From assembly GCA_021738385.1 (NCBI GenBank), contig JAIPCF010000005.1, positions 1 to 64,000 of the forward strand: 64,000 nt of DNA. Direction: 5' to 3'. Positions within the stretch are counted from its first letter, which is position 1, and the number at the start of each line of letters is the position of its first letter. The position numbers were made by a program, and so were the translations under genes. The notes below the pieces were generated by a model. That model was not told the DNA's origin, did not search any database, and saw nothing but the letters and a program-made list of their open reading frames with translations. The DNA is from Sulfuritalea sp. (GTDB taxonomy: Bacteria; Pseudomonadota; Gammaproteobacteria; Burkholderiales; Rhodocyclaceae). Of the stretch, positions 1-64,000 are shown in pieces.

Positions 1-237
1 CATCGTATCGAGCATGGCCAGGGCCGTCCGGATGATCTCGATTTGCTGAACCGGGTGACAGACAACATGATGGGCAAAACCATCTGCGCGTTGGCCGACG
101 CCGCCGCTTTCCCGGTGCGCAGCTTCATCAAGCATTTCAAGAACGAGTTCGAATACCACATCGAAAACAAGAAGTGTCTGGTCGATCCTGAGGTTCAGAA
201 GATGGGCAGCGGCTTTTTCAAGGTAGGGGCCGCGTAA
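1..237 (+). CDS. nuoF: NADH-quinone oxidoreductase subunit F, C-terminal end (5' truncated by window edge)
   Basis: Frame open from base 1 (HRIEHGQGRPDDLDLLNRVTDNMMGKTICALADAAAFPVRSFIKHFKNEFEYHI), typical NuoF C-terminus; stop overlaps the nuoG ATG. Confidence 0.9.
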   Translation, partial: HRIEHGQGRPDDLDLLNRVTDNMMGKTICALADAAAFPVRSFIKHFKNEFEYHIENKKCLVDPEVQKMGSGFFKVGAA

Positions 238-2600
238 TGGTCGAAATCGAGATCGACGGCAAGACGCTGCAAGTCGCAGACGGCAGCACCATCATCGAGG
301 CGGCCCACCAGCTGGGCACCTACATTCCGCACTTCTGCTACCACAAGAAACTGTCCATCGCGGCCAACTGCCGGATGTGCCTGGTGCAGGTGGAAAAGGC
401 GCCGAAGCCGATGCCGGCCTGCGCGACGCCGGTGACCAACGGCATGAAGGTGTTCACGCACTCCGAACTGGCGGTCAAGGCCCAGAAGGGCGTGATGGAG
501 TTCCTGCTGATCAACCACCCGCTGGATTGCCCGATCTGCGATCAGGGCGGCGAGTGCCAGTTGCAGGATCTCGCGGTCGGCTACGGCGAGTCCGCCTCGC
601 AGTACCAGGAAGAAAAGCGCGTCGTTCCCGACAAGGATCTCGGTCCGCTGGTGTCGACCGACATGACCCGCTGCATCAACTGCACGCGCTGTATTCGCTT
701 CACCGCCGAGATTGCCGGCTTCCAGGAACTCGGCCAGTCCTATCGCGGCGAGCGCGCCGAGGTCATGCCCTTCATCGGCAAAACGGTGGACACCGAACTC
801 TCCGGCAACATCATCGACCTTTGCCCGGTCGGTGCGCTGACCTCGAAGCCTTTCCGCTTCTCGGCGCGCACCTGGGAACTGTCGCGGCGCAAGTCGGTGA
901 GCCCGCATGACGGCCTCGGCAGCAACCTGATCGTGCAGACCAAGCACGACCGCGTGATGCGCGTGCTGCCTCTCGAAAACGAAGACATCAACGAATGCTG
1001 GCTGACCGACAAGGAGCGTTTCTCCTATCTTGGCCTGAATTCGCAAGGTGACAACGGGCGGCTGACGAAGCCGATGGTGAAGCAGGGCGGTGAATGGAAG
1101 GAGGTCGACTGGAACGTCGCCCTCGATTACGCCTCGCATGCGTTGCGTGATGTTGCCAATACACACGGTGGCGGTGCTATCGGTGGTCTGATAAGTCCGC
1201 ATGCCACGCTCGAGGAAATGTATCTGGCGCAAAAACTGTTGCGCGGCCTGGGCAGCGAAAACATTGATTTCCGTCTGCGCCAGAGTGATTTCTCTGCTGA
1301 TGGAAAGCGCAAGGGAGCGCCCTGGCTGGGAATGAAGATCGCAGAAATCAGCGAACTCGATCGTGTACTGGTGGTGGGCTCCTTCCTGCGCAAGGATCAT
1401 CCGCTGATTGCTCAACGCCTGCGCCAGTCTGCCAAGCGCGGAGCTCAAATCAGCGTCCTGCACAGCGCGGATGACGACTTGTTGATCACGCTGGAGGCGC
1501 GCGCCATTGTCGCACCATCGCAACTTCCGGCTCAGCTTGCCGAAGTCGTCAAGGCCGTCGCCGAACTCAAGGGCGCGACTGTGGCTGCGGAACTGCAAAA
1601 AGTCGACGCTGGTCGCATTGATGTAAATGCGGCGAAGAAAATCGCAGCAAGCCTGGTTTCAGGCAGTGAAGGCGGCAAGTGCGGCATCCTGCTCGGCAAC
1701 TTCGCACAGCAACATCCGCAAGCGGCAACGCTGAATGCGCTGGCACAGCAACTGGCGGTGCTGCTGGGTGGCCGTTTCGGTTTCCTCGGTGAGGCAGCAA
1801 ATAGTGTCGGCGGATATGTCGCCAAGGCAGTCCCGACAGGCGAGGGCTTCAACGCAGCGGCAATGCTCGACGCGCCGCGCCAGGCTTATGTCGTCGTCGG
1901 TACCGAGCCGGAACTCGATTGCGCCAACGGCGCCAAGGCGCTGGCAAGCCTGACTCAGGCTGCTGTCGCCGTGGTTCTGAGCCCCTTCAAGTCGCAGGCC
2001 ATGCTTGACTATGCGGCAGTACTGCTGCCTGTGTCGCCGTTCTCCGAAACTTCGGGTACTTTCGTCAATACCGAAGGCCGGGTGCAAAGTTTCTACGCCG
2101 CCGCCAAACCACTGGGCGAGTCCCGGCCGGCTTGGAAAGTATTACGCGTACTGGGCAATCTGCTGAAGGTCGAAGGCTTTGACCAGGACAGCAGCGAAGA
2201 AGTACGTGATGAGGCTCTGGGAGGCAAACCTGAGTTTGTTCCCGGTCTGGATAATGGTATCGAAGTCGCACCGAGTCTCAACGCGAATGTCAACGGGCTA
2301 GAGCGGGTCGCCGATGTGCCGATTCACTTTGCCGATTCTCTGGTACGCCGCTCGCCATCGCTGCAACAAGCAACCGACTCCGCCGCTCCAACGGCACGCA
2401 TGAACGCCGCAACGCTGGCGAAACATGGTTTGGCCGTTGGGGATACCGTAAAAGTCGGCGCTGGCGATACGGCGAGCGTTACGCTTGCCGTGAAACTGGA
2501 CGCGGGTCTCCCCGATGGAGTGCTGCGCGTTGCTGCTGCCCACGCCAGTACGCAGGCGCTGGGCGCCATGTTCTCCGTTCTCAGCGTGGAGAAGGCGTGA
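237..2600 (+). CDS. nuoG: NADH-quinone oxidoreductase subunit G
   Basis: N-terminal 2Fe-2S motif ([18 protein letters not shown]), [18 protein letters not shown], molybdopterin-like fold; nuo gene order. Confidence 0.96.
2448..2474 (+). repeat. Dispersed 27-bp repeat copy, inside nuoG
   Basis: GTAAAAGTCGGCGCTGGCGATACGGCG; encodes (V)KVGAGDTA. Confidence 0.8.
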
Positions 2601-3685
2601 TGGAAACCACCGTTCTCGGTTTCTTCGAATGGTTGTGGGGGCCGCTGTGGGCGCCGCTCTGGACTCTGGTTCAGCCGGTATGGCCGCTGATCTGGACTCT
2701 GGTCAAGATCGTCCTGATCCTTGCTCCCTTGCTGCTTTCGGTTGCCTATCTGACTTTCTGGGAACGCAAGATCATTGGCTGGATGCAGGTTCGCATCGGT
2801 CCCAACCGCGTCGGCCCCTGGGGTCTGCTGCAGCCGATCGCCGACGGCATGAAGCTGTTCTTCAAAGAGGTATTGTTTCCTTCTGCGGCCGACAAGAAAC
2901 TCTTCATTCTTGGTCCCATCATGGCGATTGCCCCGGCGCTGGCTGCCTGGGCGGTGATTCCATTCGCGCCGGGTTGGGTGCTGGCCAACGTCAATGCCGG
3001 CGTCCTGTATTTACTGGCGATCAGTTCGGTGGGCGTCTACGGCATCATCATTTCCGGCTGGGCATCGAACTCGAAGTACCCGTTCTTTGCCGCCATGCGC
3101 GCCTCGGCGCAGATGATTTCCTACGAGATCTCGATGGGCCTGGCGCTGATCACAGTCCTGATGGTGTCGAACAGCCTGAACCTGACCGAGATAGTTGTGG
3201 CGCAAAGCGCGGGACGCTTCGCTGATATGGGTATTGGCGCGCTATCCTGGAACTGGCTGCCGCTGCTGCCGATGTTCGGCGTGTATCTGATTTCCGGAAT
3301 CGCGGAAGTCAATCGCGCGCCGTTCGACGTGGTCGAGGGCGAGTCGGAAATTGTTGCCGGTCACATGGTCGAATATTCGGGCATGTCCTTCGCGATGTTC
3401 TTCCTCGCCGAATACGCCAACATGATCCTGATCGCGGCGATGACCTCGATCTTCTTCCTTGGCGGCTGGTTGTCCCCGGTGAGCTTCCTGCCTGACGGTT
3501 TCCATTGGCTGGCCGCGAAGATGGCCTCGGTCCTGTTCTTCTTCCTCTGGATTCGAGCCACCTTCCCGCGCTATCGCTACGACCACATCATGCGTCTGGG
3601 CTGGAAGGTATTCGTGCCGCTCACGCTGGTGTGGATTCTTGTTGTCGGCATCTGGATGATGTCGCCGCTGACCATCTGGAAATAG
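2600..3685 (+). CDS. nuoH: NADH-quinone oxidoreductase subunit H
   Basis: Membrane protein with [36 protein letters not shown]; gene order. Confidence 0.96.
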
Positions 3686-3700
3686 GACCGAGAGATCGCC

Positions 3701-4186
3701 ATGGGTGCAAGAGATTTCATTGGTAGCCTGTTCCTCAAGGAACTGTTCAAGGGTATGGCAGTGACCGGGCGCTACATGTTCGCGCGCAAGATCACCGTTC
3801 AGTACCCGGATGAGAAAACCCCGCAAAGCAATCGCTTTCGCGGTCTGCATGCCTTGCGTCGCTATCCGAATGGAGAAGAACGCTGCATCGCCTGCAAACT
3901 GTGCGAGGCAGTTTGTCCGGCGCTGGCGATCACCATCGAGTCGGCAGAGCGCGATGATGGCAGTCGCCGCACCACACGCTACGACATCGATCTGACCAAA
4001 TGCATTTTTTGCGGTTTCTGCGAGGAAGCCTGCCCGGTTGACGCCATCGTCCAGACCCGTATCTTCGAGTACCACGGCGAGAAGCGTGGCGATCTCTATT
4101 ACACCAAGCAAATGCTGCTGGCCGTCGGCGATCGAAACGAAACACAGATCGCAGCCGATCGTGCCCAGGATGCGCCTTACCGCTGA
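3701..4186 (+). CDS. nuoI: NADH-quinone oxidoreductase subunit I
   Basis: Two 4Fe-4S motifs ([24 protein letters not shown]); gene order. Confidence 0.96.
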
Positions 4187-4193
4187 CCCAGCC

Positions 4194-4820
4194 ATGGAAT
4201 TCAAGACCATTCTTTTCTACATCTTTTCCGCAGTGACGATATTCGCGGCGTTGCGTGTGATCACAGCGCGCAATCCGGTGCATGCCGTGCTGTTTCTTGT
4301 GCTGGCATTTTTCAACGTTGCCGCGCTGTGGATGCTGTTGCAGGCCGAGTTTCTGGCTCTCGCGCTGATCATGGTCTATGTCGGCGCGGTGATGGTCCTG
4401 TTCCTGTTTGTGGTGATGATGCTCGACATCAACATCGAGCGCGTACGGCAGGGTTTCTGGAGCAATCTGCCACTCGGCGCTTTTGTCGGTTTGTTGATGG
4501 TCGCCGAGATGGCCGTGGTGCTCTCCGGCCGCTATTTTGGCTTGGCAAATTTCCCGTCGCAAAATCTGCCGGCGGACTACAGCAACACCAAGGAATTGGC
4601 GCGCGTGCTCTTTACCGAGTTCGCTTATCCCTTCGAAATTGCCTCGGTCATTCTGCTGGTGGCCATTATCGTTGCGGTGATGTTGACCTTGCGCAAGCGC
4701 AAGGACAACAAGGCCATGAATCCTTCGGACCAGATCGCTGTCAAGAGCAGGGATCGCATGCGCCTGGTCAAGATGGCGCCTGAAGTCGAGCTCCCCGTGG
4801 CTGAAAAGGGAGGGGAGTAA
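4194..4820 (+). CDS. nuoJ: NADH-quinone oxidoreductase subunit J
   Basis: [41 protein letters not shown]; gene order. Confidence 0.94.
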
Positions 4821-4822
4821 AC

Positions 4823-5128
4823 ATGGTCTCGCTATCCCACTATCTGATACTGGCCGCCATCTTGTTCGCGATCAGCATTATCGGCATCTTCCTCAACCGG
4901 AAGAATCTGATCGTGTTACTGATGGCCATCGAGTTGATGCTGCTGGCGGTGAATATCAATTTTGTCGCTTTCTCGCATTACCTCAACGATCTTTCCGGTC
5001 AGCTCTTCGTGTTTTTCATACTCGTGGTGGCTGCCGCAGAATCCGGTATCGGTCTCGCCATTCTGGTGGTGCTGTTCCGCAACCTGTCCTCCATCGATGT
5101 CGAAGATCTCGACAGTTTGAAGGGTTAG
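4823..5128 (+). CDS. nuoK: NADH-quinone oxidoreductase subunit K
   Basis: 101 aa, three TM helices, NuoK signature ([28 protein letters not shown]). Confidence 0.96.
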
Positions 5129-5132
5129 TGAC

Positions 5133-7142
5133 ATGGGCATGAAAACACTCTATCTGCTGGTACCTCTGGCCCCGCTGGCCGGCGCCATCCTCGCGGGATT
5201 CTTCGGCAAGATTCTCGGCCGTACCGGGTCGCATCTGGTGACCATCCTTGGCGTCACGATTTCCTTTGTGCTGTCCTTTGTGATTTATCAGGATGTGCAG
5301 GCCGGCAATGTATTCAACGGTGCGGTTTACACCTGGATGGAATCGGGCGGCCTGAAACTTCAAATCGGCTTCCTGATCGACCCGCTGACCGTCATGATGA
5401 TGCTGGTGGTCACCTTCGTCTCACTCATGGTGCACGTTTACACCATTGGCTATATGGCGGAAGATCCCGGTTATCAGCGCTTCTTCAGCTACATCTCGCT
5501 GTTCACCTTCTCCATGCTGATGCTGGTGATGTCCAACAACTTCGTCCAGTTGTTCTTCGGCTGGGAAGCGGTGGGTCTGGTTTCGTATTTGTTGATCGGC
5601 TTTTGGTACACCCGGCCGACAGCGATCTACGCCAACCTCAAGGCCTTCCTGGTGAATCGTGTCGGTGACTTCGGCTTCCTGCTCGGTATCGGACTGATTG
5701 CCGCCTATGCCGGCAGCCTCGACTATGCCGAGGTGTTTGCCAAACGCAACGAACTGGCCGCGATCACCGAATCCGTGACCGGCTGGCCGTTGATCACCGC
5801 AGCCTGTATCTGTCTGTTCATTGGCGCCATGGGCAAGTCGGCGCAGTTCCCGCTGCATGTCTGGCTACCCGACTCGATGGAAGGTCCGACGCCAATCTCC
5901 GCGCTGATCCATGCCGCCACCATGGTCACGGCGGGCATCTTCATGGTGTCGCGCATGTCGCCGCTGTTCGAGCTGTCCGACACCGCACTGTCGTTTGTCA
6001 TCATCATCGGTGCCATTACCTGTTTGTTCATGGCGCTGATAGCCATCGTGCAGACCGACATCAAGCGCGTTGTTGCCTACTCGACACTGTCGCAGCTCGG
6101 CTACATGACCATGGCTCTTGGAGCCTCGGCCTATTCGGTGGCGATCTTCCACTTGATGACACATGCCTTCTTCAAGGCCGTGCTCTTCCTCGGTGCCGGT
6201 TCCGTCATCATCGCCATGCACCATGAGCAGGACATGCGCCGCATGGGCGGCTTGCGCAAGTACATGCCGATTACCTACGCCACCATGCTGATCGGTGCGC
6301 TTGCCAACGCGGGCTTGCCGCCGTTTGCCGGATTTTTCTCCAAGGATTCGATCATCGAGGCAGTGCATTTCTCGCAGATTCCCGGCGCCGGTTTTGCCTA
6401 CTTTTGCGCGTTGGCGGCGGTCTTTGTCGGCGGTCTGTATTCCTTCCGCCTGATCTTCTTTACCTTCCACGGCAAAGAGCGTTTCCGTGATGTCGCACAT
6501 GATGCACACGGTCACGACGCACACCATGATGACCACGGGCATCATGGCCCGGCAGAACCGCATGAATCACCCAAAGTCGTTACCGTACCGTTGATCCTGT
6601 TGTCGATTCCTGCCATTGCATCAGGCTGGATGATCGGCACGGTGCTCTACGGTGAATGGTTCGGCGGTGCGATTGTCATTGCCGACAACCACAAGGGCAT
6701 GGCGATGATGGCCGAACAGTTCCATGGTGTGGTCGGCATGATGCTGCACGGCGTCACTACGCTACCGTTCTGGCTGGCGATGTCCGGCGCGGCGACCGCC
6801 TGGTTCCTCTATATCAAGCGTCCGAATCTGCCGGCCGTGATCAAGCAGAAGCTGGCGTTCCCAGCCATGATTCTCGAAGAAAAATATGGTTTCGACCGCT
6901 TCAACGACTGGTTCTTTGCCGGCGGTGCGCGTGGCCTCGGCCGTGGTTTGTGGAAAGGTGGCGATCAGGTTTTGATCGACGGTGTAATGGTCAACGGTTC
7001 GGCCAGTGCTGTCGGCTGGATATCCGGGCTGGTCCGCCTGCTTCAGACTGGCCGTATTTATCAGTACGCATTTTTCATGATCTTCGGAGCTTTGGCTTTG
7101 TTGAGCTATGCGTGGTGGACGGTCTTAAACCGAATTCTCTGA
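5133..7142 (+). CDS. nuoL: NADH-quinone oxidoreductase subunit L
   Basis: Proton-pumping subunit (FFGWEAVGLVSYLLIGFWYTRP, HAATMVTAGIFMVSR); His-rich loop HDAHGHDAHHDDHGHHG. Confidence 0.96.
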   Translation: MGMKTLYLLVPLAPLAGAILAGFFGKILGRTGSHLVTILGVTISFVLSFVIYQDVQAGNVFNGAVYTWMESGGLKLQIGFLIDPLTVMMMLVVTFVSLMVHVYTIGYMAEDPGYQRFFSYISLFTFSMLMLVMSNNFVQLFFGWEAVGLVSYLLIGFWYTRPTAIYANLKAFLVNRVGDFGFLLGIGLIAAYAGSLDYAEVFAKRNELAAITESVTGWPLITAACICLFIGAMGKSAQFPLHVWLPDSMEGPTPISALIHAATMVTAGIFMVSRMSPLFELSDTALSFVIIIGAITCLFMALIAIVQTDIKRVVAYSTLSQLGYMTMALGASAYSVAIFHLMTHAFFKAVLFLGAGSVIIAMHHEQDMRRMGGLRKYMPITYATMLIGALANAGLPPFAGFFSKDSIIEAVHFSQIPGAGFAYFCALAAVFVGGLYSFRLIFFTFHGKERFRDVAHDAHGHDAHHDDHGHHGPAEPHESPKVVTVPLILLSIPAIASGWMIGTVLYGEWFGGAIVIADNHKGMAMMAEQFHGVVGMMLHGVTTLPFWLAMSGAATAWFLYIKRPNLPAVIKQKLAFPAMILEEKYGFDRFNDWFFAGGARGLGRGLWKGGDQVLIDGVMVNGSASAVGWISGLVRLLQTGRIYQYAFFMIFGALALLSYAWWTVLNRIL

Positions 7143-7166
7143 CATGACTGTCAGCTAATATTGACT

Positions 7167-8642
7167 ATGAATGCAAGCTTACTGAGTCTCGCAATCTGGG
7201 TGCCGATTCTGGGTGCTGTTCCAGTTTTCTGGATCGGCTCCGAACGACGCGAACTGGTGCGCTGGTTTTCCCTGGCCGTTGCGGTTGCCGGCTTCCTGGT
7301 CACCATTCCACTCTATATCGGGTTTGATACCTCGCTGAGCGGAATGCAGTTTGTCGAAAAAGCGCCCTGGATCACTCGCTTCAACGTTGAGTATCTGCTC
7401 GGGGTTGACGGCATTTCGATGCCCTTCATTCTGCTCAACAGCTTCATTACCGTGCTGGTGGTGCTCGCCGGTTGGGAAGTCATCGAAGAGAAGCAGGCCC
7501 AGTACATGGGCGCATTCCTGATCATGTCGGGCCTCATGAACGGCATTTTCAGCGCACTGGACGGCGTGCTGTTCTACGTGTTCTTCGAGGCTTCGCTGAT
7601 CCCGATGTACATCATCATCGGCGCCTGGGGCGGACCGAACAGGGTTTACGCCGCCTTCAAGTTCTTCCTCTACACCTTGCTCGGCTCCTTGCTGATGCTG
7701 GTTGCGCTGATCTGGCTGTTCCTCGAGTCGGGCGGCAGCTTCAACATTCTCGACTGGCACCACTTGCCGATCGGGATCAAGCCGCAGATTCTGATCTTCA
7801 TCGCCTTCCTGGTTTCGTTTGCCGTCAAGGTACCCATGTGGCCGGTGCATACGTGGTTGCCTGACGCCCACGTCGAAGCGCCTACCGGCGGCTCGGTGGT
7901 GCTGGCTGCGATTGCCCTGAAGCTCGGCGCCTACGGTTTCGTGCGGTTTTCGCTGCCCATCGTGCCCGATGCCGCCCATCAACTGGCACCGATGATGATT
8001 GCCCTGAGCCTGATCGCCGTTGTCTACATCGGTTTTGTGGCCCTGGTGCAAACCGACATGAAAAAGCTGATCGCCTACTCGTCGATCTCGCACATGGGTT
8101 TTGTCACTCTCGGGTTTTTCATCTTCAATCAGATCGGTGTCGAAGGTGCGCTGGTGCAGATGATTTCGCATGGTTTCATTTCCGCTGCCATGTTCCTTTG
8201 CGTCGGCGTAATGTATGACCGCATGCACTCGCGGCAGATCGCCGATTACGGCGGCGTGGCGAATACCATGCCAAAGTTTGCTGCCTTGTTCGTGTTTTTT
8301 GCCATGGCCAATTCCGGGCTGCCGGCAACTTCGGGCTTTGTCGGCGAGTTCATGGTGATCCTGGGCGCCATCAAGTTCAACTTCTGGGTCGGTTTTGCCG
8401 CCGCCACTACGCTGATTCTCGGTGCCGCCTATACCTTGTGGATGATCAAGCGCGTGGTGTTTGGCGAAGTCGGCAACGACAAGGTGGCAAAGCTGAAAGA
8501 CATCGGCAGTCGCGAGTTTCTGGTACTCGGCCTGCTGGCGGTTTGCGTTCTGGCCATGGGCCTTTACCCCTTCCCCTTCACCGAGGTAATGCATTCCTCG
8601 GTGGATAACCTGCTCAAGCATGTTGCGATGAGCAAGCTCTGA
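7167..8642 (+). CDS. nuoM: NADH-quinone oxidoreductase subunit M
   Basis: FFEASLIPMYIIIGAWGGPNRVYAAFKFFLYTLLGS; gene order; ATG at 7167 (the ORF track uses an upstream TTG). Confidence 0.95.
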   Translation: MNASLLSLAIWVPILGAVPVFWIGSERRELVRWFSLAVAVAGFLVTIPLYIGFDTSLSGMQFVEKAPWITRFNVEYLLGVDGISMPFILLNSFITVLVVLAGWEVIEEKQAQYMGAFLIMSGLMNGIFSALDGVLFYVFFEASLIPMYIIIGAWGGPNRVYAAFKFFLYTLLGSLLMLVALIWLFLESGGSFNILDWHHLPIGIKPQILIFIAFLVSFAVKVPMWPVHTWLPDAHVEAPTGGSVVLAAIALKLGAYGFVRFSLPIVPDAAHQLAPMMIALSLIAVVYIGFVALVQTDMKKLIAYSSISHMGFVTLGFFIFNQIGVEGALVQMISHGFISAAMFLCVGVMYDRMHSRQIADYGGVANTMPKFAALFVFFAMANSGLPATSGFVGEFMVILGAIKFNFWVGFAAATTLILGAAYTLWMIKRVVFGEVGNDKVAKLKDIGSREFLVLGLLAVCVLAMGLYPFPFTEVMHSSVDNLLKHVAMSKL

Positions 8643-8665
8643 TGAAAACTATGAGCGGCGCACGA

Positions 8666-8703
8666 GCTTTGCATGCCTGGAACTCCGCTTCGCGGGCAGG
8701 CAA
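8666..8703 (+). repeat. Dispersed 38-bp hairpin repeat, copy between nuoM and nuoN
   Basis: GCTTTGCATGCCTGGAACTCCGCTTCGCGGGCAGGCAA, same as the nested elements at 51453 and 52319. Confidence 0.88.
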
Positions 8704-8723
8704 CGAAAAACACGAGAGAAGCG

Positions 8724-10211
8724 ATGCTGAATAATTTCGTGATCCCCGACCTGTACCCGGCGGCACCGGAGATATTTCTCCTGCTGATGGCCTTCCTGGT
8801 GCTGTTTGTCGACCTGATTTTTGGCGCGACCCATCGCTGGATTGCTGCCATGCTCACCCTCATCACCCTGTTCGGATGTGCGGCGATTACGCTGGTCACC
8901 TGGGATGGACAAACCACGCTGACCTTCAGCAACATGTTTGTCGATGATGCCCTGTCCGACTTTCTCAAGCTGATGACCTATTTCGCCGTCATCATGATGC
9001 TGGTGTACAGCAGGCAGTACATGGCAGATCGTGGCCTGGACAAGGGGGAGTTCTACGTCCTTGTGATGTTCGCCACGCTGGGCATGATGATCATGATATC
9101 GGCATCCAGCCTGGTGACCATGTATCTCGGTCTTGAATTGATGTCGCTCTCGCTTTATGGTCTGGTGGCCATTGATCGCGAATCGTCGCGTGCTACCGAA
9201 GCGGCAATGAAATATTTCGTACTTGGCGCCCTGGGTTCCGGTCTGCTGCTGTACGGCATGTCGATGATCTACGGCGCCACGGGCAGTCTGTCGATCAATG
9301 GCGTGGCGCAGGCCTTGCATCAGGGTCAGGCGGAAAGATCCGTGCTGGTGTTCGGCCTGGTCTTCCTGGTGGGCGGTGTTGCCTTCAAGCTGGGTCTGGT
9401 GCCGTTCCATATGTGGATACCCGACGTCTATCACGGCGCACCCACCCCGATAACCATGTTCGTCGGTTCGGCGCCCAAGATTGCGGCCTTTGCCATGGCT
9501 TTGCGCCTGCTGGTCTACGGCCTGTTCGGGCTGGTCGAGGATTGGCAGCCGATGCTGCTGGTCATGGCAATGTTGTCCATCGGTCTCGGAAATCTGGCCG
9601 CCATTGCACAGACCAATATCAAGCGCATGCTGGCGTACTCGGCCATTTCGCATATGGGCTACATGGTGCTCGGCCTGATGGCAGGTGTTGTCGGTGGCCG
9701 GGTTGAAGCCTTCACGGCGATTAACGCCTACAGTTCCGCGATGTACTACACCATTGCCTATGTAATGATGACCATGGGCGCTTTCGGTACGGTGTTGCTG
9801 CTCTCACGCGCCGGCTATGAAGCTGAGAACCTGGAAGACTTCAAGGGTCTCAACAAGCGCAGCCCCTGGTTTGCCGGGATGATGCTGATCATGATGTTCT
9901 CCATGGCCGGCATTCCATTCTTCATCGGCTTCTTCGCCAAGTTTGCGGTGCTGCTGGCCGCTATCAAGGCGGGTTACACCATGGTGGCTGTAATCGCGGT
10001 CATGTTCTCTCTGGTCGGCGCTTTCTACTACCTGCGCGTGGTCAAGCTGATGTATTTCGACTCCCCGGTCGATTCGGCGCCGATTACTGCCGGTCTGGAC
10101 CTGCGTGTACTGCTGTCGCTTAACGGTCTGGCAGTCGCCGCTTTTGGTCTTTTCCCTGACCAGTTGGCCTTGATCTGCTACACCACGCTGGCGCGCTCGC
10201 TATCGGGCTAG
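8724..10211 (+). CDS. nuoN: NADH-quinone oxidoreductase subunit N
   Basis: [30 protein letters not shown]; gene order; ATG at 8724. Confidence 0.94.
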
Positions 10212-10311
10212 CGGCGCTGTCGCGGTGCGTTGCGCGCGCCGCGACTCGCCGTGATCCGCGTCCTCATTTAGGTAGCGGCGAAACGACATCAAACACAAAG
10301 CTTGGCGGAGG

Positions 10312-10758
10312 CTAGGCGTACTTCGCCTTTGCGGCCTTGGCTTCAACGGCCTCCTCGGGCGAGTAGGCCTTGCCTGACCACAGCATCCGGTACGCAATCT
10401 CCTCATTGCCGTTCTCGCACAGTTCCAGGACTTGCTGAAACAGAGGCTGGAAGGTTTCGCTGCGATGCGAAGCCTCGTGTTCCTCAAATGAATTCCAGAA
10501 GGTGATGATCAGCGCTTCGCGGTCTTTCAACGGGCTATCCACTGCCTGGCCGATGGTGCTGCCTTCATTCGAGACCATCCCGCTGTTAAGCACCACCATG
10601 CCGCCACGAAAGCCGGTGTCCGAATGGTAGGTCTTGACGTTCTCGCACAGCATCGCAACCCGTTCCTCAAGGTCGTCGATGGTATATCCTTGGGCCAGCA
10701 GCACTCGATTCACGGTTACCACCCCATCGGGACTCAACTCTGGAATCAGACCGGACAT
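10312..10758 (-). CDS. conserved hypothetical protein, possibly antibiotic-biosynthesis-monooxygenase-like fold
   Basis: 148-aa ORF in a gap between nuoN and the NUDIX gene; fold guess from ALIITFWNSFEEHEASHRSETF only. Confidence 0.5.
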   Translation of the reverse strand: MSGLIPELSPDGVVTVNRVLLAQGYTIDDLEERVAMLCENVKTYHSDTGFRGGMVVLNSGMVSNEGSTIGQAVDSPLKDREALIITFWNSFEEHEASHRSETFQPLFQQVLELCENGNEEIAYRMLWSGKAYSPEEAVEAKAAKAKYA

Positions 10759-10843
10759 GTAAGCCTCCTGTATTAATGGTGTCTAATATAAGATGGGCAT
10801 TCTCGATAAAAGTTCAAGTATCAATTAACTCCCTGTTGGCGCA

Positions 10844-11407
10844 ATGGACGATTCAGACCTGATAGAGCATACGATTACCAGCGAGCCGGTTTTTGACGGC
10901 GTTTTGTTGCATGTCCGGCGCGACACGGTTCGCATGTCGGATGGTCATGAGACCATCCGCGAATGGATAGCGCATCCGGGTGCGGTGGTGGTGCTGGCGG
11001 CATTGGACAACGGCAAGCTTCTTTTTGAGCGTCAGTTTCGATATCCGCTACAACGGGTTTTTGTCGAGCTTCCCGCCGGCAAGATTGATCCCGATGAGCA
11101 CCCGCTGGACACCGCCAAAAGGGAACTTCGCGAAGAGACGGGCCACCAGGCAAAATTCTGGAGGCATCTGGCGACCATGCATCCCAGCATCGGCTATACC
11201 GATGAAAAGATCGAGATATTCTGGGCTCAGGGTTTGATTTATGTCGGGCACCAGCGCGATCATGGCGAGTTTTTGGATGTGATTGAAATGAATGTCGCCG
11301 ATGCAATGCTGGCGGTACGCGATGGAGAAATCACCGACGGAAAAACCATCGCTGCCCTGATGTGGGCCGACAAGATCGATGCCGGCGTGTGGTCGGTTCC
11401 TGACTGA
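10844..11407 (+). CDS. NUDIX hydrolase (ADP-ribose pyrophosphatase type)
   Basis: NUDIX box variant PLDTAKRELREETGHQAKFW. Confidence 0.9.
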   Translation: MDDSDLIEHTITSEPVFDGVLLHVRRDTVRMSDGHETIREWIAHPGAVVVLAALDNGKLLFERQFRYPLQRVFVELPAGKIDPDEHPLDTAKRELREETGHQAKFWRHLATMHPSIGYTDEKIEIFWAQGLIYVGHQRDHGEFLDVIEMNVADAMLAVRDGEITDGKTIAALMWADKIDAGVWSVPD

Positions 11408-11420
11408 GAGACCCGTGCAA

Positions 11421-12653
11421 ATGAACAGCATCGATCCGCCAACCGTCCATGACGAACTTGACCTCGATCCCTCCGGCGATCACACGCTGGAAGCGCTTCA
11501 CGTTCTGGGGGAGATTTCTACCAATCTTGCCGATGAAGACGACCTCGATGAATTGCTTGGGCGTTTTCTGGGCACCATGATCCGCCTGGCCAAAGCCGAT
11601 GCCGGCGTGGTAAGGGTGCTGACCAGCGACGGCAAACACCTGCGCATGGTGGCTTCGCGTGGCTTGCCACCCGCAGTGGTTGAGAAGGAGCGTCTGGTTC
11701 CGCGTGAATGCGGCCAATGCGGCGTTGCCATCAAGCTCGATCGACCGTTGTTCGAAATCGATTTGAAAACCTGCGACAAGCGTACCGGTGGCGATTATTT
11801 CAAGACCGGTTGCCAGGCCATGGTGGTGGTGCCGCTGTCTAATGGCGGGCGCCTGCTGGGTACCTACAACCTGTTTCTGCCCGAAGCCTTCGAGCTGCCC
11901 GAAGAAGTCGCGCTACTGTTCCGGTCGATCGGCGAACATCTGGGCATGGCGCTGGAGAATGCACGACTCAAGCGTGAAAATCTGCGCATCGTATTAACCA
12001 GCGAGCGCCAGATGATGGCGGCCGAAGTGCACGATTCGCTGGCGCAGACGCTGGCCTACATGAAAATGCGCATGGCCATGCTCAACGACGCAATTGCCGA
12101 TCAGGCGCTGGATCGCACAGCAAAATACGCCGGAGACGTCAGCCAGGCGCTGGACGACGCCTATGCCCATCTGCGCGAGTTGCTGGTGCAGTTTCGCAGC
12201 CGCATGGACCCCATGGGCCTTGAGCACGCGCTGAGCGGACTGGCCTGCGGCTTCAAGGAGCGCACCGGTATCGCATTGCACTACGAAAACCGGCTGACCG
12301 ACTTGCGCATCACGCCCGAGCAGGAAAGCCAGGTGTTTCACATCCTGCAAGAGGCGCTGGCCAATGTCGCTCGTCATTCCGGCGCGACCAAGGCCAGGAT
12401 GACGCTGGAAGCTTCCGGTGACCATTACGTTGCGACGGTAGACGACAACGGCAAGGGCGGGCAAGGCTTTTTCGCCATCGCCAATCGGGTGGGTGGCTTT
12501 ACCGAGCATCCCGGCTTGCGCGACCATTTCGGGCTGACCATCATGCGTGAGCGTGCACAGAAGATTGGCGGCCGGCTGGAAGTCGTCAACCTGCCTCAAG
12601 GCGGCTTTCGCGTCAGACTCAGTTTCCCGCCTGGAGGAGGCGTCTCGGCATGA
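11421..12653 (+). CDS. GAF-domain sensor histidine kinase, NarX/HisKA_3 type, lacking TM segments
   Basis: HisKA_3 motif SERQMMAAEVHDSLAQTLAYMKMRM, HATPase_c C-terminus; N-terminal GAF with Cys cluster RECGQCGVAI...TCDKRTGGDYFKTGC. Confidence 0.9.
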   Translation: MNSIDPPTVHDELDLDPSGDHTLEALHVLGEISTNLADEDDLDELLGRFLGTMIRLAKADAGVVRVLTSDGKHLRMVASRGLPPAVVEKERLVPRECGQCGVAIKLDRPLFEIDLKTCDKRTGGDYFKTGCQAMVVVPLSNGGRLLGTYNLFLPEAFELPEEVALLFRSIGEHLGMALENARLKRENLRIVLTSERQMMAAEVHDSLAQTLAYMKMRMAMLNDAIADQALDRTAKYAGDVSQALDDAYAHLRELLVQFRSRMDPMGLEHALSGLACGFKERTGIALHYENRLTDLRITPEQESQVFHILQEALANVARHSGATKARMTLEASGDHYVATVDDNGKGGQGFFAIANRVGGFTEHPGLRDHFGLTIMRERAQKIGGRLEVVNLPQGGFRVRLSFPPGGGVSA

Positions 12654-13339
12654 ACACAGAAACCAAGGCCAAACCGATTCGCGTGTTGCTGGTCGACGAC
12701 CACACCCTGTTTCGCAAGGGTCTGGCCGAACTGCTTGAGCAGCGAGGTGCGATCACCGTTGCCGGTATCGCCAGCAACGCCGACGAAGCCTTGAAGATTC
12801 TTTCCGAGACCCAGCCCGATGTCATCATTACCGACCTGAACATGCCACCGCACGGCGGCCTCAGTCTGCTGCGCCAGCTGGTGATTGACGGCTGGAACGG
12901 GCCGGTGTTGATCCTCACCGTCAGCGACGATGAAGAAGACCTGTCCGCCGCACTGCAAGCCGGCGCCAAGGGTTACCTGCTGAAGGACATGGAGCCGGAC
13001 GACGTGGTTGACGCAGTACAACGTGCAGTACGCGGCGAAACCGTAGTGGCGCCGGCCATGACGCTTAAACTGGTCAATCTGCTGCAGGGCGGGGGCACGA
13101 CCAACACCAAGGCCGACACCCTGAAACTGCTGACCGCGCGCGAACACGAAATTCTCCAGCAGCTATCGCAGGGCCTTTCCAACAAGGCCATTGCCCGCGT
13201 GCTCGACATCAGCCATGACACCGTCAAGCTTCACGTCAAGCACATCCTGGCCAAACTCAACCTGACATCGCGTGTGGAAGCCGCCGTATTTGCCGTCGAG
13301 CAAAAAGTCGCGGAACAGGGTCGACGCATCAATTCCTGA
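12650..13339 (+). CDS. LuxR/NarL-family response regulator
   Basis: Receiver domain (VLLVDDHTLFRKGLAELL, VIITDLNMPPHGG) plus HTH (LTAREHEILQQLSQGLSNKAIARVLDISHDTVKLHVKHILAKL); ATG overlaps the kinase stop. Confidence 0.93.
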   Translation: MNTETKAKPIRVLLVDDHTLFRKGLAELLEQRGAITVAGIASNADEALKILSETQPDVIITDLNMPPHGGLSLLRQLVIDGWNGPVLILTVSDDEEDLSAALQAGAKGYLLKDMEPDDVVDAVQRAVRGETVVAPAMTLKLVNLLQGGGTTNTKADTLKLLTAREHEILQQLSQGLSNKAIARVLDISHDTVKLHVKHILAKLNLTSRVEAAVFAVEQKVAEQGRRINS

Positions 13340-13371
13340 AATGTTTGCCAGATCAAGGCCCGGCGAAAAAC

Positions 13372-14037
13372 CTAATCTTCAGACGCAATGGATTGCTGCA
13401 TGGCCTTCAGCAGATCCTGCGGCGGATGCGCTCCGGATGCCGCCAGGCGCCGGTTGAAAATGAAAAACGGTACGCCGCCGATTTTCAGGCGCTGCGCCTC
13501 CGCGGCTCCGGCCAGCACATCGGCGGTGTCTTCGTCAGTTTCCAGATAGGCCAGTACCGCAGCCCGATCCATGCCGCATTCGCCGGCGACATCGGCCAGC
13601 ACCGCCGCGTCGCCAATGTGGCGGCCCTGCAGAAACTGCGCCGCAAACAGGGCCTCGATCAATGCCGCTAGTGTTTGCTGATCCGGTTCGGCTTTCTGCG
13701 CGTAATGAATCAGCCGATGCGCCTTCAGCGTATTGGCCCGCAGCTCGATTTTCTCGAAAGCAAACTCAATCCCGGCAGGGCGACCCGTCTCCTGCAACCG
13801 CTGCCACATTTCCAGCAGCGGTTTAGGGCCGCCAAATTTCTTTTCCAGAAAGGGCCGATAGGGTTCGCCACTTTCCGGCGTGTCGGGGTTGAGAAAAAAG
13901 GGCCGCCAATGCACGGCCACTGCATGGTCCGGATGCTCCGCTCGCCACGATTCAAGCGCCTTGTCCAGGTTGCGCTTGCCGACAAAACACCAGGGACAGA
14001 CCACGTCCGAGAAAATATCAATATGCAAAGTATTCAT
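13372..14037 (-). CDS. DsbA-family oxidoreductase (FrnE-like)
   Basis: DIFSDVVCPWCFVGKRNLDKAL. Confidence 0.9.
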   Translation of the reverse strand: MNTLHIDIFSDVVCPWCFVGKRNLDKALESWRAEHPDHAVAVHWRPFFLNPDTPESGEPYRPFLEKKFGGPKPLLEMWQRLQETGRPAGIEFAFEKIELRANTLKAHRLIHYAQKAEPDQQTLAALIEALFAAQFLQGRHIGDAAVLADVAGECGMDRAAVLAYLETDEDTADVLAGAAEAQRLKIGGVPFFIFNRRLAASGAHPPQDLLKAMQQSIASED

Positions 14038-14055
14038 TTACCTTCCCCTCGCTCT

Positions 14056-14076
14056 CCTTCCCAAGGAAGGGGATGA
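14056..14076. terminator. Candidate hairpin downstream of the FrnE-like gene
   Basis: CTCCTTCCCAAGGAAGGGGA inverted repeat in the intergenic gap. Confidence 0.4.
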
Positions 14077-14152
14077 CCATGGACTGGCCGGACGGTGTCC
14101 GGCCTCATTGCGGCTTGCTTGCGTCGCCTTGGGGCGGCCCGGCGACCGACGC

Positions 14153-15139
14153 TCATACCTGACCCACCTCCAGAACAATCTTGCCGATGTGTTTGCTCGA
14201 CTCCATCAGGCGATGTGCCTGCGCTGCCTGCGCCAGCGGAAAGCGCGCGAACACATGCGGCAGCAACTCGCCGCGCTCCAACGCCGGCCAGATGTTGGCC
14301 GCCAGCGCGTCACGGATCGCGGTCTTTTCCGCAAGCGTGCGTGGCCGCATGGTTGAGCCGGTTACCGTCAGGCGCTTGATCATGATCGGCAGCAAATCAA
14401 GCTCGCCCATGCTGCCCTCGAGAAAAGCCACAATCACCAGCCGTCCGTCGCGCCGCAAGGCCGCCAGGTTGCGCTGGAAGTAGGGTGCCCCGACCATGTC
14501 GAGAATCACATCAACACCCGCACCATCAGTAAATGTTTTTATCTCTTCGGCAAAGTCCGTGTTGCGGTAATTGATCGCATGTGCCGCGCCGGCCTCAAGG
14601 CAGAACGCCGCCTTCTCGGCATTGCCCACGGTAACAATGCACTCGACCCCCAGGGTTTTGGCCAACTGGATTGCCACCAGGCCGATACCGCTCGAGCCGC
14701 CATGCACCAGCAGCCGCTCGCCACGCTTCAGGCCGCCCAAATCAACCAGATTGGCCCACACCGTAAACCAGGTTTCGGGCAGTGCCGCCGCTGCCGCAAA
14801 ATCCATCCCTGTCGGAATCGGCAAGGCATGGCTGGCCGCCGCCACGCAGTACTCGGCATAGCCGCCGCCCGGCGTCAACGCCGTAACGCCAGCGCCGACT
14901 TTCCATTCGGTCACGCCTGCACCTACTGCGGCAACGCGGCCGGCAACCTCCAGCCCCAGCAGCGGCGAAGCATCCGGCGGTGGCGGGTAGCGCCCCGCGC
15001 GCTGCAACAGGTCGGGCCGGTTAATGCCGGCGTACACCACCTCAATCAAAATCTGGCCGGGGCCGGGCGTCGGCGCCGGGCCCTCGACAAGCTGCATACA
15101 AGCGGCATCGCCGCCTGTGCCGTGGTCGATATATTTCAT
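14153..15139 (-). CDS. NAD(P)H quinone oxidoreductase, PIG3/zinc-type alcohol dehydrogenase-like
   Basis: GGSSGIGLVAIQLAKTLG, AGINRPDLLQRAGRYPPP. Confidence 0.9.
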   Translation of the reverse strand: MKYIDHGTGGDAACMQLVEGPAPTPGPGQILIEVVYAGINRPDLLQRAGRYPPPPDASPLLGLEVAGRVAAVGAGVTEWKVGAGVTALTPGGGYAEYCVAAASHALPIPTGMDFAAAAALPETWFTVWANLVDLGGLKRGERLLVHGGSSGIGLVAIQLAKTLGVECIVTVGNAEKAAFCLEAGAAHAINYRNTDFAEEIKTFTDGAGVDVILDMVGAPYFQRNLAALRRDGRLVIVAFLEGSMGELDLLPIMIKRLTVTGSTMRPRTLAEKTAIRDALAANIWPALERGELLPHVFARFPLAQAAQAHRLMESSKHIGKIVLEVGQV

Positions 15140-15173
15140 GGCGAAATGTTCCCTCGGTAAGTCATGAGGGAGT

Positions 15174-16187
15174 CTAGCAGCCCATTCCGTCGATGGGACT
15201 GACCACGCCTCGCCCACCCTTGTTCAGTACATGGGTGTAGATCATTGTGGTCGACACATCGGCATGGCCGAGCAGTTCCTGCACCGTGCGGATGTCGTAG
15301 CCACCTTCCAGCAGATGAGTGGCGAAACAGTGGCGTAGCGTGTGTGGAGTGGCGGGTTTGTCAATGCCGGCGGCGCGCACGGCTTCTTTGACAGCACGCT
15401 GCACGGTCTGGTCCTGCAAGTGGTGGCGGCGCACTATTCCAGAGCGCGGATCGACCGACAGGTTTGCTGATGGAAAGATGTATTGCCACATCCATTCTCG
15501 TCCGGCTGCAGGATATTTGCGATACAGGGCGTACGGCAGGTGTACTTCACCATGGCCCGCCGCCAGATCCTGCCGGTGCAATTCACGTACCCGTTCCATG
15601 TGCTCTCGCAAGGCCGTTACCACGCTTGCCGGCAACATCGTGACCCGATCCTTGAAACCTTTGCCATCCCGAACCAGTATCTCGCCGCGCTCGAACACCA
15701 CGTCTTTCACCCTCAGGCACAGACACTCCATGATGCGCAAGCCCGTGCCGTAGAGCAGCCGAGCGATAAGGTTGTGACTACCCTCCAACCGGGCCAGTAC
15801 AGCCATTACCTCGTTGCGGGTCAGCACCACCGGCAGCCGCTTCGGCGTCTTGGCCGCTTCGACATCATCAAGCCAGGGCAACTGGACGTTGAGCACTTCG
15901 CGGTACAGAAACAACAGCGCGCTTTTGGCCTGATTCTGGGTGGACGCCGCGACCCGCCCCACCACCGCCAGATGCGTTAGAAACTCCTGCACTTCCTTCG
16001 CCCCCATGTCGTTTGGATGGCGCTTGCCAAAATGCCGAATAAATCGTTTAATCCAGTCCAGATATGCCTGTTCGGTACGAATGCTGTAATGCTTGAAGCG
16101 AATCCGCCCCTTAACCTGTTCCAAAAGCCGCGGCGCTGCTACCGAAACCGGCTGTGACGGAATTGAAGACATTTTTGGCTCCACCAA
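15174..16187 (-). CDS. intI: Integron integrase (tyrosine recombinase IntI)
   Basis: Tyr-recombinase motifs ([60 protein letters not shown]) and the IntI-specific insertion region ([29 protein letters not shown]). Confidence 0.95.
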
Positions 16188-16229
16188 ATTTCAGCAAGGC
16201 ACTGATGAAATTCAGAATACCACGGATAA

Positions 16230-16245
16230 CTGGTTTTATATACAG
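16230..16245 (-). promoter_or_regulatory. Candidate LexA (SOS) box upstream of intI
   Basis: Reverse complement reads CTGTATATAAAACCAG, matching CTGT-N8-ACAG with one mismatch; 43 bp upstream of the 5'-most intI start. Confidence 0.7.
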
Positions 16246-16263
16246 CCTTTTTGATGGCTTACG

Positions 16264-16317
16264 TTCCGTCATGATGCAAAGCATTCCGTCATTAGTGCGC
16301 CATACTTTACGTTATGC
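16264..16317 (+). other. Candidate attI region
   Basis: Between intI and the first cassette; direct repeat TTCCGTCAT at 16264-16272 and 16284-16292, then core site GTTATGC at 16311-16317. Confidence 0.65.
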
Positions 16318-16369
16318 CTCACATGCAGCAACGTGCCGCATTCCTACTTAACGAATTTGAGTGCATAGA

Positions 16370-16906
16370 ATGAAGTTTGAAAGAATTGGAAAGGAAAAGG
16401 CGAGTGATCTAAGTCAGCTCTTTGCCTCCACGTTTGGTTCTTCCGAAGGAGCAGAGGAAGGAGCCTTAATTGGGGGTCTGGTTGCTAAGTTGAGCGCCAG
16501 CATCGATGGCAGTGAAATTATCTGCTTCGGCGCAGTTGAGAATGAACAGCTTGTCGGAGCCATATTCTTCACTAGGCTCCAATTTGCAGATGGGGCACCG
16601 ATTTACATGCTTGCTCCAGTGGCAGTATCTACCGACCGTCAAAGGTCCGGTGTCGGCCGGGCACTAATCAGGCATGGGCTGAATGAGTTGGCCAGTGATG
16701 GCGCCTTGGTAGCGGTAACCTATGGCGATCCGTCTTACTACGGAAAAGTGGGCTTCCTGCCGCTGTCAGAGGATGTCCTCAAGGCTCCACTGGATCTATC
16801 CATGCCTCATGGCTGGCTGGGGCAGTCTCTTTCCAAAGAGCCAATTCAGGCACGCACCGAACGTCCAGGTTGCGTCGAGGCGTTCCGCGATCCGGCGTAC
16901 TGGTAA
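16370..16906 (+). CDS. GNAT-family N-acetyltransferase (integron cassette 1)
   Basis: GNAT signature LAPVAVSTDRQRSGVGRALIRHGLNEL...VTYGDPSYYGKVGF; flanked by core site 16311 and attC 16927. Confidence 0.88.
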   Translation: MKFERIGKEKASDLSQLFASTFGSSEGAEEGALIGGLVAKLSASIDGSEIICFGAVENEQLVGAIFFTRLQFADGAPIYMLAPVAVSTDRQRSGVGRALIRHGLNELASDGALVAVTYGDPSYYGKVGFLPLSEDVLKAPLDLSMPHGWLGQSLSKEPIQARTERPGCVEAFRDPAYW

Positions 16907-16926
16907 TACAGGGCCTGAGTCATGAG

Positions 16927-16987
16927 GCATAACAATTCGCTCCAGCGGACGGCCCTGACGGGCCGCCGCTGAGCTCAAACGTTAGAG
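16927..16987 (+). other. attC recombination site, cassette 1
   Basis: GCATAAC...GTTAGAG, 61 bp, with inner inverted repeat; GCATAAC is the exact reverse complement of the cassette 5' core GTTATGC. Confidence 0.9.
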
Positions 16988-17009
16988 TTTCAACAAAGGA
17001 GATACTCGC

Positions 17010-17627
17010 ATGAGAAATTTTGCCGCAGCATTTTCAGCGGTTTTGGTTTTGCTACTCTCGGGCTGTGCTTCGGTTCCTATGGCGCCTTTGGATCAAGACA
17101 CCAAGGCCAAGGATTTTTCACCCATCCCGAACAAGGCATCGCTGTATATATATCGCAACGAAAGCTTTGGAGCGGCAATACCCATGACGGTATCTGTAAA
17201 TGGGAAAGCATTGGGTCAGACCGCAGCGCAAACATATTTCCGGTTAAACCTAACCCCCGGAAAATATAACGTGGAGTCTCACGCCGAGAACGTTTCCAAC
17301 CTGCCATTAACGACTGAAGCCGGAAAGAATTATTTTGTGTGGCAAGAAGTGAAAATGGGCATGTGGATGGCGCGAAGCCTATTACAGCAAACTGACGAAA
17401 CCACAGGGCGTGCTGGCGTCATGGAATCCAAACTGATCGCATCATCTGTATCTGAAAGCGATTTGTCGCCTCTTGATGCCCAGCCTGCATCACCCCCAGC
17501 GCTGTCTGCACCTTCAAATGACAACGCATCACAGAAACTAAGAGAACTGCAGAGCCTTCGAAAAGATGGGGTCATTACTGAAGATGAATTTCAAAAGAAG
17601 AAAACACAACTTCTGGAAAAACTCTAA
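17010..17627 (+). CDS. Lipoprotein with DUF2846-like domain and C-terminal SHOCT-like motif (integron cassette 2)
   Basis: Lipobox VLVLLLSGCASVP; ASLYIYRNESFGAAIPMTVSVNGKALGQT; C-terminal LQSLRKDGVITEDEFQKKKTQLLEKL. Confidence 0.8.
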   Translation: MRNFAAAFSAVLVLLLSGCASVPMAPLDQDTKAKDFSPIPNKASLYIYRNESFGAAIPMTVSVNGKALGQTAAQTYFRLNLTPGKYNVESHAENVSNLPLTTEAGKNYFVWQEVKMGMWMARSLLQQTDETTGRAGVMESKLIASSVSESDLSPLDAQPASPPALSAPSNDNASQKLRELQSLRKDGVITEDEFQKKKTQLLEKL

Positions 17628-17691
17628 CCCGGCAGTCCACACCGACGCTGCGCGATCAAGCCGCGCAGCGCCGGTGACTTCTACGTTGAAG
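17622..17691 (+). other. attC recombination site, cassette 2
   Basis: CTCTAAC...GTTGAAG; CTCTAAC is the exact reverse complement of GTTAGAG at 16981; inner stem GCTGCGCGATCAAGCCGCGCAGCG. Confidence 0.88.
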
Positions 17692-17786
17692 CTGTAGAAA
17701 AACCCCTTTTCGAGTTGCAAAGCATCCTCTGAATGGCGCGATTTCCCTCGCGCCATTCGTCATTTCAGCTTCATGTTGATTCAGTC

Positions 17787-17815
17787 GCCGTGTCACCAGC
17801 GCCGAGTTTTTCTGA
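17787..17815 (-). repeat. Dispersed 27-bp repeat copy, intergenic in the integron
   Basis: Reverse complement TCAGAAAAACTCGGCGCTGGTGACACGGC. Confidence 0.85.
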
Positions 17816-18011
17816 TCGCCGTATTACCAGCACCAGCGCGTTGCGTCCCTGCGGGAACTTTTAGGTCAGTGCCCCTCTGGCGCCACTGCGCATACCCGTG
17901 ATGCGCCAGCTTCTCGATGTTATGCGCTACAGAACCGGACAACTCATTAACTCCCAACACACGGCAAAGACGTTCTTGGCCAGATCGATTCCTACGGTAA
18001 TAATGCTCATG
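17793..18011 (-). pseudogene. IS110-family transposase N-terminal remnant (frameshifted, truncated)
   Basis: Minus strand from 18011 translates MSIITVGIDLAKNVFAV, then shifts frame to GVNELSGSVAHNIEKLAHHG. Confidence 0.75.
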
Positions 18012-18157
18012 GACTTCCCCTTTCGTGGTTTTGATGTGATCGCGAAATCTCATCATGGCACTCGTTGCCGTTTGCGGCTTCCGCCGCAGCCTCGGGACGG
18101 GGAAGTCCCTTTCATTCGTTGGGCGTCACCATCACTCGGCACCGGGCTCGCAGTACA

Positions 18158-18412
18158 ATGACGGCTCTCGCTACGGAGGCACTCGCCATGGGAAGTAAAC
18201 TCGAATTGCTCGAAGCCGAAGCTCTGCAACTGACATCCGGCGAGCGCGCAGCTTTCGCCCAGCTATTGCTTGCTAGTCTCGACGAAGATACTGACATTGA
18301 GGAAGCGTGGGCCGCCGAAACCGAGCGCAGAATTTCTGACATTGAGAGCGGAGCGGTTCAAGTCATGCCAATTGCTGACGCGCTTGCACAGGTACGTGCG
18401 TCGCTGAAGTGA
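18158..18412 (+). CDS. Type II antitoxin, addiction-module component family (cassette 4)
   Basis: LEAEALQLTSGERAAFAQLLLASLDEDTDIEEAWAAETERRISDIESGAVQVMPIADALAQVRASL; overlaps the toxin start. Confidence 0.88.
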   Translation: MTALATEALAMGSKLELLEAEALQLTSGERAAFAQLLLASLDEDTDIEEAWAAETERRISDIESGAVQVMPIADALAQVRASLK

Positions 18413-18702
18413 AGCTCGTCGTTGCTCCGCTGGCGCTCGCCGAACTACACGATGCGGCCGCGTTCTATACGCTGAAAGCAAATGTTGAGCTTGGTCTGGC
18501 GTTTGTGGCGGAGTTTGAGCGAACGGCCAATTTCGTCTTGGCCAATCCTCTGCTCGGCGCTGTATTCCGTGGCACTCGTCGGCGATATATTCTCCGTCGG
18601 TTCCCATACAGCATCATCTATCAGGTCACCGCAGAGGAGCTTCGAATTCTTGCCGTTGCCCATCACAGGCGGCGTCCTGGTTACTGGGCTCATCGGAAAT
18701 AG
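18409..18702 (+). CDS. Type II toxin, RelE/ParE family (cassette 4)
   Basis: LVVAPLALAELHDAAAFYTLKANVELGLAFVAEFERTANFVLANPLLGAVFRGTRRRYILRRFPYSIIYQV. Confidence 0.88.
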   Translation: MKLVVAPLALAELHDAAAFYTLKANVELGLAFVAEFERTANFVLANPLLGAVFRGTRRRYILRRFPYSIIYQVTAEELRILAVAHHRRRPGYWAHRK

Positions 18703-18729
18703 GTCACCAAGGTCACTACTACAAGTGAC

Positions 18730-18817
18730 GCCCAACCCTGCGGTCGACCCCGTTCGCTTCGCTCTCTGGACGCTGCGCGATGAAGCCGCGCAGCGCCGGG
18801 CACCTTGAACGTTCGGC
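18730..18817 (+). other. attC recombination site, cassette 4
   Basis: GCCCAAC...GTTCGGC; GCCCAAC is the exact reverse complement of core GTTGGGC at 18118-18124; stem CGCTGCGCGATGAAGCCGCGCAGCG. Confidence 0.88.
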
Positions 18818-18854
18818 GTCTTGTAATCTGTAACGTGTCGGGTTACGATGGCGC

Positions 18855-19133
18855 GTGATCCTAAGTTTCAAACACAAGGGCTTGGCCCGCTTCTTCGAGC
18901 ACGGTTCCAAGTCGGGCATCCAGGCTCAGCACGCGGAGCGGCTGCGGCTCATACTCGGTCGGCTGCATGTCGCAACGACCGCCCGAGATATGGACTTGGC
19001 CGGTTTGCGCCTGCACGCACTAAAGGGCGAGCGCAAAGGCGTGTGGTCGGTGTGGGTGAGCGGCAACTGGCGGGTCACGTTTCAGTTCGTGGGAAGGGAT
19101 ACCGAACTGGTGGACTACGAGGACTATCACTGA
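18855..19133 (+). CDS. higB: Type II toxin, HigB-like (cassette 5)
   Basis: MILSFKHKGLARFFEHGSKSGIQAQHAERLRLILGRLHVATTARDMDLAGLRLHALKGERKGVWSVWVSGNWRVTFQF. Confidence 0.9.
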   Translation: MILSFKHKGLARFFEHGSKSGIQAQHAERLRLILGRLHVATTARDMDLAGLRLHALKGERKGVWSVWVSGNWRVTFQFVGRDTELVDYEDYH

Positions 19134-19142
19134 GGTACTGCT

Positions 19143-19427
19143 ATGCGTATGCACAACCCCCCTCATCCGGGTGAAATCATCAAGTCTCTGTGCTTGGAGC
19201 CTTTGGGCCTTACGGTTACCGAGGCTGCGGAAGGTTTGGGCGTAAGCCGTAAAACCCTTTCGGCAATCCTCAACGGGCGCTCGGGCATCAGTCCCGAAAT
19301 GGCGATACGCCTATCCATCGCCTTTAACACCAGCGCTGAAAGTTGGCTTAGCCAGCAAGTGCAATACGATCTGTGGCACGCCGAGCAGGGGCGCAAAGCG
19401 CTCAAGGTCATCAAGCTTGCCGCCTAA
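19143..19427 (+). CDS. higA: Antitoxin, HigA-like XRE HTH (cassette 5)
   Basis: [69 protein letters not shown]. Confidence 0.92.
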
Positions 19428-19430
19428 GAC

Positions 19431-19499
19431 GCCAAATCCGTCGTTCCAGGGGGCGCGCCGCGATGAAGCCGCGTCGCGTCCCTGAACTTCGACCTGGGC
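19431..19499 (+). other. Degenerate attC site, cassette 5
   Basis: GCCAAAT (expected GCCGAAC), stem GGGGGCGCGCCGCGATGAAGCCGCGTCGCGTCCC similar to the other attCs, 3' core decayed to CCTGGGC (expected GTTGGGC). Confidence 0.65.
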
Positions 19500-19570
19500 C
19501 TCACAAATAGCGTTCGATTGACGTACGTACGTATTCGCGTGCTATATCAGCTTCTTTGAAGGAGCAGGAA

Positions 19571-19813
19571 ATGAACACACTTACAGCCAGCGAAGCTCGC
19601 GCTAACCTGTATCGGCTCATTGATCAGACAGTTGAGTCTCATGAGCCAATCATCATTACCGGAAAACGCAGCAATGCCGTGCTGCTATCCGCGGAAGATT
19701 GGAGCGCAATTCAGGAAACCCTGTACCTGCTGGCCGTGCCTAGCATGCGCGAGTCCATCAAGGCAGGTATGGCCGAACCTCTCGCAAAAAGCTCGAAGGC
19801 GCTTAAGTGGTGA
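19571..19813 (+). CDS. Antitoxin, Phd/YefM family (cassette 6)
   Basis: MNTLTASEARANLYRLIDQTVESHEPIIITGKRSNAVLLSAEDWSAIQETLYLL. Confidence 0.93.
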   Translation: MNTLTASEARANLYRLIDQTVESHEPIIITGKRSNAVLLSAEDWSAIQETLYLLAVPSMRESIKAGMAEPLAKSSKALKW

Positions 19814-20073
19814 GTTGGGAAGTTGTTTATGCCAAACAAGCAATGAAGGACGCAAAGAAGCTTGCTGCAAGTGGTCTTAAACAAACGGCACAAGAACTGC
19901 TTGCGGTTCTTGCCTACGACCCATTTCGAAATCCGCCACCCTTCGAGAAGTTGGTCGGCGATCTTGCCGGCGCGTACTCTCGCCGTATCAGTATTCAGCG
20001 CCACATTGTGTACGAGGTCTTTGCCAAAGAGAAAACGGTTCGCGTCTTGCGTATGTGGACTCACTATGAGTGA
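19807..20073 (+). CDS. Toxin, YoeB/Txe family (cassette 6)
   Basis: WEVVYAKQAMKDAKKLAASGLKQTAQELLAVLAYDPFRNPPPFEKLVGDLAGAYSRRISIQRHIVYEV. Confidence 0.93.
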   Translation: MVSWEVVYAKQAMKDAKKLAASGLKQTAQELLAVLAYDPFRNPPPFEKLVGDLAGAYSRRISIQRHIVYEVFAKEKTVRVLRMWTHYE

Positions 20074-20079
20074 GCAGAG

Positions 20080-20130
20080 GCCCAACCCATCCATCAACAC
20101 CGCGCAGCGCCCCTGACCTTGAACTACAAG
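20080..20130 (+). other. Truncated attC remnant, cassette 6
   Basis: GCCCAAC followed by ACCGCGCAGCGCCCCTGACCTTGAAC; retains the right half of the attC stem seen at 18730-18817. Confidence 0.6.
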
Positions 20131-20195
20131 AGCGCGGCAAATCCACGTATCGTTTTTGATTGTATTAGCACGGAACAATCGGCAATTGTCGGGAC

Positions 20196-20250
20196 GGACC
20201 ACGATTCGTCACCGTTCCGCCAGCGCCGACTTTTCAGGGATTCGTGGTCC
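20196..20250 (-). repeat. Dispersed repeat copy flanked by 12-bp inverted repeats
   Basis: Arms GGACCACGATTC / GATTCGTGGTCC around CCGTTCCGCCAGCGCCGACTTTTCAG. Confidence 0.85.
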
Positions 20251-20290
20251 GCCTCCGAACGGTTAATCATAAAAGTGAAAGGAAATTTCA

Positions 20291-20788
20291 ATGCGCGGTC
20301 AATGCCTGTGTGAAGCGGTCAAGTTCGAAGTTCTTGGTGCAGCGCCAAAGTTGTACCAATGCCATTGCAGTTTGTGTCGCAAACAAGGCGGCTCGACGTC
20401 AAACACCGGGACGGTTGTGGCATCCGAAAATTTCCGCTGGCTCTCGGGGCAAGAGCGCATATCTTCATTTGTGAAAGCCACGGGATTTCGCTCCGACTTT
20501 TGTTCCACCTGTGGTTCCACGGTGCCCAATCCGCTCAGAAATACGCCCTATGTCTGGGTGCCCACCGGATTGTTCGATGGCTCCGAAAAGCTGGAGATTG
20601 TCATGCATTTGTACGTGGGCTCCAGGGCGTCGTGGGATACCGCAGAGCTGTCCGGAACTTTGTTTGAAACCATGCCGGAGATGAACGAATTTGCCCGGTT
20701 GCTGCAATCCGACCGGGCCGGCCAGTCCGACCGGGCCGGCCAGTCCGACCGGGCCGGCCGGGCCGACCGGGCCGACAATGACAGCTAG
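20291..20788 (+). CDS. GFA (glutathione-dependent formaldehyde-activating-like) family protein with repetitive C-terminal tail
   Basis: MRGQCLCEAVKFEV...CHCSLCRKQGGS...SDFCSTCGSTVPNP; tail SDRAGQSDRAGQSDRAGRADRAD. Confidence 0.88.
   Translation: MRGQCLCEAVKFEVLGAAPKLYQCHCSLCRKQGGSTSNTGTVVASENFRWLSGQERISSFVKATGFRSDFCSTCGSTVPNPLRNTPYVWVPTGLFDGSEKLEIVMHLYVGSRASWDTAELSGTLFETMPEMNEFARLLQSDRAGQSDRAGQSDRAGRADRADNDS
20705..20776 (+). repeat. Four 18-bp tandem repeats (CAGTCCGACCGGGCCGGC) inside the GFA gene
   Basis: Direct reading; the middle two units are identical. Confidence 0.95.
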
Positions 20789-20996
20789 TACGGGTAGCAC
20801 TGTTCGCCGCGAAATCGGGGCGGTGACGCTCATGGCGCCGCTGCGCGCCAAGGCTGAAGCGGCTGGCAGCGGCGACTTCTCGCCACTGTGGGCGGGTCAA
20901 AAATCGGAAGGCTGCCGGGCTATTTCGGCGTCTCGACTCACGCATGAACCGGCAGCAGGCCTGCCAATGGCCGGCTAGCCCTGGGGTTCGAGTGAT

Positions 20997-21052
20997 CGCT
21001 GCACAAGAACGCCGTGTCGCCAGCGCCGACTTTTCAGAGTTTCATTGCAGCG
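20997..21052 (-). repeat. Dispersed repeat copy flanked by 7-bp inverted repeats
   Basis: Arms CGCTGCA / TGCAGCG around GCCGTGTCGCCAGCGCCGACTTTTCAG. Confidence 0.85.
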
Positions 21053-21129
21053 GGCGCATGTCAAAGCTCGTATCGTTGTTTTCGGGCTGCAGAAAATTTC
21101 TGCCAGCCAATTCGGGATTTGAAAACACC

Positions 21130-21381
21130 ATGGACAAACAGGCATTCTTCTGGAAAATCATGGCGGGCGAGCTGCCTGCTCCCAAGGCAGCGGAGACACT
21201 CGGCATTGTCTTCAAACACATCGATGCCAATGCCGGAAGCATTGAGGCCGAGTTTCGTGGAGCACCCGAATTCACCAATCCGGCGGGAAACATTCAGGGC
21301 GGATTTCTGGCCGCAGAGCTGTTTCAGGAAGGCGAGCTTGTTGCCTGCGCAACCGCAGTCATTCGGGCCATGCCCAAATGA
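21130..21381 (+). pseudogene. PaaI-type hotdog thioesterase with internal deletion
   Basis: N-terminal part ends GNIQGGFLAA and jumps to ELFQEGELVACATAVIRAMPK; the usual central active-site helix region is absent. Confidence 0.6.
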
Positions 21382-21466
21382 TCCCAGGGCCTGTGGTGCT
21401 GAAGGCAAAAACCGTTTTCCGGTTGCTGGCGGTGTTGGCCGGCGTCGTCCGCGAGCATCCACTCAA

Positions 21467-22057
21467 GTGACCGGTCTTACGTCACTGCTGGCCAAGGTCC
21501 GCGGCTGTCAGATTTGCTCCGCGTATTTGCCGCTGGGGCCGCGCCCGGTTGTTCAAGTGCATCCCCAGGCTCGCATCTTGATTGCCGGGCAGGCTCCCGG
21601 ACGAAAGGTTCATGAATCCGGCGTTCCATTCAACGACGCAAGCGGAGACAGGCTGCGCGCATGGCTGGGAATTTCGCGCGAGGTGTTCTACGACGCGAAA
21701 CAAATCGCCATCCTTCCCATGGGATTCTGCTTTCCAGGAACAGGAAAGTCCGGTGATCATCCTCCGCGCCCGGAATGCGCTCCGGCCTGGAGGGACGCAT
21801 TGCTGACGCGTCTGCAAGACATCCAGCTCACGCTTGTTATCGGCCAGTATGCGCAGGCGTATCACCTTCCGGGTGCGGGTGCATCGCTTACCGATGTGGT
21901 TCTGGCGTGGCGCGATCACTGGCCGCATACGGTTCCGCTGCCGCATCCAAGCCCACGCAACAATCTGTGGCTCAGGCGAAACTCCTGGTTTGAGGCCGAG
22001 GTACTACCGGCCTTGCGCGAGCGGGTAGCGAGCGTATTGGCGACCGGGACCTCCTGA
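21467..22057 (+). CDS. Uracil-DNA glycosylase family protein
   Basis: CQICSAYLPLGPRPVVQVHPQARILIAGQAPGRKVHESGVPFNDASGDRLRAWLGI; PLPHPSPRNNLWLRRNSWFE. Confidence 0.85.
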   Translation: MTGLTSLLAKVRGCQICSAYLPLGPRPVVQVHPQARILIAGQAPGRKVHESGVPFNDASGDRLRAWLGISREVFYDAKQIAILPMGFCFPGTGKSGDHPPRPECAPAWRDALLTRLQDIQLTLVIGQYAQAYHLPGAGASLTDVVLAWRDHWPHTVPLPHPSPRNNLWLRRNSWFEAEVLPALRERVASVLATGTS

Positions 22058-22114
22058 CTGTGATCTACTCTGTCTTTCCGCTGAGGTGGAATCCACTGTC
22101 AAAGAGGTATATAG

Positions 22115-22735
22115 ATGGCCAGATCCGTAGCTTTTTGGAACATTATCGCAGGGCATTATTCGCGCCAGCCGATCGCTGATGAGGCCGGATACCAGCACAA
22201 GCTGGCACTGACCCAGCAACATCTGCGCTCTGACATGCGCGTGTTGGAGTTCGGTTGTGGCACCGGATCGACAGCGCTGATCCATGCCCCGCATGTTGCC
22301 CATATCGACGCGATTGACTATTCACGCAAGATGATTGCCATCGCCAAGGCCAAAGCGCAAGCGGCCAATGTCGGCAACATTACCTTTGAGGTGTCCACCA
22401 TCGAGCAGTGGCCTGAGGCTCGCGGCCAATACGATGTCATTCTTGGTCTGAGCATTCTGCATCTTCTGGAGGACAAGTCGGCGGTGCTGGCCAAGGTCCG
22501 CAGACTGATCAAACCGGATGGCCTGTTTATCAGTAGCTCGGCCTGCCTGGCGGGCATGAGCGGAGTCGCCAAATTTCTTCTCCCGATTGGCGGCGCACTG
22601 CGGCTGTTGCCGAAACTGGATATCTTCAGCGCTGCGGAGCTGACCGCCGACATCGCCCGTGCCGGTTTTGTCATCGATCACCTGTGGCAACCCGCTCCGG
22701 ACAAGGCGGCGTTTGTCATGGCACGTGCCGTCTAG
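22115..22735 (+). CDS. SAM-dependent class I methyltransferase
   Basis: DMRVLEFGCGTGSTALIHAPHVAHIDAIDYSRKMIAIAK. Confidence 0.9.
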   Translation: MARSVAFWNIIAGHYSRQPIADEAGYQHKLALTQQHLRSDMRVLEFGCGTGSTALIHAPHVAHIDAIDYSRKMIAIAKAKAQAANVGNITFEVSTIEQWPEARGQYDVILGLSILHLLEDKSAVLAKVRRLIKPDGLFISSSACLAGMSGVAKFLLPIGGALRLLPKLDIFSAAELTADIARAGFVIDHLWQPAPDKAAFVMARAV

Positions 22736-22894
22736 CCGCGAGGCGGCACTGACACGTCCGACCTGCGCAGGTGAGTGGTCGTCAGATCCAGCGGGCTGCA
22801 AACCTTCGCCGTTTGGCGTAGGCTTGGCGGGTCCGGGGCGTGCAGCAGATGCATCCTGCCGGCCTCATTCAGCAATCAATGATCGGAGCCTTCC

Positions 22895-23389
22895 ATGAAT
22901 AAAACCATTTTGGCGGTCCTCAGTCTCTTCGCTTTCAGCGCCACGAGCTTTGCTCAGGAGGCTGTGTTTCAAACAAAATCCCTGACGCCGGAAACGGCGC
23001 TGGTGGCAGCAAAAGCGGCGCTGGAGTCATGCCGCAAGCAGGGCTATCAGGTCGCCGTCGCCATCGTCGATAGAGCCGGGCTGACCCAGGTATTGCTCAG
23101 AGACAGATTTGCGGGCCCGCACACGCCAAAAGTGGCGGCCAACAAGGCATGGACTGCTGTCAGCTTTCGCACCTCGACCTTGACGATGGCGCATGAAACC
23201 CAGGCCGGCAAGCCCATGAGCGGCATACGCAACGTGCCGCGTTTTATCGCTGCCGGTGGCGGTTTGATGATCGAAGGCGGCGGAAGTTTGCTTGGCGGGA
23301 TAGGTGTTTCCGGGGCGCCGGGCGGTGAGGCCGACGAAGCTTGCGCAAAGGTGGGAATCAAGGCGATTACGGAAGCGATCGAATTCTGA
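22895..23389 (+). CDS. GlcG/HbpS family heme-binding-like protein, secreted
   Basis: Signal peptide; AAKAALESCRKQGYQVAVAIVDRAGLTQVLLRDRFAGPHTPKVAANKAWTAVSFRTST. Confidence 0.85.
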   Translation: MNKTILAVLSLFAFSATSFAQEAVFQTKSLTPETALVAAKAALESCRKQGYQVAVAIVDRAGLTQVLLRDRFAGPHTPKVAANKAWTAVSFRTSTLTMAHETQAGKPMSGIRNVPRFIAAGGGLMIEGGGSLLGGIGVSGAPGGEADEACAKVGIKAITEAIEF

Positions 23390-23413
23390 CTTGCTGGACC
23401 GGGTGCGGGATCG

Positions 23414-23866
23414 ATGAACCCAGACCGCAGGGAACTTGAACAGAACTTCCGCTCCCTTGCGGATGACGAGCTTACGCAGCGTGTGGCCTCCGGCACGCTG
23501 ACAGAACTGGCGCGCTGGGTTGCCATCGCCGAGTTGAAGGCGCGCAAGCTGCAGATTCCCGCGCTTGATTCTGGCGCCGGAAAAGCTGACGACGCCTACC
23601 ACGGCGATATGACCATTGTCGTGCGCAATCTCGACGCCATCGAAGCTCACATGCTGTGTTCCTGCCTGCGGGCTGCGGGTGTGCCTGCCGATTCCGGTGA
23701 TACGAATCTGGTGCAGATGCATTCCTTGCTGACAATCGCAGTGGGTGGAGCATGCGTCAGGGTTCCGGAAAATTATCTCGCCGAGGCGAACGAGATCATT
23801 GATGCTTTCAAGAGCGGCGCATTCCAACTGGACGAGGACTTTGATTTCCATGCGGGCGAATCCTGA
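23414..23866 (+). CDS. DUF2007-type putative signal-transducing protein
   Basis: MTIVVRNLDAIEAHMLCSCLRAAGVPADSGDTNLVQMHSLLTIAVGGACVRVPENYLAEANEII. Confidence 0.75.
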   Translation: MNPDRRELEQNFRSLADDELTQRVASGTLTELARWVAIAELKARKLQIPALDSGAGKADDAYHGDMTIVVRNLDAIEAHMLCSCLRAAGVPADSGDTNLVQMHSLLTIAVGGACVRVPENYLAEANEIIDAFKSGAFQLDEDFDFHAGES

Positions 23867-24296
23867 AAAGTCATTGCCGGGTCGGCGCGCGGTGGCGAGT
23901 TCGATCGCACGCCGGGCCATGGTCCTGTTTCTGCTCGCCCCGGCCTTCGTCAGCGGGCAAGTTGCGGCAGCGGATGCCGGCGAACAGAAATATCCGGATG
24001 TCCTTGCCGCCAAGGTTGTGGCGCGCGGTTCGGACAAGTTCGATTTTGACGTCACCGTGTCCTCTGCCTACGACTCGCCGCGCAGATACGCAGATGCGTT
24101 TCGAGCCATGGGCAAGGACGGCCAGGTGTTTGGCGAACGCATCCTGTGGCACGATCATGCGGGCGAACAACCCTTCATCCGCGACCTGTACGGTGTACGG
24201 ATCCCACCCGGGGTGCGGGCTGTAGTGATCCAGGCAAGAGACCAGAAGTACGGCTATGGTGGAAAAGCGCTTGAAGTGGTTTTGCCGGGCCGCTGA
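23850..24296 (+). CDS. Secreted hypothetical protein
   Basis: Signal peptide and [45 protein letters not shown]. Confidence 0.7.
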
Positions 24297-24331
24297 GCGC
24301 AGAGTGCCGAACACTGCAAATTGAAACCCGA

Positions 24332-24742
24332 ATGCGCCGAGGAGAAATGATGAGTGACACGCTGGAGCGCAACAAACAGAATGCCATGGCGTTCTACGAC
24401 CTGATGTTCAATCAGTGCAAGCCGGCAGAGGCCATCGAGCGCTATGTCGGAGCGACCTACATTCAGCACAACCCTGCGGTGGGCGACGGCAAGCAGGCCT
24501 TCATCGAATACTTCGTTCGCATGGCGGAGGAGTTCCCCGGCAAACAGGTGATTTTCAAGCGGGCCATCGCGGAAGGCGACCTGGTGGTTTTGCATTGCCA
24601 ACAACTTTGGCCGACATGCACGGACAAGGAATGGGCGGGGATTGACATCTTTCGCCTGGACCAGAATGGAAAGATACTGGAGCACTGGGATGTATTGCAG
24701 GTGGTGCCGACCGAATCGGCGAATCCGAACACCGTGTTCTGA
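24332..24742 (+). CDS. SnoaL-like/NTF2-fold protein
   Basis: [55 protein letters not shown]. Confidence 0.88.
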
Positions 24743-24762
24743 TGCGCAACGAGCGCTGCGCC

Positions 24763-24790
24763 ACCGTATCGCCATCGCCGAGTTTTCAGC
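24763..24790 (-). repeat. Dispersed 27-bp repeat copy, intergenic
   Basis: ACCGTATCGCCATCGCCGAGTTTTCAGC. Confidence 0.85.
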
Positions 24791-25013
24791 TCGGTCCTCG
24801 GGCTTGAGGTCCGACCTTCGTATTGACCAAAATCGATAGAGTAGTCGTCAACGATGAGGTGCGACAAGTCTGACGAATTTCAATAGCGGAACTACGTACA
24901 CGCGAGAGTTCCTGTTTTGCCCAGTGCGAGGCACGATACTCTGCGTATCTTGACTGCAAAACCACACGAGGCAAGCAAGAATGCTGCGGTGGTCACTATC
25001 TCGGGAGGTCGAT

Positions 25014-25343
25014 ATGGCGTTTGATGCGGGTCTGGCAGAGCGACTGCGTGATGTATTGCGTTCGCGGCAGGGTGTGGGGGAGCGCAAAATGTTCGGCGGC
25101 CTGGCCTTCATGCTTAACGGCCACATGTGCGTGGGCATCATCGGCGATACGCTGATGGCGCGAGTCGGGCCGATCCGCTACGCAGAGGCCTTGCGCCAGC
25201 CTCATGTGCGGGAAATGGATTTCACCGGCAAGCCGATGAAAGGCTATGTGTATGTTGCCCCGGAAGGCATTGAGGAAGATCACGCGCTGGAAGCGTGGGT
25301 CAACATTTCCGCCGAATTTATCGAGACCTTGCCGCCCAAGTGA
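25014..25343 (+). CDS. TfoX N-terminal domain protein
   Basis: LAERLRDVLRSRQGVGERKMFGGLAFMLNGHMCVGI. Confidence 0.88.
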   Translation: MAFDAGLAERLRDVLRSRQGVGERKMFGGLAFMLNGHMCVGIIGDTLMARVGPIRYAEALRQPHVREMDFTGKPMKGYVYVAPEGIEEDHALEAWVNISAEFIETLPPK

Positions 25344-25544
25344 GCTTGCATGTCCAATCCCTGGTCTGAAGGTCAGCGACCGCGCGCGGCGCCGGCCTGA
25401 GTCGGACCAGCGACGCGAGTCGTGCCAAGAAAATGCCTTCTGTGCGAAAGTGCACGAAGAGATGGAGATAGATAAATCCATGGGTTTGCACAGAGGCCAC
25501 AAATGGGATAATTCAGTCCATCTCCACTCAAGGTACAGCCCGGA

Positions 25545-27650
25545 ATGACCGAAAAAGACGCCGCAACACTGGCGAAGCTGATTGCCGGCTGCCGTGAGCA
25601 GATGGAAAGCGACTTGTGCGAACTGGTTGAGGAACTCGGCCCGAGACTGATCGAGGACGTCACGGCGCGAACAAGTCCCGGCCACGAACCTGAGCGGCGC
25701 ATCGCCGCGGCCGTTCTCAGACCAGCACTGAGTTCCAACTGGGCCAGGGTGACGCCGGCTTTGGTGACCAATCTAGCCAGCCGTAGCCAAAATTCCGGCA
25801 ACGGCTATGGCGACGCGAGCAATCTGCAAATTCTCACCGATGCCGAGATGTCCCGGCAACTGGCCTCTCGCGAGGTCCTCGATCAACTGATCGCAGCCTG
25901 CCGCGAAGAGACCAACTCGCTGGAACGAAGGATTACCTACATGGTACTGCGCAGCGCCATGAAGCAAGGAGACACGAGCTTCAAGCTCGCCTCGCTGTGG
26001 TCCTGCATCGAGGCGGCCTGCGGCGAGGTGGCCAGCGATGCGATGGCGCGCATCCAGTTGCTGAAGCTGGTCGGCAAGCGCCTCGCCGAGGAAATGCCTC
26101 AAATCTATCGCGTGGTCAACGAAACCCTGATCGAGGCGGATATTCTGCCGCGCCTCAAACGCAGCTACCGGGATATGGCGCTGGTCGACCCCGAACAGGC
26201 CGCCGCCGAATCGGCCAAGGTGACGAGCGCCCTGGAGCGACTGGTGAAGGCGCGCACCAAGAGCGGCAGTGAAGCCACCGCAGGGCCTGGCGACGGTAGC
26301 CTGAAACTCTTCGACTCGATGAAGGCGCTGCATGCGGCGCCTCCACCGTCACCTGCCGGCACCCATGCAAACATCGTGCGCATGGCGCGCGACAGCGGCG
26401 CCGCAAGCGACGCGCGCCCGCAGGACGCCGTCACACTGGACATCGTCGCCGAGCTGTTCGACCTGCTGTTCGGTGACCCGCACGTAGCGGACGGCATCAA
26501 GGCGCTGGTGGCTCGTCTGCAATCCACGGTGCTGAAGGCGGCCATGCTCAACCAGCGCTTTTTCGCCGATCGCAGTCATCCGGCGCGGCGCTTCCTGGAC
26601 AGCATCTCGTCTATCGCGATCCGCTGGGGCAAAGTGGTCAACGCCACCGATCCCTTCTACGTCAAGCTTGCGGAGCTGGTCGAGAAAATCCACGCCACCT
26701 ACGACGGCGACATGACCGTATTCGACGCTGCGAACGCGGAGCTGGATGCCTTCCTCGCCGAGCGCGAGAAGATTGAGGAGCAGCAGGACAATGATCTGGC
26801 CGAGGTCGTGCGTGCCCGCGAGGAGGAAATTCGCTCCACCCGGGTTGCCCAGATGCGGGCGCAAAGGGCGGCAACCCAGTGCATCGCACGGCTGCTGGGG
26901 CCGCGGGTACCGATCCAGATAGCGGATTTCCTGCGCAGCTACTGGCGCGACGTGGTACAGGGCAGGATCTCGCAGGCCGGGGAGGATGGCGCGCCTACCG
27001 AAGAGGCCCTGCAAACCGCCGTCGCGCTGATCTGGACGGTGACGCCGAAGCACGATCTGGGGGAACGGCAACGGCATGCCGCCAGGCTGCCCGGGCTGCT
27101 GAAAAAGCTCAACGCCGGCTTCGACGAAATTGGCGCCTCGCCCACCGAGCGCAAGACGTTCATGGACACGCTGGTGGATATGCAGCTCGCTGCACTACGC
27201 GCGGAAAAGCAGAAAGCTCCCGTCGACGAGGAAAAATCGGCGCCAGGGCAAACACCGCCCGTTCGAGACGCCGGATCGACTCTGCAGGTCACCCATGCCA
27301 CCGAGTCGGGTGTCCGCGTGCAGGACATCTCACTCCCCGGCGCCAGCGAGCTCGATGCCGACAGCACTCCGGACCGTGCCGACCTGCGCCGTGTGCGCCA
27401 GCTTGTGCGCGGCGACTGGGTCGATTTCGTCACGGCGGGACAAAGTCGCCGCGAGCGCCTGACCTGGATCAACCCCGGCCGCACGCTGCTCCTTTTCAGC
27501 AACAGTGCTGCGGCCTGCGCGATTTCCATCACGGCGGAAGCGCTGGCGGTGCGGCTGCGGAACAAAACGGCGACTATCGTGATGCCCGACCGGCCGATGT
27601 TCGAGCGCGCCATTCACGGTGCCATCGAATCGCTGGACAGGCGCGGCTGA
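25545..27650 (+). CDS. DUF1631 domain-containing protein
   Basis: 701 aa; LFDLLFGDPHVADGIKALVARLQSTVLKAAMLNQRFFADRSHPARRFLDSISS; C-terminal PilZ-like WVDFVTAGQSRRERLTWINPGRTLLLFSN. Confidence 0.85.
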   Translation: MTEKDAATLAKLIAGCREQMESDLCELVEELGPRLIEDVTARTSPGHEPERRIAAAVLRPALSSNWARVTPALVTNLASRSQNSGNGYGDASNLQILTDAEMSRQLASREVLDQLIAACREETNSLERRITYMVLRSAMKQGDTSFKLASLWSCIEAACGEVASDAMARIQLLKLVGKRLAEEMPQIYRVVNETLIEADILPRLKRSYRDMALVDPEQAAAESAKVTSALERLVKARTKSGSEATAGPGDGSLKLFDSMKALHAAPPPSPAGTHANIVRMARDSGAASDARPQDAVTLDIVAELFDLLFGDPHVADGIKALVARLQSTVLKAAMLNQRFFADRSHPARRFLDSISSIAIRWGKVVNATDPFYVKLAELVEKIHATYDGDMTVFDAANAELDAFLAEREKIEEQQDNDLAEVVRAREEEIRSTRVAQMRAQRAATQCIARLLGPRVPIQIADFLRSYWRDVVQGRISQAGEDGAPTEEALQTAVALIWTVTPKHDLGERQRHAARLPGLLKKLNAGFDEIGASPTERKTFMDTLVDMQLAALRAEKQKAPVDEEKSAPGQTPPVRDAGSTLQVTHATESGVRVQDISLPGASELDADSTPDRADLRRVRQLVRGDWVDFVTAGQSRRERLTWINPGRTLLLFSNSAAACAISITAEALAVRLRNKTATIVMPDRPMFERAIHGAIESLDRRG

Positions 27651-27681
27651 GCTGACTTCGCAAAGCAGGAGCGGCAGCACG

Positions 27682-27987
27682 ATCCGCATTGCCTGGAAGC
27701 CATCGAAACCGGAGCAATATGCGATGTATTTCAATTGCCGGACAACGCTGGTCGAGATGTTCAGAACCACGTTTGCGGGTGACTTTCGATTTGAAGGCAA
27801 TCGCGCCATCGTGTTCGACATCGCGGATACGCCGCCGACTGATGCGTTGGGTTTTTGTATTGCGGCGGCCCTGACCTATCATCGCAACAAACCGGCCCGC
27901 GCTTGGAAGTACGACGGTGCCGGGAAAAATCAGGCTGAAATTTTCGAAAGAGAACATGAGCGCCCTTGTCGTACGTCAGGCCATTGA
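27682..27987 (+). pseudogene. DUF1801-type protein, 5'-truncated remnant
   Basis: AWKPSKPEQYAMYFNCRTTLVEMFRTTFAGDFRFEGNRAIVFDIADT without an N-terminal domain. Confidence 0.55.
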
Positions 27988-28429
27988 AACCGATCAAAAA
28001 AAGCTCGCACCCTTGTTCGACGCCTATCGCCGGTTCTATGGAGCGGAGGGTGACATTCCAGCCGCCAGTGCCTTTCTGGCAGACCGTTTCGCGCGCGGCG
28101 AGTCGGCGGTGTTCATTGCATTCGAGGGTGAGGTTGCGGTCGGCTTTACACAACTCTATCCAAGTTTTTCTTCGGTCTCGCTGGCGCGGATATTCATCCT
28201 CAACGACCTGTTCGTCGATGAGAGTGCGCGGCGCAAGGGCGTTGTCGCGCAACTGATCGCGGCTGCCGTCGATTATTCACGAACCGAGGCGGCGGCCCGC
28301 CTGACATTGTCGACAGCGCGGAGCAACCTTGCTGCCCAGGCGTTGTATGAGTCCCTGGGCTGGAAACGCGACGACCGGTTTCTTGTCTACAATTTCAGCT
28401 TGCCGGCACAGGCAGGCAGTGCGGCGTAG
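27956..28429 (+). CDS. GNAT-family N-acetyltransferase
   Basis: LVVRQAIETDQKKLAPLFDAYRRFYG...LFVDESARRKGVVAQLIAAAV. Confidence 0.9.
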   Translation: MSALVVRQAIETDQKKLAPLFDAYRRFYGAEGDIPAASAFLADRFARGESAVFIAFEGEVAVGFTQLYPSFSSVSLARIFILNDLFVDESARRKGVVAQLIAAAVDYSRTEAAARLTLSTARSNLAAQALYESLGWKRDDRFLVYNFSLPAQAGSAA

Positions 28430-28453
28430 CATCGTCAACTGCCGGTTGCTGTC

Positions 28454-29176
28454 TTGAGCCACGACAAGGAGCGCGTTGTATTGAAGACCATCGGATTGAT
28501 AGGCGGCATGAGTTGGGAGTCGACCGTCACTTATTACCGCCTGATCAATGAGGGTGTGAAAGCGCGCCTCGGCGGCTTGCATTCGGCGAGGCTGGTTCTC
28601 TACAGCGTTGATTTCGACGACATCGAACGCTTGCAGCGCGATGGCAACTGGTCCGAAGCGGGCGCGTTATTGGCCGAGGCCGCGCGCGCACTGGAAAAAG
28701 CCGGGGCGGAAGCCCTGGTTCTGTGCACCAACACCATGCACAAGGTGGCATCGGCTATCGAGGCGGCCGTCGCCATCCCGCTGCTGCACGTCGCCGACCC
28801 GACCGGCGAGGCGATCAACCGCACCGCCCTGGTTACAGTGGGCCTTCTGGGTACGCGCTTTACCATGGAGCAGGACTTCTATCGCGACCGGCTGAGCGAG
28901 CGTTACGGGCTCAAGGTGCTGATTCCGTCGGCAGACGATCGCGAGATCGTTCATCGCGTCATCTACGAAGAGTTGTGCCTGGGCAAACTGGTGGATGAGT
29001 CGCGTGCGCAGTATCTGCGCATCATTACCGACCTGGCAGAGCAGGGCGCCGAGGCGATCATTCTGGGCTGCACTGAAATATCCTTGCTGGTGGGCCAGGT
29101 GGACTCGGTCGTGCCTCTGTTCGACACCACCGCGCTGCATGCCTACAGCGCGGTTGACTGGGCGTTGTCGACGTGA
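28454..29176 (+). CDS. Aspartate/glutamate racemase family protein
   Basis: IGLIGGMSWESTVTYYRLINEGVKARLGGLHSARLVLYSVDF; ALVLCTNTMHK; AIILGCTEISLL. Confidence 0.93.
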   Translation: MSHDKERVVLKTIGLIGGMSWESTVTYYRLINEGVKARLGGLHSARLVLYSVDFDDIERLQRDGNWSEAGALLAEAARALEKAGAEALVLCTNTMHKVASAIEAAVAIPLLHVADPTGEAINRTALVTVGLLGTRFTMEQDFYRDRLSERYGLKVLIPSADDREIVHRVIYEELCLGKLVDESRAQYLRIITDLAEQGAEAIILGCTEISLLVGQVDSVVPLFDTTALHAYSAVDWALST

Positions 29177-29213
29177 CGGCCCTGGGGTCAAGGCAAATGA
29201 AAGGGAGATGGCA

Positions 29214-29612
29214 ATGATCGAGGGCAGTTGTCTGTGCGGCGGGGTGCGCTATGAATACGATGGCGATATCGAAGAGATTTCGATCTGTCACTGCTCGCAA
29301 TGTCGCAAGGCCCAAGGCTCGGCGTTTGCTCCGGTGAGCCCGGTGGATTCGGCGCGCTTCAAGTTGATCTCGGGTGCCGACTTGCTCAAGGAGTTCCGCT
29401 CTTCGCCGGGCAAGGCCCGGGTGTTTTGCGGCAACTGCGGCAGCCCGATCTACAGCGCGCTGGACGATCGACCAGAAGTCAAGCGACTGCGCCTGGGTAC
29501 GGTGGAAACGCCCTTTGCCTGCAGCGATGTTTTTCATATCTTTTGTGCGTCGAAAGCTCCCTGGCTGGATTGCGACGACACGCATCCGCATTTTGCGGAA
29601 CGCAGGCCCTGA
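29214..29612 (+). CDS. GFA family protein
   Basis: MIEGSCLCGGVRYEYDGDIEEISICHCSQCRKAQGSAFA...FCGNCGSPIYS. Confidence 0.9.
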   Translation: MIEGSCLCGGVRYEYDGDIEEISICHCSQCRKAQGSAFAPVSPVDSARFKLISGADLLKEFRSSPGKARVFCGNCGSPIYSALDDRPEVKRLRLGTVETPFACSDVFHIFCASKAPWLDCDDTHPHFAERRP

Positions 29613-29639
29613 CAGGGTGGAAATGTCGAATGACTTGCC

Positions 29640-30179
29640 ATGATTGTTGAAACCGATGTGCCCTTGCTCGATGAACTTCTCGTTTCGTACCGGGATATCA
29701 TCGGTGCCGATTTCACGGCCTATCGCAATCATTGTTTTCGCGTGTTCAATTTTTGCGTGGCGATGGCGGATGCCAATGCAGCGGAGCGGGAACGATTGGC
29801 GATCGCAACGGCGTTTCACGATCTGGGAATCTGGAGCGCGCGCAGCTTCGATTATCTTGAGCCTTCGCAGAGCCTGGCGCGCGACTACCTCAACGCTTCA
29901 GGGCGCGTCGCCTGGATTGACGAGGTGACAGCGATGATCGGGAATCATCACAAAATCACCTGCTTTCAGCCCTGCCGGCTGAGTTTGGTCGAGGTCTTTC
30001 GCCGTGCCGACTGGATCGACGTTTCGCTCGGATGGCTGAGCTTTGGCGTGCCACGCATTTTCATTCGGCAGACGCTTGCCAGTTTTCCCAATGCCGGGTT
30101 TCATCGGATGTTGCTGGCACTCGCCTGGCGACGGACGAAGGCGCATCCTTTGAGTCCACTGCCGATGATGCGACTATGA
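29640..30179 (+). CDS. HD-domain protein
   Basis: YRNHCFRVFNFCVAM...AIATAFHDLGIWSARSFDYLEPS. Confidence 0.8.
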   Translation: MIVETDVPLLDELLVSYRDIIGADFTAYRNHCFRVFNFCVAMADANAAERERLAIATAFHDLGIWSARSFDYLEPSQSLARDYLNASGRVAWIDEVTAMIGNHHKITCFQPCRLSLVEVFRRADWIDVSLGWLSFGVPRIFIRQTLASFPNAGFHRMLLALAWRRTKAHPLSPLPMMRL

Positions 30180-30685
30180 GCCCACCCGAAAAAATTCGCA
30201 GCAATCTCCCGGTGGTGCCGATGACCCTCGCCGAGCTGGAGAAAGTGCGTGCCTCGTGCAAGGCGATGGTCAGGCGGCGAGCGGCAAGTTCCGGCGGCTT
30301 GGCGCTGATCCCGATTCCGGGCGCAGACATTGCCGGTGATATCGGCCTGCTGCTGGAGTTGATTCCGGCGATCAACCGAAAATTCGGGCTGAGTCTGGAA
30401 CAAATCGAGGAACTCGAATTGGGCCATCGAGTGGTCATCTACGCGTTGGTAAGAAAATCAGGCGCCATGATGGTCGGGCAGACAATTACCCGAAAGCTGA
30501 TCGTTTCAGCGCTGCAGAAAGTTGCGGTGCGCATGGGCGCCAAGCAGGTGCTGAAATACATCCCCTTCGCCGGGCAGGCGGCGGCAGTTGCGCTGAGCGT
30601 CTCGGCGATGATGTATCTGGGCAATTCACATGTGGATGCCTGTTTCGAGATCGCCAGTGGCGCAATCAAAAAGCAAAAAACATGA
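30176..30685 (+). CDS. Conserved hypothetical membrane-associated protein
   Basis: 170-codon ORF overlapping the upstream stop (ATGA); hydrophobic GGLALIPIPGADIAGDIGLLLELIPAINRKFG. Confidence 0.65.
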   Translation: MSPPEKIRSNLPVVPMTLAELEKVRASCKAMVRRRAASSGGLALIPIPGADIAGDIGLLLELIPAINRKFGLSLEQIEELELGHRVVIYALVRKSGAMMVGQTITRKLIVSALQKVAVRMGAKQVLKYIPFAGQAAAVALSVSAMMYLGNSHVDACFEIASGAIKKQKT

Positions 30686-31242
30686 CGGAGAAAGCACATC
30701 CAATGACTGCCACCTCCCGCTTCAAAGTACCGGAAAGGCTGGAGACCGAGCGGCTGGTGCTGCGCATGTTTGGCGAAGACGATTGGCGGGCGATGCACGA
30801 GCATTATTCCGATCCTGAATGCGTACGCTTCACGTTTGGCCGCGCGCAGTCGGAAAGCGGTAGCTGGCGGGCCGTGGCCAGCATGCTCGGGCATTGGCAA
30901 CTGCGCGACTATGGCCCTTATGCGCTGGAGGAAAAAGCCACGCGCAAAGTGCTCGGCACCGTCGGTCTGTGGTATCCGATCGACTGGCCGGAGCCGGAAA
31001 TCAAATGGGCGCTGGCGCGCCAGCATTGGGGCAAGGGCTACGCCAGCGAGGCGGTGCGCGCGGTGCAGGCCATGGCGCTCGAACACCTCTCCGAGTTACC
31101 CCTGATCAGCTTTGTCAATTCCGAAAATGCCGCGTCAATTCGTCTCGCGCTGGCCGTGGGGGCGACACTGGAACGCGAGACCGAGTTCCGCGGTGGTTGG
31201 TGGCATGTGTATCGACATCCATCGAAGCGCGATAGCGGATGA
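30682..31242 (+). CDS. GNAT-family acetyltransferase (RimJ/RimL type)
   Basis: ERLETERLVLRMFGEDDWRAMHEHYSDPECVRF...WALARQHWGKGYASEAVRAV. Confidence 0.92.
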   Translation: MTEKAHPMTATSRFKVPERLETERLVLRMFGEDDWRAMHEHYSDPECVRFTFGRAQSESGSWRAVASMLGHWQLRDYGPYALEEKATRKVLGTVGLWYPIDWPEPEIKWALARQHWGKGYASEAVRAVQAMALEHLSELPLISFVNSENAASIRLALAVGATLERETEFRGGWWHVYRHPSKRDSG

Positions 31243-31250
31243 TTTCCGCG

Positions 31251-31280
31251 CGCTGAAACTCGGCGATGGCGAGACGGCGG
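31251..31280 (+). repeat. Dispersed 27-bp repeat copy, intergenic
   Basis: CGCTGAAACTCGGCGATGGCGAGACGGCGG. Confidence 0.85.
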
Positions 31281-31381
31281 TTAGCGGATATGCATCTTCC
31301 AGGCAGGCCGAAAGCATGGGATGTGCCTCGAATAGCCGTCCACGGGCATAGAATGACCTCCTGCCGAATGGGGGAAAAATA

Positions 31382-32155
31382 GTGAAGTCATGCACATTGA
31401 TTGCATTTCTGGCGCCGTTGCTGATGGTTCTCGACGTCGCGGCGGCCGATCTGCCTCTGGGCAGTTGCGCCAACCCCCAGGCAATGACGGACCTGTCCAA
31501 GTGCGATTTTTCGCGCAAGAAACTCAACGGCAAGGATTTGCATGGCGTGCGTCTGGCGGGTGCCAAGCTGGAGAGCACGGATTTTCGAAAAGCCAATCTG
31601 CAGGGTGCCGACCTGAGCGGAAGCAATGCCAAATGGGCCAACTTCACCGGCGCCAATCTGGCGCATGCGGACTTGCGCAAGGCCGATCTGTTTCACGCCA
31701 GTTTCGATGATGGTGATTTGAGCGACGCCAAGCTGGCTGGCGCCAATATGTTCGGCTCCAATCTGATTAATACCCGTGCGCTGAGAGCCGACTTTTCGGG
31801 CGCCTATCTGAAAGACATCCTGATGGAAGGCATCGACCTTTCCGGCGGTTCGATTCGCAACTGCCATGCGGTACGCGGGGTGTTCACCGGGGCGCGTCTG
31901 GTTGGCACCGATCTGTCCGGTGCGGACCTCACCGGTTCTGCCATGGAGCAAGCCGATTTTTCGAATGCGATATTGAAGGCGACAAAACTGACGGGTGCCG
32001 TCCTGCGGCAGGCAATATTCTTCAAGGCGGACATGAAAGATGCCGATCTGACCAATGCCGATGTCTGGAGCGCCAGCTTTGATCAGGCGACGAACCGGGA
32101 CGAGTCGGTGCAGGAGGCGCTGGTCGAACCCTTCGTGGTACGGGATCGCCGCTAG
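31382..32155 (+). CDS. Pentapeptide-repeat protein, secreted
   Basis: Signal peptide plus repeated A(D/N)LXX units (ANLQGADLSGSNAKWANFTGANLAHADLRKADL). Confidence 0.93.
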   Translation: MKSCTLIAFLAPLLMVLDVAAADLPLGSCANPQAMTDLSKCDFSRKKLNGKDLHGVRLAGAKLESTDFRKANLQGADLSGSNAKWANFTGANLAHADLRKADLFHASFDDGDLSDAKLAGANMFGSNLINTRALRADFSGAYLKDILMEGIDLSGGSIRNCHAVRGVFTGARLVGTDLSGADLTGSAMEQADFSNAILKATKLTGAVLRQAIFFKADMKDADLTNADVWSASFDQATNRDESVQEALVEPFVVRDRR

Positions 32156-32193
32156 GCGTCCGGCCCCGGTCTTTCAGGAAAGAGAGTTTCGAT

Positions 32194-33051
32194 ATGGGAA
32201 ATGAGACCCCTGCGGTTGATCTGCAGGCAGCGGATGGCATCAAATTGTCCGCCCGCATCTGGATGCCGCCGACATCGAATGCGGTGCTGGCCCTGGTGCA
32301 TGGCATTGCCGAGCACTCGGGGCGCTATGCGTTTCTCGCCGAACGCGCCAACGCGCGTGGTATCGGCGTGGTCTCGCTTGATTTGCGCGGTCACGGGCGC
32401 TCGCCGGGCGAGCGTTCCTACGTAGAACGCTTCGACGACTATTTGCTGGATGTGGATGCGCTGCTGGCAAAGGCTCACGAACTGGCCGCCGGTCGGCCGG
32501 TATTCCTCATGGGGCACAGCATGGGCGGCGCGATCGCGCTGCGCTGGCTGGCGCAGCGGCAGAAGCCGGTGGTGGGGCTGATACTTTCTTCAGCGGCGCT
32601 CAAGATCGGTGGCGATGTGCCGCGGCTGCTGGTGGCCCTGGCACCGCTGCTCTCGCGCTGGCTGCCGCATCTGCGCGGCACGCGTATCGACCCGGCGGTA
32701 ATCAGCCGGGATCCCGCAGCGGTGGCCGCTTATGTGAATGATCCGCTGGTGAGCCTGGAAGCGCCGCCGGCCCGTACCGGAGCGGAATTGCTTCAGGCGA
32801 TGGCGTCCAATCGCGAAGCGGCGAAGGGCCTGCGCGTGCCGGTGTATCTGTTTCACGGTGACGCAGACCGCCTGACCGATCCGGCCGGCAGCCAGGAAAT
32901 TCACGATCTGTGGGGTGGCCCGGATCGAACGCTGAGGATATGGCCGGGCAGTCGTCACGAGACTCTCAATGATCTCGACCGCGAGATGGTGGTGACGGAG
33001 CTTATCGACTGGGTACAGTCGCATTGCGCTCCGGACTCAAGGGCGGGGTAA
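32194..33051 (+). CDS. Alpha/beta hydrolase (monoacylglycerol lipase-like)
   Basis: LVHGIAEHSGRYAFLAERANARGIGVVSLDLRGHGRSPGERSY; nucleophile elbow MGHSMGG. Confidence 0.93.
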   Translation: MGNETPAVDLQAADGIKLSARIWMPPTSNAVLALVHGIAEHSGRYAFLAERANARGIGVVSLDLRGHGRSPGERSYVERFDDYLLDVDALLAKAHELAAGRPVFLMGHSMGGAIALRWLAQRQKPVVGLILSSAALKIGGDVPRLLVALAPLLSRWLPHLRGTRIDPAVISRDPAAVAAYVNDPLVSLEAPPARTGAELLQAMASNREAAKGLRVPVYLFHGDADRLTDPAGSQEIHDLWGGPDRTLRIWPGSRHETLNDLDREMVVTELIDWVQSHCAPDSRAG

Positions 33052-33507
33052 TGCGGGCAGGGTAATGCGTTTGACCGGGGTCTGCTTTGCCGTATCCAGA
33101 TCATCGAGAACTGAATAGAGTGTGGTCATCAGACCCTTGCCGACGGCCTCTTCAAGGTAGGCATACTGCGCTTCGACCAGAGGCATAATGCTCGCCACCA
33201 GTTTCTCGCTGCGTGCTGACAGACGTACCAGTACTCGCCGCTGATCGTCCGGAAAGCGAGTCCGAACCACCAGGTTCAATGCCTCCATACGGGTCAGGAT
33301 GCCGGCCAGGCTGGGGCTCAGAATCTGGCACAACTCGCAGATTTCCCGTGGTTCGAGCTGTTCGCGTTCGCTCAGTACGCGCATGATCCGCCACTGGGGC
33401 TCGGTCAGTCCGTAATGGTTCAGGATCGGTCGAAAGTGGCTGAGCAACTCCTCCCGTGCTCTGAGCAGCAGCTGCGGGAGATTGCTGTAGGTGGTTTTTC
33501 GCTTCAT
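33037..33507 (-). CDS. MarR-family regulator, HpaR-like (homoprotocatechuate operon regulator type)
   Basis: LPQLLLRAREELLSHFRPILNHYGLTEPQWRIMRVLSEREQLEPREICELCQILSPSLAGILTRME. Confidence 0.82.
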   Translation of the reverse strand: MKRKTTYSNLPQLLLRAREELLSHFRPILNHYGLTEPQWRIMRVLSEREQLEPREICELCQILSPSLAGILTRMEALNLVVRTRFPDDQRRVLVRLSARSEKLVASIMPLVEAQYAYLEEAVGKGLMTTLYSVLDDLDTAKQTPVKRITLPALPRP

Positions 33508-33690
33508 TGGATTCTCCTGAACTACCGTTGCCGAAAGGGCTGATGGCACCCAAAAAAGAGAGCGAGGTAGCAATGAATCCATGTCGGGAAGAACTATCAG
33601 GCTGGGCTGCAGCAACAAAGCGCGGCAGTTGGAATGCCATGCACTGCAGGAAAACGCCGGATCAAACCAGCGACAAGCTGGCGGCATGAC

Positions 33691-33798
33691 ATGAGCCATC
33701 ATCAATCAAATCCGCCAGCCTGCATCAGGGGTACCGTGTATGGCGTCATCCTCAACGACACGCGCTCGCTCGCGCAGGAGCGCGGCTTGATCGCCTGA
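33691..33798 (+). pseudogene. Possible hpaG N-terminal remnant
   Basis: 35-aa ORF MSHHQSNPPACIRGTVYGVILNDTRSLAQERGLIA, divergent from the HpaR-like regulator; GTVYGVxLNxR resembles HpaG N-termini. Confidence 0.4.
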
Positions 33799-34012
33799 GA
33801 CAATAGCCGACGCTGCGACGCAGAGCGTGATGGTGTCTATCCGATCTGGATTCATTAGGAAAACGGAACGTGTTACGCTTTATAGCTCATTGAGGCGATC
33901 CGAGTGAAACGCAACCCGCGCCGCTAGAGCTGGCAGTTTTTGGCTGCATCCATGCCTGCGCCTGACGGACACCCGCCCCGATCTGTTTGTAACTTTCCCG
34001 AGGGGATAGACC

Positions 34013-34570
34013 ATGAATCAAACCGAACCCAAACCCGATACCGATTCCGCAGAAAACGCAGAAACCGAGACGCCGTCAGCGGAGCAAAGTCGCTACGAGG
34101 CGCTTTACGATCGTTTCACCGAGCGCGCGCGCGAGCTGTTCGATGCCGGTCAGGAAAAGAGCAAGGAGGCCATGGAAAAAGCCATGGAAAGTGCACGTGA
34201 GCAGCTTGCGGCGGCTGAAGAGTTCTCGGCGGAGCAGGGCGAGGCCTTCAAGAAGTTCATGCGCCGCGACCTCGATCAGACAGCGGAAGAAATGCGGATA
34301 CTCGGTCAGGAAGCCAAGGATCGGCTGAATCCTTCGCGATTGGGTGCCGGCGCGCTGTCGTCGATGGCGAAACTGCTTGAGGTAACTGGCACTGCGCTGC
34401 AAAACCTTTCACGCAAGGCCGAGGATGCCCTGCACTTCAACACCGGCGAGATCACTGCGGCAGGCACCCTGACCTGCACCAAATGCGGGCAGAAGGTACA
34501 GCTCAAACACAGTGCGCACATCCCGCCCTGCCCGAGCTGTCACGGAACGCAGTTTCGCAAGGGATATTGA
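34013..34570 (+). CDS. Zinc-ribbon-containing protein
   Basis: YEALYDRFTERARELFDAGQEKSKEAMEKAMESAREQL...CTKCGQKVQLKHSAHIPPCPSCHGTQFRKGY. Confidence 0.8.
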   Translation: MNQTEPKPDTDSAENAETETPSAEQSRYEALYDRFTERARELFDAGQEKSKEAMEKAMESAREQLAAAEEFSAEQGEAFKKFMRRDLDQTAEEMRILGQEAKDRLNPSRLGAGALSSMAKLLEVTGTALQNLSRKAEDALHFNTGEITAAGTLTCTKCGQKVQLKHSAHIPPCPSCHGTQFRKGY

Positions 34571-34657
34571 GCCCGTCCGCCGGAATACAAGCTGTCACTC
34601 GGATGCAAGGCTGCGACTCGTGAAGCTCGCGGTTGAAAAGCACAAGGAGTTTGGGTC

Positions 34658-35452
34658 ATGCGCAAGACACTAATCTGGCTCGCGGCTGCCGCCATTCTTG
34701 TGGCGGGAGGCATTGTCGCTTATCTGTTTTTGTTGAAAGCGCAGCGAACCCCGCCACCGGAGATATCGCAACAAGTGGCTCTGCCGCCGGTGCCAAAGCC
34801 CGCACCCGTTGCGCCGGTGATCCGTCATCCGCTGGAAAGCTCACCCGAGAAGCTGCCCCTGCCTGCGCTTGAACAAAGCGATGCGCCACTACTCAAGGCG
34901 CTGAGTGAATTGCTGGGAGACAAGTGGCTGGCCTTGTTTTTCACCGATAACGTGATCCACCGCGTCGTCGCGACGGTTGATAGTCTCCCGCGCAAATATT
35001 TGCCAGGCGGCGTGATGCCGCTAAAAAGGGCGCCGAAGGCTTTTGTCGTTACGGGCAAGGAAGACAGTCTGGCGATCAGCCCGCGCAATGCGGCGCGCTA
35101 TGGTCGCTACATTCAACTGACGCGTGCGCTGGATGCAAAGAAACTGGTCGCCTTGTATGTTCAGTTTTATCCACTGTTTCAGCATGCCTACGAGGAACTT
35201 GGCTATCCCAAGGCGTACTTCAACGATCGTCTGGTCGAAGCCATCGACGATCTGCTGGCCGCTCCCGAACTCAAAGAGCCGGTTGCGCTGGTGCAGCCCG
35301 GCGTGCTCTACGAATTTGCGGACGCCACACTCGAATCGCGCTCGGCGGGGCAGAAGATCATGATCCGCATGGGACGCAACAATGCCGTCCATGTCAAAGC
35401 CAAACTGCGCGAAATCCGCAAGCTGGTCACCGGCGGATCCGGCCCCTCCTGA
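34658..35452 (+). CDS. DUF3014 domain-containing protein
   Basis: N-terminal TM; DAPLLKALSELLGDKWLALFFTDNVIHRVVATVDSLPRKYLP...GQKIMIRMGRNNAVHVKAKLREIRKLV. Confidence 0.85.
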   Translation: MRKTLIWLAAAAILVAGGIVAYLFLLKAQRTPPPEISQQVALPPVPKPAPVAPVIRHPLESSPEKLPLPALEQSDAPLLKALSELLGDKWLALFFTDNVIHRVVATVDSLPRKYLPGGVMPLKRAPKAFVVTGKEDSLAISPRNAARYGRYIQLTRALDAKKLVALYVQFYPLFQHAYEELGYPKAYFNDRLVEAIDDLLAAPELKEPVALVQPGVLYEFADATLESRSAGQKIMIRMGRNNAVHVKAKLREIRKLVTGGSGPS

Positions 35453-35477
35453 AAAGTCGGCGATGGCGAGACGGCGG
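35405..35477 (+). repeat. 73-bp direct repeat, copy 1 (3' end of the DUF3014 gene)
   Basis: CTGCGCGAAATCCGCAAGCTGGTCACCGGCGGATCCGGCCCCTCCTGAAAAGTCGGCGATGGCGAGACGGCGG. Confidence 0.95.
35449..35475 (+). repeat. Dispersed 27-bp repeat copy at the stop of the DUF3014 gene
   Basis: CTGAAAAGTCGGCGATGGCGAGACGGC; supplies the TGA stop codon. Confidence 0.85.
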
Positions 35478-35512
35478 CGCAGTGGTTAAACAGCCGCGCC
35501 GGTCCTTGCGCT

Positions 35513-36433
35513 ATGCTTGCACCATTGGAAATCTCAATTCTCGAGGGAGGCAACATGCCGAAGGTGGTAGTCAATGCGAATGGTCAAGTGCTCGGGGAAT
35601 TTCCGGTCAACAAGGACCGGATGGTCATTGGGAGCAAGGCGTCCAATGAGATTTCCCTCGACAATGTCAATGCCGACAACGAACATGCGGTAATCACCCG
35701 TTGCGGCGATCTCTACGTCATCGAAGATCTTGGCAGCGCAAACGGCACCTTCGTGCATGACAGGAAGATCACCAAACTGCTGCTGAGCGACGAGGACCTG
35801 ATCTCGGTCGGTAGCTGCCAGCTTCGCTTCGTCGAGGAAGATGCCGGGAGGGGCGATGCCGAAGCCGCGCCAGGCAAGTCCAGGGCCAAGGCACCGCCTG
35901 TGGCACTGGACGCAGGTAAACCGGCACCGGCACCCCAGGTCAAGAAATCCGTGGCACCGCCCACCGCCAAAGGCCCCGTGGCGGCAGGCGAATGCCCGCA
36001 CTGCGGCTACAAGCGCCTGCCCAAGGATGCCAAAGTGGCGGAAGACAGATGCCCTTCGTGCAAGATGGGCTATGCCACCACACCGGGCGCCCTGATCCGC
36101 GCCGAATCGAAAACCGGCGACCGCCTCGAGGTCTATGACAGGGAGGTCGTGATCAAGCGCAAGATGGGCGTAAAAGTGCTGCTGCAAAGCCTCAAGGGTG
36201 ACCTGCTGGAAGGCATCAAGGGGGACAAGTACGTTCCCATCGACTCGATCGCATCGATCCAGATCAAGCCGGCCAGCGCCCTGCTGGCGGGCCACATCAC
36301 CATTGTCCTGCCGGAGTCAAAGGAAGGCTTCAAGCTCGCCGGCCTGGACGATTGCACCGTCGAGTTCGTCAAGCGCGAGGAAGAGAAGTTCCTCGAGGTC
36401 AAGGCCTACCTCGACGCAAGGATCGGCCGCTAG
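35513..36433 (+). CDS. FHA-domain protein with internal zinc ribbon
   Basis: FHA core MVIGSKASNEISLDNVNADNEHAVITRCGDLYVIEDLGSANGTFVHDRKI; CPHCGYKRLPKDAKVAEDRCPSCKMGY; ORF may start at the ATG at about 35555. Confidence 0.85.
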   Translation: MLAPLEISILEGGNMPKVVVNANGQVLGEFPVNKDRMVIGSKASNEISLDNVNADNEHAVITRCGDLYVIEDLGSANGTFVHDRKITKLLLSDEDLISVGSCQLRFVEEDAGRGDAEAAPGKSRAKAPPVALDAGKPAPAPQVKKSVAPPTAKGPVAAGECPHCGYKRLPKDAKVAEDRCPSCKMGYATTPGALIRAESKTGDRLEVYDREVVIKRKMGVKVLLQSLKGDLLEGIKGDKYVPIDSIASIQIKPASALLAGHITIVLPESKEGFKLAGLDDCTVEFVKREEEKFLEVKAYLDARIGR

Positions 36434-36452
36434 CCTTCCAGCGGGCGCGGCC

Positions 36453-37736
36453 TCAGTACGCGGTGGCCAGTTCGCTGGTCGCCTGCGCCAGTCGATCGAC
36501 CAGGATATTCATGAACGAGCGGTTGAACTGGAGCTGGCAGTTTTCAGACGCCTTGCGTAGAGAGTCAGCCTTGATCTTGAAGAGAGTGACGGGCGTGTCG
36601 GCCGCGATGGTGGCAGTTCGCGTCAGTGCGCCCTGCCGGATGTAGCACATCTCGCCAAAACAGTGTCCCTTGCCCAGCGTGCTCAGCTTCTTGTCGCCCT
36701 TGATCACGCGCACACTGCCATCGGCGATGACAAAGAAGAAATTGCCTTTTGTTCCCTCGTCGACCAGGAAAGTGCCGGACGGCACGCGGCCCCAGATGCT
36801 GATGCGCAGCACTTCCCAGAGCTCTATTTCGCTGAAGTCCTGAAAGAACGGCAGCGCCTTCAGCATATTGAAGCGCTGGGTCTCCGAATCGGCCTGTTGT
36901 GGCAGATCCAGCTCCGCGATGGTCGACAGATCCTCGGTGAACTCACGCCAGTTGGCATGCCGCTCCGGCGTGTTACGGCGCAATGCCTTGGTCACGATGT
37001 CGGCCAGTCGCGCCGACAACTCGGGACGATGGGTACGGATGCTGGGGGGGTCTTCGTTCAGTATCTTGTGGGTCAGTCCGTAGTTGGTGTCGGATTCGAA
37101 GGGCAGGCGGCCGGTGAGCAGCTTGTACATCACTACGCCCAGAGAATAGATGTCGGTCTGGTAGCTCAGGGTGTCGTTGCGGACCTGCTCTGGCGACATG
37201 TAGGCGGGCGAGCCTACCCCGGTCAGTTGCGTCTCGTCGTTCTTCGCCAGGATCGCGGCGCCGAAGTCGGCGATCTTCAATGCACCGTCCTTGCAAACCA
37301 TGATGTTTGCGGGCTTGATGTCGCGATGGATGATGCCGTTGCGGCTGGCAAAATCGAGCGCCATAGCGCATTTGAAGGCGATCTCGATCACCTTGTCCAC
37401 GGGCAGCAGGCTCTCTACGTGGCCGAATTTTTCGAGTGTTTCGCCTTGCACGTATTCCATGACGATATAGCCGTCGTCGCGGCCCAGCAGCGCGTCGTAG
37501 ATGCCGACAATGTGCGGGTGGTTGAGGCGGCCGGCCAGGGCGGCCTCGTTGGCGATCAACTTGCGATAGGTATTGCCGTGCTCGGTGTCGGACAGGATCT
37601 CGGGTTTGAAGACCTTGATCGCCACCTCGCGATCGTTGAACGTGTCGTAAGCGAGGTAAACGATGCTCGTCGCGCCCGTGCCGAGCTCTCGGATGATTTC
37701 GTACTTTTCAATACCGACTTCAGCAGCTTGCTCCAT
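36453..37736 (-). CDS. Serine/threonine protein kinase fused to a C-terminal cyclic-nucleotide-binding domain
   Basis: Kinase motifs (GTGATSIVYLAYD, AIKVF, IIHRDIKPANIMV, DFGAA, SPAYMSPEQ) plus cNMP-binding region (FLVDEGTKGNFFFVIADGSVRVIKGDKKLSTLGKGHCFGEMCYI). Confidence 0.93.
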   Translation of the reverse strand: MEQAAEVGIEKYEIIRELGTGATSIVYLAYDTFNDREVAIKVFKPEILSDTEHGNTYRKLIANEAALAGRLNHPHIVGIYDALLGRDDGYIVMEYVQGETLEKFGHVESLLPVDKVIEIAFKCAMALDFASRNGIIHRDIKPANIMVCKDGALKIADFGAAILAKNDETQLTGVGSPAYMSPEQVRNDTLSYQTDIYSLGVVMYKLLTGRLPFESDTNYGLTHKILNEDPPSIRTHRPELSARLADIVTKALRRNTPERHANWREFTEDLSTIAELDLPQQADSETQRFNMLKALPFFQDFSEIELWEVLRISIWGRVPSGTFLVDEGTKGNFFFVIADGSVRVIKGDKKLSTLGKGHCFGEMCYIRQGALTRTATIAADTPVTLFKIKADSLRKASENCQLQFNRSFMNILVDRLAQATSELATAY

Positions 37737-37873
37737 TTATCATTAGCTCCTCATGCAGGACAGGAAATCCAACCGGCTTTGGAGGAGTGTGCCTGACGCC
37801 GGGTGTAGCCGTCAATCGCCGACTTTGGCCGACTGTACTCAGCGTCCACCGGCCGCTACCTGGCAACGTCAGG

Positions 37874-37946
37874 CTGCGCGAAACCCGCAAGCTGGCCACC
37901 GGCGGATCCGGCCCCTCCTGAAAAGTCGGCGATGGCGAGACGGCGG
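37874..37946 (+). repeat. 73-bp direct repeat, copy 2
   Basis: Two mismatches to copy 1 at 35405-35477. Confidence 0.95.
37918..37944 (+). repeat. Dispersed 27-bp repeat copy within the downstream direct repeat
   Basis: CTGAAAAGTCGGCGATGGCGAGACGGC. Confidence 0.85.
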
Positions 37947-38135
37947 AGCGGTGGTGCAACCTCCACGCCGCCTTCGACATCCGCGTATCCAGGCGTATCG
38001 ATGCCTGCCGAAGGCCTGCTGTGCTTTGGGGTGTCCCCGAAAATGGGGACATCGCATTTTTAGTGATTGCTCCAGAATCGAATCGAATCCGGAACCTGAT
38101 ACCGGAGGGTTCATTCAATCAATGGAGGAGTCATC

Positions 38136-39662
38136 ATGTCCAGCCACACCCTGTCCCGAATATCCCGCAGCGTCCTTGCCATCGCGGCGCTCGCTGCACT
38201 TCCAGGTTTGGTCGTTGCCCAAACACTACCCGAACTGGATAGCCTGACCGCCACGCAAGCGGCGGCAGACATTTGCGCGGGCAAGTACAGCAGCGAAGCT
38301 TTGGTGACGGCCGCGCTTGAGCGCGCGAAATCGCGCCCCGAACTGAACGCCTTCATCACCCTGGACGAGGCCGGATCGCTCAAGGCTGCCAAGGCAGCGG
38401 ACGCAGCCCGCAAGCGCGGCAAGGCCTGCAAACCGCTGGCTGGCGTGCCGCTGGTCATCAAGGACAACATCCAGGTGGCAGGTTTGCCGAACACCGCCGG
38501 CACCGCCGCGCTGAAAAATTTCGTGCCGAAGAAAGATGCACCGGTGATTCGCAAGCTGCGTGCCGCGGGCGCGATCATTCTCGGCAAGACCAATATGCAC
38601 GAACTGGCCTTCGGTATCTCCGGCTACAACGCCGCCTACCAAACCGGCGCCAGTCCAGGTGTGCGTAATGCCTGGGACCCGGCGAAAATTGCCGGCGGAT
38701 CTTCTTCCGGTAATGGCGCCGCCATTGGCGCACATATCGTGACTGCGGGCCTCGGCACCGACACCGGCGGCTCGGTGCGTATTCCCTGCGCCTTCAACGG
38801 CTGTGCCGCGTTGCGCCCCACCGTGGGGCGCTATTCGCAGGCGGGCATCGCGCCGATCTCGCATACCCGTGACACCGCAGGGCCGATGGCGGTCTCGATG
38901 GCAGACATCGCGCTGCTTGACCGCGTCATCGCTGGCGGCGCCAAGATCGAGCCGGCAAACCTGAAAAAGCTGCGTGTCGGAGTGGTGGCGTCGATGATGG
39001 CAAACCTGGATGCCGATACCCAGGCGGCGATGGACGCAGCCATCACGAAGATGAAGGCGGCAGGCGTAACTGTGGTCGATGTCGAGATGGCGAAGCTGGC
39101 GGAAGTGAATGGTGCGGTTGGTTTCCCCGTGGCGCTCTATGAAGCCTATGACGACATGGTGATCTACCTGAAGCAAAACGGTACCGGCATTTCGATTGCC
39201 GATCTGGCAAAAGGAATCGCCAGCCCGGATGTGAAAGGTACTTACGACGGACTGGTGATTCCGCGCAAACTGCCGGGGCCGAACAAGACTCTGGTGGATG
39301 CCAAGCCGGCTTACGATGCAGCGATGAAAACAGGCCGCCCTGCCTTGCAAAAGTTGTACAAGGACACCTTCAAGCACAACAAGCTCGACGCGATAATTTT
39401 TCCGACAGTGCCCAAGGTCGCGATTGACTCGAATCCGGAGTCAAGCAGTCTGGCCAACTTCGGGCTGTTCATCCAGAACACGGACCCGGCCGGCAACGCA
39501 GGCATCCCCGGTTTGCAGATTCCGCTGGCCCTGGGCGCGAGCAGCAAACTGCCGATTGGTCTCGAACTGGACGGCCCGGCAGGTAGCGATCGCAAGTTGA
39601 TCGGCATGGGCCTGGCGCTGGAGCAACTGTTCGGTCGCTTGCCGGCACCTGCAAAACGCTGA
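38136..39662 (+). CDS. Amidase, exported
   Basis: Signal peptide; amidase signature GGSSSGNGAAIGAHIVTAGLGTDTGGSVRIPCAFNG. Confidence 0.94.
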   Translation: MSSHTLSRISRSVLAIAALAALPGLVVAQTLPELDSLTATQAAADICAGKYSSEALVTAALERAKSRPELNAFITLDEAGSLKAAKAADAARKRGKACKPLAGVPLVIKDNIQVAGLPNTAGTAALKNFVPKKDAPVIRKLRAAGAIILGKTNMHELAFGISGYNAAYQTGASPGVRNAWDPAKIAGGSSSGNGAAIGAHIVTAGLGTDTGGSVRIPCAFNGCAALRPTVGRYSQAGIAPISHTRDTAGPMAVSMADIALLDRVIAGGAKIEPANLKKLRVGVVASMMANLDADTQAAMDAAITKMKAAGVTVVDVEMAKLAEVNGAVGFPVALYEAYDDMVIYLKQNGTGISIADLAKGIASPDVKGTYDGLVIPRKLPGPNKTLVDAKPAYDAAMKTGRPALQKLYKDTFKHNKLDAIIFPTVPKVAIDSNPESSSLANFGLFIQNTDPAGNAGIPGLQIPLALGASSKLPIGLELDGPAGSDRKLIGMGLALEQLFGRLPAPAKR

Positions 39663-39729
39663 GGTCAAACGGAAGCAGTCGGCTCGACGGGTGATCTGTC
39701 ATCGAGAAAATGACGGAATTCAAACGCTC

Positions 39730-39813
39730 ACCACGGAGAGCACGGAGGACACAGAGAAAGGCGCACCTGCCTTTGTTTAGCTTTCTCCGTGCTCCCTGTG
39801 TACTCCGTGGCAG
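39730..39813. repeat. Palindromic ACAGAG/CTCTGT-type intergenic repeat (divergent copy)
   Basis: CACCACGGAGAGCACGGAGGACACAGAGAAAG...CTTTCTCCGTGCTCCCTGTGTACTCCGTGG. Confidence 0.85.
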
Positions 39814-39832
39814 GTTTTGTATTTGCTTGTAG

Positions 39833-40579
39833 CTAGTTGCGCCGAGTCCGACTGAACGCCGCTGCAATTCCTCCGCGGCGTTGCACGCCCAGCTTGATGA
39901 AACTGCGCTTCAGGTAGGTACGCACGGTCGACAGTTCAACCGACAGCCGCTGCGCAATCTGCTTGTCGGTCAGTCCCTCGCTGACCATGCGCGCCACTTC
40001 AATTTCACGTGGCGACAAGGTGGTCGTTTCCATGTTCAGCAACTCGCTTGCGGGCAGCACAAGGCGGGACGCGCGCTGCAAGGCTCCGGTAAATGCCGGC
40101 TCGATCAGGCGCAGCAGTTCGAGTGTGTGGCTATCAAAATTGTCGCGGTTGCGGCCGCGCCAGATACGCAAATCCCCGATGTTCCGATCGCCGACATAGC
40201 TGTAGGCATTGACGCCCCAGTGCAGTTTGTCGCGCGCCAGAAAGTCGTTGAAGAACTCGGTGCGCATCAGTTCCTTCTGCGGCATCACTTGCGTGACCAG
40301 CGTGGGAAGCCGTCTTTGCTTCAGTTTGTGTGTGATTGGATCGTGGAACTGGTAGTAGGTCTCGTAAGACCCCAAATTGTCCTCGCTCATGTTGAGCGAC
40401 ACACGACCGCCAAAAGTCTGCGTCGCTTCGTTCCATACATAAGACGCAAAGTGATCGGCGCGCAGCAGATCGAGCAGGCCGTAGCCGACCCGCTCGCGCA
40501 CCTCGCGTTCCGCCATGTCTTCTGCCAGAAGGCCAAAGAGGCGGGACAAGGCACGGCTTTCGGTTGCAGTCAGATACAT
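39833..40579 (-). CDS. LuxR-family transcriptional regulator
   Basis: C-terminal HTH LSPREIEVARMVSEGLTDKQIAQRLSVELSTVRTYLKRSFIKLGVQRRG. Confidence 0.9.
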   Translation of the reverse strand: MYLTATESRALSRLFGLLAEDMAEREVRERVGYGLLDLLRADHFASYVWNEATQTFGGRVSLNMSEDNLGSYETYYQFHDPITHKLKQRRLPTLVTQVMPQKELMRTEFFNDFLARDKLHWGVNAYSYVGDRNIGDLRIWRGRNRDNFDSHTLELLRLIEPAFTGALQRASRLVLPASELLNMETTTLSPREIEVARMVSEGLTDKQIAQRLSVELSTVRTYLKRSFIKLGVQRRGGIAAAFSRTRRN

Positions 40580-40874
40580 GCGCCAAGTCTAGGCGAGACC
40601 GCGTCACGCTGCAACGAAAGCCTGCAAACGCTTGCACTGCAAAGGCCCCCACGGAGCAGTCTTCCAGGCCACTGCTTTAGATGTCCGGAGTCAGGGGTAG
40701 GAGAGTGGGGGTGATGTGCAACGTCATTGAAGCAACATTTTCGGCCAACTCCGGACGTTCCGCCATGCCGCCAAATGTTGCCACCAATACGTAAATTGTA
40801 CGGATTGAATTGCGTGCCATTTCGTATTGAACTACAATGAGCCGTATTTCTTCCGTAACGAAGGTGAGCATCTC

Positions 40875-41162
40875 ATGTCTACTATTGCCCAAACCCACGA
40901 GCGCATTGATTTGCGCACATCACCGGAAATCAAGGAACTGATTGTTCGGGCGGCCTCTTCTGCAGGGATGTCGGTAAGCGCTTTCCTGCTCGGCACTGCT
41001 CAGGAACGAGCTAGGCAGATCCTGGCGGAGAAAGAGATGATCACTCTCACTTCCCGTGACTGGAATGCCTTTGCCAAAGCACTGGACAATGCCGAGAAAC
41101 CCAGGCCGAAGTTGTCCGCTGCAATGAAACGTCACCGCAATTGGCAGCAAGACAAGCGTTGA
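40875..41162 (+). CDS. DUF1778 (TacA-type) antitoxin
   Basis: ERIDLRTSPEIKELIVRAASSAGMSVSAFLLGTAQERARQIL; immediately upstream of a GNAT toxin. Confidence 0.92.
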   Translation: MSTIAQTHERIDLRTSPEIKELIVRAASSAGMSVSAFLLGTAQERARQILAEKEMITLTSRDWNAFAKALDNAEKPRPKLSAAMKRHRNWQQDKR

Positions 41163-41659
41163 CTTCCATTCCCTCGATTAGCATTGAAGCGCTGGCGTCG
41201 ACTCATGACCGCCGCACCTTTTCATGCGGCGTTCAGGCACTGGATGAATATCTGCGGCGGTTTGCCCGCCAGCATGCCGACGCCAATGTAAGCCGCAGCT
41301 ATGTTGCCGTGGAGGGGGCGACTGTTCGCGGTTTCTACAGCCTGGCCATGTCGGCTATCCGCAAGGAGAACCTGCCTGCCAGACACCTGAACCGATTCCC
41401 CAACTTTCCGCTTCCCGTTGCACGCCTTGCTCGCCTGGCCGTTGAGATTCGCCATCAGAGGCAAGGACTGGGTGAGTTGCTGCTGGCGGATGCCTTACAG
41501 CGCTGTCTGCGGCTTTCCGCCGAGATTGGAACGATCGGCGTCATTGTGGACGCCAAGGATGACCATACGCGGGGCTGGTATCAACGCTATGAATTCGAGC
41601 GGCTACCAGATTCGCCCTTGACCTTGTGGCTACCCACAACTGCGATCGCCCGTCTATAG
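41159..41659 (+). CDS. GNAT-type (TacT-like) toxin
   Basis: LASTHDRRTFSCGVQALDEYLRRFARQHADANVSRSYVAVEG...LPVARLARLAVEIRHQRQGLGELLL. Confidence 0.92.
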   Translation: MTSIPSISIEALASTHDRRTFSCGVQALDEYLRRFARQHADANVSRSYVAVEGATVRGFYSLAMSAIRKENLPARHLNRFPNFPLPVARLARLAVEIRHQRQGLGELLLADALQRCLRLSAEIGTIGVIVDAKDDHTRGWYQRYEFERLPDSPLTLWLPTTAIARL

Positions 41660-41929
41660 GCGTTATTTGATGCCGGCGAGTAGGGAAGAATGTCAGTCGG
41701 TTTCGGGAAGCATCCGTGAGTCGGCGTGGCGAATTGAGCCGGGCCCAGAAACGTCGAATCCAGCCAAGACTATGCATGTGGGATTGCAATCCCGATTGCG
41801 TAATGGCAGCATATTAGGATATCCATGCGCAACCGATCAGTTCAACCACCCAGACATGCTAATGATCATGATGCCGGAGATAACCGGACCTAAGCCTACG
41901 ATCAGTTATGCCATGCCTACGACCATGCC

Positions 41930-42130
41930 TGCAAGAGGGCACGCCTTCGACGCTCAACAGGAGTTCGCATATAGCCAGTTGTCGGAAGACCCGGCCCGCG
42001 ATGAGTGGGGTGCTGATTCTTTAGAAAAGCATACGACGACGAAGTCGAACATCTACAGCTATGTCAAAGGGAATCCGGCTCTCTACACCGATTGCCTAAG
42101 ACTACGACCAAACTCACTTGACCGGCCGCT
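41930..42130 (+). pseudogene. RHS-repeat core remnant
   Basis: KSNIYSYVKGNPALYTD resembles the RHS core motif (YxYVxxNPxxxxDPxGL); no surrounding Rhs ORF. Confidence 0.5.
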
Positions 42131-42807
42131 TTGTGGCAGTCGCCATGACCGCTTTCGGCACTTCGAGGTTTATTCGACGTCTGCCCACGGGCGCCGTGCA
42201 TCATCCCTGCGTCATCACGTTCAGGGCGGACGTCCAACAAACCTTAACCAAAGTACGCGTTCGCAGAAATGGAGAGCCGACGTTCGTGCACCCTGGTTTC
42301 TATCGGGCCGGATGGCCGACGATTGACGTTTTCCCCTGGCATTCACAACCGCCAGATCGGGACTGTTCGATATCACGGACAGGGCTTGGCGGGTAACGCG
42401 GTAATACCCGACTGTCCATGTTCAATGAAGTCGGCGAATGCAGAAATAGATTTAACCATTCCGTAATCCTGACTATTAGTCTTATAGTTGACTTGTCACA
42501 AACACACGGGGCGCAACCTCGCCGCGAGTGTAGTCCTGAGTCGGCGCCAACGTGCTGGCTTCCCCTGCAGATCGGGAGCAACTCCTGACTGCGCCGTGAT
42601 GAGGTTGGTGGGTTCTGCTCTCAAGGCCTGAGCCCGTCGACCGAGTGTTTCCTGACCGTGTGTTGATCGGGCCGGGCTCCGGGCTATCCAGAGCCTCATC
42701 CCGATCAAGGCACGGCATGAAATCCATGACACTTAAAGGGTTTTGTGTTCCGTTCTGAAGTGAAAGGACACGGACCCGCATTAGAGGGGCAGGCGTTTGT
42801 GGGGTCG

Positions 42808-43677
42808 ATGACGGATCTGGCATTAGCGGGAGGATTCATGGCGGGGCTGGGCGTTGTCCTGGCATTGCTGCTCGCTTTTGCCAACAAGAAACTCTATGTG
42901 TATGAAGACCCGCGTATCGGCGAGGTCGAAGATCTGCTGCCCAAATCCAATTGCGGTGCCTGCGGTCAGGCGGGTTGCCGCGATTTTGCAGAGAAAGTGG
43001 TTGGCGGCGAAGTCGTGCCGGCGCTCTGTACGGTGAGTACGGTGCCGCAACGGCAGGGCATTGCCAATCTGCTCGGCGTGGCGGCCGGTACGGTGGAAAA
43101 GAAAGTCGCCCGACTGGCCTGCGGTGGCGGCCATCACGTGGCTTTTTTGCGCGCGCGTTATGAAGGTTTGAAAACCTGTCGCGCCGCGGCGGTAGTGTCG
43201 GGCGGCGGCAAGGAATGCGCCTGGGGTTGCCTCGGGCTGGCCGATTGCGCCAATGTCTGTACCTTTGATGCCATCACCATGGATGCCCACGGTTTGCCGG
43301 TGGTGGATAGCGAAAAATGTACGGCCTGCAACGACTGCGTCGAGGTTTGCCCCAAGGGTCTGTTCAGTCTCGAGCCGGTGAGCCACCGCCTGTGGATCGC
43401 CTGCAAGAACCAGGCAGACGGCGATACCGCCGAGGCCGCCTGCGAAGTGGCCTGCACCGCCTGCGGCAAGTGCGTTGCCGATTCGCCTTTCAAGCTGATG
43501 CAACTGGTCGGCAATCTGGCGGTGATCAATTACGACTGGAACGACCGTGCCACGCGCGCTCCCATAGAGCGCTGCCCGACCGGCGCCATCGTCTGGTTCG
43601 ACACACCCGACAGCGCGGCCAAAGGGGCTGCCGCCAAGAAAATCCTGCGCAACGATCCCTTGCCCATGCATCACTGA
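42808..43677 (+). CDS. rnfB: Rnf electron transport complex subunit B
   Basis: EVEDLLPKSNCGACGQAGCRDFAEKVVGG; CTACNDCVEVCPKGLF; TM N-terminus. Confidence 0.93.
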   Translation: MTDLALAGGFMAGLGVVLALLLAFANKKLYVYEDPRIGEVEDLLPKSNCGACGQAGCRDFAEKVVGGEVVPALCTVSTVPQRQGIANLLGVAAGTVEKKVARLACGGGHHVAFLRARYEGLKTCRAAAVVSGGGKECAWGCLGLADCANVCTFDAITMDAHGLPVVDSEKCTACNDCVEVCPKGLFSLEPVSHRLWIACKNQADGDTAEAACEVACTACGKCVADSPFKLMQLVGNLAVINYDWNDRATRAPIERCPTGAIVWFDTPDSAAKGAAAKKILRNDPLPMHH

Positions 43678-43709
43678 GCGCTACAGAATTCGAAATCGAG
43701 GAAGCTGCC

Positions 43710-46700
43710 ATGTCAAAGTCACTCATCAAAAAACTGTTCTCGTATTCGCTGCTGGAGTCCGGCAGCGCCGGCCAGGCGACGAAGTCGGTCAAATACCCGG
43801 GCGTGCGCGAAGCGGTCGACGGCAATACCGCGATCATTCATGTCGAGCGCGAAGCGTCCGACGCGGCCGGTGCTTATCCGATCACGCCTTCGACACAGAT
43901 GGGCGAGTACTGGGCCGAAGAGGTTGCCGCCGGTCATCTCAATATCTCAGATCGTCCGCTGATTTTTATCGAGCCCGAATCCGAGCACGCGGCGGCCGGG
44001 GTCACGGCAGGCATGTCGATGGCGGGGCTGCGTGCGGTGAATTTCTCCTCGGGGCAGGGCGTGGCATTCATGCACGAGTCGCTCTACGCCGCTGTTGGCA
44101 AACGTCTGCCCTATGTGCTCAACATGGGTTGCCGCGCCATCACCAAGGCCTCGCTCAACGTGCATGCCGGCCACGACGACTACCACTGCGTCGACGATAC
44201 CGGCTTCATCCAGGTCATGGCCAAGAGCGCCACCGAGGCCGCCGACCTCAACCTGATCGCACGCAAGATTGCCGAGCTGTCGCTGACGCCGGCCATCATC
44301 GGCCAGGACGGTTTTCTCACCACCCATCTGATCGAGTCGGCGCTGCTACCGGAACGCGAACTGGTGGCCGAGTATCTCGGCAAGCCGGACGATCTGATCG
44401 ACACGCCGACGCCGGCGCAGGAAATGCTGTTCGGCTCGAAGCGCCGCCGCGTCCCGGCGATCTGGGATGTGGATGTGCCGGTAGTGTCGGGTACGGTGCA
44501 GAACCAGGACGCCTACATGCAGGCCACTGCCGGCCAGCGTCCGTACTTTTTCGATCACATCGAAGCCATTGCCGATACCTGCATGGACGAGTACGCCGGA
44601 CTGACCGGGCGGCGCTACCAGCGCGTTTCCACTTTCAAGGCGGAGGACGCCGACTACCTGATCGTCGGCATGGGCAGCATGATCGTGCAGGCCGAGGCGG
44701 TGGCCGACTATCTGCGCGAGACGCGCAAGCTGAAAGTCGGCGTGGTCAATGTGGTGATGTTCCGGCCATTCCCCGGCGATCTGCTGGGCCATGTGTTGCG
44801 TGGCAAGAAAGGTGTGGCCGTTCTGGAGCGCACCGACCAGCCGCTGGCGGAAGATCTGCCGCTGATACGTGAAATCCGCGCCTCGCTGATGAAGTGCGTC
44901 GAGAACGGCATGGCAGTGCCGGCCGGCCAGGACAAGGCCAAACCGTATCCGGATTACGCCAGCTATGGCGCCGGCGACATGCCGCGCCTGTACTCGGGCT
45001 GCTATGGCCTGGGCTCGCGTGATCTGCAACCCGAGGCGCTGATCGGCGCGGTGGAGAACATGCTGCCTGAGGCTGCCAATGCGGGAACGCAACGCAAGTT
45101 CTACTACCTGTCCGTCGATTTCGCCCGCGATCCGCTCAACCCGAAGGACGAGGTGCATCAGCAGGATATCGCCGACAAATATCCGCGCATTCGCGAGATG
45201 GGCGTGCGCGGTTCCGAAAATCCCAACCTGCTGCCCAAGGGCGCGATTACCGTGCGCATGCACTCGGTCGGCGGCTGGGGCGCCATCACCACCGGCAAGA
45301 ATCTGGCGATGACGCTGTTCGAGTTGCTCGGCTGGGACATCAAGGCCAATCCCAAATACGGCTCGGAGAAAAAAGGCCAGCCGACCACCTACTATCTGTC
45401 GGCAGCACCGGAGCCGATTCGCATCAACTGCGAATACACCTATGTCGATGTCGTGCTCTCGCCCGACCCGGCGGTGTTCGGCCACAGCAATCCGCTGTCC
45501 GGTCTGAAAAAAGGTGGCTATTTCATCATCCAGTCGAATCTGGGCAAGGAAACCTGGGCCAGCTTCCCGCTGTGGGCGCAGAAGTTCATTGTCGACAACG
45601 ACATTCACGTGTATTACCTCGACGCCTTCCAGATCGCTCGCGAAGAAGCCGGCGCCGCCGAGTTGCAGTTGCGCATGCAGGGCATCGCCTTTCAGGGCGC
45701 GTTCTTCGCCGCCAGCCCCACCATGGCGAACGCTGGCCTGACAGACGACGCACTGTTCACTGCCATCGAGGCTCAGTTGCAGTCGAAATTCGGCGGCAAG
45801 GGCGCGCGCGTGGTGGCCGACAATCTTCGCGTGGTGCGTCGCGGCTTTACCGAGCTGACGGAAATTACCGACAAGGAAGTCGGCCTCACACGCAAGGGAT
45901 TCGTCAAGAAGGATGCGGGTTTACCCATCATGCTGCGGCAATTGCCGACCGGCGACGAAGAGAAGATGAACAAGGCTGCCGACATCCATCGTTTCTGGGA
46001 GCAGACCGGCAACTTTTACATGACCGGCAAAGGCAGCGACAATCTGGTCGACCCCTTTATCGGAGCGTCTCTGCTGCCTGCTGCGACGGGTGTGTTCCGC
46101 GACATGACCGGCATTCGCTTTGAGCATCCGGTATGGATTGCGGAAAAGTGTACCGCCTGCGGCGACTGCTATACGGAGTGCCCGGATTCGGCGATTCCCG
46201 GTCTGGTCAGCTCGGTGGGTGATGTATTCAACACGGCGCTGAACCGTATCGAAACTTCCGGTACGCCGACGCGTTTCCTGCGCCGCGCGGTGCGCAGCGT
46301 GGAAAAGAAACTGCGCACCCTGATCGATCGTGACGGCGGCGCCGTGCGTCCGCTGATCGATATCGCCATTGATGAAGTCATCGCCGAGGCGCCGGACGCG
46401 GATCGCGGCGGGCTGGCGGCCGAGTTCACCGCCCTGCAGGTGCAGCTTGGCGGCTTCCAGTTTGCCGCCACCAAGCCCTACTGGGAGCAGAAGGAAAAGA
46501 AAGCCAGGAACAGTGGCGGTCTGTTCTCGATCACTGTCAATCCCTACACCTGCAAAGGCTGCAAGCTGTGCGTCACCGTCTGCGAAGACAACGCGCTGGA
46601 AATGGTGACGCAAACCGAGGAATCGGTGGATCGTCTGCGGCGCGACTGGAATGTCTGGCTGAACCTGCCGACCACACCCAGGGAATACAGCCGCATCGAC

Positions 46701-48686
46701 AGTCTCGACGAGAAGATCGGCGCGCTGGAAACCCTGCTGCTCGACAAGCACAACTACAACTCGATGAACTGCGGCGATGGCGCCTGTCTGGGTTGCGGCG
46801 AGAAGACCGCGATCCACTTGTTCACCGCTACGGTGACGGCGCTGATGCAGCCGCGCGTCAAGGTGTTTATCGACAAGCTCGATGGTTTGATCGCCAGTCT
46901 CGAACAGCACATGCGCGTCAAGCTGGCTTCGGCGGTTGATCTAACGGATACCGGCGCCGTGGTGCGCGCGGTCGAGTCGACCGGCCTGCACGACCTGACC
47001 TTGTCCACGCTGGCGACCAAGCTCAATGCCGACAAACCTTCGCAACTGCTCGACCCGGCCTGGGTAAAAAACACCGCGCAACTTCTGGAAAAGCTCAAGG
47101 ATCTCAAGTGGCGCTACGTCGAGGGGCCGACCAAGCGCGGGCGCGCCGAGATGGGCATCATCAACGCCACGGGTTGTACCTCGGTATGGGGTTCGACCTA
47201 TCCCTTCAGCCCCTATCCCTTCCCCTGGACCTCGCACCTGTTCCAGGATTCGCCTTCGGTGGCGATGGGCGTGTTCGAGGGTCACATGGCAAAGATGGCA
47301 GACGGATTCAAGGCCGTGCGCATGGCGGAAATGGAACTGGCGGGAGACTACCTGCCGGATCGGGATGAGGACTTCTTTCGGCGTTTCAACTGGAACCAGT
47401 TCTCCGCCGACGAATGGCTGTTGTGTCCGCCCGTGGTTTCCATGGGGGGCGACGGAGCGATGTACGACATCGGCTTCCAGAATCTGTCGCGCGTGTTGAT
47501 GTCCGGCATGCCGGTGAAGATTCTGGTGGTCGATACGCAGGTGTATTCCAACACCGGCGGCCAGGCCTGCACTTCGGGGTTCATCAGTCAGGTGTCGGAC
47601 ATGGCGCCCTTCGGATCCGCCCAGCGCGGCAAGCAGGAGACGCGCAAGGAGATCTCGCTGATCGGCATGGCGCACCGTACCTCCTACGTAATGCAAGGCA
47701 CCATTGCGCACGTCAATCATCTGCTCGAAAGCTATGTCGATGGCCTCAACAGCCGGCGGCCTGCACTATTCAACATCTACGCCGTGTGTCCCCCGGAGCA
47801 TGGTGTCGGCGATGACAAGAGCGTGGACCAAAGCAAGCTGGCGGTGGAAGGGCGCGCCTACCCCTTGTTCCGTTTCGATCCGGATGCCGGCACCACCTTC
47901 AGCGAATGCGTGAGCCTGGAAGGCAACCCGGCGCAGGACGACGACTGGCCCAGCTACACGCTCAAGTATGTGGATGAGGCCGGTGCCGAGCAGAGTATGA
48001 CGCTGCCGATGACCTTTGCCGACTTCGCTGCCACCGAAGCGCGCTTTCTCAAGCAGTTCCGCAAGGCGCCGCCCGAGACCTGGAACGAGCAGATGCTTTC
48101 CGTCGCCGAGTTTTTGCAACTCGACAAGGAGGAACGCGAAGGGCGCTTCCCCTTCATCTGGGGCGTGGACAAGAAGAACCGTTTGACGCGTCTGCTGGTG
48201 ACGGAAGACCTGGTTCGCTCGACCGAGGAGCGCCTGCACTTCTGGCGCCAGTTGCGCGACATTGCCGGGCTTGACGCCAATGCCGCCGATGCGGACGATG
48301 TAACCGAGCGGGTACGCACCGAGTTGCTGGCGAAGATCACTGCCAGCTTGGGATTGGCGGGTACAGGTGCCACCGTGGCTCCGGCGGTAAAAGTCGGCGC
48401 TGGTGAGACGGCTCCCGTAGCTTCTGCCGATGGCGATTACGAGCCGGTCTGGGTCGAATCACCCGAATGCACGGCCTGCGACGAGTGCATCAATCTGGCG
48501 CCGAAGACCTTCGCCTACAACGAGCAAAAGCTCGCCATCGTCATCAACCCGCAAGGCGCCAAGTTCGCCGATATCGTCAAGTCCGCCGAGAAGTGCACCG
48601 CCGGCTGCATCCATCCTGGAACGCCATGGAACATGAACGAGCCCGGCGTGGAAAAGTTGATCGCGCGTGCGGCGAAGTTCAATTGA
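43710..48686 (+). CDS. Large 2-oxoacid (pyruvate-type):ferredoxin oxidoreductase with extra C-terminal ferredoxin-like domain, about 1658 aa
   Basis: Alpha-type region (EASDAAGAYPITPSTQMGEYW), gamma-type region (HSVGGWGAITTGKNLAMTL), 2x[4Fe-4S] (CTACGDCYTECP, CKGCKLCVTVCE), TPP region (GDGACLGCGEKT, MGGDGAMYDIGFQNLSRVL), C-terminal CTACDECINLAPKTF...CTAGCIHPG; ATG 43710 (the ORF track extends upstream). Confidence 0.93.
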   Translation: MSKSLIKKLFSYSLLESGSAGQATKSVKYPGVREAVDGNTAIIHVEREASDAAGAYPITPSTQMGEYWAEEVAAGHLNISDRPLIFIEPESEHAAAGVTAGMSMAGLRAVNFSSGQGVAFMHESLYAAVGKRLPYVLNMGCRAITKASLNVHAGHDDYHCVDDTGFIQVMAKSATEAADLNLIARKIAELSLTPAIIGQDGFLTTHLIESALLPERELVAEYLGKPDDLIDTPTPAQEMLFGSKRRRVPAIWDVDVPVVSGTVQNQDAYMQATAGQRPYFFDHIEAIADTCMDEYAGLTGRRYQRVSTFKAEDADYLIVGMGSMIVQAEAVADYLRETRKLKVGVVNVVMFRPFPGDLLGHVLRGKKGVAVLERTDQPLAEDLPLIREIRASLMKCVENGMAVPAGQDKAKPYPDYASYGAGDMPRLYSGCYGLGSRDLQPEALIGAVENMLPEAANAGTQRKFYYLSVDFARDPLNPKDEVHQQDIADKYPRIREMGVRGSENPNLLPKGAITVRMHSVGGWGAITTGKNLAMTLFELLGWDIKANPKYGSEKKGQPTTYYLSAAPEPIRINCEYTYVDVVLSPDPAVFGHSNPLSGLKKGGYFIIQSNLGKETWASFPLWAQKFIVDNDIHVYYLDAFQIAREEAGAAELQLRMQGIAFQGAFFAASPTMANAGLTDDALFTAIEAQLQSKFGGKGARVVADNLRVVRRGFTELTEITDKEVGLTRKGFVKKDAGLPIMLRQLPTGDEEKMNKAADIHRFWEQTGNFYMTGKGSDNLVDPFIGASLLPAATGVFRDMTGIRFEHPVWIAEKCTACGDCYTECPDSAIPGLVSSVGDVFNTALNRIETSGTPTRFLRRAVRSVEKKLRTLIDRDGGAVRPLIDIAIDEVIAEAPDADRGGLAAEFTALQVQLGGFQFAATKPYWEQKEKKARNSGGLFSITVNPYTCKGCKLCVTVCEDNALEMVTQTEESVDRLRRDWNVWLNLPTTPREYSRIDSLDEKIGALETLLLDKHNYNSMNCGDGACLGCGEKTAIHLFTATVTALMQPRVKVFIDKLDGLIASLEQHMRVKLASAVDLTDTGAVVRAVESTGLHDLTLSTLATKLNADKPSQLLDPAWVKNTAQLLEKLKDLKWRYVEGPTKRGRAEMGIINATGCTSVWGSTYPFSPYPFPWTSHLFQDSPSVAMGVFEGHMAKMADGFKAVRMAEMELAGDYLPDRDEDFFRRFNWNQFSADEWLLCPPVVSMGGDGAMYDIGFQNLSRVLMSGMPVKILVVDTQVYSNTGGQACTSGFISQVSDMAPFGSAQRGKQETRKEISLIGMAHRTSYVMQGTIAHVNHLLESYVDGLNSRRPALFNIYAVCPPEHGVGDDKSVDQSKLAVEGRAYPLFRFDPDAGTTFSECVSLEGNPAQDDDWPSYTLKYVDEAGAEQSMTLPMTFADFAATEARFLKQFRKAPPETWNEQMLSVAEFLQLDKEEREGRFPFIWGVDKKNRLTRLLVTEDLVRSTEERLHFWRQLRDIAGLDANAADADDVTERVRTELLAKITASLGLAGTGATVAPAVKVGAGETAPVASADGDYEPVWVESPECTACDECINLAPKTFAYNEQKLAIVINPQGAKFADIVKSAEKCTAGCIHPGTPWNMNEPGVEKLIARAAKFN
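48387..48413 (+). repeat. Dispersed 27-bp repeat copy inside the POR gene linker
   Basis: GTAAAAGTCGGCGCTGGTGAGACGGCT; encodes (V)KVGAGETA. Confidence 0.8.
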
Positions 48687-48700
48687 TTGAAAAAACTGCC

Positions 48701-48786
48701 AACCACAGAGACACAGAGACACAGAGGAAAACCATGAGAATGATTTGTTTGCTTTTCTCTGTGTCTCTGTGTCTCTGTGGTGAAAG
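48701..48786. repeat. Palindromic ACAGAG/CTCTGT repeat between the POR gene and rnfC
   Basis: AACCACAGAGACACAGAGACACAGAGGAAAA...TTTTCTCTGTGTCTCTGTGTCTCTGTGGT. Confidence 0.95.
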
Positions 48787-48795
48787 GTTTTCGTT

Positions 48796-50175
48796 TTGAA
48801 ACTGCTTTCCTACTTCCGTGGCGGCGCTTTCCAGCGCGGCGTACATCCGCCGTCGTGCAAGCTGACGGCGGAGCGCGCGATCCGGCGCTTGCCATTTCCG
48901 CCGCGCGTGACGGTGCCGCTGTCGCAACATATCGGCAAGCTGCCGCGGCCCATCGTCAAGGTCGGGCAGGAGGTGTTGCGCGGCCAACCCATCGCCAAGA
49001 GCGACGACTGGCTCTCTGTGCCGCATCACGCGCCGCTGACCGGCGTGGTCGAATTCATCGGGCTGCGGCCGGGGATGCGCGGCACCTGGGTCGAGTCGAT
49101 TGTCATTCGCGCACATCCTGGGGCGACCCAGGAAGACTTGTGGGGAACTCCGCGCGATTTGTCGCAGGCTTTGAGTGGCGACATCCTGCAGGCTATCTGG
49201 GACACCGGCATGGTGGGTCTGGGCGGTGCGGCCTTTCCGACGCACGCCAAGCTTTCCGTGCCGAAGCAGGCCAAGGTGCACACGCTGGTAGTGAATGGTT
49301 GCGAGTGCGAGCCCTACCTGACTTGCGATCACCGTGTCATGCTGGAGCAGGCCGACGATCTGCTTGTGGGCATCCGCTATGCCATGCGTGCTACCGGTGC
49401 GGTGCGCGCCATCATTGGCGTCGAGGACAACAAACGCGATGCGGTCGCGGTACTGCGTCAGACCATCGCGCGGGCCATCGAAGGCGGCGGCTTTAACGAA
49501 GGCGAGATTCACGTTGAAGCGGTGCCGACCCTGTATCCGCAAGGTTCGGAGAAGATGCTGATCATGGCGTTGTTCGGTGCCGAGATGCCGGCCGGCGGTT
49601 TGCCGATCGCGCTGGGCATGGTGGTCAGCAATGTCGGCACGCTGGCCGCACTGGGCAAACTGCTGCCGGCCGGGCAGGGCCTCACCGAACGGGTAGTAAC
49701 AGTCACCGGCTCCGGCGTGGCGCGGCCGGGCGACTACCGGGTGGTGCTGGGTACGCCGCTCAAGTTCGTGCTCGACTATGCCGGGGCGCCGGCGGTGGAT
49801 GAGATGGATGCGCGGCAAGTGATTCTCGGCGGGCCGATGATGGGCCAGGCCATCGGCTCGCTCGAGGTGCCGATCACCAAGGGCGTCTCCGGCGTGCTGG
49901 TCTTTCGCCGCGAGGACATGCAAGAGCGCGAAGGCCGCCAGACCTATCCCTGCATCAAATGTGGCGAGTGCGTCGAGTCCTGCCCGATGGGCCTGAACCC
50001 TTCGACCCTGGGCATGCTCGCCGCCAAGCGCGAATATGAGTTGATGGGCGAACGCTATTTCCTCAGCGACTGCTTCGAGTGCGGCTGCTGCACCTACGTA
50101 TGTCCATCGAATATTCCTCTGGTGCAACAGTTCCGTGTCGCCAAGCAGATTTTGCGGGAAAAGGCGGCTGCTTGA
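48796..50175 (+). CDS. rnfC: Rnf complex subunit C
   Basis: FRGGAFQRGVHPPSCK; CIKCGECVESCPMGLNPSTLG; CFECGCCTYVCPSNIPLVQQFRVAK; apparent TTG start. Confidence 0.94.
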   Translation: MKLLSYFRGGAFQRGVHPPSCKLTAERAIRRLPFPPRVTVPLSQHIGKLPRPIVKVGQEVLRGQPIAKSDDWLSVPHHAPLTGVVEFIGLRPGMRGTWVESIVIRAHPGATQEDLWGTPRDLSQALSGDILQAIWDTGMVGLGGAAFPTHAKLSVPKQAKVHTLVVNGCECEPYLTCDHRVMLEQADDLLVGIRYAMRATGAVRAIIGVEDNKRDAVAVLRQTIARAIEGGGFNEGEIHVEAVPTLYPQGSEKMLIMALFGAEMPAGGLPIALGMVVSNVGTLAALGKLLPAGQGLTERVVTVTGSGVARPGDYRVVLGTPLKFVLDYAGAPAVDEMDARQVILGGPMMGQAIGSLEVPITKGVSGVLVFRREDMQEREGRQTYPCIKCGECVESCPMGLNPSTLGMLAAKREYELMGERYFLSDCFECGCCTYVCPSNIPLVQQFRVAKQILREKAAA

Positions 50176-50181
50176 CACCAT

Positions 50182-50272
50182 GAACCACAGAGACACAGAG
50201 ACACAGAGGAAAAACATCGAGAGGGAAGAGAATTGCTTTTCTCTGTGTCTCTGTGTCTCTGTGGTAAAGGTT
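50182..50272. repeat. Palindromic ACAGAG/CTCTGT repeat between rnfC and rnfD
   Basis: GAACCACAGAGACACAGAGACACAGAGGAAAAA...TTTTCTCTGTGTCTCTGTGTCTCTGTGGT. Confidence 0.95.
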
Positions 50273-50277
50273 TTTCA

Positions 50278-51429
50278 ATGACCCAGCCGCTTATCGAGAT
50301 CCGTTCCGCGCCGCACCTCAAGGCGGCGAAGAGTGTCGAGACCATCATGCGGCATGTGGTGTATTCGCTGTTGCCGATCTGCGCTTTCTATATATTTCAG
50401 TACGGCATTTCGGCGCTGGCGTCGATTCTTGTCGTCACGATAGCCTGCCTGCTCACCGAGCGCGCACTGATCAGTACCGGGACGCAGGCCGGGCGGCTGT
50501 CCGATTTCTCCGCCGTGATCACCGGTCTGCTGCTGGCGCTGACCCTGCCGCCGGGCTTTCCCTTGTGGATGGGCGCGGTGGCCGGCGTGGTTGCCATCGC
50601 GCTGGGCAAGGCGCTGTTCGGCGGCATCGGCTTCAATGTCTTCAATCCGGCGCTGGTCGGCCGCGCCTTTGTCCAGGCCGCTTTCCCCACCGCCATTGCG
50701 ACCTACACGCCGTCTTTTCTCGCGGGCCGCTTTACCGAGTTCATTCCTTCGTCGCTGGCCTTGCCGCTGATGATCCCCGCCGGAGCCGCCGAGTGGCTCA
50801 AGGCAAAACAGTTCGATGCGCTGGCGGGCGCCACGCCGCTGGCGAAATGGAAGTTCGACGGCGTGGTGGTCAATGCCGATGAATTGCTGACCTCGCTCTC
50901 CGGCCACATGGCGGTGGGACCGGCGCCGGCGCTGATCCTGTTGTGCGGCGCCTATCTGGCTGCGCGCCGTTTCATGGACTGGCGCATTCCGGTAGCGATA
51001 CTCGGCAGCGCCGCGCTGACGGCATGGCTGCTGTTCGCCATCGATCCCGGTCGTTACCCGAATCCGTTCTTCATGCTGTTTTCCGGCGGTCTGATTCTCG
51101 GCGCGGTGTATATGGCCACCGACATGGCCACCTCGCCGGTCACGCCCAAAGGCATGTGGGTGTATGGCGCACTGATCGGCTTGCTGACCGTGGTGATCCG
51201 CTACTACAGCGGCCTGCCCGAGGGGGTGATGTATGCCATCCTGATCGGCAATGCCGCCTCGCCATTGATCGAACGCATCACCCAGCCGACGCCTTTTGGT
51301 CGCGGCGTGAGCTTGGGACGCACGCGCAAACGCGCCAGTTATCCGCTGAATCCGGGTTACATCTCGCGCGAAGAAGCGGGTGCCGTAACGCCGAAGAAAC
51401 GCTTCCTGCCGAGGAAGCCGAAGAAATGA
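50278..51429 (+). CDS. rnfD: Rnf complex subunit D
   Basis: Membrane protein; SFLAGRFTEFIPSSLALPLM; TDMATSPVTPKGMWVYGALIGLLTVVIRYYSGLPEGVMYAILIGNAASPLIERIT. Confidence 0.94.
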   Translation: MTQPLIEIRSAPHLKAAKSVETIMRHVVYSLLPICAFYIFQYGISALASILVVTIACLLTERALISTGTQAGRLSDFSAVITGLLLALTLPPGFPLWMGAVAGVVAIALGKALFGGIGFNVFNPALVGRAFVQAAFPTAIATYTPSFLAGRFTEFIPSSLALPLMIPAGAAEWLKAKQFDALAGATPLAKWKFDGVVVNADELLTSLSGHMAVGPAPALILLCGAYLAARRFMDWRIPVAILGSAALTAWLLFAIDPGRYPNPFFMLFSGGLILGAVYMATDMATSPVTPKGMWVYGALIGLLTVVIRYYSGLPEGVMYAILIGNAASPLIERITQPTPFGRGVSLGRTRKRASYPLNPGYISREEAGAVTPKKRFLPRKPKK

Positions 51430-51439
51430 TGAACATCTT

Positions 51440-51570
51440 TTCACCACAGAGCGCCTTGCGTGCCTGGAATTCCGCTTCGCGGGCTGGCAACAGAGACACA
51501 GAGACACAGAGAACTTCAAAGGCAAAAGTCAGTTTTTGTCTTTCTCTGTGCCTCTGTGTCTCTGTGGTTC
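51440..51570. repeat. Palindromic ACAGAG/CTCTGT repeat with a nested 38-bp hairpin repeat, between rnfD and rnfG
   Basis: TCACCACAGAG[CGCCTTGCGTGCCTGGAATTCCGCTTCGCGGGCTGGCAA]CAGAGACACAGAG...CTCTGTGCCTCTGTGTCTCTGTGG. Confidence 0.93.
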
Positions 51571-51586
51571 AAACGGGGTTTGCATC

Positions 51587-52309
51587 ATGACCGATCAGCG
51601 CGTGATACCGGTCAAGCATGTGCCGCCTCCACCGCCGGCCTCGCCGACGGTTGGCATGATCCGCACCCTGGGACTGGTCTCCGCGATATGCGGTCTTATC
51701 ATTGTCAGCGCCTATCAGAGCACCTACGACGCCGTGGCGGCCAACAAGCGCATTGCCACCGAGCGCGCAGTCTTCAAGGTGATCCCGGCGGCGAAGTCGA
51801 TTGTCGAATATGCAGCCCTGCCTAACGGCGGCATACAAAAACTCGGCGCTGGTGACACGGCAACGCCATCGGGTGCCGTCGGATTTTTTGCCGCCTACGA
51901 CGAGCATGGTCGGCTCGCCGGTATCGCCGCCGAGGGGGGCGCCAAGGGATACGCCGACACCGTTCGCATCATGTTCGGTTACTCGCCGGCCTGCCAGTGC
52001 GTGGTGGGTTTTGGCGTGGTCGCGATGCGCGAAACGCCGGGCATCGGCGACAAGATCATCAAAGACCGCGAGTTTCTCGCCAACTTTGCCGCACTCGACG
52101 TCAAGCTCACGGCCGACCTGTCGGCACTGGCCAACGAAGTGATGGCGGTCAAGCACGGCACCAAGAGCAACCCCTGGCAGATCGATGCCATTGCCGGCGC
52201 CACCATCACCTCGCGCGCCGTCGGCCGCGCCATCAACGATGCGGCACAGGCCTTGCTGCCGCGCCTTGTTCCCAAACTCGAAATCCTTCAAAAGGCCCAA
52301 AAATCATGA
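51587..52309 (+). CDS. rnfG: Rnf complex subunit G
   Basis: Single TM then FMN-binding-like region; C-terminal ...AIAGATITSRAVGRAINDAAQ (SGATxT-type flavinylation motif). Confidence 0.93.
   Translation: MTDQRVIPVKHVPPPPPASPTVGMIRTLGLVSAICGLIIVSAYQSTYDAVAANKRIATERAVFKVIPAAKSIVEYAALPNGGIQKLGAGDTATPSGAVGFFAAYDEHGRLAGIAAEGGAKGYADTVRIMFGYSPACQCVVGFGVVAMRETPGIGDKIIKDREFLANFAALDVKLTADLSALANEVMAVKHGTKSNPWQIDAIAGATITSRAVGRAINDAAQALLPRLVPKLEILQKAQKS
51836..51861 (+). repeat. Dispersed 27-bp repeat copy inside rnfG
   Basis: CAAAAACTCGGCGCTGGTGACACGGCA; encodes KLGAGDTA. Confidence 0.8.
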
Positions 52310-52431
52310 ACCACAGAGCGCCTTGCGTGCCTGGAATTCCGCTTCGCGGCCAGGCAACAGAGACACAGAGGAAAACCGGGAGAGAAGTGGCCTTGAGTTT
52401 CTCTGTGCCTCTGTGTCTCTGTGGTGAAAGG
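52308..52431. repeat. Palindromic ACAGAG/CTCTGT repeat with a nested hairpin repeat, between rnfG and rnfE
   Basis: GAACCACAGAG[CGCCTTGCGTGCCTGGAATTCCGCTTCGCGGCCAGGCAA]CAGAGACACAGAGG...CTCTGTGCCTCTGTGTCTCTGTGGT. Confidence 0.93.
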
Positions 52432-52439
52432 TTTTCACT

Positions 52440-53084
52440 ATGAGTGCCACTGTCACTTGGGATGAATTCACCGAAGGCATCTGGCGCCAGAACCCGGTGT
52501 TCGTCATGGTGCTGGGTCTGTGCCCGATGCTGGCGGTGACCGTTTCCGCGGTGAACGCCATGACCATGGGGTTGGCCACGATGTTCGTGCTGGTCTGCTC
52601 CAGCGCTCTGGTGTCGCTGATGCGCAAGATGGTGCCGAAAGAAGTGCGCATCGCCACCTATATCGTGATCATCGCCACCTTCGTCACCGTGGTCGATTAC
52701 CTCATTCAGGCGGTGAGCCTGGAGTTGTACGAAGCCTTGGGGGCGTTCATCCAGTTGATCGTGGTGAATTGCATCATCCTCGGCCGGGCCGAGGCGCATG
52801 CCTCGAAGAATCCGCCGCTCCCCGCCATGATCAACGCACTGGGCATGAGTATCGGCTTTTTCATCGGCCTGTTCGCGCTGGGTTCGGTGCGAGAAATTCT
52901 CGGTGCCGGCACCCTGTTCGGCGTCTCGTTGTTCGGCTCGGGCTTCCAGCCCTGGGTGATCATGGTGCTGCCGCCCGGCGGCTTTTTCGTGCTTGGCGGC
53001 TGGTTGCTGTTCTTTTCCTGGATGGGGCGCAGAAAGCAGCGCAAGCAGACGGAAAAACTCGCGGGAGTGAGCGGCCATGCATGA
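52440..53084 (+). CDS. rnfE: Rnf complex subunit E
   Basis: MSATVTWDEFTEGIWRQNPVFVMVLGLCPMLAVTVSAVNAMTMGLATMFVL. Confidence 0.95.
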   Translation: MSATVTWDEFTEGIWRQNPVFVMVLGLCPMLAVTVSAVNAMTMGLATMFVLVCSSALVSLMRKMVPKEVRIATYIVIIATFVTVVDYLIQAVSLELYEALGAFIQLIVVNCIILGRAEAHASKNPPLPAMINALGMSIGFFIGLFALGSVREILGAGTLFGVSLFGSGFQPWVIMVLPPGGFFVLGGWLLFFSWMGRRKQRKQTEKLAGVSGHA

Positions 53085-53655
53085 AACCGCCTTCCAGATA
53101 TTCGTCAACGCACTGCTGGCCAACAATCTGGTGCTGGCGATGTTCCTCGGACTGTGTCCATTCCTGGGTGTTTCCGGCCGGCTTGAAACAGCTTTCCCGA
53201 TGGGCATGGCCACCACCTTTGTCATGCTGGTGGCTTCACTTTGCGCTTATGGCCTGAATTTGCTGCTGGGCCATTTCCATCTTGAATTTCTGCGTTTGAT
53301 TTCTTATATCGTGATCATTGCCTCGGCCGTGCAACTGGTCGAAATGGTGCTGAAGAAATACAGCCCGAGCCTGTTTCGCGCGCTCGGCATCTATCTGCCG
53401 CTGATCACCACCAACTGCGCCGTGCTGGGTATCGCACTGTTCCAGACCTCGCGTGAGTATGACTTCGTCCAGTCGCTGGCATTCAGCACCGGCGGCGGTG
53501 CCGGTTTCACTCTTGCACTGGTGCTGATGGCCAGCGTGCGTGAGCGCCTGCAGCTATCCAGCGTGCCCGATCTGGTACAGGGCACGGCGCTCTCCTTGAT
53601 GCTGGCGGGAATTCTGTCGCTGTCCTTCATGGGCTTTGCCGGATTGGGTGGCTGA
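53077..53655 (+). CDS. rnfA: Rnf complex subunit A
   Basis: MHETAFQIFVNALLANNLVLAMFLGLCPFLGVSGRLETAFPMGMATTFVM. Confidence 0.95.
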   Translation: MHETAFQIFVNALLANNLVLAMFLGLCPFLGVSGRLETAFPMGMATTFVMLVASLCAYGLNLLLGHFHLEFLRLISYIVIIASAVQLVEMVLKKYSPSLFRALGIYLPLITTNCAVLGIALFQTSREYDFVQSLAFSTGGGAGFTLALVLMASVRERLQLSSVPDLVQGTALSLMLAGILSLSFMGFAGLGG

Positions 53656-53676
53656 CAAATGGCTCGCCGCTCCCAT

Positions 53677-53700
53677 CCCCTCCGCTCGGAGGGGCTTTTA
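53677..53700 (+). terminator. Rho-independent terminator-like hairpin after rnfA
   Basis: CCCCTCCGCTCGGAGGGGCTTTT. Confidence 0.7.
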
Positions 53701-53776
53701 CAAGTCTCGCTCCGCTCGGCGCGTCAGGGGGCACTTCGATGCGGCGCTATCGCCTGTTGCGCCTCCGGCGCGTGCC

Positions 53777-53807
53777 GCCCTGGCTCGGGGCGGCCCCTAG
53801 CCAGGGC
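53777..53807 (+). promoter_or_regulatory. Strong stem-loop directly upstream of the small Cys-cluster gene
   Basis: GCCCTGGCTcGGGGcggCCCCtAGCCAGGGC; ends about 9 nt before ATG 53817. Confidence 0.7.
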
Positions 53808-53816
53808 TGGATTGCG

Positions 53817-54032
53817 ATGAGCACATACCTCGTCACCATCGGCATCATCTTCATCATCATGCTTGCCGGCATTGCCGTCGAGCGCGCGTACCGATCGTTC
53901 GCCGCAAGAAATCCGCAACTTGGGCCATTTCGAGAAGCGGACAAATGCGGCAGCTGTTCGGAAGGCAGCGGTTGCAGCGACTCACCCAGCGACATCGATC
54001 ACTCCCAACGCAACCCGGTACACCGTTACTGA
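53817..54032 (+). CDS. Small membrane-anchored Cys-cluster protein, possibly NqrM/maturation-factor-like
   Basis: 71 aa: one TM (MSTYLVTIGIIFIIMLAGIAVERAY), then ADKCGSCSEGSGCSDS; sits in the rnf cluster. Confidence 0.7.
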   Translation: MSTYLVTIGIIFIIMLAGIAVERAYRSFAARNPQLGPFREADKCGSCSEGSGCSDSPSDIDHSQRNPVHRY

Positions 54033-54054
54033 TCAACTTTTCGGAGCCAAGGCC

Positions 54055-54912
54055 ATGCAGACACTGAACACGCCCCCCTCGCCTGCCAGCAAAACCTATT
54101 CCGCTGTCCTGACGCAATCACGCCACATCACGCCGCCCAGTTCGCCCGAGGAGGTTCTGCACCTGGTGTTTCGCACCACGGATACCGCCTTTGACCCGGA
54201 TATGGGTAGCTGCATTCGCGTGTATGCGCCGGGCCAGTTCGGCAACCGGCATCACACGCGGCTGTATTCGATCATGGATCTTGAACGACGTGGCAACAGT
54301 GTCGAGTTCGCCATTTGCGTAAAACGCTGCAGCTACATCGACGATTTCAATGGTGAGAAATACCAGGGCGTGGCCTCGAACTATCTGTGCGATTTGCGGC
54401 CCGACGACGCAATCGAATTCAGCGGCCCGATCAGCTACCCCTTCGTCATTCCTGATGACAAAACCGCGGACATTCTGCTGCTGGCCCTGGGTACCGGTAT
54501 TGCGCCTTTTCGCAATCTGATCCGCCAGATTTACGAAAAAATTGGCGGCTGGAAGGGCAGGGTGCGGCTGTTCTACGGTGCCAAGAGCCCGCTGGAAATG
54601 CTCTACATGAACGATGAGAACAATGATCTTGCCAACTACTTCGATCAGCCGACGTTCAAGGCGTTTCAGGCGGTCAGCCCGAAGCCGCATCTGGACGCTC
54701 CGGTAGCGCTGGATCAGGCTCTTGAGCAAAACGCGGCTGAGGTGTGGGAGATGCTCAATCGGGAAAACACGCGTGTCTTCGTCGCCGGTACCGAGAACCT
54801 GCTCGAAACCATCGAAACAGCCATGATCGAGTTGGCGGGCACACCCGAGCACTGGGCCGCAATTCATGCGGAACTGGTAGCCAGCGGACGCTGGAGCGAG
54901 GTTTTGTACTAG
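54055..54912 (+). CDS. Ferredoxin-NADP(+) reductase-like flavoprotein
   Basis: HHTRLYSIMDLERRGNSVEFAICVKR; ILLLALGTGIAPFRNLIRQI; C-terminal WAAIHAELVASGRWSEVLY. Confidence 0.92.
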   Translation: MQTLNTPPSPASKTYSAVLTQSRHITPPSSPEEVLHLVFRTTDTAFDPDMGSCIRVYAPGQFGNRHHTRLYSIMDLERRGNSVEFAICVKRCSYIDDFNGEKYQGVASNYLCDLRPDDAIEFSGPISYPFVIPDDKTADILLLALGTGIAPFRNLIRQIYEKIGGWKGRVRLFYGAKSPLEMLYMNDENNDLANYFDQPTFKAFQAVSPKPHLDAPVALDQALEQNAAEVWEMLNRENTRVFVAGTENLLETIETAMIELAGTPEHWAAIHAELVASGRWSEVLY

Positions 54913-54962
54913 CGGCACAAGCAGTAATCAGGCATCACAACTACAAAAAGGGGGAGACGGAA

Positions 54963-55781
54963 ATGGGAGTCATGGACTGGTTCAAGGGCATTGTGCAAGG
55001 GGGCAGTGCGCCGACGGCATCGGCGCCGAAGGCCGCGCCGGCAGGTGAAAAAAGCGCGGAAATCGCAGGATTGAATTTCAAGACCGCGATCGATGCCCAC
55101 ATGAAATGGAAAGTTCGCCTGGAAAGCTACATCAATGGCACCAGCGACGAGGATCTGAAAGTCGAGGTGATCTGCCGTGACGACCAGTGCCCGCTAGGCA
55201 AATGGATTTATGACAAGGGCGGCGAACAGTTTGGTTACAGCGAAACCTTTGTTGACGTCAAGGCTCATCACGCGCATTTCCATCGTTGTGCAGGGTCGGT
55301 GCTGGAAACAGCACAGAAGGGCGACAAGGAGACCGCACTCAAACTGCTGCGCGGTGGCGACTACGTCAAGACATCGGAGCGCGTAAAGATGCTTCTGGCC
55401 CGGATGTTCATCATTGCCTCGGAAGGACGGGCGGCCGTGGACACCCATATCAAGTGGAAGTCGCGGCTGCAGTCCTATGTCAAGGGCGAAAGCGCGGAGA
55501 TGTTCGATGTAGACACCGTGTCTCGCGACGATCAGTGCGCCGTTGGCCAGTGGATACACGGCATCGGTGGCGAGCGTTTCGGAAAATCCCCGGCGTTTCT
55601 CGCAGTCAGGGATCATCACGCGCATTTCCATCGCTGCGCGGGCGAGGTACTCGGCCAGGTACAGAAAGGCGACAAGGATCGGGCGCTGCAAATGCTGGAA
55701 AGCGGGGCATTTGCGGAGGCATCGTCAAACGTGGTGGAATCAATTGTCGTTCTCTTTGAAGAAATGGCGCCCTCGACCTGA
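54963..55781 (+). CDS. Stand-alone protein with two CZB (chemoreceptor zinc-binding) domains
   Basis: Two homologous halves: HMKWKVRLESYINGTS...CRDDQCPLGKWIYDKGG...VKAHHAHFHRCAG and HIKWKSRLQSYVKGES...SRDDQCAVGQWIHGIGG...VRDHHAHFHRCAG. Confidence 0.9.
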   Translation: MGVMDWFKGIVQGGSAPTASAPKAAPAGEKSAEIAGLNFKTAIDAHMKWKVRLESYINGTSDEDLKVEVICRDDQCPLGKWIYDKGGEQFGYSETFVDVKAHHAHFHRCAGSVLETAQKGDKETALKLLRGGDYVKTSERVKMLLARMFIIASEGRAAVDTHIKWKSRLQSYVKGESAEMFDVDTVSRDDQCAVGQWIHGIGGERFGKSPAFLAVRDHHAHFHRCAGEVLGQVQKGDKDRALQMLESGAFAEASSNVVESIVVLFEEMAPST

Positions 55782-55878
55782 GTATCGCCAGAGAGCAGCA
55801 GAGACTTCAGCTATGGCGGTAGAGCCGCCATAGCAGCTTTGTCTGAACGCTGAACTAGCTTACCGAACGTTTGTTTCC

Positions 55879-55904
55879 GAAAAGTCGGCGATGGCGATAC
55901 GGCG
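55879..55904 (+). repeat. Dispersed 27-bp repeat copy, intergenic
   Basis: GAAAAGTCGGCGATGGCGATACGGCG. Confidence 0.85.
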
Positions 55905-56168
55905 ATGGATGGCGGCGGGCGGCGCATCGCTGCCTGCTTGGCGGTCTGGTAGAGCCCTGCACGGGTATCCGGGGTTTTCCATAGAACTAGTGCGGCAATA
56001 GGCAGGTATTCAGGCTATTGCATAACGCGGCCTTGATGCATCGTGATCGGAGCTGACCGTGCTACTGGCATGGGTGGCAAGCACCACAGTCCTTTGAAGT
56101 TTTGTTGCACCGGAACGGAAAGCAAAGATCGCTGATTGAAACTTTCCTGACCTTACCGAGGAGGTCTC

Positions 56169-56342
56169 ATGATTGTTAAGCGCCGCACGTGGATGTACCG
56201 TTTGGCAGGCCAACTGCTGGCTCGCAGTATTTCGTTTGAGCGCCCGGTTACCGCTGCGAAAGTCAGGGACGCACTGCGAAAATCCATTGGAAATCCGGTA
56301 GAACTCTGGAGCCGGTCGAGCGACGATCTTGTGCTTATTTAG
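56169..56342 (+). CDS. Small hypothetical protein (57 aa)
   Basis: ATG preceded by GAGGAGGT-like RBS; MIVKRRTWMYRLAGQLLARSISFERPVTAAKVRDALRKSIGNPVELWSRSSDDLVLI; below the length cutoff of the ORF track. Confidence 0.5.
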   Translation: MIVKRRTWMYRLAGQLLARSISFERPVTAAKVRDALRKSIGNPVELWSRSSDDLVLI

Positions 56343-56394
56343 CTCTCATGGTACCGAGCGCCCTGGTGGTGAGGCTTCTCGAGTTGTCTGACTA

Positions 56395-57507
56395 CTAGCG
56401 CTGACCGATTCTCACGTCACCGAAAAGCTTGTTCAGCCCCTGAGGCTGCGAACGCCAGTACTGTTTCGGCGCTTCCACTTGCGCCCCCAGTTTGGCTGCG
56501 GCGTGCCAGGGCCATCGAGGATCGAAGAGCATGCCTCGCGCCAGGGCGACCAGATCCGCTTTCCCATCGGCAATGATGGCCTCGGCCTGTTCCGCTTCGG
56601 TAATCAACCCGACCGCTATCGTCGGCAGGCCGGTTTCTTGGCGAACCTGCTCGGCCATTGAAACCTGATAACCCGGTCCAACCGGTATTTTCTGGAGTGG
56701 CGAAACACCGCCGCTGGATACATGGATGAAGGAACAGCCGCGCTGACGCAAGGCGTGCGCGAATGTAATACTCTGCGCGATATCCCAGCCGCCATCGACC
56801 CAGTCCGTTCCGGAAATACGGATACCCACCGGCATCTGCGCAGGAACGGCGGCGCGCACCGCGTCGAACACCGCGAGCGGGAAGCGCATCCGGTTTTCCA
56901 GCGTGCCGCCGTATTCGTCGCTACGCGCATTGGACAAGGGAGACAGAAACTGATGCAGCAGATAGCCATGCGCCGCGTGGACCTCGATTGCGTCAATGCC
57001 CAGACGGTGTGCCCGTCTCGCGGTGGCGGCAAACGCTTCAAGTATCCGCTGCAATCCGGACGGATCGAGCGCCTGCGGCGGTGTCTCGTCAGGCGCATGG
57101 GGCAGGGCGGATGGCGCCAGCGGAGTCCAGCCACCTTGTTCTGGCAGAACCAATTCGCCTCCCTCCCAGGGGGCACGACTCGATGCCTTGCGCCCGGCGT
57201 GCGCCAGCTGGATGGCGATCGGCATTGCGGAATACTTGCGTACAGCGACCAGCGTTTTTTTCAGGGCAGCTTCGGTTGCATCTGACCAAAGCCCGAGGTC
57301 GCCGGATGTAATTCGTCCCACCGGCTCTACTGCTGTCGCCTCCAGCATCAGCAATCCGGCGCCGGAGAGCAAGAGCTGCCCGAGATGAATCTGGTGCCAG
57401 TCAACGGCCTCGCCATTTTCGGCGGAATACTGGCACATCGGCGCGATCACAATGCGGTTTCTGAGTTCAAGATTGCCGATGGAATAGGGTGAAAAAAGTT
57501 GGCTCAT
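56395..57507 (-). CDS. NADH:flavin oxidoreductase / old yellow enzyme (YqjM-like)
   Basis: MSQLFSPYSIGNLELRNRIVIAPMCQYSAENGEAVDWHQIHLGQLLLSGAGLLMLEATAV; HAAHGYLLHQFLSPLSNARSDEYGG. Confidence 0.94.
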   Translation of the reverse strand: MSQLFSPYSIGNLELRNRIVIAPMCQYSAENGEAVDWHQIHLGQLLLSGAGLLMLEATAVEPVGRITSGDLGLWSDATEAALKKTLVAVRKYSAMPIAIQLAHAGRKASSRAPWEGGELVLPEQGGWTPLAPSALPHAPDETPPQALDPSGLQRILEAFAATARRAHRLGIDAIEVHAAHGYLLHQFLSPLSNARSDEYGGTLENRMRFPLAVFDAVRAAVPAQMPVGIRISGTDWVDGGWDIAQSITFAHALRQRGCSFIHVSSGGVSPLQKIPVGPGYQVSMAEQVRQETGLPTIAVGLITEAEQAEAIIADGKADLVALARGMLFDPRWPWHAAAKLGAQVEAPKQYWRSQPQGLNKLFGDVRIGQR

Positions 57508-57536
57508 GGGTGCCCTTGTTGAAACGGTTCGCCAGA

Positions 57537-58856
57537 CTACACCGGGGTACGGCCCCACGGAAAGCTCGATCTCGGGGCCAGCCGCCCGCCATGCTGCTCA
57601 AGTGCTTCGGCAATGCGCAGGCCTTCATTCCATTTGGCCATGCGTTCCGAGCGCGAGAACGAACCCACTTTGAGCTGCTTTGCGCCCCAGCCGATTGCCA
57701 TATGCACGATCGTCACGTCCTCGGTTTCGCCGGAACGGGCGGAGATGATGCTCTCCCATCCCGCCGCGCGCGCAGCCTCCAGCGCCGCGCGTGTTTCGCT
57801 CAGGGTGCCGGCCTGATTGGGTTTGATCAAGGCGGTATTGCAGGCGCCGAGTTTTGCGGCGCGCTCGATACGGGTGGCGCCGGTGCAGATGAAATCATCA
57901 GCGACGACTTCAATGTTCGGCCCGGCGGCTTTGGTGAAACGGACCATGCCCTCGGGATCGTCTTCACCAAGCGGATCTTCGATCGAAACAATCGGATAGC
58001 GCGCCAGCCAGCCAAGCAGCATTTCGATCAGGCCGTCGGATTCGAGCTGCCGACCATCGCGCGCGAGCTGGTAGCGGCCGCCATGGCCGAAGTCGGAAGC
58101 GGCAATGTCCAGCGATATTGAAATGTCCTGACCCGGCGTGTAGCCGGCGCGCTCAATCGCCCTCATCAGAAAGTCGAGGGCTTTCTCGTTGCTGTCGAAC
58201 GCGGGCCAGTAACCTCCCTCGTCGGCCACACCCTGGAGCAGGCCGGCTTCACTCATCAGCGCGCCCGCGGCGCGGTAGACCTCGGCGGTCCATTCCAGCG
58301 ATTGGGCGTAGTCGGCGGCGCCGACGGCGATAACCATGAAATCCTGCACGTCAACCCGGCGTCCGGCATGTGCGCCTCCGCCAAAAATCTGTATCTCGGG
58401 TAGCGGCAGATGAAAATCCTCGCGTCCCTTGCCCAGGTAGCGCCACAACGGCAGTTCGCTTGCCGCCGCAGCGGCATTGGCGATGGCCATGGAGGTAGCA
58501 ACAATTGCATTGCCGCCCAGTCGCTGTTTGTTTGGCGTGCCGTCGAGGGCGATCAGCGCGGCGTCGGCGTCTTCCTGATTTGTCGCATCCTTGCCCGCGA
58601 GCAGGCCGGCGATTTCGCCATTGATATAAGCGATGGCTGTCTGCACGTCGTAGCCGCCAAAAGCCTTGCCGCCATCGCGCAGGTCTACCGCTTCCTCGCT
58701 TCCGGTCGAGGCGCCGGCCGGGGCGATGGCCCGGCCGCGTGCGCCGCCCTGTAGTGTGACTTCCGCTTCCACGGTGGGGCGACCGCGCGAGTCCCAGAGG
58801 CGCCGGCCAACGACGGATCGGATCAGTGTGCTCAAGTTTGCATTTCCTTTTTCCAT
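57537..58856 (-). CDS. Divergent enolase-family protein
   Basis: DSRGRPTVEAEV, APAGASTGSEEA, DEGGYWP, LIKPNQAGTLSET, but IFGGGAHAGRRVDVQDFM and ISARSGETED deviate from enolase motifs. Confidence 0.88.
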   Translation of the reverse strand: MEKGNANLSTLIRSVVGRRLWDSRGRPTVEAEVTLQGGARGRAIAPAGASTGSEEAVDLRDGGKAFGGYDVQTAIAYINGEIAGLLAGKDATNQEDADAALIALDGTPNKQRLGGNAIVATSMAIANAAAAASELPLWRYLGKGREDFHLPLPEIQIFGGGAHAGRRVDVQDFMVIAVGAADYAQSLEWTAEVYRAAGALMSEAGLLQGVADEGGYWPAFDSNEKALDFLMRAIERAGYTPGQDISISLDIAASDFGHGGRYQLARDGRQLESDGLIEMLLGWLARYPIVSIEDPLGEDDPEGMVRFTKAAGPNIEVVADDFICTGATRIERAAKLGACNTALIKPNQAGTLSETRAALEAARAAGWESIISARSGETEDVTIVHMAIGWGAKQLKVGSFSRSERMAKWNEGLRIAEALEQHGGRLAPRSSFPWGRTPV

Positions 58857-59857
58857 GTCGCCAGCACATCCTTCAAACGGGCTGGCGGTGATTCGATAAG
58901 AGAGCGGGCGCAGCGCCGGACATGAGTGCGCTGCGTGTCGGTAGTAAGGTATTCGGCAGGCGATTTACCGTCAACGCGTGCCAGCAGAAGCGCCGGCAGC
59001 AAACTTGCCGCGCGAGCCTCCAGCGTTGCGGCAGGCTCCCAGACAATTTCTGCCAGATATGCCTCGGTGAGCGCATCGAAGCAGCTTGCAAATTTATTCG
59101 CGGCAGCCGGGTTCCACAAGCATTTCAGCAACAAATGGTTGAGACAGAAGGCCAGATCGAAGGCCGGGTCACCCATGCAGGCGCACTCGGCGTCGAGAAA
59201 AACCGGTCCATTCGGCCCGAGCAAAATGTTTTTCGGGCTGACATCGCCGTGAATCATCGCTATGCGCAGCTCACCGGTTCGTTTGCTGAGCGCAAACAAG
59301 GCGTCGTGAAGATCGGGGTGCGCGACTGCAGTGGCCTCCAGATAGGGTTCGAGGCGGATCGCATGGAAGATGCCGTTCGGCGGAAACTGCGCGGCAATTG
59401 CCGGATTGTTTGCCGTGGCGGCATGGATTAGCCCCAGGCGTTGGCCAACGGCAGCGGCATCGGCGGGCCTTGCTCGTCCGTCGCGCAATTCCTGTTTCCA
59501 GAGACGGTGATGTTGCGGGTCGAGAAAGCTCATGGCGCAGAGCATTTCCACTTCATCGTGATATAGCACCTCGGGCACGGCGCCAGGCACGATCTCGTGC
59601 GCGATGCGGAACCAGGCCACTTCAAATCGGTTTCGTTCAACCGGGGCCTGCCAGTCAGCCGCTACCTTGAGTTTCGCCAGTGCGCGTTTTACACAAAATG
59701 CTCGCTGCGGCGTTACGACCTTCCAGATGTCGGACGACACGCCGCCGGTCAATGCCTCGAAGGTGGCGTCTGCCGCGGTGTTGATGAGCCCGGCCCGCTG
59801 CAAGATTGCACGCATGCGGGTATCGGGTTTCGCGGTGTCGGGAGGGGTATTGCTCAT
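58832..59857 (-). CDS. Aminoglycoside/choline phosphotransferase-like kinase
   Basis: IAMIHGDVSPKNILLGPNGPVFLDAECACMGDPAFDLAFCLNHLLLK (APH Brenner and DxD motifs); overlaps the enolase-like gene. Confidence 0.9.
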   Translation of the reverse strand: MSNTPPDTAKPDTRMRAILQRAGLINTAADATFEALTGGVSSDIWKVVTPQRAFCVKRALAKLKVAADWQAPVERNRFEVAWFRIAHEIVPGAVPEVLYHDEVEMLCAMSFLDPQHHRLWKQELRDGRARPADAAAVGQRLGLIHAATANNPAIAAQFPPNGIFHAIRLEPYLEATAVAHPDLHDALFALSKRTGELRIAMIHGDVSPKNILLGPNGPVFLDAECACMGDPAFDLAFCLNHLLLKCLWNPAAANKFASCFDALTEAYLAEIVWEPAATLEARAASLLPALLLARVDGKSPAEYLTTDTQRTHVRRCARSLIESPPARLKDVLATWKKEMQT

Positions 59858-59960
59858 CGAAGTTTGCGGCGAGTCTGGTCTGGAATCATTCTATCGAGAA
59901 ACGTTTGTGCGCCTTGGATCGAAGCACGCCAAATGGCCAGAGCGGATCAGTCCGGCGAAA

Positions 59961-62900
59961 TCAGACCCGCCGCGCAAACGCCTCGAATTCTTCCAGCGGC
60001 AGCGGACGGCTGAACAGATAGCCCTGATAGGCATGGCAGCCCGAGTTGGCCAGAAAGGTCCGCTGCGCTTCGGTTTCAACACCCTCGGCAATCACTCCGA
60101 GGCCCAGGTTCTGGGCCAGCGCAATGATGGTCCGGGCAATCGAGGCGTCATTGGGATCGGTCAACACGTCACGCACAAACGACTGATCGATTTTCAACTG
60201 GTCCAGCGGCAGGCGCTTCAGGTAGGACAGCGAGGAATAGCCGGTGCCGAAATCATCCAGGGAGAAGCCCACGCCTTTGGCCTTCAAGGCGAACATCTTC
60301 TCGATCACGTCCTCCACATTGGATACCAGCAGGCTCTCGGTCAGCTCCAGTTTCAGCCGCTGCGGATTGGCGCCGGTACTCTTGAGTATCGCCGATACTT
60401 CGTCGACGAAATCAGTCTGGCGGAACTGATGGGCGCTGACATTCACCGCGACCGTGAGGTCGCGCATTTCCGGTCGTGCGGCCCACGCGGCAAGCTGCGT
60501 GCAGGCCGTTTCCAGAACCCAGCGGCCCAATGGCAGGATCAGTCCGGTTTCCTCGGCCAGGGGGATGAACTCGGCGGGCGACACCAGACCGCGTTGCGGG
60601 TGCTGCCAGCGCATCAGGACCTCGACCCCCGTCAGCTGCCCACCCGCTACCTGAGCCTGATAGTGGAGCAGGTACTGCCTGTCCGCCATGGCTTGGCGCA
60701 GATCATGTTCCAGCGCCGCGCGCTCCTTCACGGAAGATTCCAGGGTGGGATTGAAGAAACAGATCGCATTGCGCCCGGCGGCCTTGGCCTTGTACATGGC
60801 GAGATCGGCCTGCTTCATCAGATCATCGACGGTAACATGATCGCCCCTGAACAAGGTGACGCCAATACTTGCCGTGCTGTGATGAACTGCACCGTCGAGT
60901 TGGTAAGGCTGGTTCAGCGTTGCAAGAATCTTTTCGGCAGCGGCTTCAATTCCCGTGGCGGCATTCCCTTCACCTGTGCTCAGTCCTGCCAGTACCACGA
61001 TGAATTCATCACCGCCGAGACGGGCCACGGTATCGCCATCGCGCACACACAGCGTCAAGCGCCGGGCAACCTGCAGCAGCAGCAGGTCACCCATGTCATG
61101 ACCAAGCGTGTCGTTGAGCGTCTTGAAATTGTCCAGATCAATGAACAGCAGCGCGCCGTAGTTGCCGCTACGCGAACTGGCAGCCATGGCCTGCCTCAGC
61201 CGATCGAGCAGGAGTGTGCGGTTGGGCAAGCCCGTGAGTTGGTCAAAGAAGGCCAACTCCCGGATTTTGTCTTCTGCCTGCTTGCGCTCGGTAATGTCGA
61301 AATGCGTACCGATGTAATGGGTCACTACGCCATCGGCACCCTTTACCGCGGAGATCGTGAGCAATTTTGGATAGATCTCACCGTCTTTGCGCCGGTCCCA
61401 GATTTCGCCCTGCCATCCGCCCGTGCGCTTGATGCTCTCCCACATGACGCGATAAAACTCTGCGTCGTGCCGGCCCGACTTGAGCAGGCGGGGTGTCTGG
61501 CCCACCACTTCCTCGGCCGAGTAGCCCGTTGTCTCGGTAAATGCCCAATTGACCCGCAGAATTACCGAGTTGGCATCAGTGACCATCATCGCCTCCTGCG
61601 ACTCGAAGGCCACAGAAGCGATGCGAAGGTCGACTTCCGCTTGTTCGCGCTCGGTGATATCGATAAAACTGCCCAGGCCGGATGGCTTGCCATCCCAACT
61701 GATCGTGTTGACGTAGCCTTGCCACAGCCTTACCTCGCCGTCCTTGCGTACCATGCGGACCGTGTAGGATTTCTCGCTCTCTTCTCCGCTCATGCGTCGC
61801 CGGTGCAAGTCCATCAGCCGCGGACGATCCTCTTCGGCAACCAATGGCAGGAAAGGTATTCCAAGGAGTTCGTCGCCGGGATAGCCGATCATTTGTTCAG
61901 CGGCCCGGTTGACGTACCTGATCAAGCCGTCCTGGGTAACCACGATGCCAAGCGGTAATTCCGCGACGAAGTTGCGATAGACATCCGCCGAGTTTTGCAG
62001 CGCCAGCTCGGCGCGGTTGTGCTCGGTAATGTCGTGGGCAATGCCAAGTACCCCGATGATCTGCCCATCCGGCCCGTACATCGGTGCTTTGGTAGTTTCG
62101 AACAGGCCGCGGTAGCCGTCGGCGGCAAAGGTGAGCCATTCCTCGTTGAGGGTCGGGCTACCCGCTGCCATCGCCGCACGATCGTTCTTGCGGAAAAAGT
62201 CGGCCAGTTCACGCTCAACGAAGTCGTAATCCGTCTTGCCGATGATGTCGGCTTCCTTGGCCCCGTATAAGCGCTCGACCGCTTTGTTGCAGGAGAGAAA
62301 GACACCCTCGGCATCCTTGAGCCAGATGAGATCGGGTACCGTAGCTAGCAGGGATTGCAATCTTGCATGCTCGAAATCGAGTTCGCGATAGGGCGCCTGT
62401 ATTCCGGATACAAACATCGCGCGATAAACCATGAGGTAGGCGATGGCTTTATACACATGGCCGAGCAGGTTGAACAGATCGGTGACATTCGCGTAAAGCG
62501 TAAAGAACATTTCCGCCAGACCCTGCACCCAGGCGGCGGCGGCAAGCCACTTCAGATCGCCGTTGTGCGAGCGCCGACTTTTCAGGAACAGGAGGATCGC
62601 GGCCGTTCCATAAAGGACGGCCAACAGATATTCGGCGCCGATCTTGAACCCGGTCAGACCTTGGCCCGCGACGAAGGTACGAGGCAGCCACTCGACATGA
62701 CTGAGGCCCACCCACCAGACGCCGGCGGCGAGAGCTATCGCCAGTATCACGGCACTCCGGCAGGCGGCCACAGACCAGCGCACCAGCGGTAGCAGGGCGA
62801 CGGCCAGCAGCACACCCGCGGCCACATAGCGGCCTGCCAGCCAGAAATTGATCGCTTTTTCCGAACCGCTGGGGGTGATCAAGTCGGGCATGCCGGGGTA

Positions 62901-63239
62901 GGACAAGGTATGCGCGAAATCGATCAGACCGACAGCGAGGAATCCCGTGCCGAGGAGCATGCGGTGACTGTTGTCTGGCTGCTGACGCAGATTCCAGGCC
63001 AGGGCAAAAACCATGGCCGATACGGCCATAGCAACAAACTCGAGCGCCGTATGAAGCGGCAGATAGTTCATGGGCGATGAAAAGAACTGTGCTGCCGGCA
63101 GTGCAAAGCCGAAGACGAGCAGAAGGGTGAGTACGCCGACCCAGATCGCCTGTGGTGACAAGGCAGCAAAGCCCGCAGCAGAAACCGCGCGCTGGCTTGG
63201 TGCGGGGAATGAGGCAGACTCCGCTTGCTTGTTATTCAT
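59961..63239 (-). CDS. Membrane multi-PAS GGDEF-EAL protein with N-terminal 7TM-type sensor
   Basis: N-terminal multi-TM region, PAS repeats, GGDEF-like motif RLGGDEFIVVLAG, EAL domain with variant signature EVLMRWQHPQRGLVSPAEFIPLAEETG. Confidence 0.95.
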   Translation of the reverse strand: MNNKQAESASFPAPSQRAVSAAGFAALSPQAIWVGVLTLLLVFGFALPAAQFFSSPMNYLPLHTALEFVAMAVSAMVFALAWNLRQQPDNSHRMLLGTGFLAVGLIDFAHTLSYPGMPDLITPSGSEKAINFWLAGRYVAAGVLLAVALLPLVRWSVAACRSAVILAIALAAGVWWVGLSHVEWLPRTFVAGQGLTGFKIGAEYLLAVLYGTAAILLFLKSRRSHNGDLKWLAAAAWVQGLAEMFFTLYANVTDLFNLLGHVYKAIAYLMVYRAMFVSGIQAPYRELDFEHARLQSLLATVPDLIWLKDAEGVFLSCNKAVERLYGAKEADIIGKTDYDFVERELADFFRKNDRAAMAAGSPTLNEEWLTFAADGYRGLFETTKAPMYGPDGQIIGVLGIAHDITEHNRAELALQNSADVYRNFVAELPLGIVVTQDGLIRYVNRAAEQMIGYPGDELLGIPFLPLVAEEDRPRLMDLHRRRMSGEESEKSYTVRMVRKDGEVRLWQGYVNTISWDGKPSGLGSFIDITEREQAEVDLRIASVAFESQEAMMVTDANSVILRVNWAFTETTGYSAEEVVGQTPRLLKSGRHDAEFYRVMWESIKRTGGWQGEIWDRRKDGEIYPKLLTISAVKGADGVVTHYIGTHFDITERKQAEDKIRELAFFDQLTGLPNRTLLLDRLRQAMAASSRSGNYGALLFIDLDNFKTLNDTLGHDMGDLLLLQVARRLTLCVRDGDTVARLGGDEFIVVLAGLSTGEGNAATGIEAAAEKILATLNQPYQLDGAVHHSTASIGVTLFRGDHVTVDDLMKQADLAMYKAKAAGRNAICFFNPTLESSVKERAALEHDLRQAMADRQYLLHYQAQVAGGQLTGVEVLMRWQHPQRGLVSPAEFIPLAEETGLILPLGRWVLETACTQLAAWAARPEMRDLTVAVNVSAHQFRQTDFVDEVSAILKSTGANPQRLKLELTESLLVSNVEDVIEKMFALKAKGVGFSLDDFGTGYSSLSYLKRLPLDQLKIDQSFVRDVLTDPNDASIARTIIALAQNLGLGVIAEGVETEAQRTFLANSGCHAYQGYLFSRPLPLEEFEAFARRV
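62559..62585 (-). repeat. Dispersed repeat copy (divergent) inside the GGDEF-EAL gene
   Basis: GCCGTTGTGCGAGCGCCGACTTTTCAG; read in a different frame (LKSRRSHNG). Confidence 0.6.
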
Positions 63240-63622
63240 ATCCGGATCAACAGCAGTTAATTGACAGTTGGTGCTGGCGCAGCGTCTCTGGATGCAGGCT
63301 TTGTGGACGCGGCGAGGTTATCGGCACGCCGCAAGAGCCTGTTGCGTTGCGAGTTGGCAATACAGGGCAACATCGGTCGAGCCAGAGTGAAACGGGTCTG
63401 CGTCAGGCTGAGAAAATGAAGCGAAAACAAAATAAGTACGAGCCTATCACCGGATTGATAACGGTCTGATTAGTATTTACATTTCAATTATTAGCGAGTC
63501 GGATGAATTGAAAGCCTCACCAGGCCTCGAGATCAAAGTCATGCGGGTCAGCGTCGCCTTGTTTTGAACGACGGCCCCATTGGCCCTCCTGCAAGCGGCC
63601 ATTCCGAAACACTTCGCCGAAA

Positions 63623-64000
63623 TCAGCCCCGCCGCGCAAACGCCTCGAATTCGTCCAGCGGCAGCGGGCGGCTGAACAGATAGCCCTGATAGGCAAGGCA
63701 GCCCGAGTTGGCAAGGAAGTCCCGCTGCGCTTCGGTTTCCACGCCTTCGGCGATCACTCCGAGACCCAGATTCTGGGCCAGCGCGATGATGGTCCGGACA
63801 ATCGAGGCGTCATTGGGATCGTTCAACACGTCGCGCACAAACGACTGATCGATTTTCAACTGGTCCAGCGGCAGGCGCTTCAGGTAGGACAGCGAGGAAT
63901 AGCCGGTGCCGAAATCATCCAGGGAGAAGCCCACACCTTTGGCCTTCAAGGCGAACATCTTCTCGATCACGTCCTCCACATTGGCTACCAGCAGGCTCTC
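63623..64000 (-). CDS. EAL-domain protein, C-terminal part (5' end outside window)
   Basis: [56 protein letters not shown], nearly identical to the C-terminus of the 59961-63239 gene. Confidence 0.92.

Follow-up and report, generated by a model that had tools for sequence, protein, structure and literature searches.

Palindromic repeats at consecutive junctions of the rnf operon

The window, by which we mean the whole stretch of 64,000 nucleotides analysed here (contig JAIPCF010000005.1 of a Sulfuritalea sp. draft genome), carries an rnf operon on its forward strand. Genes of the operon were identified with Pfam and NCBIfam profiles, and their start codons are predictions. They comprise an rnfB-like gene with FeS and Fer4 domains (42745–43677), a pyruvate:ferredoxin oxidoreductase-like gene (POR; 43710–48686), rnfC (48796–50175; TIGR01945; predicted TTG start), rnfD (50278–51429; TIGR01946), rnfG (51587–52309; FMN_bind, with a TIGR01947 score under its cut-off) and rnfE (52440–53084; TIGR01948).

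The original prediction placed a palindrome in every gap from POR to rnfE, and all four were found at the predicted positions. These near-perfect palindromes have CACAGAG arms of up to three tandem octamers (CCACAGAG-ACACAGAG-ACACAGAG) and loops of ~30 bp, and they occupy the POR–rnfC (palindrome 1, 48703–48780), rnfC–rnfD (palindrome 2, 50185–50264), rnfD–rnfG (palindrome 3, 51444–51567) and rnfG–rnfE gaps (palindrome 4, 52311–52424). The rnfB/POR gap is without a repeat, and rnfE and rnfA overlap. The rnfC TTG, said to follow directly on a repeat, is at 48796, 15 bp past palindrome 1, and the divergent copy expected at 39730 is present at 39731–39810 as a sister palindrome with CACGGAG arms between convergent genes; CACGGCG sister palindromes occur elsewhere in the genome. 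Predicted RNA folds of the palindromes are very stable hairpins (–50 to –58 kcal/mol, z –4.4 to –9.8; –58.2 kcal/mol for palindrome 1).

Palindromes 3 and 4 carry ~37 bp extra in their left arm, which is split by a nested repeat, TGCCTGGAATTCCGCTTCGCGG (51452–51489 and 52319–52356), that has ~30 copies of its own (≤3 mismatches), one of them near position 14315 of contig C111. The nested repeat sits at the identical arm point in these two neighbouring CACAGAG copies whose loops differ, which suggests that arms and loops were exchanged separately. In genome G010, palindrome 4 is without the nested repeat and the loop of palindrome 2 is inverted; the latter loop is identical in G014.

Reading frames across the inserts

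Each of the four inserts is spanned by a forward-strand ORF that links the flanking genes. Linker ORF 1 (48683–48799; 38 codons) opens with a TTG overlapping the POR stop and its stop overlaps the rnfC TTG, and linker ORF 2 (50180–50281; 33 codons) opens with an ATG 4 bp past the rnfC stop and ends at a stop overlapping the rnfD ATG. Linker ORFs 3 (51426–51590; 54 codons) and 4 (52306–52443; 45 codons) both open at an ATGA that overlaps the upstream stop, of rnfD and rnfG respectively, and their stops overlap the ATG of rnfG and rnfE.

In the filled rnf gaps, the insert was spanned in 21/21 cases by an ORF 31 to 66 codons long, and the stop of this ORF overlapped the next start (NTGA, –4 spacing) in 20/21. 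When one or two bases were put into the middle of each insert and the overlap was rescored, stop–start overlaps dropped from 20 to 6 (+1) and 1 (+2). The repeat arms have no stops in any of the six frames, a property that eases open frames and is covered by this shift control. Most linker ORFs had their first start at –4, in an NTGA overlapping the upstream stop, including those of all 12 ftsW–murG inserts; the latter were linked in 12/12, from ATGA to ATGA (or from a TTGA/GTGA start), two of them by chains of two ORFs. Exact linkage was found in 2/2 inserts at ftsQ/ftsA, 1/3 at murG/murC, 1/2 at ivd/mccA and 0/2 at mccB/ivd. Length differences between related inserts were mostly multiples of three (157/157/157/148; 120/123; 130/94; 102/102), with one exception (102/110).

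Overall, exact linkage among 43 curated inserts was seen in 36 in the real frame compared to 9 (+1) and 8 (+2) after shifting (binomial p ~3e-7 under an assumption of independence that related inserts violate). By eye, the 43 represent about 20 junction-by-family combinations, so the result does not depend on a few inherited events. They come from three operons including rnf, with the curation decided after the sequences had been seen; ivd/mccA pairs with a whole extra gene between them, nuo inserts, and the murC–murB, ddlB–ftsQ and G007 ivd–mccA junctions, which have uncertain starts, stand outside the set. Several candidates were rejected: the '95 bp' murD–ftsW gaps were mis-called starts, supposed ftsA–ftsZ inserts were broken ftsA ends, and the G044 and G041 ivd–mccA inserts, also outside the 43, resemble in-frame inserts inside mccA. 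G021 murD–ftsW was scored as a miss (start 4 bp off) and is linked when read by hand. Exact overlap was missing in six curated inserts (rnfC–rnfD of G010; murG–murC of our genome and of G016; mccB–ivd and ivd–mccA of our genome; mccB–ivd of G044), and in most of these the ORF ends within 15 nt.

Across the nuo operons of 20 congeners, where junctions are mostly non-overlapping and have their own spacing, inserts were rare and exact linkage was 0/7. Thus, linkage is no general property of inserts; it tracks the native coupling of the junction, which fits selection preserving that coupling. Outside rnf, coupling within 15 nt was observed for 14 short elements of the genus vs 6 and 8 in the shifted frames, for 5 long elements vs 3 and 1, and for 17 elements of other phyla vs 4 and 6. 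This signal, pooled over the genus and other phyla (36/64, p = 0.00014), was weaker than at rnf, with just 17/66 coupled in other phyla. An independent shuffle of halves gave p = 0.002 and 0.004 (the genus set includes the rnf copies).

A Shine-Dalgarno-like AAAGG lies on the forward strand outside palindromes 1 (48783–48787, for rnfC), 2 (50266–50270, for rnfD) and 4 (52427–52431, for rnfE). Within 14 nt outside the palindrome, AAAGG was enriched on the start side (10/43 vs 1/43 on the stop side in the genus; 6/99 vs 0/99 in other phyla), which would agree with a smaller share of copies using the element edge as a ribosome-binding site.

Empty and filled junctions in related genomes

The same rnf junctions in 19 congeners either had no insert, with genes 0 to 11 bp apart or overlapping by ATGA, or were occupied by other palindrome families. 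In congeners without inserts, rnfC and rnfD were 0 bp apart (TGA ATG), rnfG/rnfE frequently overlapped by ATGA, and POR and rnfC were separated by 4–11 bp. Unrelated palindromes at filled junctions were of the TCCGCAGATTTCGCAGATT, CCCGCCCC/GGCGGAGG, GTCATTCCGG, TTCGACAGG and GGGCGGC types, and the proteins downstream of filled junctions were intact. The repeats are thus no constant part of the rnf operon among close relatives. A similar variety was seen at ftsW/murG, where eight genomes had the native ATGA overlap and 12 had inserts, drawn from five or more palindrome families. NTGA was present at both insert ends in 5/5 rnfG–rnfE and 12/12 ftsW–murG inserts, compared to a single NTGA at the native junctions. 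One gap held a CACGGCG palindrome in one species (L036, 51–127) and a CACAGAG palindrome in another (L224, 3989).

Genomic distribution and mobility of the repeats

The 3.34 Mb draft genome has ~27 CACAGAG copies, nearly all intergenic. Pattern matches numbered 23 + 21, compared to 0 for a reversed-pattern control; together with the stable folds, this places the repeats beyond chance. Copies were clustered, with 9 pairs ≤4 kb apart vs 0.83 expected at random. Among 31 congeners, CACAGAG arm matches ranged from 0 to 39 per strand (the reversed-pattern control was essentially empty), and the family was sporadic in the class (5/274 sampled genomes) and also occurred in Planctomycetota, Acidobacteriota, Alphaproteobacteria and others. 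These patchy counts and the scatter over several phyla indicate that the family is mobile; judged by comparison of genomes, it is a mobile element and no rnf-specific regulator.

At 116 loci from other organisms, several phyla among them, same-strand gaps held 99/111 copies vs a background of 386/516, and divergent gaps 4/111 vs 73/516. The proposed placement between co-transcribed genes is thus non-random, and the random spread over intergenic regions that the original prediction had named as evidence against a role was not what we found. Copies also favoured tight gaps: the residual gap beside the palindrome had a median of 43 bp, whereas just 3.4% of same-strand intergenic sequence is in gaps ≤40 bp; the median distance from the upstream stop to the palindrome was 18 bp. 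In the genus, short elements with intact double arms were in same-strand gaps in 29/29 cases, and long 133-bp elements were less choosy about gap orientation; a same-strand enrichment of all genus elements pooled was discarded (62/78 vs 392/488, no excess). Only 1 of 84 complete elements was within a called gene, so these are dispersed extragenic palindromes.

Loops at orthologous sites were the same in 6 cases, inverted in 3 and different in ~6, with arms unchanged, which suggests recombination or template switching between the arms. The inversions between species at a single site left the flanks unchanged (L047, 6389 vs L239, 3937; position 50185 of the window vs L193; L038, 10014 vs L266, 1015). 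The 133-bp relative, which has a conserved loop, is abundant in G021 (L249–L268) and G014 (L209–L242), and in one congener several of its copies lie at contig ends, as expected of recent identical copies.

Searches gave no parent transposase, no blastn match of the repeat to plasmids or phages (possibly owing to low-complexity filtering), and no Rfam match above the gathering score, with only sub-threshold matches to miRNA hairpins. Flanks showed no general target-site duplication, NTGA being doubled at overlapping junctions only; a candidate 4-bp TGAA/TTCA duplication was rejected, as asymmetric element ends account for the flank pattern.

Explanations for the linked inserts

The strongest signal in these comparisons is the preserved frame with its stop–start overlap, rather than mRNA processing or stoichiometry. 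We regard the repeats as probably being mobile palindromes that are kept at operon junctions as MIRU-like translated linkers preserving stop–start coupling. A mobile palindromic element would insert at or beside an operon stop/start junction and would persist if it left one open frame through the insert. A ribosome finishing the upstream gene would then re-initiate at the NTGA overlap or a few codons away, read through the hairpin along a linker of 31 to 66 codons and terminate where an NTGA overlaps the next start; in some copies the outer edge may add the AAAGG. By this proposal, translation of the linker up to the NTGA would keep the genes translationally coupled and open the hairpin without polarity, and the linking frame with its overlaps would let such DNA invade operons without breaking them. 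Translation of the linker, coupling as the selected trait and insertion targeted to junctions, as opposed to filtering by selection alone, are all inferred. More tentatively, the unrelated palindrome families could share a route of mobility that targets operon DTGA overlaps and duplicates them, such that insertions would arrive pre-coupled; if so, repeats of this kind would make up a general class that invades operons outside mycobacteria.

Ordinary selfish REP- or MITE-like insertions, tolerated in non-coding gaps with incidental linkage and minor effects on mRNA, would agree with the patchy copy number among congeners, the rarity in the class and the presence in many phyla, as well as with the nearness of the upstream stop, a position reported for REPs generally (PMC3733652). 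We consider this unlikely, since the linking frame was strongly over-represented relative to both the frame-shift and shuffle controls and the inserts occupy junctions that formerly had no spacer at all. Still less probable is the earlier proposal that the hairpins act in mRNA processing or stability and so give the rnf subunits unequal levels: in most congeners these junctions carry an unrelated hairpin or none, this element is also present in many unrelated operons (e.g. dcw and mcc), and ribosomes would open the hairpin if the linker is translated. That proposal does draw on the very stable RNA hairpins between co-transcribed genes, on the retention of arms while loops are swapped or inverted at one site, and on the first description of REPs as intercistronic elements (Higgins 1982, cited in PMC12306157).

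Movement of REP-like elements by a host RAYT (Y1_Tnp) transposase is compatible with translated linkers and seems similarly improbable. Two Y1_Tnp genes are present in the genome, and a link of palindromic repeats to RAYTs is frequent (PMC2817692), but both genes have TTAAAGGGGTCAGCAT repeats rather than CACAGAG on their flanks, and the other loci examined yielded no ORF resembling these RAYTs. These RAYT-like genes (L031 and L032; C115:12073 and C47:9815) with their TTAAAGGGGTCAGCAT flanks probably belong to a separate REP system.

Comparison with known elements

A literature search found nothing relevant on this exact repeat or on its peptide. The closest precedent is the mycobacterial MIRU (Supply 1997), which a review (PMC12548453) describes as mobile short repeats at start codons with an internal ORF whose coupling to the next gene is at –4 nt, a design read there as allowing insertion with little effect on expression. 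Mobility, an internal ORF and –4 nt spacing to the downstream start are shared with the repeats described here, in most of which the ORF overlaps both the upstream stop and the downstream start with NTGA at both ends; the likeness is one of description, and the repeats are not claimed as MIRU. MIRU differ in host, whereas the repeats here have the form of long inverted repeats, their arms built of tandem octamers, and within a single genus several unrelated families show the same behaviour. Linker behaviour thus has a MIRU precedent, and the families, hosts, palindromic form and multi-family convergence are new as far as the searched literature shows. The linker reading would extend this behaviour to a phylum other than that of the mycobacteria and to several palindrome families there, and would give a simple, testable reason why repeats can occupy even the narrowest gaps in essential operons (e.g. 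ftsW/murG) without being purged. It suggests that selection may maintain translational coupling over natural insertions, and that some small 'hypothetical proteins' of the TETQRHRE type could be real translated linkers.

REP, BIME and REPIN elements with their RAYT are likewise extragenic palindromes scattered through genomes, for the most part close to upstream stops in gaps between same-strand or convergent genes; unlike them, the repeats here have tandem-octamer arms, no GTAG/CGTC tag that we could see and no RAYT found, and they link reading frames. The Chunjie MITE of Geobacter is reported (cited in PMC10969869) to insert in an operon without disturbance, a point of likeness, but it is longer and has its own terminal repeats. 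Rickettsia palindromic elements (RPE; PMC10969869) are also kept in frame with translation; they lie inside genes as protein inserts, whereas the repeats here lie between genes as separate small ORFs. A few congener inserts appear to be RPE-like exceptions in rnfG and mccA: repeats at the rnfG start in L202 and L196 and at the mccA start in L315 resemble in-frame insertions in the N-terminal coding part.
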